A stretch of DNA of 64,000 nucleotides from Bacteroidota bacterium (GTDB lineage: Bacteria; Bacteroidota; Ignavibacteria; Kryptoniales; JAKASW01), in NCBI GenBank assembly GCA_021789975.1, contig JAJYIT010000008.1, positions 62,001-126,000 on the forward strand, written 5' to 3'. Below are positions 1 to 64,000 of this stretch, piece after piece. Within the stretch, counting starts at the first letter, position 1. The number at the start of each line of letters is the position of its first letter. The notes under the pieces are model-generated. The model had not been told where the DNA came from. It saw nothing but the letters and a program-made list of their open reading frames with translations, and made no database searches. The translations under genes and the position numbers were made by a program.

Positions 1-881
1 TGCAGGTATTTTAAGATTCGTCTTTGGACCTTGCGCGCAAACCCGGAATCGGTGGTAACAAGAATCCCCGCCGCATTGGCATCGTGCTCGGATTGCGCCA
101 GGAGATCAGCCGCAACCTCCGCCGGATCTGCCGAACCGTCGGCAAGCACAACCACCTCACTCGGCCCTGCAATCATGTCGATATCGACATCGCCATACAC
201 AAGCTTCTTTGCCGCCGAAACATAGATATTTCCCGGCCCGACAATCTTATCTACCTTCGGGACGGACCCGGTGCCGTACGCAGCCGCGGCGATCGCCTGT
301 GCCCCGCCGATTGAAAACACATTCTCTATCCCGAGAATACTGCACGTGGCCAGTACAATCTGGTTTACGTTCCCATCCTTGTTCGGGGGCGTAAGAAGGA
401 TTATATCTCGTACTCGTGCAACCTGGGCCGGCACTGCGTTCATTATGACGGTCGACGGATATGTCGCCGTTCCGCCGGGCACATAGAGAGCCACTTTGTC
501 GACAGGGATAATTCTCTGGCCCAGGAGTGTGCCATCCTCTTCCTGAACGTGCCAAGAAGTCTGCTTCTGCATCTCGTGAAACTTCCTCACCCGGGCGACA
601 GCTTCTCTGAGTATCGAAAGGATGTCATCACTTAGAATGGCTCGCGCCTTTTCGATTTCCTCTATCGGAACCCTGATCTGATTCAGGGTGATACCATCAA
701 ACTCTTTCGTGAATCTCTTTAGCGCCGGGTCGCCTTCTACCCGGACGGTGCGGATAATCTCGCTTACTTTCGAAATCAGCTTTTCGTCAAAAGTCAGATT
801 CCGATTCTTGATCTTTTGGAGACGTCCATCAGCCTCCCTGCTTCCCGCCTTCAGAACGGGGAAAAGTTCGGTGTCGTTCAT
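1..881 (-). CDS. hisD: Histidinol dehydrogenase, 3' end cut off by the window edge
   Basis: Catalyses the last two steps of histidine synthesis, the NAD-dependent oxidation of L-histidinol to L-histidine. I translated this directly because the ORF track lists only shadow frames here: the reading frame has no stop inside the window. The ATG at 879-881 opens 293 codons beginning MNDTELFPVL. Family motifs include the segment VALYVPGGTATYPSTV, the glycine-rich FSIGGAQAIAAAAYGTG, KIVGPGNIYV, the AGPSEV motif and the metal/substrate region LLAQSEHD. The usual family length is about 430 residues, so roughly the last third, including the C-terminal zinc-binding His, lies left of base 1. No other his gene is visible; the next gene downstream would be outside the window. 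Confidence 0.95.
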   Translation of the reverse strand, partial: MNDTELFPVLKAGSREADGRLQKIKNRNLTFDEKLISKVSEIIRTVRVEGDPALKRFTKEFDGITLNQIRVPIEEIEKARAILSDDILSILREAVARVRKFHEMQKQTSWHVQEEDGTLLGQRIIPVDKVALYVPGGTATYPSTVIMNAVPAQVARVRDIILLTPPNKDGNVNQIVLATCSILGIENVFSIGGAQAIAAAAYGTGSVPKVDKIVGPGNIYVSAAKKLVYGDVDIDMIAGPSEVVVLADGSADPAEVAADLLAQSEHDANAAGILVTTDSGFARKVQRRILKYL

Positions 882-923
882 ATAGAATAATTTATCAGAA
901 GGGACGGTAGTATACAAAGGGAT

Positions 924-2018
924 TCAAAAATACATCTCGCATACAAGACCGAACATATCATGGTACATACCGGAATTCCACTGTGGGTTCTTTGAGTAGG
1001 AAAGTTCGAGAGAGGTAATTGGCAAATCCGGAAGAAGCAGCTTGACGGGAAACCGAAGTGAAAACCCGTACGAGAATCCGCTGCCCATGCGTGAAACGGT
1101 CAGGTCGTTGGCAGGATCGTAAAACGAGTATTGTGGTGTCTTCAACGTGTAACCAACTCTGGCTGCGAGCACGCCAAGTGCAACAGTCTCGAGTCCAACC
1201 CTAAACTGATCGTTTTGGACAATGAACCCATCCATCGGCGCTGAATTACCCAAGACGTGAGAGTAATCAGCGGCGAGAGTCACCCGGAATAAATCGTAGT
1301 CGGCGAGACGATAATTGGAGACAAACGTGTAGGCAGCGCCAAAGCTGATAGTTTGCGGCAGGTCAATGCTGTAAAGCTTATGACCGTTCGCATACCAAGC
1401 CGATCCGGGCACTATGTTAGAGAAGTCGGCGCCGAGAGATAGGATAGCTCGGAAGAAGGTGTTATCCGCTAGAACGGCTCTTTTCATTACACCAAGATCA
1501 AAAGTCAAATGAGACACACTATATTGTGAACTCACTACCGGAACCGCGTTTTCAGGATTCGCATCCACGGTTATGTACTTGCCGGTCACGCCCGCTGAAA
1601 AGCCTAATGGCAACTGGACGCCTGTTCCGATGGCAGAGATTGTTGTGCGCCACCCTGCGAGCTCGAAACCATCAAACGCTGCGCCTACACCGACAACCTC
1701 CAACGGCGCAGCCATTGAAATGTTCCATGATGTTAGCTTTCCATTAGCGAGAAATCCTGGCAAAGAATTGAACGGTAAAAACAATTCGCCTTCTCCCCGA
1801 TTAAAATTCTCGTAGTCTCCTGCCACATAGACATTAGCGGCATGAACTAAATTGGCCGGATTGAGGAGGACGGAGTGAGCAAAGTCAGGGTCGGCGACAT
1901 ACGCTGCCATCCCGCCAGCCCGATTCCCCAGTATGTATTCTCCGTCAAGGAAGAGAGATTGAGAACGAGCGGCCGTCACCACGAACAGGCATATGATGAG
2001 CGCCGCTCTAAGACTCAG
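924..2018 (-). CDS. Outer-membrane beta-barrel protein, PorV/PorQ-like, probable CTG start
   Basis: Predicted outer-membrane protein of unknown function. The mature part is rich in alternating polar/hydrophobic beta strands and ends in Tyr-Phe, the aromatic C-terminus typical of BAM substrates. An early NPANL segment recalls the PorV/PorQ/FadL-like families of Bacteroidota; that assignment is tentative. The ORF track starts at an ATG at 2081, which overlaps the upstream gene by 67 bases. I prefer a CTG at 2018-2016 that shares bases with the upstream stop (CTGA overlap): GGAGG lies six bases before it, and it yields a compact signal peptide, (M)SLRAALIICLFVVTAARSQ. This gives 364 residues. 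Co-transcribed with the peptidase/propeller/barrel protein at 2015-5149, which suggests a joint envelope role. Confidence 0.75.
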   Translation of the reverse strand: MSLRAALIICLFVVTAARSQSLFLDGEYILGNRAGGMAAYVADPDFAHSVLLNPANLVHAANVYVAGDYENFNRGEGELFLPFNSLPGFLANGKLTSWNISMAAPLEVVGVGAAFDGFELAGWRTTISAIGTGVQLPLGFSAGVTGKYITVDANPENAVPVVSSQYSVSHLTFDLGVMKRAVLADNTFFRAILSLGADFSNIVPGSAWYANGHKLYSIDLPQTISFGAAYTFVSNYRLADYDLFRVTLAADYSHVLGNSAPMDGFIVQNDQFRVGLETVALGVLAARVGYTLKTPQYSFYDPANDLTVSRMGSGFSYGFSLRFPVKLLLPDLPITSLELSYSKNPQWNSGMYHDMFGLVCEMYF

Positions 2019-5000
2019 AAGTCGCCTCCAAGCGAGAAATAGAACTGCGGACTGTGGAAGCCTTCGATGTTGTACTGCCATGCATAGTCAAACCTCAGAA
2101 CAAAATACAAGAATGGCACTCTTGCTCCAAAGCCTGAACCGACGAGAAGATCCTGCGTTACGAGGGCGCCTGACGGGTTTTTTGTGAAAGGTTTGTATGA
2201 AGAGAATGAATCGAACGCGCTTCCGGCGTCAACGAAAGCGACGCCTTCGATATTCGAAAGCAGGATAGGAAGCAAGCCGGGAACGAAATACTGCACGAGC
2301 GGGAATCTTATCTCTGCATTGACAAGGTAATAATTAGTGCCGAGCTGGGTGTCGTAGTTGAAACCGCGCAGCGGAAATACCGGAGTTAGGAACGCGTAAT
2401 CCGCAACGCTATTTATCGGGATCAGCTCAGTCGCGTAGGACCGGTTAATCCAATTGCTGACGCCTCCCATGAAAAACTTCTGCGGATTCGCACCGATACT
2501 GGATGCACCGCTGGCACGGAAAGCAAATACATTCTCGTCCAGGAAAGGAAGATATGTCCTGTAGTCAAACTGTCCGGTAAGGAAGCCCACAAAGCTAGGG
2601 GCAAATTTCGGAACGTAACTCAAAGTCAATTGATACCTTGTGCCGTTGATCGGTGCAAAGAAACCTGCAAGTGTGTTATCCTTTACGTAGTCGAGTGAAG
2701 TCATAATTGCATTTGCTGAGGCAGAAGGGATCGCCGGGTTATCTATATTCTGCTCTGTTATCCCAATGTATGCGACGTTGAAATCTAACCGTCGGAATCT
2801 GTCGAACGGTCTGGAAAATGACAACTGACCGATATACGATTCAAAACGATTCAGCTCGTAATTCCCGGATGCATTGTCATAAAGGTATATAAAATTTGCC
2901 GTGTGTATGGCACCAAGTCCAAAGTTTATCCTGGAAGCATAATTCTGATATGAGATCGCGTAATCGCTATTTCTCAGGTCGATTACAAAATCCGTATAAA
3001 GATCAATCTCGTTATTACCCAGCTGGTCACTGAAAGCCAGCTCGGTTGCGCCCTGGAAACCGTACAAAGTACTGAAGCCCGCTCCACCGGTTATGACATC
3101 CGGTTTGAAATCAATTTTGTAGGGAAATGTGATGAAATTGCCCGACGAATCGACATCGGCCTTTGCGAGAAATGGAGACACCTTCGGCTTCGTTGCAAGG
3201 CTCAACTGGTAGTCCTCATTGAAAACGTAGTGTGCAAGATCCATGTTGCCTGAGATGCCGTAAAGCGAGGCAATCGACTGATCGATCGAATTATTGGTAG
3301 TATCCGCCGCGGTGGCGAATTCAGGCTTGTGCTCTCGACCTAGAAAACGCTTTACATAGTTGGTCGGTTTGAGAGGCCCGTTGATCTTGTTCGCGAGCGG
3401 CAGTTCCATTGTGAACACATCGTAACCGCCATAGTTCAATGCCGAGAACGCGAGCCGCTGTCCATCCCTTGACATGGAAGGTTCGATAATGCCGTATAAC
3501 GAGTTCGTCAACGGCCATTCTTTTCCTGTCGCAAGATCATGGTAATAGAGGTTGTCAATGCCGTTTCGGCTCGACTCAAATATAATGCCCTTTCCGTCAG
3601 GCGTCGGCAGCGGATATTGATTACTGCCACCGTGGGGAACGGTCCAAGGTTCATTAGGAAAATTCGAATAAGTGATCCGTTTAATCTTTCCCGTCTCAAC
3701 ATCCATTTCATAAATATCCCACGGATTCCCTGCCGCCCAATGAGCAAGAGTCAATGGATTTCCCTTTTGGTAGAGACTGTCTCCTCTGTCTGAAGCGAAG
3801 AATATGCTTTTCCCGTCTACGGACCAGTGCGGGTCCTCATCTGAGAATACATCGTTCGTTAAATTACGAGCCGTATGCGTTTCCATATTGTATATGTAAA
3901 TGTCGGATTGGAGAGGATTGTACGCAGAGATGGCGAGATATTTTCCGTTTGGTGAAAAATCGATCCCGTCTATCCCGTCGAACTCCAGATTGGGCAAAGC
4001 TGTCGTTACACCGGTATTTGCATTGATCATGAAAATCTTGTCGTACTCCCCCGTCTTAGATGCGACGGCGACGTATTTTCCGTTAGGCGTCCAGGCAATA
4101 CCGGGTGTCAGGAACTCAAGCTCTTCAAAATTCGCACTGCGGCTCCCTTCGACGAGAGTCCTGATCTTCTTGCCTGTTACCGTGGATACAAGGACTACAT
4201 CAAAGTACCCAGACTTATCGGTTATAAGCGCTATCTTGCTTCCGTCTGGTGAGATCACCGGGCCGGTGTTATAGAAGCTGCCGTCCTTCCGGTGGTCAGT
4301 TACTCGCTGAGCAAACTTGTTCAGTGAAACCCGTTCGGCCACTTCCGGGAAATACTGGTCGCGGTTAAATTTCTGCCATGCGTCCGATAATTTGTCGACG
4401 TTCATTCCGATAGATCGTTCGAAACCCTGATTCACACTGTGTGTTGCCAACACCGCATGCACGACCTCACCGATCATTTGAGAACCATAAGTGTGGTCAA
4501 TGTAATGCCAAACCGATTCGCCACCCCGATAATCCAGGAAACCACTCAAGTATTGAATCGGCGGCATATATCCGTTTATCGTTGCATCGATCAGGAATTG
4601 GTCTGAATTGGTCTCCCAATGATCGAGCGATTGGAACTCTGCCATCCCTTCATTGAACCAGGTAGGGAGTGCAAAGGTTATGTTGTTCTCAATAGCGGAT
4701 TGAATTGACCCACCATAGAACATCTCGTTGAACACCGCATGAACAAGCTCATGGTGGACAACATGCCGCATGAGCCCGAGGTTTCCTTCCCATGGATACA
4801 CAACTCTATTTTTGTCAAGGGTTGTCACTCCGCCAGTGCCATATTGAAGGTATTCTGGAATAATATTGTTCTGTTGGAAATCGTTATGAGAATTAAAAAC
4901 TGTAAGCTGAATCCGTTTGAATATGTGGTAGTGAAAACTTGCTTCTATTGAAGCAAGAGAGCTTTCTGCCTCGACAGCAACGAATTGAGCAAGGTCATAG

Positions 5001-5149
5001 CCACCTTTGGTATAGTATACGTTGAAGTGAGGAGATTTGATATAATGCCACTTGAAATCCAGATAGTGAACCTTGTTCTTGCCGAATTCCTGGGCAGAAA
5101 TAGCAGACACAATTGCAAGGGATGCGAACAGAAAGATAAAGGTTCTCAT
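2015..5149 (-). CDS. Secreted metallopeptidase-like / PD40 propeller / outer-membrane barrel fusion
   Basis: A 1044-residue envelope protein with three parts. Residues 1-19 form a signal peptide ending in Ala-Gln. Residues about 25-270 resemble the peptidase MA-like gluzincin family: HELVH zinc motif at 133-137 and a downstream WFNEGMAEF segment supplying a candidate third ligand. Residues about 285-600 hold repeated TolB/PD40 propeller units (for example VISPDGSKIALITD, DFSPNGKYLAIS). From about 690 to the final Phe there is a beta-barrel like the bacterial surface-antigen (Omp85) C-terminal domain. The ATG at 5149 is preceded by TAAGGT. Overlaps the downstream barrel gene by 4 bp under the CTG start proposed there. 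Function unknown; the architecture suggests a surface-exposed or periplasmic protease tied to the outer membrane. Confidence 0.88.
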   Translation of the reverse strand: MRTFIFLFASLAIVSAISAQEFGKNKVHYLDFKWHYIKSPHFNVYYTKGGYDLAQFVAVEAESSLASIEASFHYHIFKRIQLTVFNSHNDFQQNNIIPEYLQYGTGGVTTLDKNRVVYPWEGNLGLMRHVVHHELVHAVFNEMFYGGSIQSAIENNITFALPTWFNEGMAEFQSLDHWETNSDQFLIDATINGYMPPIQYLSGFLDYRGGESVWHYIDHTYGSQMIGEVVHAVLATHSVNQGFERSIGMNVDKLSDAWQKFNRDQYFPEVAERVSLNKFAQRVTDHRKDGSFYNTGPVISPDGSKIALITDKSGYFDVVLVSTVTGKKIRTLVEGSRSANFEELEFLTPGIAWTPNGKYVAVASKTGEYDKIFMINANTGVTTALPNLEFDGIDGIDFSPNGKYLAISAYNPLQSDIYIYNMETHTARNLTNDVFSDEDPHWSVDGKSIFFASDRGDSLYQKGNPLTLAHWAAGNPWDIYEMDVETGKIKRITYSNFPNEPWTVPHGGSNQYPLPTPDGKGIIFESSRNGIDNLYYHDLATGKEWPLTNSLYGIIEPSMSRDGQRLAFSALNYGGYDVFTMELPLANKINGPLKPTNYVKRFLGREHKPEFATAADTTNNSIDQSIASLYGISGNMDLAHYVFNEDYQLSLATKPKVSPFLAKADVDSSGNFITFPYKIDFKPDVITGGAGFSTLYGFQGATELAFSDQLGNNEIDLYTDFVIDLRNSDYAISYQNYASRINFGLGAIHTANFIYLYDNASGNYELNRFESYIGQLSFSRPFDRFRRLDFNVAYIGITEQNIDNPAIPSASANAIMTSLDYVKDNTLAGFFAPINGTRYQLTLSYVPKFAPSFVGFLTGQFDYRTYLPFLDENVFAFRASGASSIGANPQKFFMGGVSNWINRSYATELIPINSVADYAFLTPVFPLRGFNYDTQLGTNYYLVNAEIRFPLVQYFVPGLLPILLSNIEGVAFVDAGSAFDSFSSYKPFTKNPSGALVTQDLLVGSGFGARVPFLYFVLRFDYAWQYNIEGFHSPQFYFSLGGDF

Positions 5150-5455
5150 TATGTACCTTAGATTGTTTTCAGGTCCTATCTCAAAGAAAATTGCATTTCA
5201 TTGCGCAACCAATGCAAGTGGACGGATCTGTAGATTAGAACCACATGCGGGAAAATCGGAGACTTTGTCACGGTAGAGCACTCAGACCGAATTTTGCTCT
5301 TCATTTTCGCTCTACTCCCCACGCCTTTTTATCTTATTACCATAATCGAAGTAAATAACATAATCGTTGACATAACAGTTTCAATGATTCTTTCCGAAAT
5401 TAGACGCTTTTGTCAGGCAAAGGTAAAAAGCCCCGAAATGAATTGGCGCAAATAT
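5150..5455. other. 306-bp intergenic region, leader of the 2015-5149 gene
   Basis: Separates two - strand genes. No convincing ORF or RNA is visible. On the - strand just past the CNNM gene (about 5425-5449) an imperfect GCGCC/GGGGC hairpin followed by TTTTT could act as a weak terminator. The AT-rich part near 5330-5370 would suit a promoter for the large envelope gene, but I could not assign boxes with confidence. Confidence 0.35.
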
Positions 5456-6664
5456 TCATCTCAATGAAAATTCCACGACCTCGACTTTTTTCCCATCGGC
5501 TTTCTGGACGCGCAATTCAAAGCGCCCGACCTGTAGAGTCTCACCGACCACAGGAATCCTCCCTACTTTGTAAGTCATCAGGCCACCGATGCTGGTGTAC
5601 TCGCTACTCTTGGGAAGCTTCACCTTCAAAGTCCTCTCTATTTCGTCAATTTCGGTTATACCCTGCATCAAATAATGCTTCGGCCTGATCTGCGTGATCC
5701 TTTCTTCAGCAAACCTGGTGGCAACCTCCCCTAGAAACAATTCCATAACATCGGTCGAAGTAACGAGACCCGATGTGCCCCCAAATTCGTCAATCAGCAC
5801 GGCAACATAAAGCCCAACGGCTCTAAATTCCTCCAGGAGATCTACCACCTGCATCGCTTCAGGAACAAAGAGGACATCACTCAAGACATCCTTTACGGTA
5901 TCAGCCTCCTTGAAAACATCCTTGGCATGAACAACACCTACAATGTTGTCCAGAGAAGTTGAGTAGACTATCACCTTCGTCTTTTTCGACTTTTCAAAAA
6001 TTGACCTCAACTTATCGATGCTCGTGTCCATACTCGCGGCGACGATTGATGTCCTGGGAACTGCTATCGTCCGTACCGGGTCCCTGCCGTTTGCCAGGAG
6101 TCTTCTTATCACCTCTGATTCGATTTTGTCGAGATACCCACCTGTCACCGTTTCACCAAGAAGCCGATAAACGTCCCTCTTCTGGAAAATCATCGACCTT
6201 GAACCCGTGTGGAAAATTCTATTCGCAGCCCAGGTGGAGAACCGGGCGGTGGCTCCGATTAGCGGCTTCGCAATTCGATGAAAAGCCTGGACGAAAGGAA
6301 GAGTGAATCTTGCCGTTGTCTCCGGTGTTTCAAGAGCGACACTTTTCGGAATTAACTCACCAACGACAAATCCGATAATAGTTGTCAATGGAACGACTAC
6401 CAATAGACTTACTCCAAACCTCTCATGGAAAACTATCTCAGCGAGGAGAGAAAACACAGTAATAAACAGATTGCTGGCGAGTACGACCGTGGCGAAGAAC
6501 AGATCATTGTTCCGAAGGAAATAGAGGAACGCGTCAAGCCGGTAACCGCTGCCACTCCTCACTACCATTGAGACCTTGTCTGATGATACAAACGAAGTCT
6601 CAGCAGCGGAGAAACATGCTATCATTACAAGAGAGAATATAACTAAGGAAGACTCCCAGACCAT
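5456..6664 (-). CDS. CNNM/CorC-HlyC family membrane protein (DUF21, CBS pair, transporter-associated domain)
   Basis: Member of the hemolysin C/CorC/CNNM family, proposed to act in magnesium or cobalt efflux or homeostasis at the inner membrane. The N-terminal DUF21 region (residues about 1-165) has several hydrophobic segments, the AAETSF motif near residue 20 and the VGELIPKS motif typical of the domain. A CBS-domain pair follows (about 190-310, with TSLDNIVGVVHAKDVF), then the small C-terminal CorC_HlyC domain (about 320-402). Length of 402 is normal for the family. It stands 58 bases downstream of the vanZ-like gene and probably belongs to the nnr-vanZ transcription unit. Substrate cannot be told from sequence. 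Confidence 0.9.
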   Translation of the reverse strand: MVWESSLVIFSLVMIACFSAAETSFVSSDKVSMVVRSGSGYRLDAFLYFLRNNDLFFATVVLASNLFITVFSLLAEIVFHERFGVSLLVVVPLTTIIGFVVGELIPKSVALETPETTARFTLPFVQAFHRIAKPLIGATARFSTWAANRIFHTGSRSMIFQKRDVYRLLGETVTGGYLDKIESEVIRRLLANGRDPVRTIAVPRTSIVAASMDTSIDKLRSIFEKSKKTKVIVYSTSLDNIVGVVHAKDVFKEADTVKDVLSDVLFVPEAMQVVDLLEEFRAVGLYVAVLIDEFGGTSGLVTSTDVMELFLGEVATRFAEERITQIRPKHYLMQGITEIDEIERTLKVKLPKSSEYTSIGGLMTYKVGRIPVVGETLQVGRFELRVQKADGKKVEVVEFSLR

Positions 6665-6722
6665 CTCTACGGCTCAAGGTTCTGTGGTTGAACCAGTTTG
6701 GACATGCATCTACCCGACCTGT

Positions 6723-7148
6723 CTATTCCAGCGACTCGTCAGAATGAAGGTTGACTTTAGCGGGGCGCATCTTCTCGAAAATCATGACAATGACCAGAAC
6801 AACTAAAGCGGCGGAGACATCGACCAGGAAATCCTTGAGTTCTTCAGACCTGCCTGGGACGAAAGACTGGTGGTATTCATCGCTTGCTCCATACAGCGCA
6901 ACGAGTAAAAGCGAAAACAGCAGGCTCAGCTCGCTCAGCATTCTGCTGAACCTCTGATGCTTCAGCGCCCGGTAAGCCAGATAAAATAACATCCCGAAAA
7001 GCAGGCTGTGTGCTATTATGTGCGCATTGGGAAAAGAATAGGGTTTGTACGTCGAACCTGGCAGCGATGACAATGTAAAGATAAATGCCATCCATATTAC
7101 AACAGGCAGCTGAAATCTGACGAAGTCAGGATATTTTCTCGAGTTCAA
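6723..7148 (-). CDS. VanZ-like family membrane protein
   Basis: Small integral membrane protein of the VanZ-like family, whose general function is unsettled; the namesake raises teicoplanin resistance. Four hydrophobic segments are visible, along with the hallmark YGASDEYHQSFVPGRS stretch at about residues 91-106. The start is TTG at 7148, supported by AAGGAG six bases upstream inside the end of the nnr gene; the two genes overlap by 23 bases and are likely translationally coupled. The 141-residue length fits compact VanZ-like proteins. Confidence 0.88.
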   Translation of the reverse strand: MNSRKYPDFVRFQLPVVIWMAFIFTLSSLPGSTYKPYSFPNAHIIAHSLLFGMLFYLAYRALKHQRFSRMLSELSLLFSLLLVALYGASDEYHQSFVPGRSEELKDFLVDVSAALVVLVIVMIFEKMRPAKVNLHSDESLE

Positions 7149-8709
7149 TCAACTCTCCTTCAATCACCTTGACAAATGCGTTTGGCAGAAATTCGATGAT
7201 ATCGCTTGCGATAAGTGAATACATCCCCTTTGATTCCATCGCAATGTCGCCCGCGACGCTGTGCAAGTAGACTCCACATATCGCAGCCTCCACGGGACTG
7301 AGTTTCTGCCCCAAGAGGGCAGCAATAATTCCCGTCAAAACATCTCCTGAGCCGGCAGTAGCCATGCCCGGATTTCCATGAACATTAACGAATACCTTCC
7401 CAGCTTTCGAGGCGATAACGGTTGGAGAGCCCTTCAGTACAAGTGTAACGCCATATTCCTCGGCAAACTGGCGTGCCAACTCTATCCTGTTCTTCGCTAT
7501 TTCAGAGGTGGAGAGTTTCGTCAGTCTGGCAAACTCTCCGTGATGGGGAGTCATGACAATATTCGCACGCGTCTCGTGCAGGACATTAGTTTGATCGGCT
7601 ACAGCATTCAGCGCGTCTGCGTCGAGGACCACCGTACCAGTATACCCCCTTAGGACCTTGTACACCAACTGCTCAGTCTCTTGATTTCTTGATAGTCCCG
7701 GACCTAAGACCAGGCAATCCGCCCATTCGAGATTTCTTTGAATCTGCAGCATTACGGCGAGCGAAAGACTGCCGTCTGCTGTTTGAGGAAGGGGTACTGT
7801 CATAACCTCGGTCAGTTTTGCCTCGAGGATCGGATTCAACCCGGACGGCACACCGAGCACAACCGCTCCTGCCCCCGTTCTCATGGCGGCCTGACCAACC
7901 AGGACACCTGCCCCGGTTAGACCGACTGAACCGACAAGGCCGAAGATTTTTCCCACGGAGTGCTTATGCGTCTCCTTCTGCCTTTGTGGCAACAACTTCT
8001 TCACATCTTCCTGTGTGACGACGAAGGTCTCGACCGTCTGCAAAGTATCGAGATGCTTGGGCATCCCGATATCGATCACGTAGAGTTTCCCCGTGTTCTC
8101 GCTTCCCTGGTTCATTATAAGTCCGCGCTTAGCGTACGCCATTGTAGCTGTGGCAACCGCGTGCGGGTAAGAAAATGCGACTCCGTTGTCGGCGTTGAGT
8201 CCACTCTGTATATCCACCGCAAGGACAGCGGCGGTCGAATTACCGATGGCATCGAGGGCATTCCGAGCAAGTCCCGTCGGCTCCCCGGACAGACCTGTCC
8301 CAAGAATTGCATCAATCACAAGATCGAACTCATCGAAACTGGTTCCCACCGTATCGGCATCGAATTCCTGAATGACTATGTTCTTACTTAGGGTCCGCTG
8401 CTCGCATAGCTTCTCATAGAAAAGCCTGGAATCGCCTTTGATATCTTCTCGCTTTTCAAGGAGATAGACCACCAAGCTCGCACCCATTTGGGCGAGGTAC
8501 AGCGCAGCTCCGAGACCGTCTCCGCCATTGTTCCCTTTCCCACATAGGACAGCTATGCGCTTTCCTTGCACGTCACCAAGTATCTTACTTGCGACTTTTG
8601 AAACACCAAGACTTGCCTTATCCATCAAGTCCACACTCCTGGCAGCACCGCTCTCAATTGCTCCCTTGTCGCACCGCTTCATCTCTTCTGAGGTCAGCAA
8701 ATATTCCAT
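7126..8709 (-). CDS. nnrD/nnrE fusion (yjeF-like): Bifunctional NAD(P)HX epimerase / ADP-dependent NAD(P)HX dehydratase
   Basis: Repairs damaged NADH and NADPH hydrates: the N-terminal domain interconverts the R and S forms, and the C-terminal domain dehydrates S-NAD(P)HX using ADP. The N-terminal YjeF_N half (residues about 1-215) shows GKGNNGGDGLGAA and the DAILGTGLSG segment. The C-terminal carbohydrate-kinase-like half (about 230-515) shows VVLDADALNAVAD, MTPHHGEFARL and the catalytic GSGDVLTGIIAALLGQ. The 527-residue length matches the fused E. coli-type enzyme. First gene of the nnr-vanZ-CNNM unit, with a hairpin just upstream that ends the preceding complex I operon. Confidence 0.95.
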   Translation of the reverse strand: MEYLLTSEEMKRCDKGAIESGAARSVDLMDKASLGVSKVASKILGDVQGKRIAVLCGKGNNGGDGLGAALYLAQMGASLVVYLLEKREDIKGDSRLFYEKLCEQRTLSKNIVIQEFDADTVGTSFDEFDLVIDAILGTGLSGEPTGLARNALDAIGNSTAAVLAVDIQSGLNADNGVAFSYPHAVATATMAYAKRGLIMNQGSENTGKLYVIDIGMPKHLDTLQTVETFVVTQEDVKKLLPQRQKETHKHSVGKIFGLVGSVGLTGAGVLVGQAAMRTGAGAVVLGVPSGLNPILEAKLTEVMTVPLPQTADGSLSLAVMLQIQRNLEWADCLVLGPGLSRNQETEQLVYKVLRGYTGTVVLDADALNAVADQTNVLHETRANIVMTPHHGEFARLTKLSTSEIAKNRIELARQFAEEYGVTLVLKGSPTVIASKAGKVFVNVHGNPGMATAGSGDVLTGIIAALLGQKLSPVEAAICGVYLHSVAGDIAMESKGMYSLIASDIIEFLPNAFVKVIEGELIELEKIS

Positions 8710-8728
8710 AGCATCTCCTAATCAAGAT

Positions 8729-8765
8729 AAAAAAAGCCGCCTCAATATAGAAGCGGCCCTTTTTG
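8729..8765 (-). terminator. Hairpin terminator between the nuo operon and nnr
   Basis: On the - strand the sequence forms a GCCGC/GCGGC stem with a 12-base AT-rich loop, followed by seven T residues. It lies about 200 bases past the nuoN stop and just before the nnr gene, so it would end complex I transcripts. The A-run on the other side gives it some bidirectional character. Confidence 0.6.
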
Positions 8766-8959
8766 GTCTGAATATCTCGTTCGTTCACAAGCAATCAAAG
8801 AAAATCAGGCACCTATGGCCTGCAGCCGTTCAGATTGCGATCGCACAAGCAGAATGACCTCTTCATTATTCTCACCGCTTCAAAGAAGAATCGACACACA
8901 CCAATTCTTCGGACTTCTGACGGCACTACGAGTCTCAGATTCTTTTGATCAACGGACCA

Positions 8960-10402
8960 TCAGAAAAGCTTTGAGGTCAGAGAGACTATATAGCCCGGCG
9001 TCAGGCCAAGCTCCAGGACAGCAATTGCAGCAATCACCAGAGCCAGACCGCCTGCTCGCGATATGATTACCGGGCTACCAGGTGCCGTCTCATCGGCAAC
9101 AGAGGACTCATCTTTGAAATACATATTCACGACGACATTCACATAGAAATAAACCGACACAACACTCGCTAACACCCCCACGATCGCCAGCCAGGTAAGG
9201 TTTGCGGTTACGGCTGAGGCGAACAGGTAATACTTCCCAAAGAACCCGGCAAAAGGCGGGAGACCGGCAAGCGAAAACATAAACAGAGCCATGAGAGCCG
9301 CAATAAAAGGATGACTCTTCGCAAGGCCTTCATAGTCGGAAACTTTCAAGTATTTCCCGTCCCTTCGCTCAAGCACAGAGACAACTCCGAACGCGCCGAT
9401 CTGCATGAACGTGTACGCTAGCATATAATACAGGACGCCGGTCCTTCCGAGGGAATTGGCAGATGCGATCCCAACCAACGCATACCCCGCGTGGGCGATA
9501 CTCGAGTAGGCAAGCATTCGCTTGATGTTTTGCTGAACGAGTGCAACCAAATTACCCAGCACCATCGTCAGGGCGGCCAGGTAAGCAATCACTTGCTGAA
9601 GCTGCCAGTTCGGATGTACGGAATAGCTGAAGACAAGGACTAGAGCTGAAAAGGCAGCCGCCTTGCTTCCCGTCGACATAAAACCGGACACTGTAGTAGG
9701 TGAACCTTCGTAGACGTCGGGTACCCACATGTGAAACGGGAAGGCGGAAATTTTAAAGCTCAGCCCTATCAGAATTAGAGCTGACCCAATCCACAAAAGC
9801 GGATTTGCACTGATGGAAGAAAACTTATCGAGTATTTCCGCCAGATTGGTCGTACCGCTGGCACCATAAACCAATGAAATCCCATAGAGCAGAAATCCGG
9901 TTGCAAATGCGCCGAGAAGAAAATACTTCAGCGATGCTTCGTTAGACTTAGGATCGCGCCGAACGTAACCGGCGAGCACATAAAGGCTGAGAGACATGAG
10001 CTCCAGTCCCAGGAAGAGGACCATCAAATCCCTCGCACTAGCCATCACCATCATACCGACTGTTGCAAAAACGATGAGCGAATAAAACTCACCATGATCG
10101 AGCCCAGCCCTCTCGAGGTAAGGTCTTGAAAGTAGAATGCTCAAGACAGCGCTTGAGACAAAAACAATTTCGAAAAACCCGGGGAACCTGCCGGTAAACA
10201 CCATTCCGTTGAACGCAATTCCGGATGTGGCGAATGTGTTGATCGTAAGGATACCCGAGACTATAAGTCCCACGATAGTTAGCCAGTAAACGAGATTGAC
10301 TGATTTCTTGAATGCCGCATCTACCACGAGCAGCACCAGTGAAAACACAGTTAAAAACAATATTGGACTGACCGCCAGCAAATCACTATAATTAAATGCC
10401 AT
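8960..10402 (-). CDS. nuoN: NADH-quinone oxidoreductase subunit N
   Basis: Antiporter-like proton-pumping subunit of respiratory complex I in the inner membrane. The protein has about 14 hydrophobic segments and the Proton_antipo_M core with conserved Lys and Glu residues in membrane helices (for example LVLFLGLELMSLSLYVLAGY and SFKISAFPFHMWVPDVYEG). The 480-residue length is typical of NuoN. Last gene of the nuoJ-K-L-M-(hydrolase)-N cluster. The core peripheral-arm genes nuoA-I are not in this window and would have to be elsewhere. Confidence 0.96.
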   Translation of the reverse strand: MAFNYSDLLAVSPILFLTVFSLVLLVVDAAFKKSVNLVYWLTIVGLIVSGILTINTFATSGIAFNGMVFTGRFPGFFEIVFVSSAVLSILLSRPYLERAGLDHGEFYSLIVFATVGMMVMASARDLMVLFLGLELMSLSLYVLAGYVRRDPKSNEASLKYFLLGAFATGFLLYGISLVYGASGTTNLAEILDKFSSISANPLLWIGSALILIGLSFKISAFPFHMWVPDVYEGSPTTVSGFMSTGSKAAAFSALVLVFSYSVHPNWQLQQVIAYLAALTMVLGNLVALVQQNIKRMLAYSSIAHAGYALVGIASANSLGRTGVLYYMLAYTFMQIGAFGVVSVLERRDGKYLKVSDYEGLAKSHPFIAALMALFMFSLAGLPPFAGFFGKYYLFASAVTANLTWLAIVGVLASVVSVYFYVNVVVNMYFKDESSVADETAPGSPVIISRAGGLALVIAAIAVLELGLTPGYIVSLTSKLF

Positions 10403-10426
10403 TACCTCTTCTCTAAAATTTGTGGG

Positions 10427-11257
10427 TCATTTCAAATGTTCCTTTAGCCACATAACTGCAAAACGCTTGACCTCCGGCATCTTGTTGATGAGATCTATCC
10501 CATGGTCAGAGAGGCCATTGAAAATCCTTACTCCCTTCGGTTCTTCCGTATGTTTAGCGGAGAGATCCAGGGCGTCCCTTGCGTGCGTGCCATCGCCTTC
10601 GGCCGCGACGTATAGTACCGAACGCATCACATGGACACCTGGTTTATGCTCCAGGAAATCAAGCGTGCCTCGGAGGGAGGGAGAAACCGCCACCGCAGCC
10701 TTTACTCGGTCGCCGTAGATTGCACTGGCTTCACATGCGATGTGAGCCCCGATGGAGGTGCCAATCACTCCGATGCGATCAGCATTCACATCATTTCTCT
10801 TCTCAAGCCATTCCAACGCACCGTCAAAATCGAACGGCGCTTGTTGAGGATCTGAAAGAAGCGACGTAACATCTCTTACGTTGTCCGATTTACCGTGACC
10901 TCGAATGTCGTACGCGAGGACTTTAAAACCGTCGGCAACCAGATCTTCCGGAAATTGTCCCCACTGTTCCTTGTCCCTGCGAAAGTGATGTACAAGGACC
11001 ACGCACGGCTGAGGGACATTCCGATTCGAATCATCGTAGAAAAAATTTCCCGCTATGCTGAAGTGATCTGGCGTTACAATTCTAACCGCTTCTTTTTTCG
11101 CACTCACATTTCTTGTCCAACCTGCAACTTTATTGGCCCAGGACGGGGTTGCACTCTGCCTAATATGGTGTCGTCCTCGCAGACTGGCAACCGACGAAAT
11201 ATGCGCCCGGATCTTTTCCCTGGTATCAGCAATGCAGAAACCATTGTTCATTGGCAA
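10427..11257 (-). CDS. Alpha/beta hydrolase lodged between nuoM and nuoN
   Basis: Dienelactone-hydrolase/prolyl-oligopeptidase-like alpha/beta hydrolase. Visible features are the oxyanion strand VVLVHHF, the YDIRGHGKS loop, the nucleophile elbow GTSIGAH (Ser) and a late His in GLSDHGIDL; an acidic partner is probably in the AAEGDGTH stretch. The track start is a TTG with no ribosome site, and the first 50 residues look unlike the family; homology begins near a GTG at 11107, giving 226 residues, which may be the true start. No signal peptide if that start is right. It is not a complex I subunit, so its place in the operon is unexplained. Substrate unknown. Confidence 0.78.
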   Translation of the reverse strand: MPMNNGFCIADTREKIRAHISSVASLRGRHHIRQSATPSWANKVAGWTRNVSAKKEAVRIVTPDHFSIAGNFFYDDSNRNVPQPCVVLVHHFRRDKEQWGQFPEDLVADGFKVLAYDIRGHGKSDNVRDVTSLLSDPQQAPFDFDGALEWLEKRNDVNADRIGVIGTSIGAHIACEASAIYGDRVKAAVAVSPSLRGTLDFLEHKPGVHVMRSVLYVAAEGDGTHARDALDLSAKHTEEPKGVRIFNGLSDHGIDLINKMPEVKRFAVMWLKEHLK

Positions 11258-11287
11258 GGCATCAGGTCCGGTTACTTCTTGCAGCTA

Positions 11288-12817
11288 TCATTTCAGGGCT
11301 GCGAACGATCCGATCTTTGCCTTGGTCAAGGTTTCGACTAAAGACTTGACGGCGGGTTCGCTCTTTGAAAGAAAAGTCATCGGATGAACACCTATCCAGA
11401 CGACGAACAAGACAACTGCCGAGAGCACTGCAATTTCACGTACGTTAAGATCTGTAATATGCTCGTTCTCGGGTTTATCCACCGTCTTAAAAAAGACTCG
11501 CTGGTACATCCAAAGCAGATAGACAGCGGCAAATATAACACCGCTCGTCGCGACAATCGCATAAGCTCCGCTTCCGAGGAATTCGCTTTTGAAAGCCCCG
11601 ACGAGTATCAGGAACTCACCGACAAAACCGTTCAAGCCCGGCAGTCCCACCGATCCGAGCATGGCGATCATAAAGAATGTTGCCAGGATAGGGGCAGGTC
11701 TTGCGAGTCCGCCGAAATCGCTTATCTGGCGTGTGTGCCGCTTGTCGTACAGTATTCCTACGAGAAGGAACAGAGCACCTGTAGTAAGACCATGATTGAC
11801 CATCTGGATGACGGATCCCTGGATGGATTCAACTGTGATCGCAAAAATGCCGAGAACAACAAACCCCAGATGGGCGACCGAAGAGTAAGCCACAAGTTTC
11901 TTAAGGTCTTTCTGAACCATTGAGACGAACGCGCCATAGATTATTCCAACGATCGCCAGGATCGCCATTAGCGGAAGAAACTTGAACGTCGCTTGCGGGA
12001 AAAGCGGCAATGAAAATCTCAATAAACCGTACGTCCCCATCTTCAGCAGTACACCCGCCAAAAGGACGCTTCCTGCCATTGGTGCTTCCGTGTGAGCATC
12101 GGGGAGCCATGTATGAAACGGAAAAATAGGGACCTTTATCGCAAAGCTCAGAGTAAACGCAAGAAACATCCAGGTTTGTATTGGAAGAGGAATATTCGGT
12201 CCAATCTGATACAGCTTGACCAAATTTGTTGTGAAATGACCACCTGGAAGTGTACCGGCATAGTAACCGAGCCAGATGATGGCAACGAGCATTAAGAGGC
12301 TGCCGAACATGGTGTAGATAATGAACTTGACTGCGGCATAAACTCTTCTTTCGTGTCCCCAAATACCGATTATGAAGTACATTGGAATTAGCATCGCTTC
12401 CCAAAAGATGTAGAAAAGGAAGAGATCGAGTGAAGAGAAGACACCCAGCATTCCTACTTCGAGCAACAGGACGAAGAAATTGAACGGCTTGATCTTCTTC
12501 GTAATTGATGACCACGATGCGACAAGCGCAATCAGGGTGAGGAAAGTAGTCAGGACAATCAGCAATAAAGAAATTCCGTCTATACCGAGATGGTACGCCG
12601 CATCCAGACTGTATATCCACGGCACATATTCGATAAACTGGAAACCGGATTTCGATGCGTCGAAACTCAGGTATACGTAAACTGAGAGAGCGAAAGCGAT
12701 GGCCGCAAAAAGAATCGAAACACCTTTAACCACTTTCTCGTTTCTAATAAACAGCAGTACAATCGCACCCACCAGAGGGGTGAAGATCAGATAAGACAAG
12801 ATGTGAGTCTCTAACAT
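11288..12817 (-). CDS. nuoM: NADH-quinone oxidoreductase subunit M
   Basis: Second antiporter-like proton channel of complex I. Family marks include the GIDGISLLLIVLTTFLT segment, FYIFWEAMLIPMYFIIGIWG with its membrane-embedded Glu, FAIKVPIFPFHTWLPDAH with the conserved Lys, and KKLVAYSSVAHLGFVVLG. Length of 509 is standard. It begins 15 bases after nuoL ends, so the two are surely co-transcribed. Confidence 0.97.
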   Translation of the reverse strand: MLETHILSYLIFTPLVGAIVLLFIRNEKVVKGVSILFAAIAFALSVYVYLSFDASKSGFQFIEYVPWIYSLDAAYHLGIDGISLLLIVLTTFLTLIALVASWSSITKKIKPFNFFVLLLEVGMLGVFSSLDLFLFYIFWEAMLIPMYFIIGIWGHERRVYAAVKFIIYTMFGSLLMLVAIIWLGYYAGTLPGGHFTTNLVKLYQIGPNIPLPIQTWMFLAFTLSFAIKVPIFPFHTWLPDAHTEAPMAGSVLLAGVLLKMGTYGLLRFSLPLFPQATFKFLPLMAILAIVGIIYGAFVSMVQKDLKKLVAYSSVAHLGFVVLGIFAITVESIQGSVIQMVNHGLTTGALFLLVGILYDKRHTRQISDFGGLARPAPILATFFMIAMLGSVGLPGLNGFVGEFLILVGAFKSEFLGSGAYAIVATSGVIFAAVYLLWMYQRVFFKTVDKPENEHITDLNVREIAVLSAVVLFVVWIGVHPMTFLSKSEPAVKSLVETLTKAKIGSFAALK

Positions 12818-12832
12818 TCTTACTTTCTCGGT

Positions 12833-14800
12833 TTACTTTACTACTGAACTCATCGACAGGATCAGATACCCTATCATGACAATGATGCCGAAGACAAAAA
12901 CCAGAGCATAGTTCTGAACGACTCCAGTCTGAATTTTCCGCACTAATCTGCCGACGGACCTGATTGTCTTGCCCGCGCCGTTCACCGAACCATCGACCAC
13001 CACTTCATCCATACCCCGCCATAGATATCTGTCGCTGACATACATAAGCGGTTTCACGATCACTGCCTGATAAATTTCGTCTATGTAGTATTTGTTAAGC
13101 ATCACATCGTACAGATCGCCAGCTGCAGATTTGAGTTTCGCAGAGAGCCCCGGCTTTTTCAAATATGCGACGTAGGCGACGTAGATTCCGGCGGCACCCA
13201 GCAACACCGAAATAAACATAAGCAAATACTCTACCCCGGGCTCCTGGAAATAAATCGTTGACATCTTCGCCTGCGCATTCTGGAAGACCGGCTCAAGGAA
13301 GTGGTCGAAACTGTCTCCTCCACCCAGCACCGTGGGGATGCCCACAAGACCTCCGATCACTGCCAATATGCCGAGTACCCACTCAGGGATCAGCATTGTC
13401 TTTGGTGCTTCGTGAACGTGCACGTGATGGACATCGAAGCGAGGCTTACCCTCGAACGCAAGGATAAAAAGTCTGAATATATAGAATGCGGTGAGAAACG
13501 CAGTCACAACTCCGATAAGCCACAGAATAAACGAGCTCTCAAATGCCTTTCCGAGTATTTCATCCTTGCTGAAGAACCCGGAGAACGGCGGGATTCCTGA
13601 GATCGCCAGACATGCAAACAAATAAGTAAGATAGGTTCCCGGCATAAATTTCTTGAGACCGCCCATATTACGAAGATCCTGATTCTCATGTAAGGCGTGA
13701 ATGATCGCGCCCGCGCCGAGAAACAGGAGAGCTTTGAAGAAGGCATGCGTCATAAGGTGGAACACGCCTGCGCCGAAGGCTCCAACTCCCATAGCAAGAA
13801 ACATATAACCCAGCTGGCTGATAGTCGAGTAGGCGAGGACTTTTTTTATATCGTTCTGTACAAGGCCCATCGTTGCAGCATAAAATGCAGTGACCGCACC
13901 GACTATCGCGACTATCACCATTGCAGTTGGCGCCATGGCGTAGAGGATCGAGCTCCGGGCTATCATGTAGACTCCGGCGGTCACCATGGTCGCTGCGTGT
14001 ATAAGTGCAGAAACCGGAGTCGGACCCGCCATAGCGTCGGGAAGCCAGACATAGAGTGGTATCTGGGCGCTCTTGCCTGTTGCTCCGATGAAAAGAAGGA
14101 CGGCGATCCATGTAATGGTCGGGTCACCTGTCGTGAATCCAGATGAGGCGCTCTGGAAAATCGTATCAAAATTAAACGTGCCAAAATTTGAAAAGATCAG
14201 GAATAAACCCGTGAGGAAGGCAAAATCCCCGATCCTGTTTACGATAAATGCTTTCATGCCGGCATCGCCTGTCCACGTTATGCCGGTTCCCTCAAATTTC
14301 CTGTCGTACCAGAAACCGATGAGCAGATAAGAACAAAGGCCCACTCCCTCCCATCCGAGAAACATCAGCAAATAATTGTCCGCAAGAATCAAATTCAGCA
14401 TTGCAAAGACGAAGAGGTTGAGATAAGTGAAGAACCGGAACACGCCTCTATCGCCATGCATGTAGCCTATTGAGTAAACATGGATCAGGAAGCTGACCCC
14501 CGTCACAACAAGGAGCATAACAATGGAAAGGGGGTCGATGAGATATGAGACACTTACGGACAAACCACCTGCCGCTATCCACCTGTAAACATCTACTATG
14601 TGACTCCGCGAATCTGCCGGTTCGCCGAGCATGTTGACGAAAATTATGACCGCAAAAAGGAAAGCCAGGCCGATCGTCGCACTGCCGATTATACCGACAA
14701 TTCTTTCACCAAACTTCTTCTGAATGCGGCTTCCGAATAACCCGTTTATTATAACTCCCAATACGGGGAGAGCAACCACATAGACGATCAGACTCTGCAT
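12833..14800 (-). CDS. nuoL: NADH-quinone oxidoreductase subunit L
   Basis: Distal antiporter-like subunit of complex I, with the long lateral helix that couples quinone chemistry to proton pumping. Conserved stretches include the N-terminal DPLSIVMLLVVTGVSFLIHVYS, LLMFLGWEGVGLCSYLLIGFW, GATGKSAQIPLYVWLPDAMAGPTPVSALIHAATMVTAG-type core, and KKVLAYSTISQLGYMF. The C-terminal extension after about residue 480 is consistent with the lateral helix and final membrane helix. At 655 residues the length is typical. Lies 43 bases after nuoK. Confidence 0.97.
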   Translation of the reverse strand: MQSLIVYVVALPVLGVIINGLFGSRIQKKFGERIVGIIGSATIGLAFLFAVIIFVNMLGEPADSRSHIVDVYRWIAAGGLSVSVSYLIDPLSIVMLLVVTGVSFLIHVYSIGYMHGDRGVFRFFTYLNLFVFAMLNLILADNYLLMFLGWEGVGLCSYLLIGFWYDRKFEGTGITWTGDAGMKAFIVNRIGDFAFLTGLFLIFSNFGTFNFDTIFQSASSGFTTGDPTITWIAVLLFIGATGKSAQIPLYVWLPDAMAGPTPVSALIHAATMVTAGVYMIARSSILYAMAPTAMVIVAIVGAVTAFYAATMGLVQNDIKKVLAYSTISQLGYMFLAMGVGAFGAGVFHLMTHAFFKALLFLGAGAIIHALHENQDLRNMGGLKKFMPGTYLTYLFACLAISGIPPFSGFFSKDEILGKAFESSFILWLIGVVTAFLTAFYIFRLFILAFEGKPRFDVHHVHVHEAPKTMLIPEWVLGILAVIGGLVGIPTVLGGGDSFDHFLEPVFQNAQAKMSTIYFQEPGVEYLLMFISVLLGAAGIYVAYVAYLKKPGLSAKLKSAAGDLYDVMLNKYYIDEIYQAVIVKPLMYVSDRYLWRGMDEVVVDGSVNGAGKTIRSVGRLVRKIQTGVVQNYALVFVFGIIVMIGYLILSMSSVVK

Positions 14801-14843
14801 GTCTTATCCTTTGAGAGATACACTTGCGTCCTGCTGGTAGAGG

Positions 14844-15146
14844 TTACCATTTCAGGACGTTGACTTCATCTATATTTACAGTGAGCTTGTTTCTGAATAT
14901 TGCAATTATGATGGCCAGCCCCACCGCGGACTCAGCCGCCGCGACGGCAATAACGAAAAAGACCAATACCTGCCCTGCTGGATTCCCCGAATACGCTGAG
15001 AATGCCACAAGCGAAAGGTTTACCGAGTTGAGCATCAATTCAACTGACATGAAGATAACTATGGCATTCCTCAGCGTGAGAACCCCCACTACCCCGACAG
15101 TGAAAAGCACAGCGCTCAGCCCTATGTAGTAACTCAGTGGAATCAT
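14844..15146 (-). CDS. nuoK: NADH-quinone oxidoreductase subunit K
   Basis: Small three-helix membrane subunit of complex I (MrpC-like). The 100-residue protein carries the family segment [23 protein letters not shown] with the conserved membrane Glu, and a second Glu in [18 protein letters not shown]. It follows nuoJ by 8 bases. Confidence 0.97.
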
Positions 15147-15154
15147 CCTACGAC

Positions 15155-15679
15155 CTATTCTCCTGCCGATTCTTCAGTTATTTTCTTTTTCGCAAGGAAG
15201 ACGGCACCCACAATCGCGGTGAGCAACAAGAGTGAGGTAATCTCGAAGGGAAACAGATACCCCGTGTACAGGGTCTTCCCTATCGCTTCCACCGTCCCGA
15301 TCGACTCCGAGCTCGGTGACATGCCAACATTCGTTGTGAAGTTCATTACAGTGTAGAGCACTTCAACCAGGAAAGCGATCCCCACGAGAAGCGCAATTGT
15401 CCTGCCGGAGTTAAGCTTCCATGTCTGAAGTTTGTCCTCACCCAAGTTGAGAAGCATTATCACAAACAGGAACAGTACCATGATAGCCCCGGCATAGACG
15501 GTAATCTGGATGATCGCTATGAACTGTGCCCGAAGGAAGAGATAGAGCACCGCTATGATGAAAAAGTTGAGAACCAGATAGAGAGCACTAGTAACTGGGT
15601 TCCGGCGAGTGATCATTAGGATTGCGGCAGCAATGGAGGCCGCTGCAAGTACCAGGAAAGCAATTAGTTCAAGATTCAA
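15155..15679 (-). CDS. nuoJ: NADH-quinone oxidoreductase subunit J
   Basis: Membrane subunit of complex I with five hydrophobic helices; family marks are [37 protein letters not shown] and [20 protein letters not shown]. The ORF track begins at 15868, but the first 63 codons are not NuoJ-like and the probable promoter lies inside them. I place the start at TTG 15679, preceded by GAAGG, giving 174 residues, the normal NuoJ size. It is the first gene of the nuoJKLMN operon. NuoA through NuoI are not upstream; the neighbour on that side is a divergent gene. Confidence 0.93.
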
Positions 15680-15713
15680 CCGTATACCTTCAATGTATTC
15701 TAAGATCGAAAAA

Positions 15714-15742
15714 AATATATAACGCAGGGGGAAAACAATCAA
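15714..15742 (-). promoter_or_regulatory. Sigma-70-type promoter for nuoJKLMN
   Basis: On the - strand there is TTGATT, a 17-base spacer and TATATT, giving a predicted start of transcription near 15707 and a leader of about 28 bases before the TTG start of nuoJ. Spacing is ideal and both boxes are close to consensus. This also argues against the longer ORF-track start of nuoJ. Confidence 0.65.
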
Positions 15743-16142
15743 CGTTAGGCTGTGTCTCAGTTTGAATTGCGTTTCGATACAAATACCAAACGCAAGGTTT
15801 GCCAACTGCGCAAGGACATTATTTCGCAAAATTGAGATTCCCCGGCGGTCCTTCGGAACTTCAAGCAATCAAGAAGATCGCGCGCGTTTCAAGCCAGGAC
15901 ACTACCGAACGTTCGAACAGAATCAGATAGTCTCCATCTTGTCGAAATCCGTTATTCCGTCCAGGTCCCTGCTTTCGCTAAGGTGCTTGCCTGTCGGTAT
16001 GCGGGCTGCATGCTTCCTTTTGTATTTCATACCACGGCGCGCTAAATTTTGCTCGAACAATACCTTGCATTCATGATTCACGAGAATTTGCAACATCCAA
16101 AAGATTGCAAGACTCGTTTTCCAATTAATGAAGGAGCACATC
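15743..16142. other. 400-bp divergent intergenic region between nuoJ and the phosphoglycerate dehydrogenase gene
   Basis: No supported gene. A 52-codon - strand frame (about 15923-16081) reads plausibly basic in composition but has no ribosome site and is only the tail of an antisense frame over the next gene. The region should hold the + strand promoter for the dehydrogenase gene, though I could not assign its boxes. Confidence 0.4.
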
Positions 16143-17339
16143 ATGAAAGTCCTCATTGCAGATAAGCTCTCAGAGACTACCGTCTCAGCACTCAAAGCTC
16201 TAGGGGGGGAGGTGGCAGTCAACCCGGACCTAAATGCCGATGATTTACCCGCGGCGATAGGTGACTCCGATATCCTTGTCGTCCGATCCACCAAAGTTTC
16301 GTCAAAGACAATAGAAGCCGCAAAAAACCTCTCATTGATTATTAGAGCAGGCGCGGGCGTGAATACGATCGACATATCTTCGGCCAACACACGAGGAATA
16401 TATGTTTCAAACTGCCCCGGTAAAAACACAGACGCCGTCGCCGAACTTGCAATCGGCCTCATGATTGCGGCAGACCGCAGGATAGCAAATGCTACAGCCG
16501 ACCTGCGGGAATCAAGATGGAAGAAAAAGGAATACGGCAAGGCACGCGGGCTCAAAGGTCGCACCTTGGGGATAATCGGATTCGGAGCGATCGGCAAGTC
16601 TGTTGCGAAGCACGCTCAAAGCCTCGACATGAACGTCGCGGTCTGGTCCAGGAGCCTTACTTCCGCCACGGCGGAAGAGTATGGAGTCGCTCACATCCCC
16701 AACCTTGCGATCCTCGCGGGCCAATCGGACGTTGTCAGCATACATTTGGCTTACAACAAGGAAACCCACCACCTGATAAACAAATCGTTCCTTGAAGCGA
16801 TGAAGGATGGGGCCATTTTTGTAAATACTTCCAGGGGTGAGGTTGTCGATACAGCCGCACTGAAGGAAGCAATACGAACAAAGCAGCTGAGGGTTGGCAC
16901 GGACGTATTCGAAAACGAGCCTGCAGGCGGAGAAGATACCTTTGCCGATACGGAGCTGGCAGGTATGATCACCGCCACGCCTCACATCGGGGCTTCGACA
17001 GACCAGGCATCCGAAGCCATTGCAGATGAAGTCGTGAGGATAGTGCGCTCCTTCGCCGAAACCGGTGTTCCTCTCCACACGGTAAACATAAGGGCACGCT
17101 CGTCTGCCACTCAGTCGCTTGTTGTCCGGCACTACAACCGGGTCGGTGTCCTCGCCGGAGTCCTGGATAAACTTCGGAACAGCGGCATAAACGTGGAGGA
17201 GATGACAAACATCATCTTCGAAACGTCAAAAGCGGCGTGCTGCACTCTCCTGCTCGACGCCGCACCGTCGAAACAAATACTTGATCAGATGTCTCATGAC
17301 GGCAATATCATCGAGGTAGCCCTGAAGCCGCTGGCATAG
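16143..17339 (+). CDS. serA: D-3-phosphoglycerate dehydrogenase-like D-2-hydroxyacid dehydrogenase
   Basis: NAD-dependent D-isomer 2-hydroxyacid dehydrogenase, most likely phosphoglycerate dehydrogenase opening the serine pathway. Shows the Rossmann motif LGIIGFGAIGKSVAKHA near residues 140-155, RAGAGVNTID, NTSRGEVVDTAAL and the catalytic His region TPHIGAST. After the catalytic core a C-terminal domain of about 80 residues (from KLRNSGINVEEMTN) looks ACT-like. The start at 16143 is chosen because AAGGAG lies six bases before it; the track's ATG at 16128 lies ahead of that site. 398 residues. It stands alone between divergent or opposing genes. A hydroxypyruvate or glyoxylate reductase role is the main alternative. 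Confidence 0.88.
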   Translation: MKVLIADKLSETTVSALKALGGEVAVNPDLNADDLPAAIGDSDILVVRSTKVSSKTIEAAKNLSLIIRAGAGVNTIDISSANTRGIYVSNCPGKNTDAVAELAIGLMIAADRRIANATADLRESRWKKKEYGKARGLKGRTLGIIGFGAIGKSVAKHAQSLDMNVAVWSRSLTSATAEEYGVAHIPNLAILAGQSDVVSIHLAYNKETHHLINKSFLEAMKDGAIFVNTSRGEVVDTAALKEAIRTKQLRVGTDVFENEPAGGEDTFADTELAGMITATPHIGASTDQASEAIADEVVRIVRSFAETGVPLHTVNIRARSSATQSLVVRHYNRVGVLAGVLDKLRNSGINVEEMTNIIFETSKAACCTLLLDAAPSKQILDQMSHDGNIIEVALKPLA

Positions 17340-17770
17340 AAACACTCCGAGGATCGCGTTGAAGAAGGAGATCTTCAAGTTGAACTTTCGCAAGTTGACC
17401 ACCTCATTTGATCATCATCCGCCAATTAGATGGAGCCACTTCCATTGGAATGACAGAGTCATCATCTCCATCATCTTATTAATCTGACTGAGTCCGTATT
17501 TCGTCGGAACCGGTTCTGGATCTGCCGCCGGGACACTCCCGTGCACGCTGTCCGTGCCGTGTTTGGGACAAATGTCGACCGATATGCTGTGGGCTGTTGT
17601 GCGAGGTTTTCCATTGAGCAGCAAGGCAAGTCTCGTGTCACTTCCCGACATGGTGGATCGGATACCCAACGAATAAGCGAGATCGATTAAAGATGTGTCA
17701 AATCATGAAACAGGCGTGACGCAGTACATACAACACATCCCAACATCCTGAACCAGGATAGGATATGGTT
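17340..17770. other. 431-bp convergent intergenic region
   Basis: Lies between the 3' ends of the dehydrogenase gene and the RlmD gene. It holds one doubtful small - strand ORF (listed separately) and a small inverted repeat, ATCCTG/CAGGAT with a 3-base loop at 17745-17759, just past the RlmD stop. That hairpin lacks a T-run and is not a clear terminator. Confidence 0.4.
17415..17651 (-). CDS. Doubtful small hypothetical protein
   Basis: A 78-codon frame from ATG 17651 that matches no family I recognise. It contains a Pro-rich middle and a hydrophobic, Trp-containing tail. A perfect TTGACA occurs about 45 bases upstream on the same strand (17697-17702), but the matching -10 (GCTTAT after 17 bases) is poor and there is no obvious ribosome site. 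It could simply be chance open frame in a convergent gap. Confidence 0.22.
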   Translation of the reverse strand: MSGSDTRLALLLNGKPRTTAHSISVDICPKHGTDSVHGSVPAADPEPVPTKYGLSQINKMMEMMTLSFQWKWLHLIGG

Positions 17771-19192
17771 TCAGATTCTTTCCATCACCAGCACGTTCTC
17801 GATATGGTATGTCTGCGGAAACATGTCCACAGGCTGCGAGCTGACAGCACGATAACCGTGTGAGACTATTTCTTTCACATCTCTAGCCTGCGTGATCGGG
17901 TTGCAACTGACGTAGATTATCCGGTCGGCACCGAGCAAATGCAGGGCGGAAGCAATCTTCGGGTGGAGCCCGCTGCGCGGCGGATCGAGCAACACCAGAT
18001 CCGGCAACGGAATCCCGCGCTGGCTGAAGTTGGATTTGACATCCGGACCTTTGAAAAGCTCCAACAGATCAGATCGGACAAACTCTATATTTGTTACGTC
18101 ATTGAGTCTGGCGTTTGCGTTTGCATCTTCCACTGAAGACGCGACAACTTCGAACCCGTATAGTTGGTCGGCCTGTCGTGACATATATATCGCGAGGCTC
18201 CCTGTTCCACTATACATGTCGTAAATGACTTTGTGCTTTCCTCGGACACCGTTGAGCGCTGCAGCATACAATTTTTCAGCCTGCCTTGTATTTGTCTGAA
18301 AGAAGGAAAGAGGTGAAATCCTGAAGGAATAACCTCCGAGCTTTTCGGTGATAAAACCGCGGCCGAAGTGGATTTTCCAGATGTCTCCGTTTGCAATCTG
18401 CGCGCGCTCCCTGTTTATGATCGATGCGAACGTCGATACGAACGGGAGATCCTCATGAAGTTTTTCTGCCAACTTTTCGACTGAATCATCCTCGCTAAGA
18501 ATCACCAAGCTGACCATCAGCTCATCCGAGCTGAACGATCTGCGGATCGTCAGAAAACGGAGGAGCCCTGCGTGAGCCTTTGAATCGTAGATCGTCAAAC
18601 CGATTTCTTTCCTCAATAAGGAATCGGGTGATATCGCCTTCCTGAACCAATCGACCACAGCATTCGTTTTCTCGTCGGCAAGGTAGCAACGGTCTATATC
18701 GATCGTCTTGTCGAACCTTGCAGGTGCATGGAAACCGAGTGCCACTTTGACCGGATCCCCTTCGTGGATTCTGAACGGATTTTCCGAAAATGTCATCTCG
18801 ATCTTGTTGCGGTAGGCATAAGTGGCGTCTGCGATTACGGTTTCTGCCACGTTGACCTTGATTCCAGCAGTGCGCTCTAGCGCGTCGACGACATGCTGGC
18901 GCTTAAACCTGGTTTGCTCCAGGTAGTCGAAGTGCTGCCAGCGGCATCCCCCGCAAATCCCGAAATACCTGCACGGCGCCGTGACACGCGAGGGTGATGG
19001 CCGGACCACCTCTGTCACCTTCGCCTCGGCGAAATCTCGTTTTGCTTTTAAAATCCTGGCATTGACGAGATCACCCGGAACTCCGCCCGAGACGAACACG
19101 ACATAACCGTCCACCCGTGCGATCCCTTTCCCCTCGAACGCAGCGGAGTCAATTTTCAGCGCAACAATTTCATCTCTATTAAATGGAGGCAT
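17771..19192 (-). CDS. rlmD: 23S rRNA (uracil-C5)-methyltransferase, RlmD/RumA type
   Basis: SAM-dependent methyltransferase that makes 5-methyluridine in RNA, most likely 23S rRNA. A TRAM-like RNA-binding domain occupies about residues 1-60 (DGYVVFVSGGVPGDLV). A four-Cys iron-sulfur motif follows, seen as CRYFGICGGC plus a further Cys pattern. The catalytic domain shows YDMYSGTGSLAIYM (SAM site), LLDPPRSGLHP and IIYVSCNPITQARD with the nucleophilic Cys. At 473 residues it matches RlmD. Last gene of the glyQS-DUF2461-glycerate kinase-rlmD unit, 7 bases after the kinase. RlmCD or TrmA specificity cannot be excluded by eye. Confidence 0.9.
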   Translation of the reverse strand: MPPFNRDEIVALKIDSAAFEGKGIARVDGYVVFVSGGVPGDLVNARILKAKRDFAEAKVTEVVRPSPSRVTAPCRYFGICGGCRWQHFDYLEQTRFKRQHVVDALERTAGIKVNVAETVIADATYAYRNKIEMTFSENPFRIHEGDPVKVALGFHAPARFDKTIDIDRCYLADEKTNAVVDWFRKAISPDSLLRKEIGLTIYDSKAHAGLLRFLTIRRSFSSDELMVSLVILSEDDSVEKLAEKLHEDLPFVSTFASIINRERAQIANGDIWKIHFGRGFITEKLGGYSFRISPLSFFQTNTRQAEKLYAAALNGVRGKHKVIYDMYSGTGSLAIYMSRQADQLYGFEVVASSVEDANANARLNDVTNIEFVRSDLLELFKGPDVKSNFSQRGIPLPDLVLLDPPRSGLHPKIASALHLLGADRIIYVSCNPITQARDVKEIVSHGYRAVSSQPVDMFPQTYHIENVLVMERI

Positions 19193-19199
19193 CTTCTAA

Positions 19200-20534
19200 T
19201 TACACAATCACCAGCCCAAATATGTCCATGACGTTTGTATCTGTCGGCCCGGTTTCGATCAGCCCTCCGTATTTTCGAAAGAACGAATTGGAATCATACT
19301 CCGACAGATACTTTAGAATTTCATCTTCGGCGACACGGATTTTCGATACCATTTCCAAAGAGGCAAACGCACCGGCTGCGTCGCTGTTTCCATCCTTTCC
19401 GTCAGTGCCGATGGAAAAGACCGTGGCTCTATCCAGAACCTTCCCTTTCTGCGCAAGCTCTACAAATTTGCGAAGTACGGTCAGGACCAGGTGCTGATTT
19501 CGCCCGCCTATTCCGCCGCCGCTCACTTTCAAGACGGTCTCACCTCCAAAGAGAACGAGCGCAGGCGGAGACACGATCGAACTATTCAATTGTATCTCGA
19601 CTGCCATGGACGCCAGGAATTCTGCCGCCTCAGCGACTTCTCCGGTGTAACGCGAGTTGAGAACGATCGTGTTCAGGTGTCTATCATTACCTACACATTC
19701 CGCCGCCTTCAGCGCATCACGATTAGAAGCTATCACATGGACAATGTTGTTTTTCAACTCCACTCTTTCATAAACTTTTGCAGAGCGTTCCAGTGTTTTG
19801 ACGACAGACGCCGGAATTTTTCCAGTAAACCGATTCTTTTCAAGGAACTCAAGAGCGTCATAAGGCGTGGAGTAATCGGACACTGTCGGTCCGCTGGCAA
19901 TGGAGGTCGGATCATCTCCGACGACATCGGAGATGATCAGCGACAACTTCTGATTCCCAGGTGAGACCGCCGCCAGCTTCCCTCCACCTAATTTGGAAAG
20001 ATGTCTCCTCAAAAGATTTATGTTTGTAATCGACACGGCATTTCTTAAGAGAAGGTCGAAAACCGAACGTGCATCTTCCAGAGTTATACCATCAGAAGGC
20101 ACAAAGATGGACGCGCTGCCGCCACCGGAGATCAAAAATAGAAGTAAATCCTCCGACCCGCTCGATCTGACGAACTCATATATTTCTTCGCCGGCAGATA
20201 CGCTGCTCTGGTCAGGAAGCGGATGTCCTGTCTTCAAGAATCGGAAATTTGGAACGCTCATGTGACTCTCGACGGGAGTCGCAATAATTCCGGTTACTCT
20301 TCCATCTAATTGTCCTGCCACTTCCGCTGCCATGGCCTCGGCAGCCTTCCCGATCGCGATGCATCTCACATTTCTTGCAGAGGGAAAGAAAATGTTTGCA
20401 CCGAATGCTGAGAGCCTGTCACCGGTTAAGGAGAATTTTTTCTTAAACAACGACGACGGTCTTATCGAGTCCACCGATGCGGCAACGACCCGACGGATCA
20501 TTTCCGGCGGGGAAATTGGTTCGAAGCCGATCAC
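19200..20534 (-). CDS. gck: Glycerate 2-kinase, MOFRL/GckA family
   Basis: Phosphorylates D-glycerate to 2-phosphoglycerate with ATP. The protein has the DUF4147 N-terminal domain (CIAIGKAAEAMA, KTGHPLPDQSS, FLISGGGSASIFVP) and the C-terminal MOFRL domain (GGETVLKVSGGGIGGRNQ, SIGTDGKDGNSDAAGA, TGPTDTNVMD), the family's most characteristic stretches. The 444-residue length is standard. The start is GTG at 20534, overlapping the stop of the DUF2461 gene by 4 bp. With the SerA-like and GlyA enzymes in this window it fits three-carbon acid and serine metabolism, though they are not in one operon. Confidence 0.92.
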   Translation of the reverse strand: MIGFEPISPPEMIRRVVAASVDSIRPSSLFKKKFSLTGDRLSAFGANIFFPSARNVRCIAIGKAAEAMAAEVAGQLDGRVTGIIATPVESHMSVPNFRFLKTGHPLPDQSSVSAGEEIYEFVRSSGSEDLLLFLISGGGSASIFVPSDGITLEDARSVFDLLLRNAVSITNINLLRRHLSKLGGGKLAAVSPGNQKLSLIISDVVGDDPTSIASGPTVSDYSTPYDALEFLEKNRFTGKIPASVVKTLERSAKVYERVELKNNIVHVIASNRDALKAAECVGNDRHLNTIVLNSRYTGEVAEAAEFLASMAVEIQLNSSIVSPPALVLFGGETVLKVSGGGIGGRNQHLVLTVLRKFVELAQKGKVLDRATVFSIGTDGKDGNSDAAGAFASLEMVSKIRVAEDEILKYLSEYDSNSFFRKYGGLIETGPTDTNVMDIFGLVIV

Positions 20535-21331
20535 TTATGGGTAGAATTTTTGGGAATTGAAATCTTCAGGAGGCCTATGCGTTGATCGTAAGACTCGAAA
20601 TCGGCAACAGGATTATCGGAAGTGGAAAAAATATAAAGCGGGTATAGCCTGTTGTAAGTCTTCATGGCCATGGCGAGAAGACTTTTTGAGCGAACTATCG
20701 GGTCGGACTTGCCCAGTTCTTTTCCGAAAATGATATAATCCGTTCCTTTGAACTTTGAGTGGTCGCGTGCGGCATTAAAGTGTTCAGATATGGGATCTCT
20801 GCCGCTCCGAAGTTCGTATGCCGAGAACTCGCTGCCGATCTTGTACCTCTTGCAGGCCGAGACAAAAGCGTCGGAATACGATGAGAGGTTCTCCTCAAAA
20901 CGTCTGCGACCGTCGGCTTTCTCGTTATTCACAAAGGCGCCTATCTCCATGCCTTTCCGGTCAAGATAAAGGAATAGCTCGGAGCCCCACTTTGTCTTTC
21001 CGAAACGGATCAGGAAGAAATCTTTGTAAGGTTTCTTTGCGAAGCGCATGTCCCTGTTCAAGCGGACAAGAGTTTTGTTGAACTTCGGCTCGGTCTCAAA
21101 GGTAGGATTGATAAACTTGATAAACGGTCCGATCGACACCACAAACTCACGAGCCGGATTCATCAGGTATTTCTCGTACTCGTCCCTGTGTCGGTTGAAC
21201 CATGTCACCGAATTGTGGTTGTACAGGTCGGCGAGAAATTCAAAAGTCTCTTTGAAGAAACCGCTGAATCCGTCGGAAGCTGGAGCCTCCGGTTGCTTCG
21301 GTTTGCTTCCCCGGCGATTTAGTTTTGCCAT
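20531..21331 (-). CDS. DUF2461 (TIGR02453) family protein
   Basis: Cytosolic protein of the DUF2461 family, of unknown biochemical role. Recognisable from the opening FFKETFEFLADLYNHNSVTWFNRHRDEY, the central RDMRFAKKPYKDFFLIRFGK and the later ELRSGRDPISEHF stretches. At 266 residues it is slightly longer than typical because of a basic N-terminus (KLNRRGSKPKQPEAP). It overlaps the glyQS 3' end by 13 bases and the glycerate kinase start by 4, so translation is probably coupled. Confidence 0.88.
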   Translation of the reverse strand: MAKLNRRGSKPKQPEAPASDGFSGFFKETFEFLADLYNHNSVTWFNRHRDEYEKYLMNPAREFVVSIGPFIKFINPTFETEPKFNKTLVRLNRDMRFAKKPYKDFFLIRFGKTKWGSELFLYLDRKGMEIGAFVNNEKADGRRRFEENLSSYSDAFVSACKRYKIGSEFSAYELRSGRDPISEHFNAARDHSKFKGTDYIIFGKELGKSDPIVRSKSLLAMAMKTYNRLYPLYIFSTSDNPVADFESYDQRIGLLKISIPKNSTHK

Positions 21332-22803
21332 CTCAGTTTGTCATGAAGGTAATGGGAAAGCTGCGCGGACGATACTCGCTCTTGCAGCATAGTATCTCTG
21401 TCACGGACTGTCACGCTTTGGTCCTGAAGGGTCTGAGAATCGACTGTTACGCAATAAGGGGTACCTACCTCGTCCTGGCGCCGGTATCGTCTTCCGACAG
21501 CACCGCTCTCATCGTAAAACACACGGTACTGCGAGCGCAAGTCTTTTTCAATGTTTCGTGCGAGGTCCTGCATCCCGTCACGGTTGACGAGCGGGAAGAT
21601 GGCGGCCTTGATAGGTGCAAGCCTCGGGTGAAATTTGAGAACGACACGAGTCTCAGCTCCGCCTTCGGCCGTTCTTGCTTCTTCTTCATGATACGATCCC
21701 GTCAGGAAAGCCATAAAAGACCTGCTCGCACCACACGAAGTCTCGATCACAAACGGGGTGTACCTTTCTTTGGTCTCTTCATCGAAATACTTCAGCGACT
21801 TTCCGGAAAATTCCTCGTGCCGCGATAAGTCGAAATTCGTCCTGTTATGAACACCCTCAATTTCTCCCCAGCCGAACGGGAAAAGGAACTCGATATCGTA
21901 TGCATCCTTCGCGTAATGGGCGAGCTTTTCTTTCGGATGTTGATGCCATCTCAATTGTTCTTTACTCATTCCAAGGTTCAAATACCACTGCATCCTCTGT
22001 TCGCGCCAGTATTCAAACCATTTATCATCGACGCCTGGTTTGACAAAGAACTGCATCTCCATCTGTTCAAACTCTCTGGTCCGGAAGAGAAAATTCTTCG
22101 TATTTATCTCGTTCCGAAAGGCCTTTCCGATCTGGGCTATGCCGAACGGGAGTCTCTGACGGGAAGCGGTTATAACGTTCAGAAAGTTTACGAAGATCCC
22201 CTGCGCAGTTTCAGGACGCAAGAAAACCACCGACGAAGAATCCTCCACAGGCCCGACAAATGTCTTGAACATCAGATTGAACTTCCGTGCCTCAGTGAAA
22301 GTACCTTTGTTACCGCACGACGGACACGGCAGCATGGCTGCGATCTTCGCGGCCTGCTGATCCGATTCTGTGAGTTTCGCAAATTCCGATTCTATTATCT
22401 CGTCTTTTTGTTGTCCTCCGAACCTGGCCGGATCCAACTCACGGAGAACTTCCTTTTTCTTCTTCAAAGACATCTCATCAAACAACACATCGACACGGAA
22501 CCTTGCCTTGCACTGTTTGCAGTCGACCATGGGATCTGTGAAATTCTCGACGTGTCCCGAGGCTTCCCACACTCTGGGGTGCATCAAGATAGAAGCATCG
22601 AGACCTTCCACATCATCACGCAGGGTCATTGTTTCCCACCATTCGTCTTTCACGTTCCGCAAAAGTTCAACGCCGAGCGGACCGTAGTCCCAGGCTCCGT
22701 TCAGCCCACCATATATTTCGCTAGACTGGAAAACGAATCCTCTTCTCTTCGCGAGAGAAACAATCTTGTCGAGCTTGAGTGCAGATATTGAGTTTTGTGC
22801 CAT
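21319..22803 (-). CDS. glyS (glyQS): Glycyl-tRNA synthetase, homodimeric class II type
   Basis: Charges tRNA-Gly with glycine. The single-chain dimeric type, not the alpha2-beta2 type, is shown by the N-terminal GFVFQSSEIYGGLNGAWDYGPLG, the Cys pairs in CKQCKARF and LPCPSCGN (probable zinc site in the insertion), class II motif 2 in FRNEINTKNFLFRTREFEQMEMQFF, and motif 3 with the C-terminal anticodon-binding domain. At 494 residues it fits the bacterial short form. First gene of the downstream unit with DUF2461, gck and rlmD. Divergent from smpB across a 384-base gap. Confidence 0.96.
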   Translation of the reverse strand: MAQNSISALKLDKIVSLAKRRGFVFQSSEIYGGLNGAWDYGPLGVELLRNVKDEWWETMTLRDDVEGLDASILMHPRVWEASGHVENFTDPMVDCKQCKARFRVDVLFDEMSLKKKKEVLRELDPARFGGQQKDEIIESEFAKLTESDQQAAKIAAMLPCPSCGNKGTFTEARKFNLMFKTFVGPVEDSSSVVFLRPETAQGIFVNFLNVITASRQRLPFGIAQIGKAFRNEINTKNFLFRTREFEQMEMQFFVKPGVDDKWFEYWREQRMQWYLNLGMSKEQLRWHQHPKEKLAHYAKDAYDIEFLFPFGWGEIEGVHNRTNFDLSRHEEFSGKSLKYFDEETKERYTPFVIETSCGASRSFMAFLTGSYHEEEARTAEGGAETRVVLKFHPRLAPIKAAIFPLVNRDGMQDLARNIEKDLRSQYRVFYDESGAVGRRYRRQDEVGTPYCVTVDSQTLQDQSVTVRDRDTMLQERVSSAQLSHYLHDKLRWQN

Positions 22804-23187
22804 CTTCTCTTGGTTTGTTTTTATCCAATATATTAAACCTCACGGAATATTGGAATGCTGGCGCGGCGGAATGTTGTAAAAGTGGAATGTTGGGATCTGA
22901 GGGTCAGCCAGAAATTTCTTCGCATGGGCCCAAATGGTATAGTCCAGACAAGAGGATTCCACCGCTCCATAATTTTATAAATCCATCTTCAATTCATACT
23001 GGGACTGGCATAAAACCATCAGAATTTTGTCCGGAGCCACATCTACAAAAAAATTTTGTTATCCCATCTTGACTTTAAAAGGTGAATTTTCGCATTTTAA
23101 GGGGCGGTCGGGCTACGATCAGGGTATCAGGCAGATGGCCTTGGGTAATTACCCCGATAGCGCGCTTAACAAAATGGAAAGCATTCG
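22804..23187. other. 384-bp divergent intergenic region between glyQS and smpB
   Basis: AT-rich, without a supported ORF. It contains the decayed 8-bp tandem repeat at 22844-22899 (separate entry). A TTGACT at 23069 with an 18-base gap to CATTTT could be a weak smpB promoter. No T-box or other riboswitch-like fold is evident ahead of glyQS. Confidence 0.4.
22844..22899. repeat. Decayed 8-bp periodic repeat (GGAATGTT-like)
   Basis: Units beginning GGAAT sit at 22844, 22852, 22868 and 22884, all in 8-base register, with diverged units filling the registers between. Consensus is about GGAATGTT. It lies just upstream of the glyQS start on the leader side, so it could affect promoter spacing if it ever varied in copy number. 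Confidence 0.6.
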
Positions 23188-23643
23188 ATGGAGCCAGAAG
23201 AGAAAACGGTAGCACAGAACAGACGTGCCCGTTTTGAGTATCAGATTCTTGAGACTACAGAGGCGGGCATAGTCTTAAAGGGGAGTGAGGTAAAATCTGT
23301 TAGGCAAGGCAAGGTTGATATCTCAGACTGCTTCGCGTCTGTCAAGGAGGGCGAAGTGTGGCTTCACAATATGCATGTCGCAGCCTACCAGAATGCCGGG
23401 CCGTTTAATCACAATCCCAAACGTACACGCAAGCTTCTTCTTCACAAGAGAGAGATTCGCAAGCTGATCGGTAAGATCAAGCAAAAGGGTCTCTCGCTCG
23501 TACCTGTAAGGCTCTATTGGAAGCACGGGCTGGCTAAAGTCGAGCTTGCAGTAGCTAAGGGCAAGAGGTCGTTTGACAAGCGTGAGACTATTAGAGAGCG
23601 CGATCACGAACGAGAGATGCGCAGGCGCGACGCTGAGGCATAA
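23188..23643 (+). CDS. smpB: SsrA-binding protein SmpB
   Basis: Binds tmRNA and brings it to stalled ribosomes in trans-translation. The 151-residue protein has the family core NRRARFEYQILETTEAGIVLKGSEVKSVR, then HNPKRTRKLLLHKREI, and the basic C-terminal tail (GKRSFDKRETIRERDHEREMRR) that enters the decoding centre. The ATG at 23188 follows a weak GGAAA site. The ssrA gene is not visible in this window. tyrS follows 78 bases downstream on the same strand. Confidence 0.97.
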   Translation: MEPEEKTVAQNRRARFEYQILETTEAGIVLKGSEVKSVRQGKVDISDCFASVKEGEVWLHNMHVAAYQNAGPFNHNPKRTRKLLLHKREIRKLIGKIKQKGLSLVPVRLYWKHGLAKVELAVAKGKRSFDKRETIRERDHEREMRRRDAEA

Positions 23644-23721
23644 GCAGCATGATGCACTCACCGACTACTCAGTTTGAAGGTCACGGAATTCCATAAGGAC
23701 CAAGGAGAGAGATAGCTAGGG

Positions 23722-24954
23722 TTGTTTCCCCCACTTAACGAGCAGCTAGACCTGATAAAGCGCGGCGCCGCAGAGATAATCCCCGAAGAAGCACTTGCCG
23801 AAAAGATTGAGAGGTCGATAAGGAAAAGTCTGCCCCTCAACGTCAAACTTGGTTGCGATCCAAGCAGACCCGATCTGCATTTGGGCCACTCAGTTGTGCT
23901 TCGCAAACTTAGACAATTCCAGGATCTTGGGCACACTGCCATCCTGATCGTCGGAGACTTCACCGGAATGATCGGGGACCCTTCGGGAAGAAACAAGGCC
24001 CGCCCGCCGATGACACTCCAAGAAACACGCCAGAATGGCGAAACCTACTTCCAGCAGGCATCGAGAATCCTCTCCAAAGACAACGTCAGCATCGTATATA
24101 ATTCGGAATGGCTGGGCAAGATGCATTTCGAAGAGGTCATCAAGCTTGCCAGCAAGTACACGGTGGCGAGGATGTTGGAAAGAGACGATTTTGAGAAGCG
24201 GTATCATGCTGAAGCGCCGATAAGCGTACACGAATTTCTCTATCCGCTGGCACAGGCGATGGATTCTGTGGCAATAAAAGCCGATATAGAATTGGGAGGT
24301 ACGGACCAGAAGTTTAACCTCCTCGTCGGCAGAGACATCCAGCGGGAATACGGCATCGAGCCTCAAGTGATATTGACAATGCCTTTGCTTGTAGGCACCG
24401 ATGGGGTGGAGAAGATGTCGAAATCGTTAGGAAACTACATAGCCATCACGGATACTCCGGAGGAAATGTACGGCAAGACCCTTTCAATTCCCGATAACCT
24501 AATTTACGATTATTTCCTCCTGACGACCGATACTCCCGGAAGCAGGCTGCAAGCGATTAAGGATCAGATGGAGTCAGGATCTGCAAATCCCCGCGATCTG
24601 AAAAGAGAACTCGCGAGGGAAATTGTGTCTCTCTATCACAACGCCGATGCAGCAAATCAGGCCGAACAGAATTTCGACAAAGTCTTCGTGCGGAAGGAGG
24701 CACCGGAAGACAAAACCGTTGTAAGCAGGCCCTCCGATGACCGGAAGCTTCCGCTGTTTCGAATACTGGTAAACATAGGTGCCGCTCCTTCCTCGAGCGA
24801 AGCTACGAGGCTCATCAAGCAAGGGGGGGTATCCATCGACAGCTCCAAAACCATCGATCCCGGTTTCACTCCATTCTCAGACCGCAGCAGGAGTTCGTTC
24901 GTTCTCAAAGTCGGGAAAAGAAAATTTTATGAAATTGTTTTTCCGCAACAATAA
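23722..24954 (+). CDS. tyrS: Tyrosyl-tRNA synthetase
   Basis: Charges tRNA-Tyr. Class I signature HLGH near residue 52 in DLHLGHSVVLRKLRQFQDLGH and KMSKSLGNY in the second half; the C-terminal 60 residues form an S4-like RNA-binding domain (SSEATRLIKQGGVSID). The IIPEEALAEKI opening and GDFTGMIGDPSG resemble the TyrS type of Aquifex and epsilon-proteobacteria rather than the E. coli type. The start must be TTG at 23722 because a stop lies three codons upstream in frame; AGGAG sits about 12 bases before it, which is rather distant. 410 residues. Confidence 0.95.
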   Translation: MFPPLNEQLDLIKRGAAEIIPEEALAEKIERSIRKSLPLNVKLGCDPSRPDLHLGHSVVLRKLRQFQDLGHTAILIVGDFTGMIGDPSGRNKARPPMTLQETRQNGETYFQQASRILSKDNVSIVYNSEWLGKMHFEEVIKLASKYTVARMLERDDFEKRYHAEAPISVHEFLYPLAQAMDSVAIKADIELGGTDQKFNLLVGRDIQREYGIEPQVILTMPLLVGTDGVEKMSKSLGNYIAITDTPEEMYGKTLSIPDNLIYDYFLLTTDTPGSRLQAIKDQMESGSANPRDLKRELAREIVSLYHNADAANQAEQNFDKVFVRKEAPEDKTVVSRPSDDRKLPLFRILVNIGAAPSSSEATRLIKQGGVSIDSSKTIDPGFTPFSDRSRSSFVLKVGKRKFYEIVFPQQ

Positions 24955-25029
24955 CAAAACGGTCGACTCTCGTCTGGAAGTTCAAATGGCAGTGGCGGCC
25001 TGTAGCACAACTAATAAGGAGATGTGAAA

Positions 25030-25575
25030 TTGTATGTCCCAACTAAAGTATTCTTTACCAAAGGGGTAGGCAGGCACCGTGACTACCTTCAATCTTTTGA
25101 ACTGGCACTGCGGGACGCTAAGATAGAAAAGTGCAACCTTGTGACAGTCTCGAGCATATATCCCGCCGGGTGTAAGCGGATTCCGGTGGACGAGGGTCTC
25201 AAGCTTTTACAGCCCGGACAGATAACCTTCTGCGTGATGGCACGGAACTCAACGAATGAACCTAACCGCTTGGTTGCGGCTTCAATCGGAGTAGCGACTC
25301 CGAATGATTCCTCGCAGTACGGCTACCTTTCGGAACATCATCCATTCGGGGAGACCGACGAAAAGGCAGGCGAGTATGCAGAAGACCTAGCTGCGACCAT
25401 GTTAGCCACGACGCTCGGTATTGATTTCAACCCCGATGCGGACTGGGACGAACGCGAAAAAGTTTACAAAATGAGCGGCAAGATAGTCAGGACCTTCAAC
25501 GTGACTCAATCGGCAGAGGGTGACAGACGAGGTATCTGGACAACCGTGGTAGCATCAGGAATTCTCCTACCGTAA
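25030..25575 (+). CDS. pdaD: Pyruvoyl-dependent arginine decarboxylase
   Basis: Converts arginine to agmatine, the entry to polyamine synthesis, using a pyruvoyl group made by self-cleavage. The proenzyme cleavage site is the VSS at about residues 40-42 in [13 protein letters not shown]; other family segments are [19 protein letters not shown] and [19 protein letters not shown]. The track begins at GTG 25024, but that leaves only two bases after AAGGAG; TTG at 25030 gives eight bases and the family N-terminus [14 protein letters not shown]. 181 residues. Sits 75 bases after tyrS and may share its transcript. The downstream polyamine genes are not in this window. Confidence 0.94.
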
Positions 25576-25602
25576 GAAGTCTCCAAAGTCTCAAAATAGT
25601 TC

Positions 25603-25640
25603 CAAAAAAAGAGCCGTCTTTCCTGAAAAGGCGGCTCTAA
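25603..25640 (-). terminator. Strong rho-independent terminator of the ATP synthase operon
   Basis: A stem of about 12 base pairs (AGAGCCG continuing into CTTT, with one G-T pair) and a 5-base loop is followed on the - strand by a run of seven T residues. It begins about 20 bases after the atpG stop. The A-rich far side means it would stop + strand transcripts from pdaD less well. Confidence 0.88.
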
Positions 25641-25662
25641 AAAACCACATATCTCCCCGCCG

Positions 25663-26550
25663 CTACCCGGCGGCCTTAAGTGCCTCTGCCCCTGATACGA
25701 CCTCAAGCAACTCTTTGGTGATTGCTCCCTGACGGGCTTTGTTATACTCCAACGAGAGCGTTGAAATTAGCTCGGAGGCGTTTTCGCTGGCGTTGTCCAT
25801 AGCTGCCATCCTGGCGCCTTCTCCTGCAGCGTTGCTCTCAAGAAGGCTCCGCCACATCTGGTACTCAAGATGCTTCGGTATCAGCTCCTCGAGGATTGTT
25901 TTGCTGTCAGGTTCATAAATATAATTGAGCTCGGTCTCTCTCTTCCCTTTCACCAACTCCTCTTTGGATATGGGAAGAAAAGTCTGAACAACGAGACGCT
26001 GCTGAACGATGTTCTTAAATTCATTGTAGATGAGGTCAACTCTGTCGAACTTTTTTTCAAGATAGCCGTTCACGACGGCAGAAGTCAGCTCACGCGCAGA
26101 GGAAAAATCAAGCGAGTGGAAAACCCCCGAATAATTTCCTGCAATTTCATAGTTTCTCTTTGAGAAAAAGTCGAAACCCTTCTTGCCGACGGTGAAAAGT
26201 TTCACTCTACGCGAAGCTTCGAGCTCGGGGAATTTAGTGCCGATGTGCTCCCTGGCGGCACGGATTACGTTAGAGTTGAATGCTCCGCAAAATCCACGAT
26301 CTGCGGTAACGACAACTATCGCCACGCACTTAACCTCACGATCGGCAACGAAGGGATTCTCGCTCAGATCAGTCCTCGCCGCCAGGTGTTTCATAAGGTT
26401 GCTGAGCTTCTGGGCATAGGGTCTTGCCGAGATGACGGCACTCTGTGCACGCCTCAGCTTTGCTGCGGCAACCATCTTCATCGCCTTGGTTATCTTTTCA
26501 GTGCTTCGAACGCCTGAAATCCGGCGCCTTATTTCGCGAAGCGTTGCCAA
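25663..26550 (-). CDS. atpG: ATP synthase F1 gamma subunit
   Basis: Central rotor shaft of F1, linking the c-ring to the catalytic hexamer. Family marks are the opening LREIRRRISGVRSTEKITKAMKMVAAAKLRRAQ, the central VVVTADRGFCGAFNSNVIR and the C-terminal RMAAMDNASENASELISTLSLEYNKARQGAITKELLEVVSGAEAL (shortened here in recognition only). The start is TTG at 26550 with AAGGAG seven bases upstream. 295 residues. Last gene of the operon; atpD and atpC do not follow. Confidence 0.97.
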   Translation of the reverse strand: MATLREIRRRISGVRSTEKITKAMKMVAAAKLRRAQSAVISARPYAQKLSNLMKHLAARTDLSENPFVADREVKCVAIVVVTADRGFCGAFNSNVIRAAREHIGTKFPELEASRRVKLFTVGKKGFDFFSKRNYEIAGNYSGVFHSLDFSSARELTSAVVNGYLEKKFDRVDLIYNEFKNIVQQRLVVQTFLPISKEELVKGKRETELNYIYEPDSKTILEELIPKHLEYQMWRSLLESNAAGEGARMAAMDNASENASELISTLSLEYNKARQGAITKELLEVVSGAEALKAAG

Positions 26551-26554
26551 CTGC

Positions 26555-28111
26555 CTACTCCTTTAAGGATGATTTGAAGGTCTGCACGAATTCCTTCGTG
26601 GCATCATGCAATTTCTTTTCGGTGTCTGCGTCTATCTCGCGAGTCTCGGCGATCTTCTTGAGAACATCTGCGTGCTTGAGTTCCATCACCTCAAGAAATT
26701 CTTCCTCAAATCTCTGGATCGATTCGACCGGCAGCTCATCGAGGTATCCGTTAGTGCCGGAGAATATCAAGACGACCTGCTTCTCGACGGGCATTGGCAT
26801 GTACTGATTTTGCCTGAGAAGTTCGACCAGTCTCTGACCTCTTCTTATCTGCGCCTGAGTCACCTTATCGAGATCGGAGCCGAATTTCACGAATGCTTGG
26901 AGCGCTCTGAACTGTGCGAGGTCAAGGCGGAGTCTGCCGGCCACGCGTCGCATGGCCTTTGTCTGCGCGTTTCCGCCGACGCGGGATACAGAAATCCCCA
27001 CGTTGATAGCAGGTCTAATACCTGAGTTGAAGAGACCAGGCTCGAGATAAATTTGTCCGTCCGTAATTGAGATGACGTTAGTCGGAATATATGCCGACAC
27101 GTCGCTTGCCTGAGTCTCGATAATCGGAAGTGCGGTTAGGCTTCCGCCTCCCGCTTCCTCACTTAGCTTGGAGGCACGCTCCAGCAGCCTGCTGTGCAAG
27201 TAGAAAACATCTCCAGGATAGGCTTCGCGACCAGGCGGGCGGCGAAGCAGCAGGGAGACTTGTCTGTAAGCCCAGGCGTGTTTCGAAAGGTCATCATAGA
27301 TAACGAGCGCATCTCTGCCGCTGTCGCGAAAGTACTCACCCAGCGTACACCCAGAGTAGGGTGCGATAAACTGCATCGGAGATGGCGAACCCGCCGTCGC
27401 GGCGACCACGGTCGTGAAATCCATTGCTCCTTCTTCCTCAAGCCTGGCCACAACCTGTGCCACAGTCGATGCTTTTTGCCCGATTGCGACATAGACGCAG
27501 TAGACCGGCTTTATCCCTCTCTTGGCGGCATCTTCTGAGTGAGTGTATTTTTGATTGAGGATGGTATCGATAGCAATCGCGGTCTTGCCGGTCTGCCTGT
27601 CGCCGATTATCAATTCCCGCTGGCCGCGACCGATCGGGATCATGGAGTCAATGGCTTTCAACCCGGTATTCAACGGCTCTTTCACCGGAAGCCTCGAGAT
27701 GACCCCCAGAGCTTTCCGTTCAACCGGGAGAGTCTTCGTAGTTTCGATCGCACCTTTGCCGTCGATCGGTTGACCGAGCGGATTTATAACGCGCCCGAGC
27801 ATGGCCTCTCCAACCGCCATAGACATCACCTTGCCGGTACGGCGGACCTGGTCTCCTTCCTTCACGAGAGTGTCGTTCCCAAAAAGGATACATCCTACGT
27901 TATCCTCTTCGAGGTTGAGCGCCATTCCGAAAACATCGTTCGGAAACTCAACCAGCTCACTAGCCATAACTTGCTGCAAACCGTAGACACGTGCAATTCC
28001 ATCACCAACCTGGAGGACAGTACCGACATCGTAAATGTCCACCTCTCGTTCAAAACCTGATATCTGCTTTCTGAGTATCGCCGTTATTTCGTCGGGCCTT
28101 ACTTCTGGCAT
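26555..28111 (-). CDS. atpA: ATP synthase F1 alpha subunit
   Basis: Non-catalytic nucleotide-binding subunit of F1. The P-loop [14 protein letters not shown] is near residue 170, followed by [14 protein letters not shown], the [17 protein letters not shown] stretch and the arginine-finger region [19 protein letters not shown]. Domain order is the usual beta-barrel, nucleotide-binding and helical C-terminal parts. At 518 residues the length is slightly above the common 500-515. Ends four bases before atpG starts. Confidence 0.98.
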
Positions 28112-28153
28112 AATAACCTCATCAACTTAAACAGTTAAATCCTTTTCCTTAAA

Positions 28154-28708
28154 TCAATTATGGATCGAAAGATTATCCGAGAGCTGGTCCTTCAGCATTT
28201 CCAATTGGCGTCTTATGCTTCCATCATAGACGGTGTCACCTATCTTCGCCAGGAACCCCCCGACAAGGCTATTGTCAAGAGAGAACGAAATACGCACTTT
28301 CTTGTTCGTGAGATTCTCCAGCTTCGCTTTGACTTTTGAAGAGTCCGACGCAGTGAATTCATACGGAGCTCTCAATTCCGCATGAACTATCCCAAGCATA
28401 TCGTCGAGCTGCGAGGCAAACTCAATTGCTATTTGGTCAGCCAGACTCTCTCTGCCTTTATCAACCAGAAGTGTGAGAAAATTCAGCGTGAAGGTACTGA
28501 CATTATTTTTGAACAGCGCCTCGACCAACGCTCTTTTCTTGAAGTGATCTATTATCGGACTCTTGAAAAAGAGCTTCAACTCGCGCGAACCCGAAACGGC
28601 CGCATGCACAACCTGCAAATCGGCCGCAACCTGTTCGACCTTCTTCATCTCTGTAGCAAGTCCAAGAAGAGCGCCTGCATATCTTTTTGCTGCAGTAGAT
28701 CCCTTCAT
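28154..28708 (-). CDS. atpH: ATP synthase F1 delta subunit (OSCP)
   Basis: Peripheral-stalk subunit that ties the F1 crown to the b subunits. The protein begins with the usual AAKRYAGALLGLATE helix and ends with the beta-rich LVGGFLAKIGDTVYDGSIRRQLEMLKDQL, the family signature. 184 residues, normal. Lies between atpF and atpA as in most bacterial operons. Confidence 0.96.
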   Translation of the reverse strand: MKGSTAAKRYAGALLGLATEMKKVEQVAADLQVVHAAVSGSRELKLFFKSPIIDHFKKRALVEALFKNNVSTFTLNFLTLLVDKGRESLADQIAIEFASQLDDMLGIVHAELRAPYEFTASDSSKVKAKLENLTNKKVRISFSLDNSLVGGFLAKIGDTVYDGSIRRQLEMLKDQLSDNLSIHN

Positions 28709-28715
28709 TTCATTC

Positions 28716-29201
28716 TCAGTTCTTTTCCATCGTACTTAGAAAACCTTCGACCAGCTTCTTCTGTTTGGCGTTGTCCATTGATTCCTTAAGTATCTTCTCT
28801 GCCGCTTTAACTGCGAGCTCGGCAACGACGCCGTGTAATTGTTCTAGTGCTTGTTGCTTGTCCCGTTCAATCTCGCTCCGGGCCTTATCGAGCAATCGAT
28901 TTGCATCGACTTGTGCCTTGGAAACAGCTTCAGATCGTACTTTCTCAGACAGCTCTTTTGCTTCCCTGATAAGCTGCTGCGCACGTTCCTCGGCTTCATT
29001 CCTGCTCTTTCTATTTTCCTCAAGAAGTCTTTCTGCTTCCCTCTTAGCTTCCTCTGCCCGCTCAATGGACTTTCTGATGTTTCCTTCGCGGTCGTCCAAT
29101 GCTTTGAGGATCGGCTTCCATGCGGTTGCCCGAAGGAGGACCAAAAGCAGACCAAACGTAATTGCGGTCCAGATTATGACGCCTGGGTTCAATTGAAGCA
29201 T
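28716..29201 (-). CDS. atpF: ATP synthase F0 b subunit
   Basis: Peripheral-stalk subunit: one N-terminal membrane helix (PGVIIWTAITFGLLLVLLRA) followed by a long, charged coiled coil (ERAEEAKREAERLLEENRKS and onward). 161 residues, standard for the family. Only one b-type gene is present here, so the stalk is probably a homodimer. Confidence 0.96.
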   Translation of the reverse strand: MLQLNPGVIIWTAITFGLLLVLLRATAWKPILKALDDREGNIRKSIERAEEAKREAERLLEENRKSRNEAEERAQQLIREAKELSEKVRSEAVSKAQVDANRLLDKARSEIERDKQQALEQLHGVVAELAVKAAEKILKESMDNAKQKKLVEGFLSTMEKN

Positions 29202-29278
29202 AGTACTCTCCTAAACAAATTTTGGGTGTCGTCACTGCCATGGCATGCAAAACGTCACGGCCTCGCGTGACGGCAGAC

Positions 29279-29506
29279 TTACTTCAATGCCATCACGATA
29301 GCTATGACTTCGGCGAAAAGTGTCACACCTTCAATCAACGCTGCCGCAATGATCATCGATGTACGGATGTCCCCCTGTGCTTCCGGTTGACGTCCGCTCG
29401 CTTCCATGGCAGACGCCGCAAGTCTGCCTATCCCATAACCACCGCCGATGACCGCAAGACCCGCTCCGATTCCGGCAGCCAGGTGAGTTAATCCAAGATC
29501 AGGCAT
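29279..29506 (-). CDS. atpE: ATP synthase F0 c subunit
   Basis: Proteolipid of the rotor ring. Two hydrophobic helices joined by the polar loop GRQPEAQGD. The ion-binding Glu sits in AALIEGVTLFAEV. The usual sodium-site partners are lacking: Gly follows the Glu and Arg occupies the position of the sodium-type Gln in the first helix, so proton coupling is the simpler inference. 75 residues. Confidence 0.96.
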   Translation of the reverse strand: MPDLGLTHLAAGIGAGLAVIGGGYGIGRLAASAMEASGRQPEAQGDIRTSMIIAAALIEGVTLFAEVIAIVMALK

Positions 29507-29537
29507 TTAAACCTCCTATTTTTCTTTTTGTTATTTT

Positions 29538-30443
29538 CTAATGTTCTTGATGTACTGCCATGCCGACAAACAAGGCTGTCAGCATGGTGAATATATATGC
29601 TTGAATAGTGGCAACGAGCAATTCCAAAAGATCGATGAACAACGCAAAGCCAATCGAAATTGGGGCGATGAAAATCGTGCCGAAGATGAAAATAAGCCCG
29701 ATAAGGGAGAAGATTACTATATGCCCGGCAATCATGTTGGCAAAGAGACGAACACAGAGAGCGAATGGCTTGGTGAAAAGTCCGAGCACTTCGACAATCA
29801 CCATGACAGGTATGACAAATGCCGGGATGCCCGGTGGAACGAGACCCTTGAAATAGCCGCCCAATCCATATTGCATGATCCCTGAAATCTGAATGACCAA
29901 GAATGCTATGATCGCAAGCGAAGCGGTTACGTTAATATTACCTGTCGGGGTTGATGCATAAGGAACCATCCCGAAGAGATTTGAGAACAAGATGAAGAAG
30001 AATAGAGTCAGAAAATAAGGGAGAAACTTCCTCCCCTTTTCTCCGATCGCAGCAATGACTATCTCGTCCCGGACGAATATGATCAGCATTTCTACCGCGC
30101 TTGCAAACTTGCCCGGGATCAATGATCTCTTGTAGCTCGATGCGGCAATCTTCATAACGACAAAAAGAATTACGCCGACAATCCATAACATGACAACATG
30201 CTTGGTCAATGACATGTTGATCGTCAATCCGGCCAGATGAATCGGTGCGAAGTGCGGGAGAACAATCTTCCCGAATGGGGAGAAGTCCAATGTGTGTGAG
30301 TCGGCAACGTGTTCTATGATCCAGTTCCCGCTGGAACCGCTCTCGCCGTGAGATGCAGAAGCATGGACCGTATCAGACACGGCTCTTACGGATCCGTTCG
30401 CCATCGTACCGGCAATCAAGTTCGTAATGAATCCGAAAATCAC
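29538..30443 (-). CDS. atpB: ATP synthase F0 a subunit
   Basis: Stator channel subunit of F0. The essential Arg lies in FALCVRLFANMIAGH, with LGLFTKPFALCVR before it, and further polar residues occur in the last helix pair (DLLELLVATIQAYIF). An N-terminal stretch of about 75 residues before the first long helix is Ser/His-rich and larger than in short forms, which is common in the Bacteroidota group. GTG start overlapping the atpI stop by 4 bp. 301 residues. Confidence 0.96.
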   Translation of the reverse strand: MIFGFITNLIAGTMANGSVRAVSDTVHASASHGESGSSGNWIIEHVADSHTLDFSPFGKIVLPHFAPIHLAGLTINMSLTKHVVMLWIVGVILFVVMKIAASSYKRSLIPGKFASAVEMLIIFVRDEIVIAAIGEKGRKFLPYFLTLFFFILFSNLFGMVPYASTPTGNINVTASLAIIAFLVIQISGIMQYGLGGYFKGLVPPGIPAFVIPVMVIVEVLGLFTKPFALCVRLFANMIAGHIVIFSLIGLIFIFGTIFIAPISIGFALFIDLLELLVATIQAYIFTMLTALFVGMAVHQEH

Positions 30444-30877
30444 TGTGAATTCTCTTTTGTTGTATTTCTATAGTTCATTCGCTTGTTAAGAAATATCACT
30501 TCAAGCACAGTCATAGTGAAATAGAAAATCAGCAGCCCGCTTACCATGCCGGCCACATCGATGTGCGCTACCTCGAGGAGGAGTATGAAGACACCGAGGA
30601 GAAGTACCAACCGTATACCCATTCCTAAGAAGACTCCACGAAGAAATGCAAGTGTGCGCTTGTCCACGAACCGTTCTATGGTCAGAAACCCGAGCACACC
30701 GTTTACGATGCCCAGAAGTGCACCCACGATGTATGCTCCGCCAAATTTGCCGTTACAGTAAAGGGAGATGATTAAAGTTGAAACCACACCCAAAACTATT
30801 AATACGATGAAACCGTTCAAGATTGCTTTTCGGCGCACGGCTTGGAGCGGCGTATCAGATTTGTTTCTTAGTGCCAA
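30440..30877 (-). CDS. atpI: AtpI-like four-helix protein of the ATP synthase operon
   Basis: Small membrane protein with four predicted helices (FIVLIVLGVVSTLIISLY, AYIVGALLGIVNGVLGFL, LRGVFLGMGIRLVLLLGVF, MVSGLLIFYFTMTVLEVIF). Position just ahead of atpB and helix count point to the ATP synthase subunit I family, whose members help c-ring assembly or magnesium uptake. Sequence similarity to E. coli AtpI is weak by eye, so the name rests largely on context. TTG start; overlaps atpZ by 23 bases. Confidence 0.75.
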   Translation of the reverse strand: MALRNKSDTPLQAVRRKAILNGFIVLIVLGVVSTLIISLYCNGKFGGAYIVGALLGIVNGVLGFLTIERFVDKRTLAFLRGVFLGMGIRLVLLLGVFILLLEVAHIDVAGMVSGLLIFYFTMTVLEVIFLNKRMNYRNTTKENSQ

Positions 30878-31118
30878 TATTTCCTAATCTTTGTACTTCT
30901 CTGATAAAGTTATAGAAACCGCCGATCATACCTACAGCTGCCCCTGTCAGAAGCAGCCACGGCGACGTTTTGAGCAGCTTATCGAGGAAGTATCCCAGAA
31001 GGAGCATGCCCGCGACAGACGCAGCCAGTTCCGTGCCGAGTCCCATGTAAGGCCCAAGTTGCCTGTAAGCCTCACCAAGGCTCGCCCCGACGCTCTGTTT
31101 CTTTTTGGTATCCGTCAC
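30855..31118 (-). CDS. atpZ: AtpZ/AtpI-type F0F1 ATPase accessory subunit
   Basis: Short membrane protein with two hydrophobic helices (GTELAASVAGMLLLGYFLDKL and PWLLLTGAAVGMIGGFYNF), the arrangement of the AtpZ family, in which GYFLDK and GxxGGFY-like motifs recur. In related operons AtpZ and AtpI work together, possibly as a Mg/Ca carrier for the enzyme. GTG start. 87 residues. Confidence 0.85.
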   Translation of the reverse strand: MTDTKKKQSVGASLGEAYRQLGPYMGLGTELAASVAGMLLLGYFLDKLLKTSPWLLLTGAAVGMIGGFYNFIREVQRLGNIGTKKQI

Positions 31119-31121
31119 GAA

Positions 31122-31487
31122 TCACCTGACCATCTCGCCCTTTTTATCTGTCATCCCGTCACTACTCATTTCACATTTTCCGTCGAACACAGCACCTTCA
31201 TCAATAATCAACTTCGCTGCGCGAATATCTCCCTTGATTCTTGATTTATTCTCAAGTACCAGTCTACTTTTGGCACTTATGTTGCCTGTGATTTTCCCGC
31301 TCACTGTAACAGTTTGCGCATCCACATTGCCGTCGACCTCGCCGTTTGCACCGACAACCAAATCGCCGGAGAGGGCTATATCGCCCTGGACACGGCCGTC
31401 AACCCTAAGGCTTCCGGGACTCGTGATTTTACCTTCAAAGCTGGTCCCTTGCGCAACGATGTTTACTTGTCCGTCTTCTTTCGCCAT
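31122..31487 (-). CDS. Bactofilin (polymer-forming cytoskeletal protein)
   Basis: Small beta-helical cytoskeletal protein that self-polymerises without nucleotides. The core (residues about 8-105) is a run of short beta repeats such as GKITSPGSLRVDGRVQGDI, GDLVVGANGEVDGNV and KSRIKGDIRAAKLII, ending with a short charged tail. It follows the M23 peptidase by one base, a pairing seen in many bacteria where bactofilins position cell-wall hydrolases. It precedes atpZ by three bases. Confidence 0.93.
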   Translation of the reverse strand: MAKEDGQVNIVAQGTSFEGKITSPGSLRVDGRVQGDIALSGDLVVGANGEVDGNVDAQTVTVSGKITGNISAKSRLVLENKSRIKGDIRAAKLIIDEGAVFDGKCEMSSDGMTDKKGEMVR

Positions 31488-31488
31488 A

Positions 31489-32358
31489 TCAATTCGTCTT
31501 TAGTAAATAATTTTCCGGATTCAAATTTCTGCCGTCATGCCAAAGCTCGAAATGCAGGTGAGGCCCGGTACTCGTCGTACCAGTAGATCCTACAAGGGCA
31601 ATCGCTTCGCCTCTCGAAACCCTGGTGCCGACACCTACAAGTATTCTTTCACAGTGCTTATACACCGTCAAGAAATTTCCCGGGTGTGCAATTATGAGCG
31701 TATTCCCTCCGGTCAAAGTCCAATCTGCGAATATGACTTCGCCGGGTGCGGGGGCAACGATTGGTTCGCCGACCGGGGCAGCTATATCGATGCCGTAGTG
31801 TTCGATCGCATAGTCGACCCCTCTAGAAATAAATCCCGACACAGGCATTAGAAGAGGGAACATCGAACCGACATTCTCATTCGCCGTCAATCTTCGAGCC
31901 AACGGGGAATTCACCGACTGAACCGAACGCACAATCTTTGAAGTCGACGATGTCGCCTTCACGTTCTGTTGAGGCGGTTCGACAGCAAGCTGAGTGCTCC
32001 CTGCCGCGGATGCATTTATGCCGGCGGTGTCACCCAACACCCGTCTCAATTTGTTATTGTATACGGTCAGGTAAGTCAGTTCATTCTGCACCGCGTCGAC
32101 TTTCGATTCGAGCGCTTCCACCTTATCAAGTTGTTCTTCCTGAGTGCTGAAAAAGTTCGGGAAGAATACTCTTCCGAGGGGCGTATAAACCATTAGTATA
32201 ACGCTGATCGCGCCAATCGCAACAAAACCCAAAAGAACTAAAACAGCAAGCTTAGCCTTAGATGCCTCAAAAGTCCTCGACGGCTTATCAGGGTCAGATA
32301 AAAGAACAAATGTCAGTTTGGCTGGCGTTGTCTTCACGTGCGACTGTCTGTGTGGCAT
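31489..32358 (-). CDS. M23 family metallopeptidase, membrane-anchored
   Basis: Probable cell-wall endopeptidase of the lysostaphin/LytM type. One N-terminal membrane helix (LAVLVLLGFVAIGAISVILMVY, about residues 38-60) is followed by a coiled coil (QEEQLDKVEALESKVDAVQN) and the zinc domain: HYGIDIAAPVGEPI with the first His and Asp, and GPHLHFELWHDG with the HxH pair. The track's start at 32400 falls on the TTGACA box of the promoter, so I use ATG 32358, giving 289 residues. The cytosolic tail before the helix may contact the bactofilin encoded next. Confidence 0.93.
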   Translation of the reverse strand: MPHRQSHVKTTPAKLTFVLLSDPDKPSRTFEASKAKLAVLVLLGFVAIGAISVILMVYTPLGRVFFPNFFSTQEEQLDKVEALESKVDAVQNELTYLTVYNNKLRRVLGDTAGINASAAGSTQLAVEPPQQNVKATSSTSKIVRSVQSVNSPLARRLTANENVGSMFPLLMPVSGFISRGVDYAIEHYGIDIAAPVGEPIVAPAPGEVIFADWTLTGGNTLIIAHPGNFLTVYKHCERILVGVGTRVSRGEAIALVGSTGTTSTGPHLHFELWHDGRNLNPENYLLKTN

Positions 32359-32371
32359 CTCAGCGGGTATT

Positions 32372-32400
32372 AATATAGAAATAGAGGGCAAGAATGTCAA
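32372..32400 (-). promoter_or_regulatory. Consensus sigma-70-type promoter of the M23-bactofilin-ATP synthase operon
   Basis: On the - strand a perfect TTGACA is followed after exactly 17 bases by TATATT. Transcription would start near 32365, only about 7 bases ahead of the ATG at 32358, leaving no room for a normal ribosome site. It is the only clear promoter seen before the terminator at 25603-25640. Confidence 0.75.
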
Positions 32401-32604
32401 TGTCCCACCATCCTTCTGTTAAATCAGCGTGTGGTCCGAAACGAGAGATTCTCCATATCGTCTTGTGAATCGACAGTTGAATCGGTAATTTTATCACAGA
32501 AATGAAAATTGCTTTTGGGAACAATTCCCGCCGGGAAAGAAATCAGGTAAGAAATCTGCGGTCATTCGTCGGTCATAACATGCAAATGGACTAGAGGTGT
32601 CTCA

Positions 32605-34269
32605 ATGAGGATCTGCGGGACCAAACTCAACCACAATTCCGATTTTATCATGAACAAAGAGCATAATGAAGGGCTTGCAACGCGTGTCAGATCGGAAATG
32701 GAAAAGCTGCGCCGAGGTGGTGGAGACCAGGCGGCAGCCCGCCAAAGAAGCCGCGGCAAACTCCTCGTGCGAGAGAGAATCGACAAGCTTATCGATCCGG
32801 GGACAAACTTTCTTGAAATAGGGACGATGGCTGCCCTTGGGATGTACCATGAACATGGAGAAGCACCGTCTGCCGGGATCGTGACTGGAATCGGAATCAT
32901 TTGCGGACGCCAGGCAGTGATAGTTGCCAACGATTCAACGGTGAAGGCAGGTGCCTATTTCCCAATGACTATCAAGAAGAATCTCCGCGCTCAAGAGATT
33001 GCGATGGAGAATCGCCTGCCGATCGTCTATCTGGTCGATTCATCCGGAGTGTTTCTTCCCATGCAGTCTGAGATATTCCCGGACAAGGAAGATTTCGGGA
33101 GGATTTTCTTTAATAATGCATTGCTGAGCTCGATGGGGATACCACAGATTTCAGCAATCATGGGACCCTGTGTGGCAGGAGGCGCATACCTCCCAATCAT
33201 GAGCGACGAAGCGATAATTGTTGAAGGGAACGGCAGTGTGTTCCTCGCGGGACCGCATCTTGTCAAGGCTGCCATCGGCGAAGAAACGGACACTGAGAAA
33301 TTAGGCGGAGCCGAAACGCATTCCTCCATTTCCGGAATCACCGACTACAAAGTCAAGTCAGACGTTGAAGCTATCGAGCTTATTCGAAATCTCGTTTCAA
33401 AATTGGGTGCCCAACCTGTCGCCGGATTTGACCGTATCCAGTCGATTAGCCCCTCGTTTTCACAGGATGAGATCTACGGTATCATTCCCCAGGACCGGGC
33501 AAAACCCTATGACTTCTACGAAGTCCTTGCCAGGATAGTGGACGGAAGCGAGATAGATGAGTACAAGAGTGATTACGGAAAGTCGCTTATTTGTGCTTAT
33601 GCCAGGGTCGATGGGTGGGCAGTCGGGATAGTCGCCAACCAACGGACCACCGTCAAAGCAAAAAACTCAGACGGCTCAAGTGAGCTGCAAATCGGCGGAG
33701 TGATATATTCGCACAGTGCAGACAAGGCTGCGCGGTTCATTATGAATTGTAACCAGAAGAAGATTCCACTCGTATTCTTCCAGGATGTAACTGGGTTCAT
33801 GGTTGGCACACGAGCTGAGAAAGGCGGAATCATAAAGGACGGCGCCAAAATGGTAAACGCAGTCGCGAATTCTACGGTTCCGAAACTTACTTTCATAGTC
33901 GGAAATAGCTACGGAGCGGGCAATTATGCAATGTGCGGGAAGGCTTATGATCCGCGAATGATCTTTGCCTGGCCTTCAGCAAGAATTGCTGTTATGGGTG
34001 GCGAGCAGGCAAGCCAGACACTTCTAAGTATTAAGCTCCAATCGAAGACCGGAAAGGAAGGACCAACCGGTTCAGACCAGGCGAAAATTCTCGATGAGAT
34101 AAAGAAGAAATACGACTCAGAAACGGATCCGCGATATGCGGCAGCAAGGTTGTGGGTAGATGGAATTATTGCCCCTCTTGATACTCGCGTCATCATCTCG
34201 CGAGGGATTGAAGTGGCTAACAACAACGCATTCATGAATAAATTCAACGTAGGCATCATCCAAACTTGA
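32605..34269 (+). CDS. Acyl-CoA carboxylase carboxyltransferase (beta) subunit, methylcrotonyl-CoA type
   Basis: Transfers the carboxyl group from biotin to an acyl-CoA. Two crotonase-like domains are present; motifs include GGAYLPIMSDEAIIVEGNGS, FLAGPHLVKAAIGEE, FFQDVTGFMVGTRAEKGGII, NSYGAGNYAMCGKAYDPRMI and FAWPSARIAVMGGEQAS, which resemble methylcrotonyl-CoA carboxylase beta more than propionyl-CoA forms. GAGG stands seven bases before the ATG at 32605; an ATG at 32650 is the alternative. 554 residues. No biotin carboxylase or biotin carrier gene is near, so partners must be elsewhere; substrate remains uncertain. Confidence 0.9.
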   Translation: MRICGTKLNHNSDFIMNKEHNEGLATRVRSEMEKLRRGGGDQAAARQRSRGKLLVRERIDKLIDPGTNFLEIGTMAALGMYHEHGEAPSAGIVTGIGIICGRQAVIVANDSTVKAGAYFPMTIKKNLRAQEIAMENRLPIVYLVDSSGVFLPMQSEIFPDKEDFGRIFFNNALLSSMGIPQISAIMGPCVAGGAYLPIMSDEAIIVEGNGSVFLAGPHLVKAAIGEETDTEKLGGAETHSSISGITDYKVKSDVEAIELIRNLVSKLGAQPVAGFDRIQSISPSFSQDEIYGIIPQDRAKPYDFYEVLARIVDGSEIDEYKSDYGKSLICAYARVDGWAVGIVANQRTTVKAKNSDGSSELQIGGVIYSHSADKAARFIMNCNQKKIPLVFFQDVTGFMVGTRAEKGGIIKDGAKMVNAVANSTVPKLTFIVGNSYGAGNYAMCGKAYDPRMIFAWPSARIAVMGGEQASQTLLSIKLQSKTGKEGPTGSDQAKILDEIKKKYDSETDPRYAAARLWVDGIIAPLDTRVIISRGIEVANNNAFMNKFNVGIIQT

Positions 34270-34280
34270 GCGGTCAAACG

Positions 34281-35021
34281 ATGAAGACGACAGGGTCGGG
34301 CGGGCTGATGGGAACCAATCCGAGGTTGGAGATTGCCAGAAGTATGTGTAAGCTTATGCTTTGCGCTTCCCTTATCTTTGGATTGACGGGTGAAGCAGCC
34401 GCACAGGGCAACATTCTCCAACGAATCTTCGAGCCCCGCATAATCAGAGTCACGAGCGCGCTTAAAACATATATTCGAACCGAACTTCCACCTGTAAGCC
34501 ACGTCAGAAAAGTTGAGCTGAAACACATCGATATGATTTTTGAAAAAGGCATGCAGCTTTCTAAAGGTGACATCAGCCTGGCATTACTCTCAATATCGTT
34601 CGCCGTCCTCAACAGGACTTACATAACGCCGTCATTCCCTATTGTTGGAAGAGTCCGAGTGCCGTTGCCTGCAGAAAATTCAGCCGACGCTTATGCACGA
34701 ATTAGCAAGCTCCCCAGGTATTTCTTCAACGACTCTCCTTTGGACAAGTGGGGCGACAGCGCGAAGCTGGTACACTTCTTCGGATCAGCTTACCTTACCT
34801 ATGAAACGGGGGCGCGAAATCTCCCTGATCAAATCGGGAAATGGATCGAAGAGGGGGAAGAGACTTTCGGTCTGGATTCACTTGGGCAGAAAAGAGATAT
34901 GTTCATCAACAGACTCGGGCAGCAGTTCGGACGAGCCTTGAGCGAGGGGCGCGATGTATTGCCTTCCGACTTCTTAAGGGCGGAAATATCAAGAAGTCAG
35001 ATCGATAAGATTCATTATTAG
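34281..35021 (+). CDS. Secreted protein of unknown function
   Basis: I do not recognise the family. A hydrophobic stretch, MLCASLIFGLTGEAAAQ, looks like a signal peptide ending in Ala-Gln; it lies about 30 residues in if the ATG at 34281 is used, and an internal ATG nearer to it may be the true start. The mature part has a segment DKWGDSAKLVHFFGSAYLTYETG and a later acidic/Gly-rich stretch (WIEEGEETFGLD), somewhat like DUF2279/YfiM-type periplasmic proteins, but this is weak. The track start is the TTG overlapping the carboxyltransferase stop. Its 3' end overlaps that of ispD on the other strand by 33 bases. Confidence 0.7.
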   Translation: MKTTGSGGLMGTNPRLEIARSMCKLMLCASLIFGLTGEAAAQGNILQRIFEPRIIRVTSALKTYIRTELPPVSHVRKVELKHIDMIFEKGMQLSKGDISLALLSISFAVLNRTYITPSFPIVGRVRVPLPAENSADAYARISKLPRYFFNDSPLDKWGDSAKLVHFFGSAYLTYETGARNLPDQIGKWIEEGEETFGLDSLGQKRDMFINRLGQQFGRALSEGRDVLPSDFLRAEISRSQIDKIHY

Positions 35022-35678
35022 GTCAAGATCCTCCGGAGAGGTTAGTTTGAGATTAGGACGTCTCGGCTCTACCACAACGGCCCCGACGCCGATCTTTTCC
35101 ATCAGCATGATCTCGTCGGTAATGCCGGAATAATCACCGACTTCACTGTAAGCTCGCTTAAGATATGCTGATTTCATCACCTGCGGTGTCTGCGCCGCGA
35201 AGAGGTTAGTCCTGTCAATGGTGGAGAGGCAAACCCCGCCTTCTCCCACCAATTTAAGCGTATCCTTGACTCTTGCTGCAAGAAACGCCGCGCCGAATTT
35301 AGTTGCAACACTGATAACACTTGCAAGATCCTCTTCCGATAGAAGGGGTCTTGCCGCATCGTGAATGCAGACAAGATCTTCCTCTGAAAGTGAATCACTC
35401 AGACTGTCGTAAGCATTCTTGACGCTGACGGCACGTTCAGATCCGCCTTCAACTATGCTCACCTTGATACCCGATGTATCGCCAATTCTCCTGAAGTCCG
35501 CAATTTCCGCACGCGGAGCCGCCACACAAATCCGATAAACATCTGGCTGTCTGGAAAACAAATGGAGGAGCCTCAGTATGATCGGTTTTCCGCCGACTTC
35601 AATCAGCGGTTTCGTGACACCCCCAAGCCGTCTTCCGGCCCCGGCAGCCGGGATGATCACGCCAATTTTATGTGCCAT
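34989..35678 (-). CDS. ispD: 2-C-methyl-D-erythritol 4-phosphate cytidylyltransferase
   Basis: Third step of the non-mevalonate isoprenoid pathway, making CDP-methylerythritol. Nucleotide-binding opening IIPAAGAGRRLGGVTKPLIEVGGKPI, then VCIHDAARPLLSEEDL and, near the end, the LKLTSPEDL motif, all typical of IspD. The track start at 35735 adds 19 non-family residues; I use ATG 35678, preceded by GAGCGG, giving 229 residues. With the polyprenyl synthase at 51392 it shows that isoprenoids are made by the MEP route. Confidence 0.95.
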   Translation of the reverse strand: MAHKIGVIIPAAGAGRRLGGVTKPLIEVGGKPIILRLLHLFSRQPDVYRICVAAPRAEIADFRRIGDTSGIKVSIVEGGSERAVSVKNAYDSLSDSLSEEDLVCIHDAARPLLSEEDLASVISVATKFGAAFLAARVKDTLKLVGEGGVCLSTIDRTNLFAAQTPQVMKSAYLKRAYSEVGDYSGITDEIMLMEKIGVGAVVVEPRRPNLKLTSPEDLDLIMNLIDLTS

Positions 35679-35736
35679 AATAATCCGCTCGACATAGCTC
35701 CGAAAAAGACTTGTACTCTGGATGAGAAACGACAAA

Positions 35737-35798
35737 TGAGCGCCTTCCGCCTTGGCGCAAAGCGCTCACCTGGAGTGTGTTTCTTAGACCATAGGACA
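35737..35798 (-). terminator. Two successive inverted repeats between queA and ispD
   Basis: Past the queA stop on the - strand there is first a GAGTGT/ACACTC hairpin (about 35774-35798), then a TGAGCGC/GCGCTCA 7-bp stem (35737-35768) with an alternative GCGCC/GGCGC inner pairing, followed by TTTGTCGTTT. The second is a fair terminator candidate, although its T-run is interrupted. Confidence 0.45.
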
Positions 35799-35800
35799 CT

Positions 35801-36838
35801 CTAAAGTATCAGCATCCCATCGCCGTAGCTGTAGAATCGAAACCCTTCTTTGATAGCCCGTTTGTACGCCTTCATCATAAACTCGTGCCCTGTGAAGGCA
35901 CTGACGAGCATCAGCAATGTCGTCTCCGGCAGATGAAAGTTAGTGATCATGTGGTCCACAATTTTGAATTCGTAAGGGGGATAAATGAATTTGTCGGTCC
36001 AGCCCTTTCCAGCTTTCACGTGATTATCGGTTGTCACGTTCGATTCAAGCACGCGGACAACTGAAGTACCCACGGCAAAAACTTTTCTCCTGGCATCGAT
36101 CGTTTGATTAATGGACTTTGCAGAATCAAGAGGGACCTCGTAGAATTCTGAGTCCATCCTATGCTTCGTAAGATCTTCAACGTCCACCGTCCTGAAGGTC
36201 CCGATTCCGATATGAAGAGTAATCGGCAGAATTTTTACGCCTTTCTTCAGGAGCCGCGAGACAAGTCTGTTTGAAAAATGAAGGCCGGCAGTGGGGGCAG
36301 CGACCGCTCCAACAACTTTGGCATAAATCGTTTGATAATCTTCTTTATCCTTCTCGGTCGGATCCCGTTTAATGTAATGAGGCAATGGCATCTGCCCGAT
36401 CCTGTCAAGAATTTTGTAGATGTCGCCCTTATAGTTGAATTTTATGGTTCTCCCGCGGCTCGTGGTGTTGTCAATCACCTCAGCATAAATCTTTTCGTCG
36501 TCGAAATATATTTTGTTCCCGATCCTTACTTTCCTGGCCGGCTCAACGACGACGTCCCATATCCCCTCGTCATGGTTCAGTTCTCTTAAGAGAAGCACCT
36601 CGATCTTTGCATTCGTTTTTTCTTTCCTCCCGAGCAGACGCGCAGGAAACACCTTTGTGTCGTTAACGACCAAAGCATCGCCTTTCTCAAAGTATTCCGT
36701 AATCTCATGGAACACCGTTTCTTCTATTTGCTGAGTGGCTCTGTCCAGGACCATCAACTTCGAGTGATCCCTCGGCTCCGCAGGAGCCTTCGCAATTAAG
36801 TTGCGAGGGACAGGGTACTTAAAGTCGGAGAGTTTCAT
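35801..36838 (-). CDS. queA: S-adenosylmethionine:tRNA ribosyltransferase-isomerase
   Basis: Makes epoxyqueuosine in the anticodon of certain tRNAs using the ribosyl part of SAM. Family marks are the opening FKYPVPRNLIAKAPAEPRDHSKLMVLDR, the VVGAVAAPTAGLHFSNRL stretch and ITNFHLPETTLLMLVSAFTG near the end. 345 residues, normal. ATG start at 36838, 74 bases after ppdK. Confidence 0.97.
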   Translation of the reverse strand: MKLSDFKYPVPRNLIAKAPAEPRDHSKLMVLDRATQQIEETVFHEITEYFEKGDALVVNDTKVFPARLLGRKEKTNAKIEVLLLRELNHDEGIWDVVVEPARKVRIGNKIYFDDEKIYAEVIDNTTSRGRTIKFNYKGDIYKILDRIGQMPLPHYIKRDPTEKDKEDYQTIYAKVVGAVAAPTAGLHFSNRLVSRLLKKGVKILPITLHIGIGTFRTVDVEDLTKHRMDSEFYEVPLDSAKSINQTIDARRKVFAVGTSVVRVLESNVTTDNHVKAGKGWTDKFIYPPYEFKIVDHMITNFHLPETTLLMLVSAFTGHEFMMKAYKRAIKEGFRFYSYGDGMLIL

Positions 36839-36872
36839 TTTTTCAAAATCCCTTCCAATCGGTTTTTGAAAT

Positions 36873-36902
36873 GTTCCGAATAGTACTTTGGCTATTCGGG
36901 AC
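36873..36902 (-). terminator. Perfectly spaced hairpin between ppdK and queA
   Basis: GTCCCGAATAG pairs with CTATTCGGAAC on the - strand (11 bp with one G-T pair, 8-base loop), starting about 10 bases after the ppdK stop. No T-run follows, so it may be a transcript-stabilising or partial-termination hairpin rather than a full terminator. Confidence 0.5.
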
Positions 36903-36912
36903 AGTATTACTT

Positions 36913-39699
36913 TTACTTTCTAGTTCTTTTAGCAGTTTTCCGCACACGTTTCCTGGCTGATTTCCTGGCAGGTTTCGTTGCCTTTTGAGGGAACGTCAGG
37001 GCAGCTCGTGCTGCCGCCAGTCTCGCGATCGGCACTCTGAAAGGAGAACAACTAACGTAGTTCAGACCTATCATGTGACAGAACTCAACCGATGACGGTT
37101 CTCCGCCGTGTTCACCGCAGATACCGACTTTGAGATCAGGCCTTACAGACCGTCCCTTTTCCTTCGCCATTTTCATAAGCTGGCCAACCCCCGCGCGGTC
37201 GAGGACCTCAAACGGATCCTTCGAATAAATCTCCATCTGGGTGTAAGGTACCAGGAATCTTGCTGCGTCATCGCGGCTGACACCGAGAGTGGTCTGGGTG
37301 AGGTCGTTCGTACCGAAGCTGAAGAACTCGGCAACCTTCGCGATTTCATCTGCGGTGAGTGCGCCTCGCGGTACCTCGATCATCGTACCGACATGGTAGT
37401 TGAACTTCGCTCCCTTCTCTTTCATTACCTCTTCGGCAACCTGTCGAACGATCTTAGCCTGTCCTTCCAGTTCTTTGACGTTACCAACCAAAGGAATCAT
37501 CACTTCGGGTTCGACTTTCACTCCCTTGTTCTGAATGTTGGCGGCTGCCTCAAAGATTGCGCGGCTTTGCATCTCGGTAATCTCGGGATATATGATGCCG
37601 AGTCTGCAACCGCGGAAACCGAGCATAGGATTAAACTCGTGAAGGTCCTCAACTCTCTGGTGAACCTTCTCGAAGCTTATGCCCATCTCCGAAGCAAGTT
37701 CCCTCTGGGCTCCTTCTTCATGAGGCAGGAACTCGTGCAATGGTGGATCGAGCGTCCGAATTGTCACGGGTCTGCCGTTCATCGTCTCAAATAGACCTTC
37801 GAAGTCCTCACGTTGCAGCGGAAGCAATTTTGCTAGAGCCTTCTTCCGAGCATCCAATGTATCTGCAAGTATCATCTCGCGCATTGGTCCGATCTTTCCC
37901 TCTCCGAAGAACATGTGTTCGGTCCGGCACAAGCCTACTCCCTCGGCCCCGAATGCAACTGCGTTCGCGGCCTGATCGGGCTGATCTGCGTTCGTTCGGA
38001 TCTTCAAGTCACGGTATTTATCTGCCCAACTCATGATTTTGGCAAATTGCTGATAAACCGGCGCATCATTCGGATCGAGTGTTTTGTCGATCAGAACTTG
38101 CAGCACTTCCGACGGCTTGGTCGGAATTTTTCCTTCGATTACTTCGCCTGTTGATCCGTCAATTGAAATCCAATCGCCTTCGCGAACCGTCTTGCCGTTT
38201 ACCTGCATAGTGTGAGATGAATAGTCAACCTCAAGCGCTGAGCAGCCGACTATGCAGACCTTTCCCATCTGCCTGGCGACGAGTGCAGCATGTGAAGTCA
38301 TACCTCCTCTTGCTGTCAGAATTCCAGCGGAAGCGTCCATTCCCCTAATATCTTCTGGCGACGTCTCGATTCTGGTGAGGATCACTGACTCTCCACGTTT
38401 GTTCCATTCTTCTGCATCAGGAGCATTGAAGACAACGCGGCCCGTCGCCGCACCAGGTCCTGCATTCAATCCTTTTGCAAGAAGCCTGCTGTCCTTTATG
38501 GCAGCCTCTTTCTCCCTGAGGTCAAAGACAGGACGAAGGAGCTGATTCAGCTGGTCCGGCTCAATGCGTCCGAGGGCTTCCTTCTCGGTGATAAGCTTTT
38601 CGTCGACCATATCGACCGCGATCTTTATCGCGGCGAATGCCGTCCTCTTGCCGACGCGGCATTGCAGCATATAGAGCGTTCCTTCCTGGATAGTGAACTC
38701 TATATCGTTCATATCCCGGTAGTGCTTCTCCAGAGTCTTCCTGATCTTCTCAAGCTGCCCGTATATTTTGGGATTTTGTTCGGAAAGTTTAGAAATCGGG
38801 ATCGGCGTTCTGATCCCGGCCACAACATCTTCACCCTGGGCGTTCATCAGGTACTCTCCGTAGAACAGGTTCTCTCCGGCGGCAGGATCGCGCGTGAAAG
38901 CCACACCGGTACCTGAGGTCTCGCCCATGTTTCCAAATACCATGGCAACCACGCTGACGGCGGTCCCCCATGACTCGGGTATGTCATACATCTTTCTATA
39001 GGCGATGGCCCTGTCGTTGTTCCAGGAACCGAACACGGCACCGATGGCACCCCAAAGCTGTTCCATGGGGTCCTCTGGAAAATCGTGACCGGTCTTTTCC
39101 TTTATTGCCTTCTTGAATTTTGCCACAAGGTCTTTCAAATCATCCGCAGTGAGCTCGGTATCGTGATGCACCCCTCTTTCTTTTTTCTTCGCTTCGATGA
39201 CTGCCTCAAACGGATCGATCTCGTCTTTGTGGGTCGGTTTCAATCCGAGCACGACGTCTCCGTACATCTGAACAAACCGCCTATACGCATCGTACGCAAA
39301 CCTAAGGTTGTTCGTCTTTTTTGCAAGGCCGTCGACGACTCGATCATTTAGACCGAGGTTAAGAATTGTATCCATCATGCCGGGCATAGAGGCGCGTGCA
39401 CCTGAACGGACAGAAACGAGGAGCGGATTGTTTCTGTCTCCGAATCTCGCACCGACCGCGGACTCAAGTCGTTTCATGGATTTGACAACATCGGCTTTGA
39501 GTACCTTCGGGTACGACCGTTTGTTGGCATAGTAGTAGGTGCAAACTTCCGTCGTAATAGTGAAGCCGGGCGGAACCGGCAGACCTATGTTGGTCATTTC
39601 AGCAAGGTTTGCCCCCTTCCCTCCAAGCAGATTTTTCATCTCTGCTTTCCCTTCGGCTTTGCCATTGCCGAAGAAGTACACATATTTTGCTTTACTCAT
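36913..39699 (-). CDS. ppdK: Pyruvate, phosphate dikinase with a basic C-terminal tail
   Basis: Interconverts pyruvate, ATP and phosphate with phosphoenolpyruvate, AMP and diphosphate. The N-terminal ATP-grasp region shows [10 protein letters not shown]; the swivelling phosphohistidine domain has [16 protein letters not shown]; the C-terminal TIM barrel has [10 protein letters not shown] and the catalytic Cys in [12 protein letters not shown]. The enzyme body ends near residue 902 and is followed by about 25 residues rich in Lys and Arg ([13 protein letters not shown] and on), which the usual family members lack. AGGTT precedes the ATG. Enables gluconeogenesis or PPi-linked glycolysis. 928 residues. 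Confidence 0.97.
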
Positions 39700-39756
39700 T
39701 ATTTAACCTCCATTTAGCGTATTCACTTTATTCTTCTTTTCCCTTTCGCCATCAAG

Positions 39757-40515
39757 CTATGGGGATTGTTGGGTGAAAAATGTATCATTACTCGAAACTT
39801 CGGAGCCTTTAGACGTGCCCTGTATTCCCGACGGTCCATTACCTGACATCCTGTCAGCCAGACTGGATTCGAAAAGTTTCAAGACACCGAGAGCAAAAGG
39901 ATCTTCGAACCGCATCCGCTCCGGGTGCCACTGAACTGCGATCAACCCGGGGGACATGGACGATGTACTCTCTATTGACTCGACAGTGCCGTCACCTGCA
40001 CGCGATGTAACCATTAATCCCTCACCGATTCTATCTGCGGCCTGGTGGTGCGAGCTGCTGACAACTCCGTGCCTGTTCCTTGTATATCCGAACAACTTCG
40101 ACTCCTCGGACAACTCAACGTTGTGGTACCTGTCTTCGGCATCGGAGATGGAACGGTGAAACCTCTTTTGATACTTCTCCAGGTCCATGATCAAAGTGCC
40201 GCCGAAATACACATTGACTACCTGCAAGCCGCGACAAATTCCGAGGATCGGGCTCCCGCGATTAGAGGCGATCTCGATAAGCCTGTACTCGACCCCGTCA
40301 CGCTCCGGATTTGTGTGGACCGTCTCATCGGGCCAATCACCGTAGAGTTCCGGTGAAACATCCTCTCCGCCAGTAAGAACAAGGCCATCACATATTTCTG
40401 TCTCACTCAGATTATCTTTCGATAAAACCGTGATACTCGCGTCAGGTATCCGTGAAATATATCTGATATAATTGACGTTCTTCTCGCCGCAGTCGGACAT
40501 CCCAATCTTAAGCAT
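39757..40515 (-). CDS. Class I glutamine amidotransferase-like hydrolase (gamma-glutamyl-GABA hydrolase family)
   Basis: Peptidase C26-type hydrolase related to PuuD. The nucleophile Cys94 lies in LGICRGLQVVNVYFGGTL, the His and Glu of the triad in VQWHPERMRF near residue 205, and the opening LVLTGGEDVSPELYG is typical. Residues after about 225 form a low-complexity Ser/Gly tail. It overlaps lpxK by 8 bases and is last in the lipid A-type cluster, so it may not act on polyamine intermediates despite the family name; substrate unknown. Confidence 0.88.
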   Translation of the reverse strand: MLKIGMSDCGEKNVNYIRYISRIPDASITVLSKDNLSETEICDGLVLTGGEDVSPELYGDWPDETVHTNPERDGVEYRLIEIASNRGSPILGICRGLQVVNVYFGGTLIMDLEKYQKRFHRSISDAEDRYHNVELSEESKLFGYTRNRHGVVSSSHHQAADRIGEGLMVTSRAGDGTVESIESTSSMSPGLIAVQWHPERMRFEDPFALGVLKLFESSLADRMSGNGPSGIQGTSKGSEVSSNDTFFTQQSP

Positions 40516-41560
40516 AAGCCCTCTCGAAGAGGTTGAGAAGAGCCGCGTTTATATGTTCCTCTCCAAAATTAACCGTAGCTCTCTCGCGCAGACCATAAAT
40601 TCGTTTAACGTCATCTCTTTCCACAAGCTCCTCGTCGCCAAAGATTCTTATTGCGTCTTTCATTGTTGTGACCGCCAGTGTCTCTTCATCACCCTGGAAA
40701 ATCTCATCGAGGTCATACTCATCAAACCAATGATGATCGCCGAATACTTTACGTCTCGATATTGAATATCCCAACTCCTCCAACGCGACAAAGAACCCGT
40801 CAGACCTGGCAATGCCACAAAACGCGGCGACATTGCTTCCTTGCAGGAGCATGAGGTCGCAATCTTCTCCAAGACTATTGACCAAACTCGATGGAGTAAA
40901 ACTTATCCCCGCTACCGGGGCATTCGCGCAGCTATGGACTTCCGAAAGCACTGTGGCATCAACTGTAAATTGACTGTGGCCCGTCAGAACAATCACATCG
41001 GCCTGCCTGATTCGCCCTTTCCGATCTCGAACGTTGCCGGCAGGTAGATAACTGTCGTACAAATCGTCGAGCGCATGGTTCATGAGTACAAAATCAAGAT
41101 CCCGATTCAATTCCCTGTTTTGAAGCCCATCATCAAGGACGAAAACGTCGATATCAAATTTATCGAGGAGCACCAGACCTGATGCGTGACGGTTCTTGTG
41201 AACAGCCACCGGAACGTTCGGGTAACTTCTGGATATCAATGCCGGTTCGTCTCCGAGCAGCTGCACATCGACTTCTTCGCCTGCATTCGGACAGGAGACG
41301 CGTCGTTCACCAGTAAGTCGCTTATAGCCCAGAGACAATACTGCCGGTTTCTTTCCCATCGAAAGAAGTCGCTCGATTAAATACAGCACGAATGGTGTTT
41401 TCCCGGAGCCACCTACGGATATATTACCTACGGATACCACGGGTACAGGCAGTTTCTTTGTGCTGAAAATGTTGTTGTCATACCCGAAGTTTCGGATAGT
41501 CACGATTCCACCATAAAGCGCGCTGAACGGCAACAGCCATTTTCTGACAGAGTGTACCAT
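40508..41560 (-). CDS. lpxK: Tetraacyldisaccharide 4'-kinase
   Basis: Phosphorylates the lipid A disaccharide at the 4' position on the inner membrane. The P-loop appears in VSVGNISVGGSGKTPFVLYLIERL (only the core VGGSGKTPF needs quoting), followed by VLDDGLQNRELNRDLDFVL, the family's second hallmark. One N-terminal hydrophobic segment. 350 residues, normal. Four bases separate it from lpxB, making a lipid A mini-operon. Confidence 0.95.
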   Translation of the reverse strand: MVHSVRKWLLPFSALYGGIVTIRNFGYDNNIFSTKKLPVPVVSVGNISVGGSGKTPFVLYLIERLLSMGKKPAVLSLGYKRLTGERRVSCPNAGEEVDVQLLGDEPALISRSYPNVPVAVHKNRHASGLVLLDKFDIDVFVLDDGLQNRELNRDLDFVLMNHALDDLYDSYLPAGNVRDRKGRIRQADVIVLTGHSQFTVDATVLSEVHSCANAPVAGISFTPSSLVNSLGEDCDLMLLQGSNVAAFCGIARSDGFFVALEELGYSISRRKVFGDHHWFDEYDLDEIFQGDEETLAVTTMKDAIRIFGDEELVERDDVKRIYGLRERATVNFGEEHINAALLNLFERAYA

Positions 41561-41564
41561 GTCC

Positions 41565-42725
41565 TCATGCAGCCTTCAGGATTAGTTCTGCCGCCCTCGC
41601 CGAAGCGCCTGCTTCTCCGAGCGCTTTGCGAATACCCGCGTATTTCTGCTTGATCCGGTCCGAGACTTCAGAATTGGTGAGTATCGATTTTATGATGCTT
41701 GCAGCTCTGGTCGCTTCAAATCCGCCCTGCACCAATTCTTCAACTATCCTTTCCCCCGCCACAATGTTGACAAGCGAGATGGATTTAAGCCTGACAAGCG
41801 ACCTACCGAGAAAATATGTAACGGGACTCGTCTTGTATGCAACCAGCATCGGCAAATCATGCAAAGCTGCTTCAAGAGTGGCAGTTCCGCTTGTGATCAT
41901 CCCCGCATCTGCGGAATCCATCAACAGCCCGACATCATGGCACAATTGTGCGTTCACACCTGTCTCGTGCATAACGCTCGAATACTCTTCCACATCTATT
42001 GCGGGCGCACACCCGATGATAGGCTCGATTCGCATCCCCGCGCCCCGGAGTTCATCAACAACGGTACGAGCAGCGAGAAGCATCGTTGGAAGTATTCTCT
42101 TTATTTCCTGGTGCCGGCTCCCCGGCAGGAGCGCGAGAACTCTCTGCATTTCGGGATTGCCTGGATGATGTGAATTGAAGAACTGACGACGAAACTGCTG
42201 AATCTCGGCGCCGCTTGAGCATTTGATCTCATCAAGAAGAGGGTGCCCGACGAATTTTGCATTGACACCCGCCTTGTGATACATCTCTTCTTCAAACTTG
42301 AATATCGTCATCATCAGGTCAACGGTCCGCCTGATCGTCTTGATACGCCTTTTACCCCACGCCCAGACTTGAGGACTGATGTAATAGAATACCTTTACCC
42401 CTTCTCTTCTCGCAATCTTGGCAAATCGCAGATTGAAGCCGGGATAATCGACCAGCACAACTCCATCAGGCCTTTCCTGCCGCACTATCCGGATCATGTC
42501 CTTCCGAACGCGGGCAAAAAACGGGAGCTTTGAGATCACCTCAGAGAATCCCATGACCGACATTTCTTTCACATGGTGGATTATTTCGACTCCTGCCGCC
42601 TTCATCTCATCCCCGCCGATTCCCACCAGCCTAACGTCCGCGAACTCTCTCATGCAACCGACCAGCCGAGCAGCATGTTTATCACCCGACGTCTCCCCTG
42701 CGATTATCAGATAACTCTTCTTCAA
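41565..42725 (-). CDS. lpxB: Lipid-A-disaccharide synthase
   Basis: Joins UDP-2,3-diacylglucosamine and lipid X into the lipid A disaccharide. Recognised by the opening IIAGETSGDKHAARLV, VVLVDYPGFNLRFAK, FYYISPQVWAWGKRR, the LLPGSRHQEIKRILP nucleotide-binding segment and TSGTATLEAALHDLPMLV. 386 residues, standard. Overlaps the methyltransferase gene upstream by 4 bp. Confidence 0.97.
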   Translation of the reverse strand: MKKSYLIIAGETSGDKHAARLVGCMREFADVRLVGIGGDEMKAAGVEIIHHVKEMSVMGFSEVISKLPFFARVRKDMIRIVRQERPDGVVLVDYPGFNLRFAKIARREGVKVFYYISPQVWAWGKRRIKTIRRTVDLMMTIFKFEEEMYHKAGVNAKFVGHPLLDEIKCSSGAEIQQFRRQFFNSHHPGNPEMQRVLALLPGSRHQEIKRILPTMLLAARTVVDELRGAGMRIEPIIGCAPAIDVEEYSSVMHETGVNAQLCHDVGLLMDSADAGMITSGTATLEAALHDLPMLVAYKTSPVTYFLGRSLVRLKSISLVNIVAGERIVEELVQGGFEATRAASIIKSILTNSEVSDRIKQKYAGIRKALGEAGASARAAELILKAA

Positions 42726-43318
42726 ATAGGGCTCCAGTAGAAATGCATTACCAGAAGCAAGGCAGAGACCGAGACGAGCGCTATCAGTGAAGATCTTTCG
42801 GATCTTAGTGCGCGGCGGACGTTCGGACTGAAATCCTTTCGGCCGGAAAATTTTCGGATGGAAGGCACAAATCGGTGGACCTTCGAGGCATATTCCTTCC
42901 AGTCCGGAAATGTCCGGGCAAGATATTCCTCTTCAAGTGAAACTATGGTGGCGTATTGAAATACAAAATAAACTATTGCAAATAGGGGGAGATACGGCAT
43001 CAGGGCGTTAGACATTACCCCGACTCCGGTATACATCAGGATGTTTCCGACGTACAGCGGATTTCTCACGTGAGCATAAGGTCCTGCTGTGATGAGAAAT
43101 GTCCCGCCGACATTTCCGGTTGTGCGGGTTTCGCTCCCCGCGTATGAAACTCCCCAGAACCTTATGAGTTCGCCGGTGAACGCGACTGCAAATCCAAATA
43201 GGAGCGACGCTGTGCTGGGCGCGGCGAATACAACCATCACCAATAAAAAGGGGATAGGAGTGTAGCTCCTGTATTTGAACAGAGCCCGTCGCCACTTGTA
43301 GTTTGATTGTGCCTCCAT
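42722..43318 (-). CDS. Isoprenylcysteine carboxyl methyltransferase-like membrane protein
   Basis: Membrane methyltransferase-like protein of the ICMT/PEMT fold. Several N-terminal hydrophobic helices are followed by the family core TAGPYAHVRNPLYVGNILMY and the LEEEYLARTFPDWKEYASKV region, which form the SAM-binding site. In bacteria such proteins methylate lipids or unknown small molecules. Start by ATG 43318, or by the GTG at 43321 overlapping the HAD gene's stop. Between the HAD phosphatase and lpxB in an unbroken overlapping run; a lipid substrate is a fair guess only. Confidence 0.85.
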   Translation of the reverse strand: MEAQSNYKWRRALFKYRSYTPIPFLLVMVVFAAPSTASLLFGFAVAFTGELIRFWGVSYAGSETRTTGNVGGTFLITAGPYAHVRNPLYVGNILMYTGVGVMSNALMPYLPLFAIVYFVFQYATIVSLEEEYLARTFPDWKEYASKVHRFVPSIRKFSGRKDFSPNVRRALRSERSSLIALVSVSALLLVMHFYWSPI

Positions 43319-44031
43319 CACTCAGACAGGTATGCTTCTCTTCTTTTCAATTCTGCCCGGTGTCGTTTCCTAAGCTTTCCGCTCCCAAGTATTTTGCTGA
43401 ATTTGGCGCGCACTTCTTCGAACGTATTGAATGGGAAGTAGGTGATGTTACTTTCTTCACAGTATTTCAAAAGTTCATCTTTCGCGAAAACAATATCTGC
43501 ATATTGCACTGCGCACCGGTCCGAAAAGCCATTTCCCACGTACACTATGATATCATCTGCACCAGTTTGAGTCAGGATCTGGTAACCTTTACAGTTAGCG
43601 CACTTTGTGCACTCCGATTCGTAGGGAAACTCAATCGCTATTCCACCGTTCTTAAAATGCGAGCTGTTTGAATATACTGGTACACCGGCGATGCCGTTTG
43701 AAGAGAGAATTCTCTCAATGTAGAAGGCAAGACCATCACTTAAGATGGACATCTCGATACCTTCCTCGCGGCAGAAATCGAAGAAAATTCTAAATGTGGG
43801 ATCGATCTCGAAGCCGTCTACGAACTTCTCGGCGGCTGACTCGGTCACTTCTGCCGTCGATGCTTCTGTGAGCAGAAGGTCACGACCAGAAATCTCGCCG
43901 GACTTCCATTGGGCAACCGCCTTCATCGACTCCGCTTCGTTCCCAAATTTCCTGAAGAAGGCGTTCCCGACATCCTGTTTGGTTATAGTACCGTCAAAAT
44001 CGACGAATACTTTCGGTTTGTAGGACTTCAT
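43318..44031 (-). CDS. HAD-IB phosphatase, MtnX-like
   Basis: Haloacid dehalogenase-type phosphatase of the PSPase/MtnX group. The nucleophile motif is VDFDGTITKQD near residues 10-20; motif II is ILSDGLAFY; motif III/IV is VGNGFSDRCAVQYAD. A short Cys-rich stretch, ECTKCANCKGY near residue 140, occurs in the MtnX-like subgroup and may bind metal. The C-terminal 25 residues are strongly basic. No other methionine-salvage gene is nearby, so the substrate is open. Overlaps smc by 4 bp. Confidence 0.88.
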   Translation of the reverse strand: MKSYKPKVFVDFDGTITKQDVGNAFFRKFGNEAESMKAVAQWKSGEISGRDLLLTEASTAEVTESAAEKFVDGFEIDPTFRIFFDFCREEGIEMSILSDGLAFYIERILSSNGIAGVPVYSNSSHFKNGGIAIEFPYESECTKCANCKGYQILTQTGADDIIVYVGNGFSDRCAVQYADIVFAKDELLKYCEESNITYFPFNTFEEVRAKFSKILGSGKLRKRHRAELKRREAYLSE

Positions 44032-47000
44032 TTTGCCGAGACCCAGTCATCTACAAAACGAACCGCGACCACCTTGGAAACGCCCTGTTCTTCCATCGTA
44101 ACGCCGTAGAGCGTATCAGCGGCCTCCATTGTACGCTTGTTGTGTGTGATGACTATGAACTGCGTGTCGGTCGAAAACCTCCTGATCATCCGGACGTAAT
44201 TATCAGTGTTGTTGTCATCAAGAGGTCCGTCAACTTCGTCGAGAATACAGAACGGGCTTGGCTTAACCAGATAAATCGCGAATAGAAGTGCGATAGCAGT
44301 CAGAGTCTTTTCTCCCGCAGAAAGAAGGTCAATTGACTGCGGTCTCTTGCCTGCCGGCTTGCCCATGATTTCGATTTTCGCTTCGAGAGGATCGACGTTC
44401 GTTTCGAGCTTAAGATCTGCCTCGCCGCCGTCGAAGAGGCTCTTGAACGTAATCTTGAAATTCTCCGTTATGAGTTCAAATGTGTCGATGAATTTCTTGT
44501 GAGCGGTACGATTGATCTCTTCTATGGTCTTGGTAAGTGTTTTTTCCGCTTCGAGCAAGTCACCTCTCTGTGCAACCAGGAAGTCGTAGCGTTGTTTTTC
44601 TTCGGAGTATTCAGAAAAAGCCACGAGGTTAACGGGCCCGAACGATTCAATCCTGCCTCTGAGATAATTGACTCTCTCTCGTGCTGCGGGGATATCGAAG
44701 TCGCCCGGCAACTTCATAGACTCCTTCGTCTGGGCGGTTAGGTCCAGGTTGAACTCTTCACCGGCCCTTTCGGAAAGTGACCTCGCCTGCGCATCGAGTT
44801 CATTAATCTTCAAGCTGACCTGATGAACAGTCTCGACTGCACTCTCGTGACTTGCACGGATCTCGGCAAGTTTTTTCGACTCGGATGATTCCGATGTTTT
44901 TTTCGAAGCCAGTTTCTCATTCAGCTCGGCACCCTGGGCATCAAGCGCATCCATTTCTGTCTTACATTCGGCCCTCAGTTCTTCAAGTTGAGCCATCTTC
45001 ACCTGCGATAGAGAAATCGTCTCACTATTTGAGAGAATATCTTCCTCCGCTCGCTGTACACCGTCGCTGTTGGTGTTTATCTGCTCCTGTGAAGATTCGA
45101 TTTCCCTCTTCAGGAAATTAACTCTGTTCACGCACTCAATGTGTTTTGCCTGGGCTTCTCTAAGCTGATCATTTTTCTTTCTATACTCTTCTTCTATGAC
45201 TTTCAGCTCTGAGAGCGATGCCTGGTATTCCTGGTCCGACGAATCCTTTGCCGAATTGAGACCGGTCAGCAGTAGTTCGACGCTGTCCAGATCCGATTTT
45301 GCTTCGTCTATTTCTGCACCGAGCTTGGATATCCGTGCCATGACGTCCGCGAGCTGAAGTTCAACTCCCTGCAGAGCATGGTTATTCTCCACGCTCGACT
45401 GTTCCACCCTGGCAAGTTGCAGCTCCAGGTTTCTTAGTATTTCGTTGCCAATCTTGATGGGGAGCTTATCGATGTCCGCCTGGAGTGTACTGATTTGGAC
45501 TTCCAGTCTTGAGATCTCTTCAGTCAATCTGGATTGCTCGACTTTCAGCTCTTCCAACTGTCTGAGCTTGCCGACTCGGCCGCCCTCGGTGCGCCGCGTG
45601 CTTCCTCCTCGTATGATGCCTTTTGACGAAAAGACATCGCCGGAAAAGTTCACGCAGAAACTCGCAGGGTTCTCCCTCATTACAGTCTGAGCCTCTGAGA
45701 AATTTTCAATGACTGCCACGTTTCCAAAGAAATATCTTGCCAGCGGCTCATGTTCCGGCAGCATCTGCACATGCTCGATCAACTTGTTTACTAAGCCTGA
45801 CACGACCGGGGAGTCTATTTTGTGGAGCCGATCCAGGCATACAAACGTCACCTTTCCCAAATCGCGGCTGCGCAGGGCGTCAACAGCATTCAGCGCCGCA
45901 TATTCGTCTGGCGAAACAAGAAAGTTCGAAGCCTCACCCAGAATCGACTCGGCAGCGATCCGGTAGTCGGGCTCGACATAGAAGACGTCGCTCAGCACTT
46001 CGAATTTAGGAAGTTCGGCAATCTCGCCTCGTGCAAGAGCTTTTGCCCCGTCTGGTAAACCTTCAAGGTTTTCGACGAGTCCGTCAAGAAAATCCACCCG
46101 CGCCTGGTTTGTCTGAATAGCATCACGGACTTTCTGTGCGGAGGTCTTTGTCCGCTCAAGTTCGCTGAAGAGCTCTTCACGATTCCGCTCCAGATCACTC
46201 AATTTCTTCTTCTCAGATTCAATCTGAGATTCGAATTGTACCTTCTCTGATCCGGATATTTCTATCCGCTGCGTAATCTTCCCCTTTTCGTCCTCAAGCT
46301 GAGCCTTGCGGATACCAAGCTCGTCGGCGTGGGAGCGGACCCTTTCGAGTCGCGCGTGGGCTCTTTCTCTCTCATTTTGTTTAAGTGCGAGGTCATTAAG
46401 AACCCGGATCAAGTTTTCGTGCGCTGTGTTTGACTTGGCGCGGGCAAGGGCCAGCTGCTGTTCCAGGTTCCTAAAATCTACCTGCTCATTCTCCAATGAA
46501 ATTGCTAGAGATTTTTCCTCTTCCTCCGAGTCCGAGATGCTGAGCTTCAATTCCGCGATTTGCGAAACAAGGGCTTGGTTCTTCGAGGTGAGGTCCGCCT
46601 TCCTTTTCTCAAGGACAGAATTGTTGTCTCTCAATCCCCTCATTCTCTCCGCGAGAACTGCAATCTCCTCTTCCTTGACGTGTAACTCAGATTGTTTTTC
46701 ACTTCGCTGCAGCTGAAGATTCGAAAGGCTTCTGTCCACCTCATCGATCTCCAGGCGAAGGAGCTTGATCAATTCATCTTGTTGTGAAAGCACCCCCAGC
46801 GTCCGAACTTTTTCGTCCTCGCTGGTTGAAAGACTTTCTTTGAGCGGGACAAGCCTGACGAGTATCTGGTTATATTCGGCGTAGAGATATTGCCGCTCGA
46901 GGAGGCTTAGTTCGTCGGTAAACCGTTTGTACTGTTCTGCGCGCTTCGCCTGACGCTCGAGAGAGTTGACCTTCTTTTCGATCTCTGTGATCAAATCGTT

Positions 47001-47573
47001 CACGCGGAGGAGGTCCCGTTGCACGTCGTCAAGCTTTCCAAGGGCGGCTTTACGCCTGGCCTTATATTTCGTCACGCCGGAGGCTTCTTCGAACATCTTC
47101 CTGCGCTCATCCGCATTTTCCCGCAGGATGTCCTCCACCATCTTCAGCTCAATAACCGAGTATGCCGTAGCTGCCATGCCCGAATCCATCAGCATGTCCT
47201 GGATGTCCTTGAGCCTGCATTGGTTCTTATTTATAAAGTATTCACCCTCGCCCGACCTGAACACCCTCCTGGTTATCGCCACCTCGGAGTAATCAACAGG
47301 CAACAGACCCTTGTCGTTCTTGATCGTGATCGTGACCTCCGCCATCCCCATTGGCTTCCGTGCCTGCGAGCCGTTAAATATCACGTTCTCCATCGAATCA
47401 CTTCGGAGCATACTGGTTCTCTGTTCGCCCAGAACCCAGCGAATGGAATCGAGGACATTTGTCTTTCCACATCCGTTTGGACCCACTACGGAAGTAATAC
47501 CACCATCGAAAGTGAGCTCCGTCTTGGCGGCAAAGGATTTGAAACCGAAAATCTCAAGTTTAGATAGAAACAT
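44028..47573 (-). CDS. smc: Chromosome segregation ATPase SMC
   Basis: Condensin subunit that compacts and segregates chromosomes. The N-terminal ATPase lobe has the P-loop GPNGCGKTNVLDSIRWVLGEQ (core GPNGCGKT at about 32-39); two long coiled coils flank a hinge at about residues 500-670; the C-terminal lobe has the signature LLSAGEKTLTAIALLFAIY and Walker B ILDEVDGPLDDNN. 1181 residues, full length. ATG immediately follows the stop of the GH2-like gene. ScpA and ScpB are not in the window. Confidence 0.98.
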   Translation of the reverse strand: MFLSKLEIFGFKSFAAKTELTFDGGITSVVGPNGCGKTNVLDSIRWVLGEQRTSMLRSDSMENVIFNGSQARKPMGMAEVTITIKNDKGLLPVDYSEVAITRRVFRSGEGEYFINKNQCRLKDIQDMLMDSGMAATAYSVIELKMVEDILRENADERRKMFEEASGVTKYKARRKAALGKLDDVQRDLLRVNDLITEIEKKVNSLERQAKRAEQYKRFTDELSLLERQYLYAEYNQILVRLVPLKESLSTSEDEKVRTLGVLSQQDELIKLLRLEIDEVDRSLSNLQLQRSEKQSELHVKEEEIAVLAERMRGLRDNNSVLEKRKADLTSKNQALVSQIAELKLSISDSEEEEKSLAISLENEQVDFRNLEQQLALARAKSNTAHENLIRVLNDLALKQNERERAHARLERVRSHADELGIRKAQLEDEKGKITQRIEISGSEKVQFESQIESEKKKLSDLERNREELFSELERTKTSAQKVRDAIQTNQARVDFLDGLVENLEGLPDGAKALARGEIAELPKFEVLSDVFYVEPDYRIAAESILGEASNFLVSPDEYAALNAVDALRSRDLGKVTFVCLDRLHKIDSPVVSGLVNKLIEHVQMLPEHEPLARYFFGNVAVIENFSEAQTVMRENPASFCVNFSGDVFSSKGIIRGGSTRRTEGGRVGKLRQLEELKVEQSRLTEEISRLEVQISTLQADIDKLPIKIGNEILRNLELQLARVEQSSVENNHALQGVELQLADVMARISKLGAEIDEAKSDLDSVELLLTGLNSAKDSSDQEYQASLSELKVIEEEYRKKNDQLREAQAKHIECVNRVNFLKREIESSQEQINTNSDGVQRAEEDILSNSETISLSQVKMAQLEELRAECKTEMDALDAQGAELNEKLASKKTSESSESKKLAEIRASHESAVETVHQVSLKINELDAQARSLSERAGEEFNLDLTAQTKESMKLPGDFDIPAARERVNYLRGRIESFGPVNLVAFSEYSEEKQRYDFLVAQRGDLLEAEKTLTKTIEEINRTAHKKFIDTFELITENFKITFKSLFDGGEADLKLETNVDPLEAKIEIMGKPAGKRPQSIDLLSAGEKTLTAIALLFAIYLVKPSPFCILDEVDGPLDDNNTDNYVRMIRRFSTDTQFIVITHNKRTMEAADTLYGVTMEEQGVSKVVAVRFVDDWVSAK

Positions 47574-50180
47574 CTATGCGACTCGACTGCCTACGATAAA
47601 TTTGTAAAACATTTTGGTGTACGGAATAAGCCCGTCCATCCCGTTGTAGTAGAGGGTGAGCAATACTAAAAGAGCCACCAATACCAGCGTACCGATCACA
47701 CCGATGCGCAGAGTTGAAATATCATATATAATTCCTATACCATGGAACAGCCTGAACAGGCTTAGCAAACACAGCGCCGCGAACACCAGGAGGGCCGCCC
47801 AAACAAATCCGTTCTGACCGAGAAGTCGGAAGAGAATCATATCTGCCAAAATCAGGATCGCCATCGGCAGCAGGGACCATATCGCGATTGTAAACGCACT
47901 TACTAATTCCAGTCTGATCTTCACAGCAAAGGAGAGGAGTTTGATGATGATGGTAACCACGGCAGCGACGACCATAAATAGCACAGTGAAACCTGCTATG
48001 AACGCCGCTGGATGCCAGACGAGATAATCGAATTTTATCTTTAGAGCGTGGTAAGGAATGAAAATACCGAGGAGCCTGTCGAACGTGTAGCTGTTCCTGA
48101 ACGCATAGGTGAGGCTGGATAGATAGATGGCCATCCCTGCGGATATTAGAAGCAAGACCATTCCCGTCTGGAAAGCCGAGATCATACGCTGATCCCGCAC
48201 GTCAGCAAAAAAATTATAGGGGCGGAAAATTGCACGCGTGGCGCTTTCGCGGAACCACCTGCGGCTATAGTGCAGGTACGTTATCAACACCAAGAGGAGC
48301 GTGGAGAGTATAACGTATATGATGGGAGGTGTATCTGTGTAGTTTCCTATCGGAAGAGTCGGAAGCGCCTCTTCGTTGAAGAGCCCCCTTACAACTGAGA
48401 ATGCAGGGCGCTTCTCACGCCAGTAACTCACAATGCCGTAGGTGTACAGGTATGGATGACCGTTGGGCATCAGGTGTGGTACTGCGCCGCGCCAATCGGC
48501 GAAGCTGTTTATCGAAATGCCGGCAAAGTTTCCTTTCTCAACCGCACTGTAAGCGTCAACCAGGAAGCGCGCCTGGTGCTCAAGTGACAATGGATCGGAA
48601 TACCCGTTATGATTGCTTATTTGAGTCTGGCTGCCAACGGCTGAAATCCAGAAGGTGGTGTTAGGAGCAATCTCCGACTGCCTGGCGAGAAATAACTTCA
48701 TCTCTCTTTCCGACGTAAAGGGAGAAAGATCCAACCCGACGAAGTCGGCATCCGTGTGCACAGTATCCAGAAGTCCCGGCATAGGCGTGTAGTACACAAG
48801 CCAGTCGGTCCGGTTGTGTACCAGATCGGCGGCAGAGGACAAGTATTCTTTGGTCGCAGTGGAAGACTCCTCCAGATCAGTGCCCACAGAAATTGCTACT
48901 ACAGCAGGATGAGATCGGGAATCACGAATCACTTCACTCAGGTACCCTTTAATTGATCCCCGATATTGGCCTGAGCTGAGCACGGATGGTGGAACATCGA
49001 TTATCGGGATTTCCTCGAAAACCATCAAACCGAACCTGTCACAAAGATTCAGCAGAGTCTGCGACGGCGGATAATCAACAACTCTCACCGCATTCGCCCC
49101 AAGAGTCTTAATCACCGCGATGTCTTTCTCGAGCTCAAGCTCATTCAACGCTGCTCCGACGTCGGGATAATCGGCGATGTAATTCACACTCTTTATGAAA
49201 GTCTGAGTACCGTTCAAGAAGAATTTCCCCCCCGACAGCGATGCCTTTCTGAACCCGATGTTTACCGTTTCTTGATCCACAACATTTCTTTTGTATGCCA
49301 CAAAGAAATCCAACTGATACATACTTGGCTGGGCCGGAGACCACAAAACTGGCCTGTCGACTCCCAATGTGAAGTGAACTTCTCCGTTATGATTGGGATC
49401 TAGAGTAAACGATTGGTCGCCCGATTTCGCAACGACTTTTCCGGAAGCTTTATCGAGAAGTGTCGCATACGCGGTCAGAGACATCGGTGCGGAAGTTGAA
49501 TCGATCCCGAATCGTGAAACGTCCGTGGCATAAACATGAATATCACTTTCCAGCGTGGCACTGGTCATCTCTTGGTCGAACGATATTGTCTCAGATGGAT
49601 CAGCGATGTAAATCGGCGGCTCGACTGTTATGTAAATATTACGGAAAAGTCCTTCATAGCAAGCTGGTTGGTATGCCAGTTGCTTCAAAGGAATTGTCGA
49701 GACCGGGTTAGGCCTGCTGTTGCAGATTATTTCAATGACATTCTCGGAGCCAGTCTGAAGGAGCCGATCAGGAATTCTAGTCTCTACAGGAGAGTAAGCA
49801 CCGTTGTGAATCGCAACGAATTCGTTGTTGATCCTAACTTCGGTTGATATTCCGCCGTTGCCTACATGCAAGCTGAAGACGTTGTGGTTTATGAAGCCCG
49901 CGGGTATAAAGAGATGCCTTTTGAATATAACGCTTCCCTTCCCGTCGAAACTGGAAGGGATCTGCACTGTTTGCCACGTTTTTCCGTTATTTTCTGAAGC
50001 AAGCCAGGTCCCGTTGAGGCTGATTCTAAACCTGCCCGCATTCACTTGTTCGCATCTAAATCCTTCTTGGTTCAATTGAGCTACAGCGGTCGAGTCCTGC
50101 CCGAACACCCTACCTGCTGAAAGGATAGAAAGCAGTACCAACGATGGAATCGCGAACTTTGGAGGCCTATTGAAGAGCAT
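47574..50180 (-). CDS. GH2-like membrane protein that has lost the catalytic glutamates
   Basis: Residues 1-27 form a signal peptide; about 50-600 resemble glycoside hydrolase family 2: sugar-binding jelly roll, immunoglobulin-like domain and TIM barrel (GANAVRVVDYPPSQTLLN, FGLMVFEEIPII, FAGISINSFADWRG). Positions that hold the acid/base Glu (usual GNE) read GTD at 433-435, the usual SEYG nucleophile segment reads SAVG at 513-516, and the usual HYP reads DYP at 369-371. Six membrane helices follow (about 618-637, 667-690, 722-748, 760-786, 791-814, 826-845), a region recalling Yip1-like domains. Probably not an active glycosidase; perhaps a sugar-sensing or binding envelope protein. Abuts smc with no gap. 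Confidence 0.85.
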   Translation of the reverse strand: MLFNRPPKFAIPSLVLLSILSAGRVFGQDSTAVAQLNQEGFRCEQVNAGRFRISLNGTWLASENNGKTWQTVQIPSSFDGKGSVIFKRHLFIPAGFINHNVFSLHVGNGGISTEVRINNEFVAIHNGAYSPVETRIPDRLLQTGSENVIEIICNSRPNPVSTIPLKQLAYQPACYEGLFRNIYITVEPPIYIADPSETISFDQEMTSATLESDIHVYATDVSRFGIDSTSAPMSLTAYATLLDKASGKVVAKSGDQSFTLDPNHNGEVHFTLGVDRPVLWSPAQPSMYQLDFFVAYKRNVVDQETVNIGFRKASLSGGKFFLNGTQTFIKSVNYIADYPDVGAALNELELEKDIAVIKTLGANAVRVVDYPPSQTLLNLCDRFGLMVFEEIPIIDVPPSVLSSGQYRGSIKGYLSEVIRDSRSHPAVVAISVGTDLEESSTATKEYLSSAADLVHNRTDWLVYYTPMPGLLDTVHTDADFVGLDLSPFTSEREMKLFLARQSEIAPNTTFWISAVGSQTQISNHNGYSDPLSLEHQARFLVDAYSAVEKGNFAGISINSFADWRGAVPHLMPNGHPYLYTYGIVSYWREKRPAFSVVRGLFNEEALPTLPIGNYTDTPPIIYVILSTLLLVLITYLHYSRRWFRESATRAIFRPYNFFADVRDQRMISAFQTGMVLLLISAGMAIYLSSLTYAFRNSYTFDRLLGIFIPYHALKIKFDYLVWHPAAFIAGFTVLFMVVAAVVTIIIKLLSFAVKIRLELVSAFTIAIWSLLPMAILILADMILFRLLGQNGFVWAALLVFAALCLLSLFRLFHGIGIIYDISTLRIGVIGTLVLVALLVLLTLYYNGMDGLIPYTKMFYKFIVGSRVA

Positions 50181-50456
50181 TTATAGAGGCGTAACTCCCA
50201 TTGTTTCTAAATTTAACAAAACCGCGAGGGGAATGCAATCCGGGGTACGATCTCAGTTTAATAAGCTCGCATTCCCGAGCCTGTCTACGGGTGACCAGTC
50301 TGGATTTGTGATCTGAGAACTAAACACTCAGACAAGCCTGCCCCAGGGCACGTGAGTCCAGAATTGTGCATGATAAATTCTCCGATTCGACGATTTCAGC
50401 AGAACTTCAGATACGCAGGAACTCCACAATCGACAGGTAGAACAGGGTACGCAAAC

Positions 50457-51332
50457 TTAGTTTTTTAAGAGTGAAATCGACTTTCTTGCGGCGGATTCGC
50501 CTGCCCGAATCATCTCATCGAGCTTCTCGAAATTTGCCCAATACGTCTGGCCAACGTTGGGGTGTATGACCACATCTGCCTGGGAAAGCCAGACTCTTGT
50601 CAGATAATAGCTCGTGATTTCCCCCGCTCTTAGGGCAACCTCGAAGGCGGTGTTCGGCTGGCCGCCCCTCTTGAGTTCCATAGAAACGTCTACCGCCACT
50701 ACCTGGCCTCCGAAGATCTTTCTGGCGGCCGCTACCGGGACTGTGCTTGTAGTGCTGCCGTCGACGTAGATCGATTTGCCGATCTTCACAGGTTCCACTA
50801 TTCCTGGAATCAACGAGCTTGCTTCGACAGCTCTCAACAGGGACCCGCTGTTGAAAATCACTTCCCTGCCCGTAATCAAATCTGTAGCGACCGAAACGAA
50901 CGGAACCTTGAGCTCATCAAATTCAATATCCGGGAGAAGCTCACGAAGGGTATCGCTGACGATGTTGCGTGAGAATATCGCCCGCGATCGTGCGGCTTTC
51001 AAATAGACGTACCCTCTTTCCAGCAGTTTAACGAGCCGGCTCGGTTCCTGGTAAGCTCCTAAATTTCCTGATAGCAGCAAGAAGAGTCTTCCGAATTCTT
51101 TGTTGAGCTTTGTGGACATGAACTTTCTGAAGACTTCCTCGACCTCAATTGCATCGCCATAATATGAAAACATAGCCCCAACGACTGCCCCCATACTCGT
51201 GCCGGCAATCCCCTTTATCCCTATTCCCTCGTTTTGCAAAATCTTTAGAACACCGACATGCGCGAGGCCGCGAGCCCCTCCGCCACCAAGTGCCAACACG
51301 TAGCCATCGTTCTTCTTACGAAATATCTGCAA
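50457..51332 (-). CDS. Patatin-like phospholipase, RssA/NTE type
   Basis: Serine acyl hydrolase of the patatin fold. Oxyanion loop GGGGARGLAHVGVL near residue 17, nucleophile elbow GTSMGAVVGAMF and the catalytic Asp in YVDGSTTSTVPV. No signal peptide or long membrane helix, so probably cytosolic or inner-membrane associated. TTG start at 51332 with GGAA about nine bases ahead. 291 residues. Substrate lipid unknown. Confidence 0.9.
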   Translation of the reverse strand: MQIFRKKNDGYVLALGGGGARGLAHVGVLKILQNEGIGIKGIAGTSMGAVVGAMFSYYGDAIEVEEVFRKFMSTKLNKEFGRLFLLLSGNLGAYQEPSRLVKLLERGYVYLKAARSRAIFSRNIVSDTLRELLPDIEFDELKVPFVSVATDLITGREVIFNSGSLLRAVEASSLIPGIVEPVKIGKSIYVDGSTTSTVPVAAARKIFGGQVVAVDVSMELKRGGQPNTAFEVALRAGEITSYYLTRVWLSQADVVIHPNVGQTYWANFEKLDEMIRAGESAARKSISLLKN

Positions 51333-51391
51333 CGTCCGTGATTCCGAATTCTGGTCTTAGATCATTGCTCATCTGAGGAAGTATATTACTT

Positions 51392-52363
51392 TCAGTTTAC
51401 TCTTGCTACCACAAAGTCAGTGAGCATCAACAAGGAGTCCTTAGCTGCAGAGTCCTTTATTGAATCCAGCTCCCTTTTCGCCAATGTCACATATTCGTCA
51501 GCTTTTTTTATAGCTTTTTCTATGCCACCGTAAGACTCCGCAAACTCAATCACCTCGCCGATTTTCGATCCAACTTTCCCGTTCTTGAGAAGTTTTAGAA
51601 CCGCCCCTGATTTTCGGCTCGGTGCCGCTTCAAATGCATAGATCAGTGGGAGAGTAACTTTTCTTTCTTTGATGTCACCGCCGATCGGTTTTCCCAACGT
51701 GGCCTTCTTTCCTCTATAATCGAGGACATCGTCGCGAATTTGGAATGCCATCCCGAGGTATTCGCCGAAATTCCTGAGGTGTGCAATCACATCCTGATCA
51801 GTGGTAGCACTTACTGCTCCCAGCTCGCAACATGTGGAAATAAGTGAAGCGGTTTTGTCGGCAATAATTCTGAAATATGTCTTCTCATCCATATCAAGTT
51901 GTTTTGATTTTTGAATCTGAAGAAGTTCTCCTTCACTCATCCTTTTTACAGCGACCGAGCTCACCTGCAGAAACCCAAACTCCTGGTTAGTCAGGGATAC
52001 CAGCAGGCCTCTGGAAAGCAGGTAGTCGCCCATCAGGACAGCTATCTTGTTTTTCCACGTTGCATTGATCGATGCCAGTCCCCGACGTACATCCGCACTG
52101 TCAACCACATCATCATGGATCAAGGTTGCGGTGTGGAGGAGTTCGACAAGCGTAGCAGCATGGTAAGTGCTCTGATTTATTCCACCTGCAGCATCCGCCG
52201 AAAGGAGTACGAGTATCGGGCGGATCTTTTTCCCCTTTTGCATCAGGATGTAGCGTGCTATTGTATCAACAAGTCCAACGTTGGAACGAATTGACGCTTT
52301 GAATTGAGTTCTAAACTTTTTAATGTGCCCCTCGACCGGGGCAATTACTTCATCGAGATTCAA
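51392..52363 (-). CDS. Trans-polyprenyl diphosphate synthase
   Basis: Chain-elongating prenyltransferase that builds polyprenyl diphosphates for quinone or carrier lipid synthesis. First Asp-rich motif LIHDDVVDSADVRRG, second motif FQIRDDVLDYRG, and the GKKIRPILVLLSADA opening. The octaprenyl/solanesyl IspB-like type is likely from its 323-residue length and small residues before the first motif, but chain length is inference. TTG start with AGGTG upstream. Downstream of tatC by 18 bases. Confidence 0.92.
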   Translation of the reverse strand: MNLDEVIAPVEGHIKKFRTQFKASIRSNVGLVDTIARYILMQKGKKIRPILVLLSADAAGGINQSTYHAATLVELLHTATLIHDDVVDSADVRRGLASINATWKNKIAVLMGDYLLSRGLLVSLTNQEFGFLQVSSVAVKRMSEGELLQIQKSKQLDMDEKTYFRIIADKTASLISTCCELGAVSATTDQDVIAHLRNFGEYLGMAFQIRDDVLDYRGKKATLGKPIGGDIKERKVTLPLIYAFEAAPSRKSGAVLKLLKNGKVGSKIGEVIEFAESYGGIEKAIKKADEYVTLAKRELDSIKDSAAKDSLLMLTDFVVARVN

Positions 52364-52381
52364 ATTTCACCTGTAACTTAA

Positions 52382-53167
52382 CTATGCGGAAGGCGATTCC
52401 TTCTTGAGTTTATCGGCTCTCACAAACTTCACCACGAAGATTGAGATTTCGTAAAGCAGGTACAGGGGGATCGCAACCATGATCTGGCTGGCGACGTCAG
52501 GACCGGGGGTGATTGCCGCCGCGACAAGGAGGATCACAATAACGGCGTGGCGCCTGTACTTTCTCATGAATTGCGGACTAAGAATCCCAAGCTTGGCGAG
52601 AAAGAACGACAGCATGGGCAGCTCGAACACAACGCCGCAGGCGAGGATCATCCCGGTTATGAATCCGAAGTATGCCTGCACATCGATTATGTTCTGGATG
52701 TCCGGGGAACCGAAGCCGGAGAAGAATGAGAGAGCCTTCGGAATAAGGATGAAATATCCGAACGCACCACCAAGGAGAAAGAAGAAGGTCGAGAAAAACA
52801 CAATAGAGGTGATATACTTCCGCTCGCGCGGGAATAACGCCGGCTCCACAAATTTCCAGAATTGGTAGAGCGTATTGGGAATGCTGACTATGATGCCGGC
52901 TATCAGAACTATTTCCATATACAGCATGAGCTGCCCATACGGCTTGAGGTTCTGAATCTTCAGCGGCGGGTTGCTGTGGATAGCCGGAGCAAGCAGGAAC
53001 TTGTTTACAATGTCGTCAGCAAAAAAAGCACATATGATTGTCCCTATGCCGATACCCACGAGTGCCCAAATAAGTCTGACACGAAGCTCCTCTAGATGTT
53101 CCCAAAAGGACATTTCTCTCGGAGCTTCTTCTTCAGGAAGCTCAATATCATTGGCTCTTTCAGTCAC
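52382..53167 (-). CDS. tatC: Sec-independent protein translocase subunit TatC
   Basis: Receptor core of the twin-arginine export system, six membrane helices. Family marks are MSFWEHLEELRVRLIWAL at the start, PNTLYQFWKFVEPALFPRERKY and the FGFITGMILACGVVFELPML segment with its conserved Glu. GTG start. 261 residues. No tatA or tatB gene is adjacent. Confidence 0.96.
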   Translation of the reverse strand: MTERANDIELPEEEAPREMSFWEHLEELRVRLIWALVGIGIGTIICAFFADDIVNKFLLAPAIHSNPPLKIQNLKPYGQLMLYMEIVLIAGIIVSIPNTLYQFWKFVEPALFPRERKYITSIVFFSTFFFLLGGAFGYFILIPKALSFFSGFGSPDIQNIIDVQAYFGFITGMILACGVVFELPMLSFFLAKLGILSPQFMRKYRRHAVIVILLVAAAITPGPDVASQIMVAIPLYLLYEISIFVVKFVRADKLKKESPSA

Positions 53168-53185
53168 GATTACCGAATCCCCGCG

Positions 53186-54556
53186 TCAGTTCAAGTTTCC
53201 CCCGGTGCCACTCATCACTCTCCCGGTTTCATCTGCTCCAGCCGCCAGAGACTCCGTCGAAAAATTATGCAGCGGGAATTCCCGGCAAAGGCTCTTTACT
53301 TCTGCTTTTACTTCAGCGTAAATATTTTCTTTTCCGACATTTGATACGACGCGATCGATGAGGTCTGCGACTATCTTGATCTCGTTTTCTTTGAAGCCAC
53401 GGGTGGTTACTGCAGGGGTGCCGATCCTTATTCCGCTCGTCACCATCGGTGACTTGTCGTCGAAAGGTACCATGTTCTTGTTGACAGTTATGCCGCTTTG
53501 TTCGAGCCCCTTCTCCGCATCCTTACCGGTCACATTCTTGTTTCGTAGATCGACAAGCACCAGATGGTTATCTGTCCCGCCGGACACAAGTTCGTAACCT
53601 CGATTGATCAACTGCCGGGAAAGCTCTCGGGCATTAGCAACGATTTGCTGCGTGTAGGCTTTAAAAGCAGGCTGGAGGTTTTCTCCGAATCCAACCGCCT
53701 TCGCAGCAATCACATGCATCAGCGGTCCCCCCTGGATACCGGGCATAACATTCGAGTCAACAATCTCCGACATCATCTTGAGTCTCCCGGATTTCGGCGC
53801 GGTCAAACCGAACGGATTTTCATAATCCTTCCCAATAAGGATAAGCCCGCCTCTCGGACCTCGGAGAGTCTTGTGGGTTGTGGATGTCACGATATGACAG
53901 TACGGAAGAGGATCGTTCAGCAACTTCGTCGCAATCAATCCGGCAGGATGTGCAATGTCTGCCATGAGGTAGGCGCCGACTTTATCGGCGATTTGCCGAA
54001 ACGCTTTGAAGTCGATATCTCTCGGGTAGGCGCTGGCCCCTACCACTATCATCTTCGGTTTATGTTCAAGCGTCAGCCTCTCGACTTCGGACAGGTCTAT
54101 TCTTCCCGTTGCCCTATCGACGCCGTATGGCACGATATTAAACAGTTTCCCGCTGAAGTTGACCGGGGATCCATGTGTCAGATGGCCACCGTGAGAGAGG
54201 TTCATTCCGAGAATTGTGTCTCCCGGTTTTATGAAGGAGAAATACGCGGCCATGTTTGCCTGGCTGCCGGCATGCGGCTGGACGTTGGCGTACTCCGCAC
54301 CGAACAAATTCTTAACCCTCTCACGCGCAATATTTTCTGCTTCATCGACAAACTCGCAGCCCCCATAGTACCTCTTACCGGGATACCCTTCCGCGTACTT
54401 GTTGGTCAAGACGGATCCGAGCGCAGACAATACAGGCGCACTGACAAAATTCTCGGACGCTATAAGTTCTATGGTGCTGTCCTGGCGACCGATTTCTTTA
54501 TTGATCGCCCGGTATATTTCACTATCGGATCGTTTGAGAATTTCAAGAAAGTCCAT
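53186..54556 (-). CDS. glyA: Serine hydroxymethyltransferase
   Basis: PLP enzyme interconverting serine and glycine with tetrahydrofolate. Core marks are [40 protein letters not shown], the PLP-lysine segment [15 protein letters not shown], and AVTTRGFKE near the C-terminus. A final stretch of about 20 residues after EFPLHNF is Gly/Thr-rich and looks like a family-external tail. 456 residues. Followed by tatC after 18 bases. Confidence 0.97.
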
Positions 54557-54627
54557 GATACCTCGTTTTCATGTTTTCAAGTTAAGCGTAGAAATTGGAT
54601 GACTGAAACGCGGACTTTAAGAAGTTG

Positions 54628-55065
54628 TCAGCAGCCGCTGAGGGAATGTATCTTCTCGATCCGCCTCTCATGCCTTCCACCTTCGAACGGAGTCGACAAC
54701 CAGACTTTGATTATTTCTTCTGCCACGTCCCAGGGGACTAAACGTCCCCCAAGGTTCAGCACATTCGCATTATTATGCCGCCGCGACAGTTCAGCCATCT
54801 CGGCGGTCATGCAGAGGGCAGCTCTCACATTTTCGACTTTGTTCGAGACGATGCTCGCACCAATTCCACTGCCGCATATGACGATGCCCTTTTCGCATTC
54901 GCCGGTACTAACCGATTTTGCAGCCGGATAGGCAAAGTCCGGGTAATCACAAGGGTCCGGACTAAATGTTCCGAAATCCCTGTAAGGTAAATTCAATTGA
55001 TCGAGCAATTGCCTGGCTCTCTCCTTGAACTCAAAGCCGGCATGGTCGGACGCAATGGCGATCAT
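54628..55065 (-). CDS. rpiB: Ribose-5-phosphate isomerase B
   Basis: Interconverts ribose 5-phosphate and ribulose 5-phosphate (RpiB/LacAB fold). Family marks are IAIASDHAGFEFKE, the active-site Cys in GIVICGSGIGASIVSNK and SRRHNNANVLNLGGR with the catalytic His. The ORF track starts at TTG 55077, which overlaps the upstream stop (TTGA); ATG 55065 is chosen because it gives the standard N-terminus, although neither has an ideal ribosome site. 145 residues. Confidence 0.94.
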   Translation of the reverse strand: MIAIASDHAGFEFKERARQLLDQLNLPYRDFGTFSPDPCDYPDFAYPAAKSVSTGECEKGIVICGSGIGASIVSNKVENVRAALCMTAEMAELSRRHNNANVLNLGGRLVPWDVAEEIIKVWLSTPFEGGRHERRIEKIHSLSGC

Positions 55066-55073
55066 GATTCTTC

Positions 55074-56339
55074 TCAATCTCCTACCGGTCTGATGAACCA
55101 GACTTCACCAAAAGTGAAGGACACGTAAAGTCTGAATACTCGTTCGTGCAGCAAAAGATCACTCGACAGGCCGCGAAATCCATATTGTGCGGCTATATCC
55201 ACTGTTGCAGAACGGCTTACCGGTAATTCGATACCGGCGGTGCCAAACAACTCATCAACCTGCTGTGTTGATCCTGTCTTGGTAGGAAGTGAAAACTGTG
55301 TTTTCTCATAGTACAACCCGGCCCGGATGATTCTCCGATCAAATAAGTACCCGATATCTCGTCCCTGCAGTAGCTCAATGCCGCCACCGACGAACAGGGT
55401 GTTATCAAAACTCCCCTGATGAGTGAATGTGTCCCGGTATTTTGACAACTGCTGCGACCTGACATCAAGTACGGCTACGAAGTGATTGTTGAACCGCTTC
55501 GATATGCCGACTCCAATTTCCGACGGGATATATCCGTTTGCCGGTTGAGAGAAGATAGTGTCCAAACCATCAGAGTAAATATTGTTCAGCTCATAAGAAC
55601 CGGCAAGATTGTAGGAACTCCTGTAATACGCTCCTATGTCGAGACCGCTCAGAAACTTTAGAGTGGTGATCTTGTCCAGGTCCCCTATTATTACTCCAAA
55701 AGATCCGGCTGGTCCTCTCAAGTATACACTGTTGTCGGAAAATGAACCCTGATACGCGGTATTAGAAAAAGTGACATTGCCGATAGACTGCATCCTGCCA
55801 AACGCATACCTGAACATTCCCCCGATGCTTATTTCATTGATCGGAGAGAAGCTTAGGCCGAACAGGCCTTCACCGAGACCACCGGACCCGGATTTTTGAT
55901 ATGAGTACTGCGGAACATTAGCGGTCGAGTCGTACGTCGCATTAATCTTATACTGATAGCTACTCATAGGTGCAAAGCCTGCGGCCATCGAGATTCCAAG
56001 GCTTCTCGCTATGGGCACGGCGATAAGTCCTCCTCCGAACGTTCCGTTTGCGTAGTACGAAGACAAATTCGTCGTGTTGTCCTGAGAGGTCACACCCGAG
56101 AAACCATAAGTTCCGGTGGCCTGGACGTTCTCCAGACCGGACCATGTCGCCGGGTTCAGCCTGTTCAGATAGCCATTCTCAATCAATGCCAGGCCCGCGT
56201 TCCCCATACCAGCAGACCTGTCGCCGGCGAAGCTGGTAAAAGCGCCGGGACCTTGGGCAGACAGCGGTGACCCGTCCTGAGCAAACAACGTTGCAACCAG
56301 GCATTGGAGCAAAACAAACGCAGCCAGAATTTTCTTCAT
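55074..56339 (-). CDS. Outer-membrane protein, FadL/PorV-like barrel
   Basis: Outer-membrane beta-barrel of unknown function. A clear signal peptide (MKKILAAFVLLQCLVATLFAQ) precedes a FadL/OmpP1-like opening SAGMGNAGLALIENGYLNRLNPATW, then many amphipathic strands. It is overlapped by 4 bp (ATGA) by the lipoprotein gene upstream, and by rpiB downstream. Pairing with the lipoprotein suggests a joint surface or export role. 421 residues. Confidence 0.85.
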   Translation of the reverse strand: MKKILAAFVLLQCLVATLFAQDGSPLSAQGPGAFTSFAGDRSAGMGNAGLALIENGYLNRLNPATWSGLENVQATGTYGFSGVTSQDNTTNLSSYYANGTFGGGLIAVPIARSLGISMAAGFAPMSSYQYKINATYDSTANVPQYSYQKSGSGGLGEGLFGLSFSPINEISIGGMFRYAFGRMQSIGNVTFSNTAYQGSFSDNSVYLRGPAGSFGVIIGDLDKITTLKFLSGLDIGAYYRSSYNLAGSYELNNIYSDGLDTIFSQPANGYIPSEIGVGISKRFNNHFVAVLDVRSQQLSKYRDTFTHQGSFDNTLFVGGGIELLQGRDIGYLFDRRIIRAGLYYEKTQFSLPTKTGSTQQVDELFGTAGIELPVSRSATVDIAAQYGFRGLSSDLLLHERVFRLYVSFTFGEVWFIRPVGD

Positions 56340-57523
56340 CTTTTCCCTGCCGGTGAATAAGTAATGGTGAGCTTCGGCTTCAGAGAATCGGGCGCGTTTT
56401 CATCGAACAAGATTCTCGTGTCCACATTTGTGTACTCATTGCCACGGGTGAGCATGAAGCCGTAGTTACCATGATTCAACATCAATTGGACCGGGGTTGT
56501 TACATTGAAAACGTATTTGTTGCCTGTTCGGGTCGCGAGTGCAAAAGACGCAGCGCTGATCGCGTCTGTCGCGGGATTGATAATGTAGAAAGCCGAAAGA
56601 GAATCGGACGACCCACTGTAATAAAGAGAGTCAAGTGTATCAGCATACACAGTGAGCTGGGCGAAATTGACGATTGAAAAATTTGGGACCTGGCTCAGAT
56701 CAAACATCAGATTCTCCCTCAAACCTGTGCCACTTTGGACCAGCCTATAAGTGTTTGGAGGTGCAAAAATCGGAGCATATACAGATGGATATGTCTCCGC
56801 GACATAAGTCGTAATGCTCGAAGAGCTTCTAACCGTGTCAGCGATACCGTTAATAGTGCATGCCACCTCTATCTCGGGAACACCGGTGGTCGATAATGCG
56901 GAATACAAGTTTAGAATGCCCATGATGTTTTGCGGGATCAGAATGAATCCATAGTTCTTCACACTAGTATCCTGCGTCGCAACGGCCCACCGACGCACCA
57001 CGCCGGTGTCGAGATTGAGAGTTACCATGGAATCATTTACGCTGATCGGCGGCTGAGAAAGGATGATGTTTGTACCACCGTGTGTAGTCAACACGCTTAC
57101 ACTGTCCCACGTATATGTCGATGAATTCCATGTAGTATCCATGAGATATCCATCAAGCTGAATATTCCTGACATCGGTACCTGGAGGCTGAAGGGTATGA
57201 GGTCCGCGCGTAAATATCAGTTGGGCTGAAGTAATCGAGCTCGCATAGTAAACCGAGTCGAGACCAAGAAATTCCATCAAGACACGCGCCTCAGTCCATG
57301 GTACTTTGCCGAGACAAAGGAGATTACTCGCCCCATTTGCCAGCCCGAGATTTACCTGACTGGATGTCACCTTGACTGAATCGGAATTGAAATACCTGGG
57401 GGTGAGGGTATTGTCATACTTGACTAGCCACGAGCCTGCCTCGTTTATCTTGTCTGAGCAGCCCGTCAGGGCATATGCCAGCACAACGGCGACTAAGACA
57501 CCTTCAATTGTTCTTTTTCTCAA
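56336..57523 (-). CDS. Lipoprotein of unknown function
   Basis: Membrane-anchored lipoprotein: signal peptide with lipobox ALTGC at about residue 22. The mature protein is rich in Ser/Thr and beta strands and contains repeated jelly-roll-like segments (for example SSSITTYVAETYPSVYAPIF, MFDLSQVPNFSIVNFAQLTVYAD), somewhat like DNRLRE-type surface domains. TTG start at 57523 overlapping the gmhB stop. Together with the FadL/PorV-like barrel it forms a translationally coupled pair. Confidence 0.82.
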   Translation of the reverse strand: MRKRTIEGVLVAVVLAYALTGCSDKINEAGSWLVKYDNTLTPRYFNSDSVKVTSSQVNLGLANGASNLLCLGKVPWTEARVLMEFLGLDSVYYASSITSAQLIFTRGPHTLQPPGTDVRNIQLDGYLMDTTWNSSTYTWDSVSVLTTHGGTNIILSQPPISVNDSMVTLNLDTGVVRRWAVATQDTSVKNYGFILIPQNIMGILNLYSALSTTGVPEIEVACTINGIADTVRSSSSITTYVAETYPSVYAPIFAPPNTYRLVQSGTGLRENLMFDLSQVPNFSIVNFAQLTVYADTLDSLYYSGSSDSLSAFYIINPATDAISAASFALATRTGNKYVFNVTTPVQLMLNHGNYGFMLTRGNEYTNVDTRILFDENAPDSLKPKLTITYSPAGKR

Positions 57524-58125
57524 TGGAACCCGCCTCCGGCGGACAGTTTTTGCTTGACGAAGTTTGTGACTGAATCGTAAAGGTTCTCAGCAAGATAATC
57601 TATTTTGATTCCGCCGTCAATGCACCGCTGATAGTCCGACTTACCGTAACCGGTCAACACAAGAGACGTCAACGCACCGGCATTCGTACCGCACTGCACA
57701 TCGCTCCACTTGTCTCCCACTACAAAGGATCTCGAAAGGTCGATATCGAACTCTTCTTGCGCCCGGATCAGCATCCCGATGTCGGGTTTTCTGCAAGTGC
57801 ACGCGATCCTGTCTCCATATTCAGGATGATGTGGGCAATAATATATTCCGTCCACTTTCGCACCCCTCTCCGCAAGCATATCGATGAGCCGTCTGTTGAC
57901 TGCTTCAACTTCTTCGATTGTCATCAGACCCCGCGAAATGCCTGACTGGTTCGAGATCACGATGACTTTCAATCCAAGACTATTGGCAATGCCAATTGCT
58001 TCTGGTGAACGTTCAATGAACTCAACCTGATCCGGATCGGTCAGGTAATCTTTATCGATGTTTATTGTGCCGTCGCGATCAATGAAGATCGCCCGATTGG
58101 TACGAACGGAATTCGCCGGCTTCAG
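57520..58125 (-). CDS. gmhB: D-glycero-D-manno-heptose 1,7-bisphosphate 7-phosphatase, CTG start
   Basis: HAD-IIIA phosphatase of LPS heptose synthesis. The ORF track keeps only residues from TTG 57972, which drops the catalytic aspartates. Reading upstream in the same frame gives (M)KPANSVRTNRAIFIDRDGTIN, the DxDGT motif, then VIVISNQSGISRG, the four-Cys zinc loop (CPHHP and CTCRKP) and VGDKWSDVQCG. A stop lies 17 codons before the CTG and no ATG, GTG or TTG intervenes, so CTG 58125, with GAGG six bases upstream, is the best start (an ATT is the alternative). 201 residues. TTGA overlap with the lipoprotein gene. Confidence 0.85.
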   Translation of the reverse strand: MKPANSVRTNRAIFIDRDGTINIDKDYLTDPDQVEFIERSPEAIGIANSLGLKVIVISNQSGISRGLMTIEEVEAVNRRLIDMLAERGAKVDGIYYCPHHPEYGDRIACTCRKPDIGMLIRAQEEFDIDLSRSFVVGDKWSDVQCGTNAGALTSLVLTGYGKSDYQRCIDGGIKIDYLAENLYDSVTNFVKQKLSAGGGFH

Positions 58126-58199
58126 TGTTAACCTCTTTGGTTCAATTCTAGTCGAGGCAGTGTTCTATTACTCAGCCGAGCTTTCTCCCCAGGTCCCGT

Positions 58200-59684
58200 T
58201 CATTTTTGCAGTATCTTTTCGTACAGATCTGAATATTGGTGAGCGGAATTCGTCCATGAGAAGTCTTCAGACATTGCGTTTCTCATGATCTTCTGCCAGG
58301 TCTTCTGGTCCGCGAACAAGTTCACTGCCTTCGAGACGGCGCCAAGCAATTCATCGGCCTTGTAGTTGTTAAAGAAAAAGCCGGTGCCGGTCCCCTTTTG
58401 TGGATTAACTTCCTTAACCGTATCGACGAGACCGCCTGTACTTCGCACGATGGGTATCGTTCCATACTTCAGACTGTACAGCTGGTTTAAACCGCACGGC
58501 TCATACTTGCTTGGCATAAGAAATATATCAGCCGCCCCTTCGATCAAATGGGACAGCTCGTCGTCGAAATTAAGCTGCAGGGCAAATCTGCCGTTGTACT
58601 TCTTTGCCAGTGTTTCGAGCAGAGTGTGATATTGCTTCTCACCTGTCCCGAGCAAGATGAAGCTTAAGTTCAACTTCATTATATCCTGGAACGCCTGAAT
58701 TAGCAGGTCAATTCCTTTTTGCTCGACCAGCCTCGTGACCATCCCGATCAAAGGAGCTTGCGGGTCAGCCTTCATATCGAATTTCTTGAGAAGATACTTC
58801 TTATTCTCAACCTTGGCATCGAGGGTCTTTATGCTGTATTTGAATGGGATGAACGGATCGGTGTCAGGATTCCAGATGCTGTAATCAATTCCATTTACGA
58901 TTCCAGTGAATGTCTTCTTCCTCTTCCTCAGCACGCCATCCATCCCGCAGCCGAATTCCTCGCTCTCGGAGATCTCTTTGGCGTAAGTATTGCTGACCGT
59001 AGTAACATAGTCCGAATAGACGATGCCCGCTTTCATGAAACTGAGTTTCCCAAAAAATTCAGCGCCCTCCGGCGTGAAGACGTCTGCAGGCAGACCGGTC
59101 TTGACAAATGTTTCCTCCGGAAAATTGCCCTGGTAGCTGACGTTATGGATCGTGAAGACGGTTTTAATTTTCTTGAAGAAAGGATCCTTGGAAAAAATCT
59201 TCTTCAGGTAAACCGGCACCAATCCGCTCTGCCAGTCGTTGCAATGAATTATATCGGGCGCCCATCCTAATCGTTTCAAAATTTCGAAGATGCCGCGGGA
59301 GTAGAAAATAAACCTTTCGTCGTTGTCATGGTAATCCTTCTTGGATCGCGGGTCTTGATAGATACCCGGCCTTCCGAAATATTCCTGGCTGTCTATAAAA
59401 TAGATCTGGACCTTCGTTCGCTCGCCGACCAGGAAGGAAGACTTGACATTTAGCTTGGCAACTTTCTTACCGATGGGGATATCGATATCCTTCAGCCTGA
59501 TAATTTCATGGATACGAAATTTTCTCTCATTTACAAATCCGTATCTCGGTATCGCCAGTCTGACATCGTTCCCAATTTCCTTCAGTGCCTGCGGCAACGA
59601 ACTGGCAACATCCGCAAGCCCGCCGGTTTTTGCAAACGGGAACACCTCTGATGAAAGGAAAAGAACATTGAAGGGTTGACTCAT
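58200..59684 (-). CDS. glgA: Glycogen (starch) synthase, ADP-glucose type
   Basis: GT5 glycosyltransferase that extends alpha-1,4-glucan from ADP-glucose. The ADP-glucose motif KTGGLADVASSLP is near the start; other marks are HCNDWQSGLVPVYLK, TIHNVSYQGNFP, GIDYSIWNPDTDP and the C-terminal PSKYEPCGLNQLYSLKYGTIPIVRSTGGLVDTV. The ORF track begins 16 codons earlier at 59732; ATG 59684 gives the usual start MSQPFNVLFLSSEVFPF. 494 residues. No glgB or glgC is in the window. Confidence 0.95.
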   Translation of the reverse strand: MSQPFNVLFLSSEVFPFAKTGGLADVASSLPQALKEIGNDVRLAIPRYGFVNERKFRIHEIIRLKDIDIPIGKKVAKLNVKSSFLVGERTKVQIYFIDSQEYFGRPGIYQDPRSKKDYHDNDERFIFYSRGIFEILKRLGWAPDIIHCNDWQSGLVPVYLKKIFSKDPFFKKIKTVFTIHNVSYQGNFPEETFVKTGLPADVFTPEGAEFFGKLSFMKAGIVYSDYVTTVSNTYAKEISESEEFGCGMDGVLRKRKKTFTGIVNGIDYSIWNPDTDPFIPFKYSIKTLDAKVENKKYLLKKFDMKADPQAPLIGMVTRLVEQKGIDLLIQAFQDIMKLNLSFILLGTGEKQYHTLLETLAKKYNGRFALQLNFDDELSHLIEGAADIFLMPSKYEPCGLNQLYSLKYGTIPIVRSTGGLVDTVKEVNPQKGTGTGFFFNNYKADELLGAVSKAVNLFADQKTWQKIMRNAMSEDFSWTNSAHQYSDLYEKILQK

Positions 59685-59767
59685 CTCATACCATGATTTA
59701 TTTGTAAAAAATACCAAAAATTTGACCAACAATCAATTCTATTTGTTGCTTCACGTACCACCTTATC

Positions 59768-59798
59768 TTGAATCACTAACAGCCGTGAAATATATTTG
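59768..59798 (+). promoter_or_regulatory. Bacteroidota-type promoter ahead of the metallo-hydrolase gene
   Basis: TTG at 59768-59770, a 20-base spacer, then TATATTTG at 59791-59798, which fits the TAnnTTTG -7 element described for Bacteroidota. Transcription would begin near 59805, about 17 bases before the ATG. The -33 part is only a partial match. Weak to moderate evidence. Confidence 0.5.
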
Positions 59799-59821
59799 AT
59801 AAAACACGGCGGCAGAAAAAG

Positions 59822-61249
59822 ATGCGATTGCGATTCATTGGAGCAGCACAGACCGTAACAGGCTCTATGCACCTCATCGAGACGAACGGCAAAAGAATCC
59901 TCCTCGATTGCGGACTCTACCAGGGAAAGAGAGCGGAGAGCACGCGAATAAACAAGAATTTCTACTCAGGCGATGGAGCCGACTCAAGTCAGCAGTACTT
60001 TCATCCGGCTCAGATAGACGCGGTAGTTCTCTCTCATGCTCATATCGACCACAGCGGGAACCTACCCAGCCTGGTAAAGAACGGTTACACGGGTCCAATA
60101 TATGCGACTCCGGCAACGCGAGATCTCGCAGGCATTATGCTTGCCGACAGCGCGAAGATTCAGGAGCAGGATGCTTCTTTCTTGAACAGGAAGCTTGCGA
60201 AAAGAGGCGAACCGCTTATTCAACCTTTGTACGACATCGAAGATGCCCTCTCCGTTGCCCCTCTCTTCGTTTCTGTATCGTATCACCGGGAGACTACGAT
60301 CGCTGACGGAGTTCGAGTTACATTCTACGATGCCGGCCATATTCTCGGAAGCGCGCTCGTCAAGCTTACGATCGATGATGATGGAGCAGAAAAAACAATC
60401 CTTTTTACCGGAGACCTGGGAAGAAGAGGTTTGCCAATTCTAAGGAATCCTGAGGTGATAAACGAAGCGGATTACCTCATAACTGAAAGTACTTACGGCG
60501 GAAGATTCCACGAGCCAATAGAGAGCATGCAGGCGAAGCTTCAAGAAGTAATACTCAGAACAATTAAGAGGGGCGGCAAGGTCATCATACCCGCCTTTAG
60601 CGTGGAGCGTACGCAAGAGATAACTTACACGTTACATCGATTGTTCGAATCGAAAGCGCTTCCCCGCATTCCGGTATTCGTAGACAGTCCCCTCTCGGTC
60701 AACGCTACCGAAGTTTTCCGTCTGCATCCGGAGTGCTTCAACAAAGAAGTCTTCAAGATGGTCATTGCCAACGACGACCCGTTCGGCTTTGAGTATATCC
60801 ATTACATTAAGACCGTAGAAGACTCAAAGAAGCTCAACGATATCCACGAGCCGCTCGTGGTCGTTTCTGCATCGGGGATGTGCGAAAGCGGTCGCATACT
60901 TCATCACCTCGCAAACAACGTCAGCGATCCAAAGAACACAATCATGATAGTCGGCTACCAGGCACCAGATACGCTCGGAAGACGGATTGTCGAAAAGCAG
61001 CCGCGGCTGAAAATTCTTGGCGAAGAGTATTCGCTCAGGGCAGAAGTGGTCGAAATGCATTCTTTCTCAGCGCATGCCGACCATAACGACTTAGTCGGGT
61101 TCGTAAGAAACTTCGACACCAAGAAACTCAGGAACATATTTCTGGTTCACGGGGAAAATGAAGAGCAAACTGCACTTTCGACTTCGCTAAGGCAAATTGG
61201 TTATAAGGAAATATTTGCACCAAAGAAGGGTGACGTGTTCAATATTTGA
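59822..61249 (+). CDS. Beta-CASP metallo-beta-lactamase-fold RNA-processing-like hydrolase
   Basis: Zinc-dependent hydrolase of the MBL fold with a beta-CASP insertion and RMMBL C-terminus, like CPSF-type and archaeal exonucleases and YsH1-like proteins. The zinc motif HAHIDHSGNLPSL is near residue 65; DAGHILGSALVKL, FTGDLGRRGLPILR, TESTYGGRFHE and the later VVSASGMCESGRILHHL and MHSFSAHADHNDL supply the remaining ligands. 475 residues. Role in RNA decay is inferred from family; substrates unknown. Overlaps the epimerase gene by 4 bp. Confidence 0.93.
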   Translation: MRLRFIGAAQTVTGSMHLIETNGKRILLDCGLYQGKRAESTRINKNFYSGDGADSSQQYFHPAQIDAVVLSHAHIDHSGNLPSLVKNGYTGPIYATPATRDLAGIMLADSAKIQEQDASFLNRKLAKRGEPLIQPLYDIEDALSVAPLFVSVSYHRETTIADGVRVTFYDAGHILGSALVKLTIDDDGAEKTILFTGDLGRRGLPILRNPEVINEADYLITESTYGGRFHEPIESMQAKLQEVILRTIKRGGKVIIPAFSVERTQEITYTLHRLFESKALPRIPVFVDSPLSVNATEVFRLHPECFNKEVFKMVIANDDPFGFEYIHYIKTVEDSKKLNDIHEPLVVVSASGMCESGRILHHLANNVSDPKNTIMIVGYQAPDTLGRRIVEKQPRLKILGEEYSLRAEVVEMHSFSAHADHNDLVGFVRNFDTKKLRNIFLVHGENEEQTALSTSLRQIGYKEIFAPKKGDVFNI

Positions 61250-62088
61250 AGAAGGTACTGATCACAGGCGGTTCCGGGCTCGTTGGAAGGTTCGTCGCCC
61301 AAGACCTCGCCAAAAAGTACGACATCACCGTTTTAGACCGCGTGGAGCCAAACTACGATGTGAAGTACCACAGTCTTGACGTTCTGAATACGGAATCGTT
61401 CTCCGCGATCGGCGGTCAATATGACGCGTTGCTGCATCTGGCCGGGATACCTCACCCTCTTAACGATCCACCTGAGAGAGTGTTTAACGTGAACACTCTC
61501 GGCACATTCAACGTGGCAGAGTTCGCAGTTAAGATCGGGGTTAAGAAAGTCGTGCTTGCTTCCAGCGAGTCAACTCTGGGTTTCGCCTTCGCGAGGACCG
61601 ATCACATACCGCTCTACTTTCCGATAGACGAACAGCATCCTCTTGAGCCACAGGATCCATACGGCTTAAGCAAAGTGTGCGCGGAAGAGATCCTGAAGTG
61701 CTTCTCGCGCGGTTACCGATTACAAACTGTTTCTCTACGATTCCCCTGGATCTGGGTGCCCGGCGACAAAGAGCGGCAGTTCTACCGAAAGTTGATCGCA
61801 GAATATCCTAGCTGGTCAAAGAATCTCTGGGCATGGGTGAATGTTCACGACGCAGCTCAGGCTTTTGCAAAAGCTATTGAGTTCGACGGTCACGGCTTCA
61901 ATAGATTCTTCATCACTGCCGCGGAAAACTGGACAGGCTACCCTGCAATGGACTTGATCGACCGATTCTATAAGGGAGTTCAGATAATCCACTCAATGGA
62001 AGGGCCGAAAAGTCTGATATCGAGCGATCTGGCGCACGTCGTCCTCCATTACACTCCGAAGTTCAGCGTAGCAGATATCTTCGATTGA
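61246..62088 (+). CDS. NAD-dependent epimerase/dehydratase (short-chain extended SDR)
   Basis: Rossmann-fold oxidoreductase: NAD motif TGGSGLVGRFVAQDL at the start, DALLHLAGIPHP, the catalytic YGLSK (Tyr and Lys), and a Ser in ASSESTLGF. TTG start directly overlapping the metallo-hydrolase stop (TTGA). 280 residues. Uronate-dehydrogenase-like members resemble it, but substrate cannot be named from sequence alone. Confidence 0.88.
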   Translation: MKKVLITGGSGLVGRFVAQDLAKKYDITVLDRVEPNYDVKYHSLDVLNTESFSAIGGQYDALLHLAGIPHPLNDPPERVFNVNTLGTFNVAEFAVKIGVKKVVLASSESTLGFAFARTDHIPLYFPIDEQHPLEPQDPYGLSKVCAEEILKCFSRGYRLQTVSLRFPWIWVPGDKERQFYRKLIAEYPSWSKNLWAWVNVHDAAQAFAKAIEFDGHGFNRFFITAAENWTGYPAMDLIDRFYKGVQIIHSMEGPKSLISSDLAHVVLHYTPKFSVADIFD

Positions 62089-62453
62089 GACTCTTCATGG
62101 AAATTGACGGCGGAGTCGGTGAAGCCTATCCTTTTATCTACTCCAGCAGTCCACCCGCGGGCTGCGATGAGGTGGTAGCTGCGGTCAGTGTCGGCATTCC
62201 GGCTTTGGAGGTAATCCCAGATGCAGGCTTCTTGCCGGACCGACTTGGATCCTAGGACTCGGTTTTTCCTGCCGGGTCGCGCGGCACAACTCGATGCTGA
62301 GAGATTCTATCAACTATTATTTAAATTGTCACGAAACAAATGATGGTTTGGATGAACATTTTATACACTGCCAAATTGAAATGGCTCCGGTAAGAGCGGT
62401 ATGGTCCAGGTTCACTCTATATTACGATTGTATTGAAACAGTCGGAGTCTGGA
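62089..62453. other. 365-bp region without a supported gene
   Basis: Lies between the epimerase and the lipoprotein. A 52-codon + strand frame (ATG 62097 to TAG 62255, MEIDGGVGEAYPF) has no ribosome site and is probably chance or a remnant. The second half is AT-rich and probably carries the promoter for the lipoprotein gene; boxes are not obvious. Confidence 0.35.
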
Positions 62454-63449
62454 TTGGCCCGTAGAGTTATCTCAAGGCCCCTCCTTGCCCTCGCCGCTTT
62501 CCTGCTAATTTCTATCTCGGGTTGCAGTAAGGAGTCTTCAATACCGACATCGAGTGACAACTTCATCATTTTTCCACCAACCGACTTGTTCGTCCTTTCT
62601 GCCCATGATGCAGGAATATTTGTTGAATGGAGTCCAGTTGCGGCGGCCGGTTTTCTATACTACAACGTGTATATGGGGACGGACAGCACGAAGTTGAATT
62701 TTATTTCGGAGACTTCGAACAACTACTTCTATGTCGACAGCCTGAATTACACCACGACCTACTTTATTCATGTTACAGCGGTTTACGCGAACGGGATAGA
62801 GAGCCCGCCAAGTAATTTTGCATCTGCCAAACCGGTCAATGTGTATGCTCCGGTACAGCCGATCGGACTTACAGTTCAAGGCCACAATGACGCCAGCGGT
62901 AAATATCTCTCAGTGATCTGGACATCTAATCCCGATGGAGACCTGGCCGGCTACGAAGTGTATCGCGGCACTGCGAGTTCATTTCAACCTGACACGCTCA
63001 GATTTACCAACCTCCTCACAACGGTAACTACGAATTTTCTTAAAGATACCTCCAACATACAAGTGGGTCGGGAGTATTATTACAAGATTATCGCTTTTGA
63101 TTTTGCTCATTGGCGCAGCATACCTTCAGAGCCGGACTCGGACATGGTACTTCAACAACCTACTCTCATCTACCCGGCGAATGACTCTGCCGTGAACTAC
63201 ATGGACAACTTAGTGTTTCAGTTTAATCAGGTGCCGGGTGCATCCGGTTACATCTTCTACCTTTCTTCGTCTGCCGGTGGAGGAGATATCTATACGGCAA
63301 ACATCCCAGCCAATCAGAACAATTACGCTTATTCAGGGGCAGCAATAAGTACAGGAGAGCTGTACTACTGGCATGTCGCCGCAACGACAAAAGACCCAAA
63401 CACCCCCAACTCAGTCAGCAACGTCTTCTCTTTCGCATTTACTCAGTGA
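62454..63449 (+). CDS. Fibronectin type III-domain lipoprotein
   Basis: Cell-envelope lipoprotein. Lipobox ISGC ends a hydrophobic signal region; after it come FN3-like modules (VFVLSAHDAGIFVEWSPVAAAGFLYYNVYMGTD-type strand pattern and DGDLAGYEVYRGTASSFQPD), then an immunoglobulin-like C-terminal part (LVFQFNQVPGASGYIFYLS). The ORF track starts at TTG 62433; TTG 62454 has GGAG six bases before it and gives MARRVISRPLLALAAFLL, so it is preferred. 331 residues. The stop overlaps the ABC ATPase start (GTGA), so the two may form one ABC-export system component set. Confidence 0.85.
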   Translation: MARRVISRPLLALAAFLLISISGCSKESSIPTSSDNFIIFPPTDLFVLSAHDAGIFVEWSPVAAAGFLYYNVYMGTDSTKLNFISETSNNYFYVDSLNYTTTYFIHVTAVYANGIESPPSNFASAKPVNVYAPVQPIGLTVQGHNDASGKYLSVIWTSNPDGDLAGYEVYRGTASSFQPDTLRFTNLLTTVTTNFLKDTSNIQVGREYYYKIIAFDFAHWRSIPSEPDSDMVLQQPTLIYPANDSAVNYMDNLVFQFNQVPGASGYIFYLSSSAGGGDIYTANIPANQNNYAYSGAAISTGELYYWHVAATTKDPNTPNSVSNVFSFAFTQ

Positions 63450-64000
63450 TCGAATTCAAAAACATCACGAAGAGATTCGGCAACGTTACGGCGCTCAACA
63501 ACGTTTCGTTCGTGGTTGAGAAGGGGAGCGCTTGCGGATACATCGGTCCTAACGGCGCGGGCAAAACCACCACCGCACGGATCATAGGCGGACTTGAGCG
63601 TCCCGATTCGGGCAAAGTCATCATCGCAGGAGATGATGCATCCAAAGGCACGACACGCAATGTGGTCGGTTATGTGCCGGAGTCGCCAAGGCTTTATGAC
63701 ACTTTGACTCCCAGAGAAACAGTCGCGCTGGCGGCATTGCTGCGAAGTTTCGACAAGACGCTCGCGATGGAAAGACTTGGCATGATGGGAGAGATTTTTC
63801 ACTTCACCGAATATCTTTTGAAACCGCTCAGCGGATTGTCGAAGGGCACGAAACAGAAAGTAGTCATAAGTCTCGCAATCATATTTCATCCTGAAGTGCT
63901 GGTGCTGGATGAACCTACCGACGGTCTGGACGTGCAGGCAGTTGTCGCGCTGAAGCAGATTATCAGCACTTTTACCAAGCTTGGCGGTACCGTCTTCTAC
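63446..64000 (+). CDS. ABC transporter ATP-binding protein, cut off by the right window edge
   Basis: ATPase subunit of an ABC transporter of the CcmA/NatA type. The frame begins at GTG 63446, which overlaps the lipoprotein stop by four bases, and runs to the window end with no stop (185 codons). Walker A GPNGAGKTT, signature LSGLSKGTKQK (a divergent LSGGQ), Walker B VLVLDEPTDGLD are present. Missing from the ORF track because it has no stop. The membrane partner would lie to the right. Confidence 0.93.
   Translation, partial: MIEFKNITKRFGNVTALNNVSFVVEKGSACGYIGPNGAGKTTTARIIGGLERPDSGKVIIAGDDASKGTTRNVVGYVPESPRLYDTLTPRETVALAALLRSFDKTLAMERLGMMGEIFHFTEYLLKPLSGLSKGTKQKVVISLAIIFHPEVLVLDEPTDGLDVQAVVALKQIISTFTKLGGTVFY

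Follow-up and report, generated by a model that had tools for sequence, protein, structure and literature searches.

A catalytically altered GH2 fold fused to a six-helix membrane domain in an apparently undescribed, single-copy protein family usually encoded beside smc

Why would a bacterium maintain a glycosidase-like protein whose catalytic residues are replaced, joined to a membrane domain and encoded directly in front of smc? This question is raised by an open reading frame in a 64,000-nt stretch of DNA (hereafter, the window) from a Bacteroidota bacterium of the lineage Ignavibacteria (contig JAJYIT010000008.1). An earlier note, made from the letters of the DNA, had read its product as a GH2-like pseudoenzyme of the inner membrane with a sugar-binding or sensing role. 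The protein is made up as follows:

47574..50180, minus strand: GH2/Yip1-like fusion protein, 868 aa (open reading frame, Pfam, homologous loci, AlphaFold2 model)
50100..50180, minus strand: putative signal peptide, residues 1-27 (N-terminal hydrophobic segment 8-27, hydropathy)
48363..50060, minus strand: GH2 fold, residues ~41-606, with jelly-roll, Ig-like domain and TIM barrel (Foldseek)
47634..48335, minus strand: six-helix transmembrane domain, residues ~616-849, weakly Yip1-like (Pfam, AlphaFold2 domain model)
48177..48254, minus strand: near-invariant loop FRESATRAIFRPYNFFADVRDQRMIS, residues 643-668, probably cytoplasmic (family alignments, census)

The reading frame at 47574-50180 (minus strand) is complete, running from an ATG start through 868 amino acids to a stop. 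Pfam searches of the protein returned GH2_C (E = 2.3e-14) and GH2 (E = 6.6e-9) above their cut-offs and GH2_N (E = 6.6e-4) below its own. With 53 family members as input, AlphaFold2 gave a model (mean pLDDT 81.9, pTM 0.77) that Foldseek matched to GH2 beta-galactosidase and beta-glucuronidase structures with E-values down to 2e-41 and target TM scores of 0.74-0.83, and the match to the enzymes 3fn9, 8dhe, 6xxw and 6ncw extends over ~600 residues, a length that makes the GH2 fold complete rather than a fragment. The three domains, including the (beta/alpha)8 barrel expected of GH2 members, are present (Foldseek, Pfam) and follow the same order as in these structures and in LacZ and GUS. Hydropathy and the AlphaFold2 models place six transmembrane helices in the C-terminal part. 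The GH2 landmarks and the fused membrane helices described in the earlier note are thus both borne out, and the GH2 part is probably extracytoplasmic, in a fusion protein that would be held in the inner membrane.

Three positions, all located by alignment, describe the state of the catalytic site:

48876..48878, minus strand: D435 at the expected GH2 acid/base Glu, with T434 replacing the preceding Asn
48639..48641, minus strand: A514 at the expected GH2 nucleophile Glu (SAVG for SEYG/TEYG)
49074..49076, minus strand: D369 at the expected catalytic-site His of the HYP motif

The motifs DYP (369-371), GTD (433-435) and SAVG (513-516) therefore read exactly as had been claimed. T434-D435 falls on the catalytic Asn-Glu of the GH2 beta-glucuronidase 6xxw and A514 on the nucleophile Glu of intact homologues; this register is secure, since the members of the family that keep both Glu residues align to the GH2 enzymes 6ncw and 6ncy across the catalytic segments. 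The acid/base NE of GH2 members is accordingly absent (T434-D435 here; SN, TN or DG in sister species), as is the nucleophile (S/T)E(Y/F)G (S513-A514-V515-G516 here; Ser at 514 in sister species), and the active-site RHE loop is replaced by Y334-I335-A336. The claim that all catalytic positions are replaced holds for both Glu residues and the catalytic His and goes too far for the pocket, where Y464 and W563 are retained; E389 is kept as well. All 13 rows examined from the window's genus show replacement: the acid/base is most commonly Asn, the nucleophile Ser. With both Glu residues and the His replaced throughout this genus, the GH2 part cannot, judging from its residues, act as an ordinary retaining glycosidase. 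The window protein thus shares its fold with GH2 enzymes and differs from them in lacking the catalytic Glu and His, in carrying six transmembrane helices and in being conserved beside smc.

Conservation across the family is strongest in a loop that follows the first transmembrane helix, with the consensus FRExxxRAxxRPYNFFADVRDxR; in a census of 141 aligned rows, R649 and D660 are each conserved in 140, R662 in 138 and D663 in 136. The centre of this loop was already without variation in the first family alignments. By the positive-inside rule, Arg-rich loops tend to be cytoplasmic, and this loop, being rich in Arg, is therefore probably cytoplasmic too, an orientation in agreement with a signal peptide and a GH2 part in the periplasm. 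On sequence conservation, the membrane domain with its near-invariant loop is the conserved core of the family. The domain is modelled by AlphaFold2 with a pLDDT of 85.8 and covers nearly the whole Pfam Yip1 profile (PF04893), at E = 0.0022 and 18.3 bits against a gathering cut-off of 28.6; E-values of 0.01 or lower were obtained for 18 of the 53 relatives (best 4.6e-6), and a few orthologues (G038, G007 and G072) exceed the curated cut-off. Profile-profile comparison with the relatives' stand-alone Yip1 proteins was not significant (hhalign probability ~1%, E 0.04-0.19). A fold search of the membrane domain gave no PDB match at E<=0.001, a result that depends on the library containing a Yip1 structure, and a search of viral models gave none either. 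Yip1 membership is thus weak: the window protein spans the profile, but it scores below the cut-off, has its own loop motif and carries a large N-terminal fusion.

How widespread is this architecture? One scan of a genome collection recovered it in 58 first-round homologous loci from Ignavibacteria, Kryptonia and related Bacteroidota MAGs; such recurrence is not chance and confirms in relatives the fusion that the window displays. A profile of the membrane domain matches 280 of the 294 genomes of the class and 146 of its 152 genera, nearly always in single copy. It also matches 14 genomes from four families (f32, f35, f50 and f62) that belong to other classes of the phylum, and the representatives read from these families encode the full-length protein. 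Ten of the 14 class genomes without a match were followed up (G080, G094, G107 and G120 fell outside that set), and real loss was rejected for most of them: three have neither the protein nor smc, so that an assembly gap is likely (G140, G142, G288); the contig ends at smc in G216 and carries only part of smc in G219; and G115 and G251 encode divergent copies upstream of smc. Among these ten, only members of family f11 (G020, G067, G059) had smc but not the protein, and there another gene lies upstream. Within f11, genomes of genera g18 and g37 have smc and lack the protein, and genus g11 encodes, upstream of smc, a 294-aa protein with the membrane domain and the loop in which GH2 is absent; the membrane domain can therefore manage without GH2. 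This shorter version was read upstream of smc at 5821-6702 (plus strand) of locus L086 and at 4321-5202 (plus strand) of locus L186. In a single-contig genome of 2.2 Mb, the gene is broken into overlapping pieces (L093, 3330-6115, plus strand); in L113, from the same family (f16), it is intact and highly divergent. A limited open-access literature search found no description of a GH2/six-helix fusion family, which is apparently undescribed.

The catalytic site has fared differently in different branches of the family. In the 141-row census, which counts some species twice, neither Glu is present in 77 rows, the nucleophile alone in 44, the acid/base alone in 11 and both in six, with a gap in the remaining three. 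Both Glu residues and the catalytic His are kept in all six species sampled of Kryptonia, a hot-spring lineage, and in no other census row, and the pocket residues vary from clade to clade. On a 99-row tree, at least four state changes are needed at the acid/base and at least 11 at the nucleophile; the tree is a quick one with long branches, and such parsimony counts cannot separate gain from loss. The full site is common to GH2 enzymes and Kryptonia, and the simplest interpretation is therefore an active ancestor whose descendants lost catalytic residues repeatedly. In a tree of GH2 domains, all family rows, Kryptonia included, are separate from the only outgroup, seven further GH2 hits from the genome that contains the window, which suggests a single origin of the family's GH2 domains. 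The idea that Kryptonia acquired their intact site by a domain swap found no support, as the Kryptonia GH2 domains group inside the family. Kryptonia probably still have an active beta-glycosidase attached to this membrane anchor. Homologues with a conserved active site, which the earlier note would have counted against its reading, are thus found in six Kryptonia species, and the window protein is still dead. The idea of a pseudoenzyme at the inner membrane accordingly stands for the window protein, where the catalytic residues are lost, and as part of a class-wide family, but not for the family throughout.

Selection on the GH2 part was compared between the two states. In the window's genus, where the site is dead, the least saturated pairs give the GH2 part a dN/dS of ~0.035-0.06, a sign of purifying selection, and the Kryptonia value is ~0.06; these values are approximate, with dS near saturation in most pairs. 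In the dead genus, dN is higher in the GH2 part than in the membrane part (0.021 against 0.017, 0.063 against 0.046 and 0.069 against 0.030), and in Kryptonia it is lower (0.058 against 0.062, 0.089 against 0.094 and 0.101 against 0.124). Conservation was also compared at the positions lining the cleft, that is, the barrel mouth as defined from the strand ends of the model. The cleft is frozen in Kryptonia (0.105 vs 0.369 bits; a fraction of 0.0005 of random draws gave a value this low). In the dead genus the effect is weak (0.515 vs 0.711 bits; fraction 0.04), and family-wide the cleft shows no excess of conservation over the remaining barrel (2.35 vs 2.38 bits). Together, these data make Kryptonia look like the owners of working enzymes and the dead genus like one that keeps a constrained fold, and a cleft so unremarkable across the family speaks against a family-wide ligand pocket.

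The surroundings of the gene were read in the window and in the homologous loci. Downstream in the window lie:

44028..47573, minus strand: smc, directly downstream at 0 nt (NCBIfam TIGR02168 above cut-off; junction sequence)
43318..44031, minus strand: MtnX-like HAD phosphatase, conserved neighbour (TIGR01489 above cut-off; synteny)
42722..43321, minus strand: PEMT/ICMT methyltransferase, conserved neighbour (Pfam PF04191/PF04140; synteny)
41565..42725, minus strand: lpxB (TIGR00215 above cut-off; synteny)
40508..41560, minus strand: lpxK (TIGR00682 above cut-off; synteny)

The TAG stop of the fusion gene immediately precedes the smc ATG, and this junction, together with the NCBIfam identification of SMC, LpxB and LpxK, upholds the proposed transcription unit with smc and lipid A genes. 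Same-strand smc follows in 56/56 loci whose contig continues, and the stop lies -1 to 25 nt from the smc start in 105 of 116 distinct junctions across all loci. Beyond smc, where the contig reaches, mostly the HAD phosphatase, the methyltransferase, lpxB and lpxK are found, with an occasional inserted gene; the gene upstream of the fusion is variable (tpiA in 35 loci, a patatin gene in the window). Since the pair formed by the fusion gene and smc also occurs in other classes, the pairing is old. The link with smc, whose persistence the earlier note had proposed to check together with that of lpxB, is real and breaks down in one clade (families f5, f8, f15, f16, f19, f24, f25 and f28; tree support 99), which has lost the smc adjacency and kept the protein and its loop, so that adjacency is a strong habit and no requirement. 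In f15 and part of f16 the fusion gene precedes hrcA instead.

Several side observations concern these neighbourhoods. The methyltransferase at 42722-43321 (minus strand) is distantly like LmtA, the Leptospira lipid A Kdo2 1-phosphate O-methyltransferase (TIGR04571, E = 1.2e-15, below cut-off), and may perhaps act in lipid A or lipid-linked methylation. In part of the clade without smc adjacency (L090, L091, L093 and L113) the fusion gene stands before hrcA and beside a divergent gene of ~1,000 aa, and in L090 and L091 grpE- and dnaJ-like genes come after. The ~1,000-aa product resembled SprA, an identity that we do not claim, as a 400-aa piece of it had no Pfam match. In many Ignavibacteria, though not in the window, a gene of ~640 aa lies between smc and the HAD gene (L020, L027, L030-L037 and others); it fell in a mixed cluster (c6), other rows of which have C-terminal tails resembling T9SS sorting signals.

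What, then, might the protein do? We lean, at somewhat better than even, towards an envelope membrane protein of Yip1-like type in which the GH2 fold has turned into a module that docks a periplasmic partner. The window protein would be the local member of a single-copy envelope family that combines a GH2 fold with a six-helix inner-membrane domain. The membrane domain would use the loop FRExxxRAxxRPYNFFADVRD to carry out a conserved task at the cytoplasmic face, and the GH2 fold would dock a periplasmic protein or a lineage-specific glycan in a Klotho-like manner, the dead GH2 part being kept as a folded module in the window's genus. Klotho and beta-Klotho are membrane-tethered GH1 pseudo-glycosidases that offer a co-receptor docking surface, and beta-Klotho has Asn and Ala in place of its Glu residues (PMC10628560). 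The likeness, a membrane-tethered TIM-barrel glycosidase with catalytic Glu replaced, is an analogy and no claim of homology; Klotho belongs to another family (GH1), is single-pass and is an animal protein. Purifying selection points to a docking role for the GH2 fold, and a purely structural role fits it as well.

A glycan receptor, whose dead barrel would hold a glycan of the envelope or from outside and pass a signal on via the membrane domain, seems unlikely to us, though it deserves a hearing. The GH2 fold is retained, Y464 and W563 are kept, the cleft of the dead genus is a little better conserved than other barrel positions, and soluble Klotho has been called lectin-like (PMC10628560). 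The sugar-binding or sensing role proposed in the earlier note nevertheless finds poor support: cleft conservation is absent family-wide, pocket residues differ between clades, f11 dispenses with GH2 altogether, and Pfam found no known signalling domain in the window protein.

It is more doubtful still that the GH2 part is a decaying remnant, on its way out of a protein in which only the membrane domain matters. The repeated replacement of catalytic residues, the loss of GH2 in f11, the broken gene of L093 and the faster evolution of the dead genus's GH2 part all speak for decay. However, dN/dS is about 0.05 on the dead GH2 part, and nearly all sampled genomes carry an open, full-length and well-folded GH2 long after the losses, which neutral decay would not preserve.

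We regard as quite improbable a partner of SMC through which chromosome organisation or segregation would be linked to the envelope. The tight junctions, the presence of the gene pair in other classes and a loop that is probably cytoplasmic would suit such a role, but the unlinked clade keeps protein and loop with smc elsewhere, smc occurs in the absence of the protein in the g18 and g37 genomes of f11, and lipid A genes and the phosphatase are conserved nearby too. An enzyme with an altered or inverting mechanism, using other carboxylates such as D435 or E388/E389, is scarcely credible: the acid/base Glu has become Asp in the window protein and E389 is kept, but in sister species position 435 is Asn or Gly and position 514 is Ser, and the motif columns show no conserved replacement carboxylate family-wide.

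Near-universal and single-copy in its class, and apparently undescribed, the protein is a candidate core envelope gene. A bolder version, which we hold only tentatively and think improbable, would make it a class-wide, possibly essential envelope factor of Ignavibacteria-type Bacteroidota. An ancestral membrane-anchored glycosidase would have been converted several times independently to a receptor that no longer catalyses a reaction and that links the periplasm with a cytoplasmic partner expressed together with smc; Kryptonia would have retained the enzymatic form of the ancestor. Prokaryotic members of Yip1 (PF04893) had no reported function in a 2019 review (PMC6682643), and the family offers a handle on what such Yip1-like membrane domains do. 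With an intact site in one lineage, differing losses of it in most and no GH2 domain at all in one family, it is also a natural experiment in how a glycosidase becomes a pseudoenzyme and how its fold is later used.
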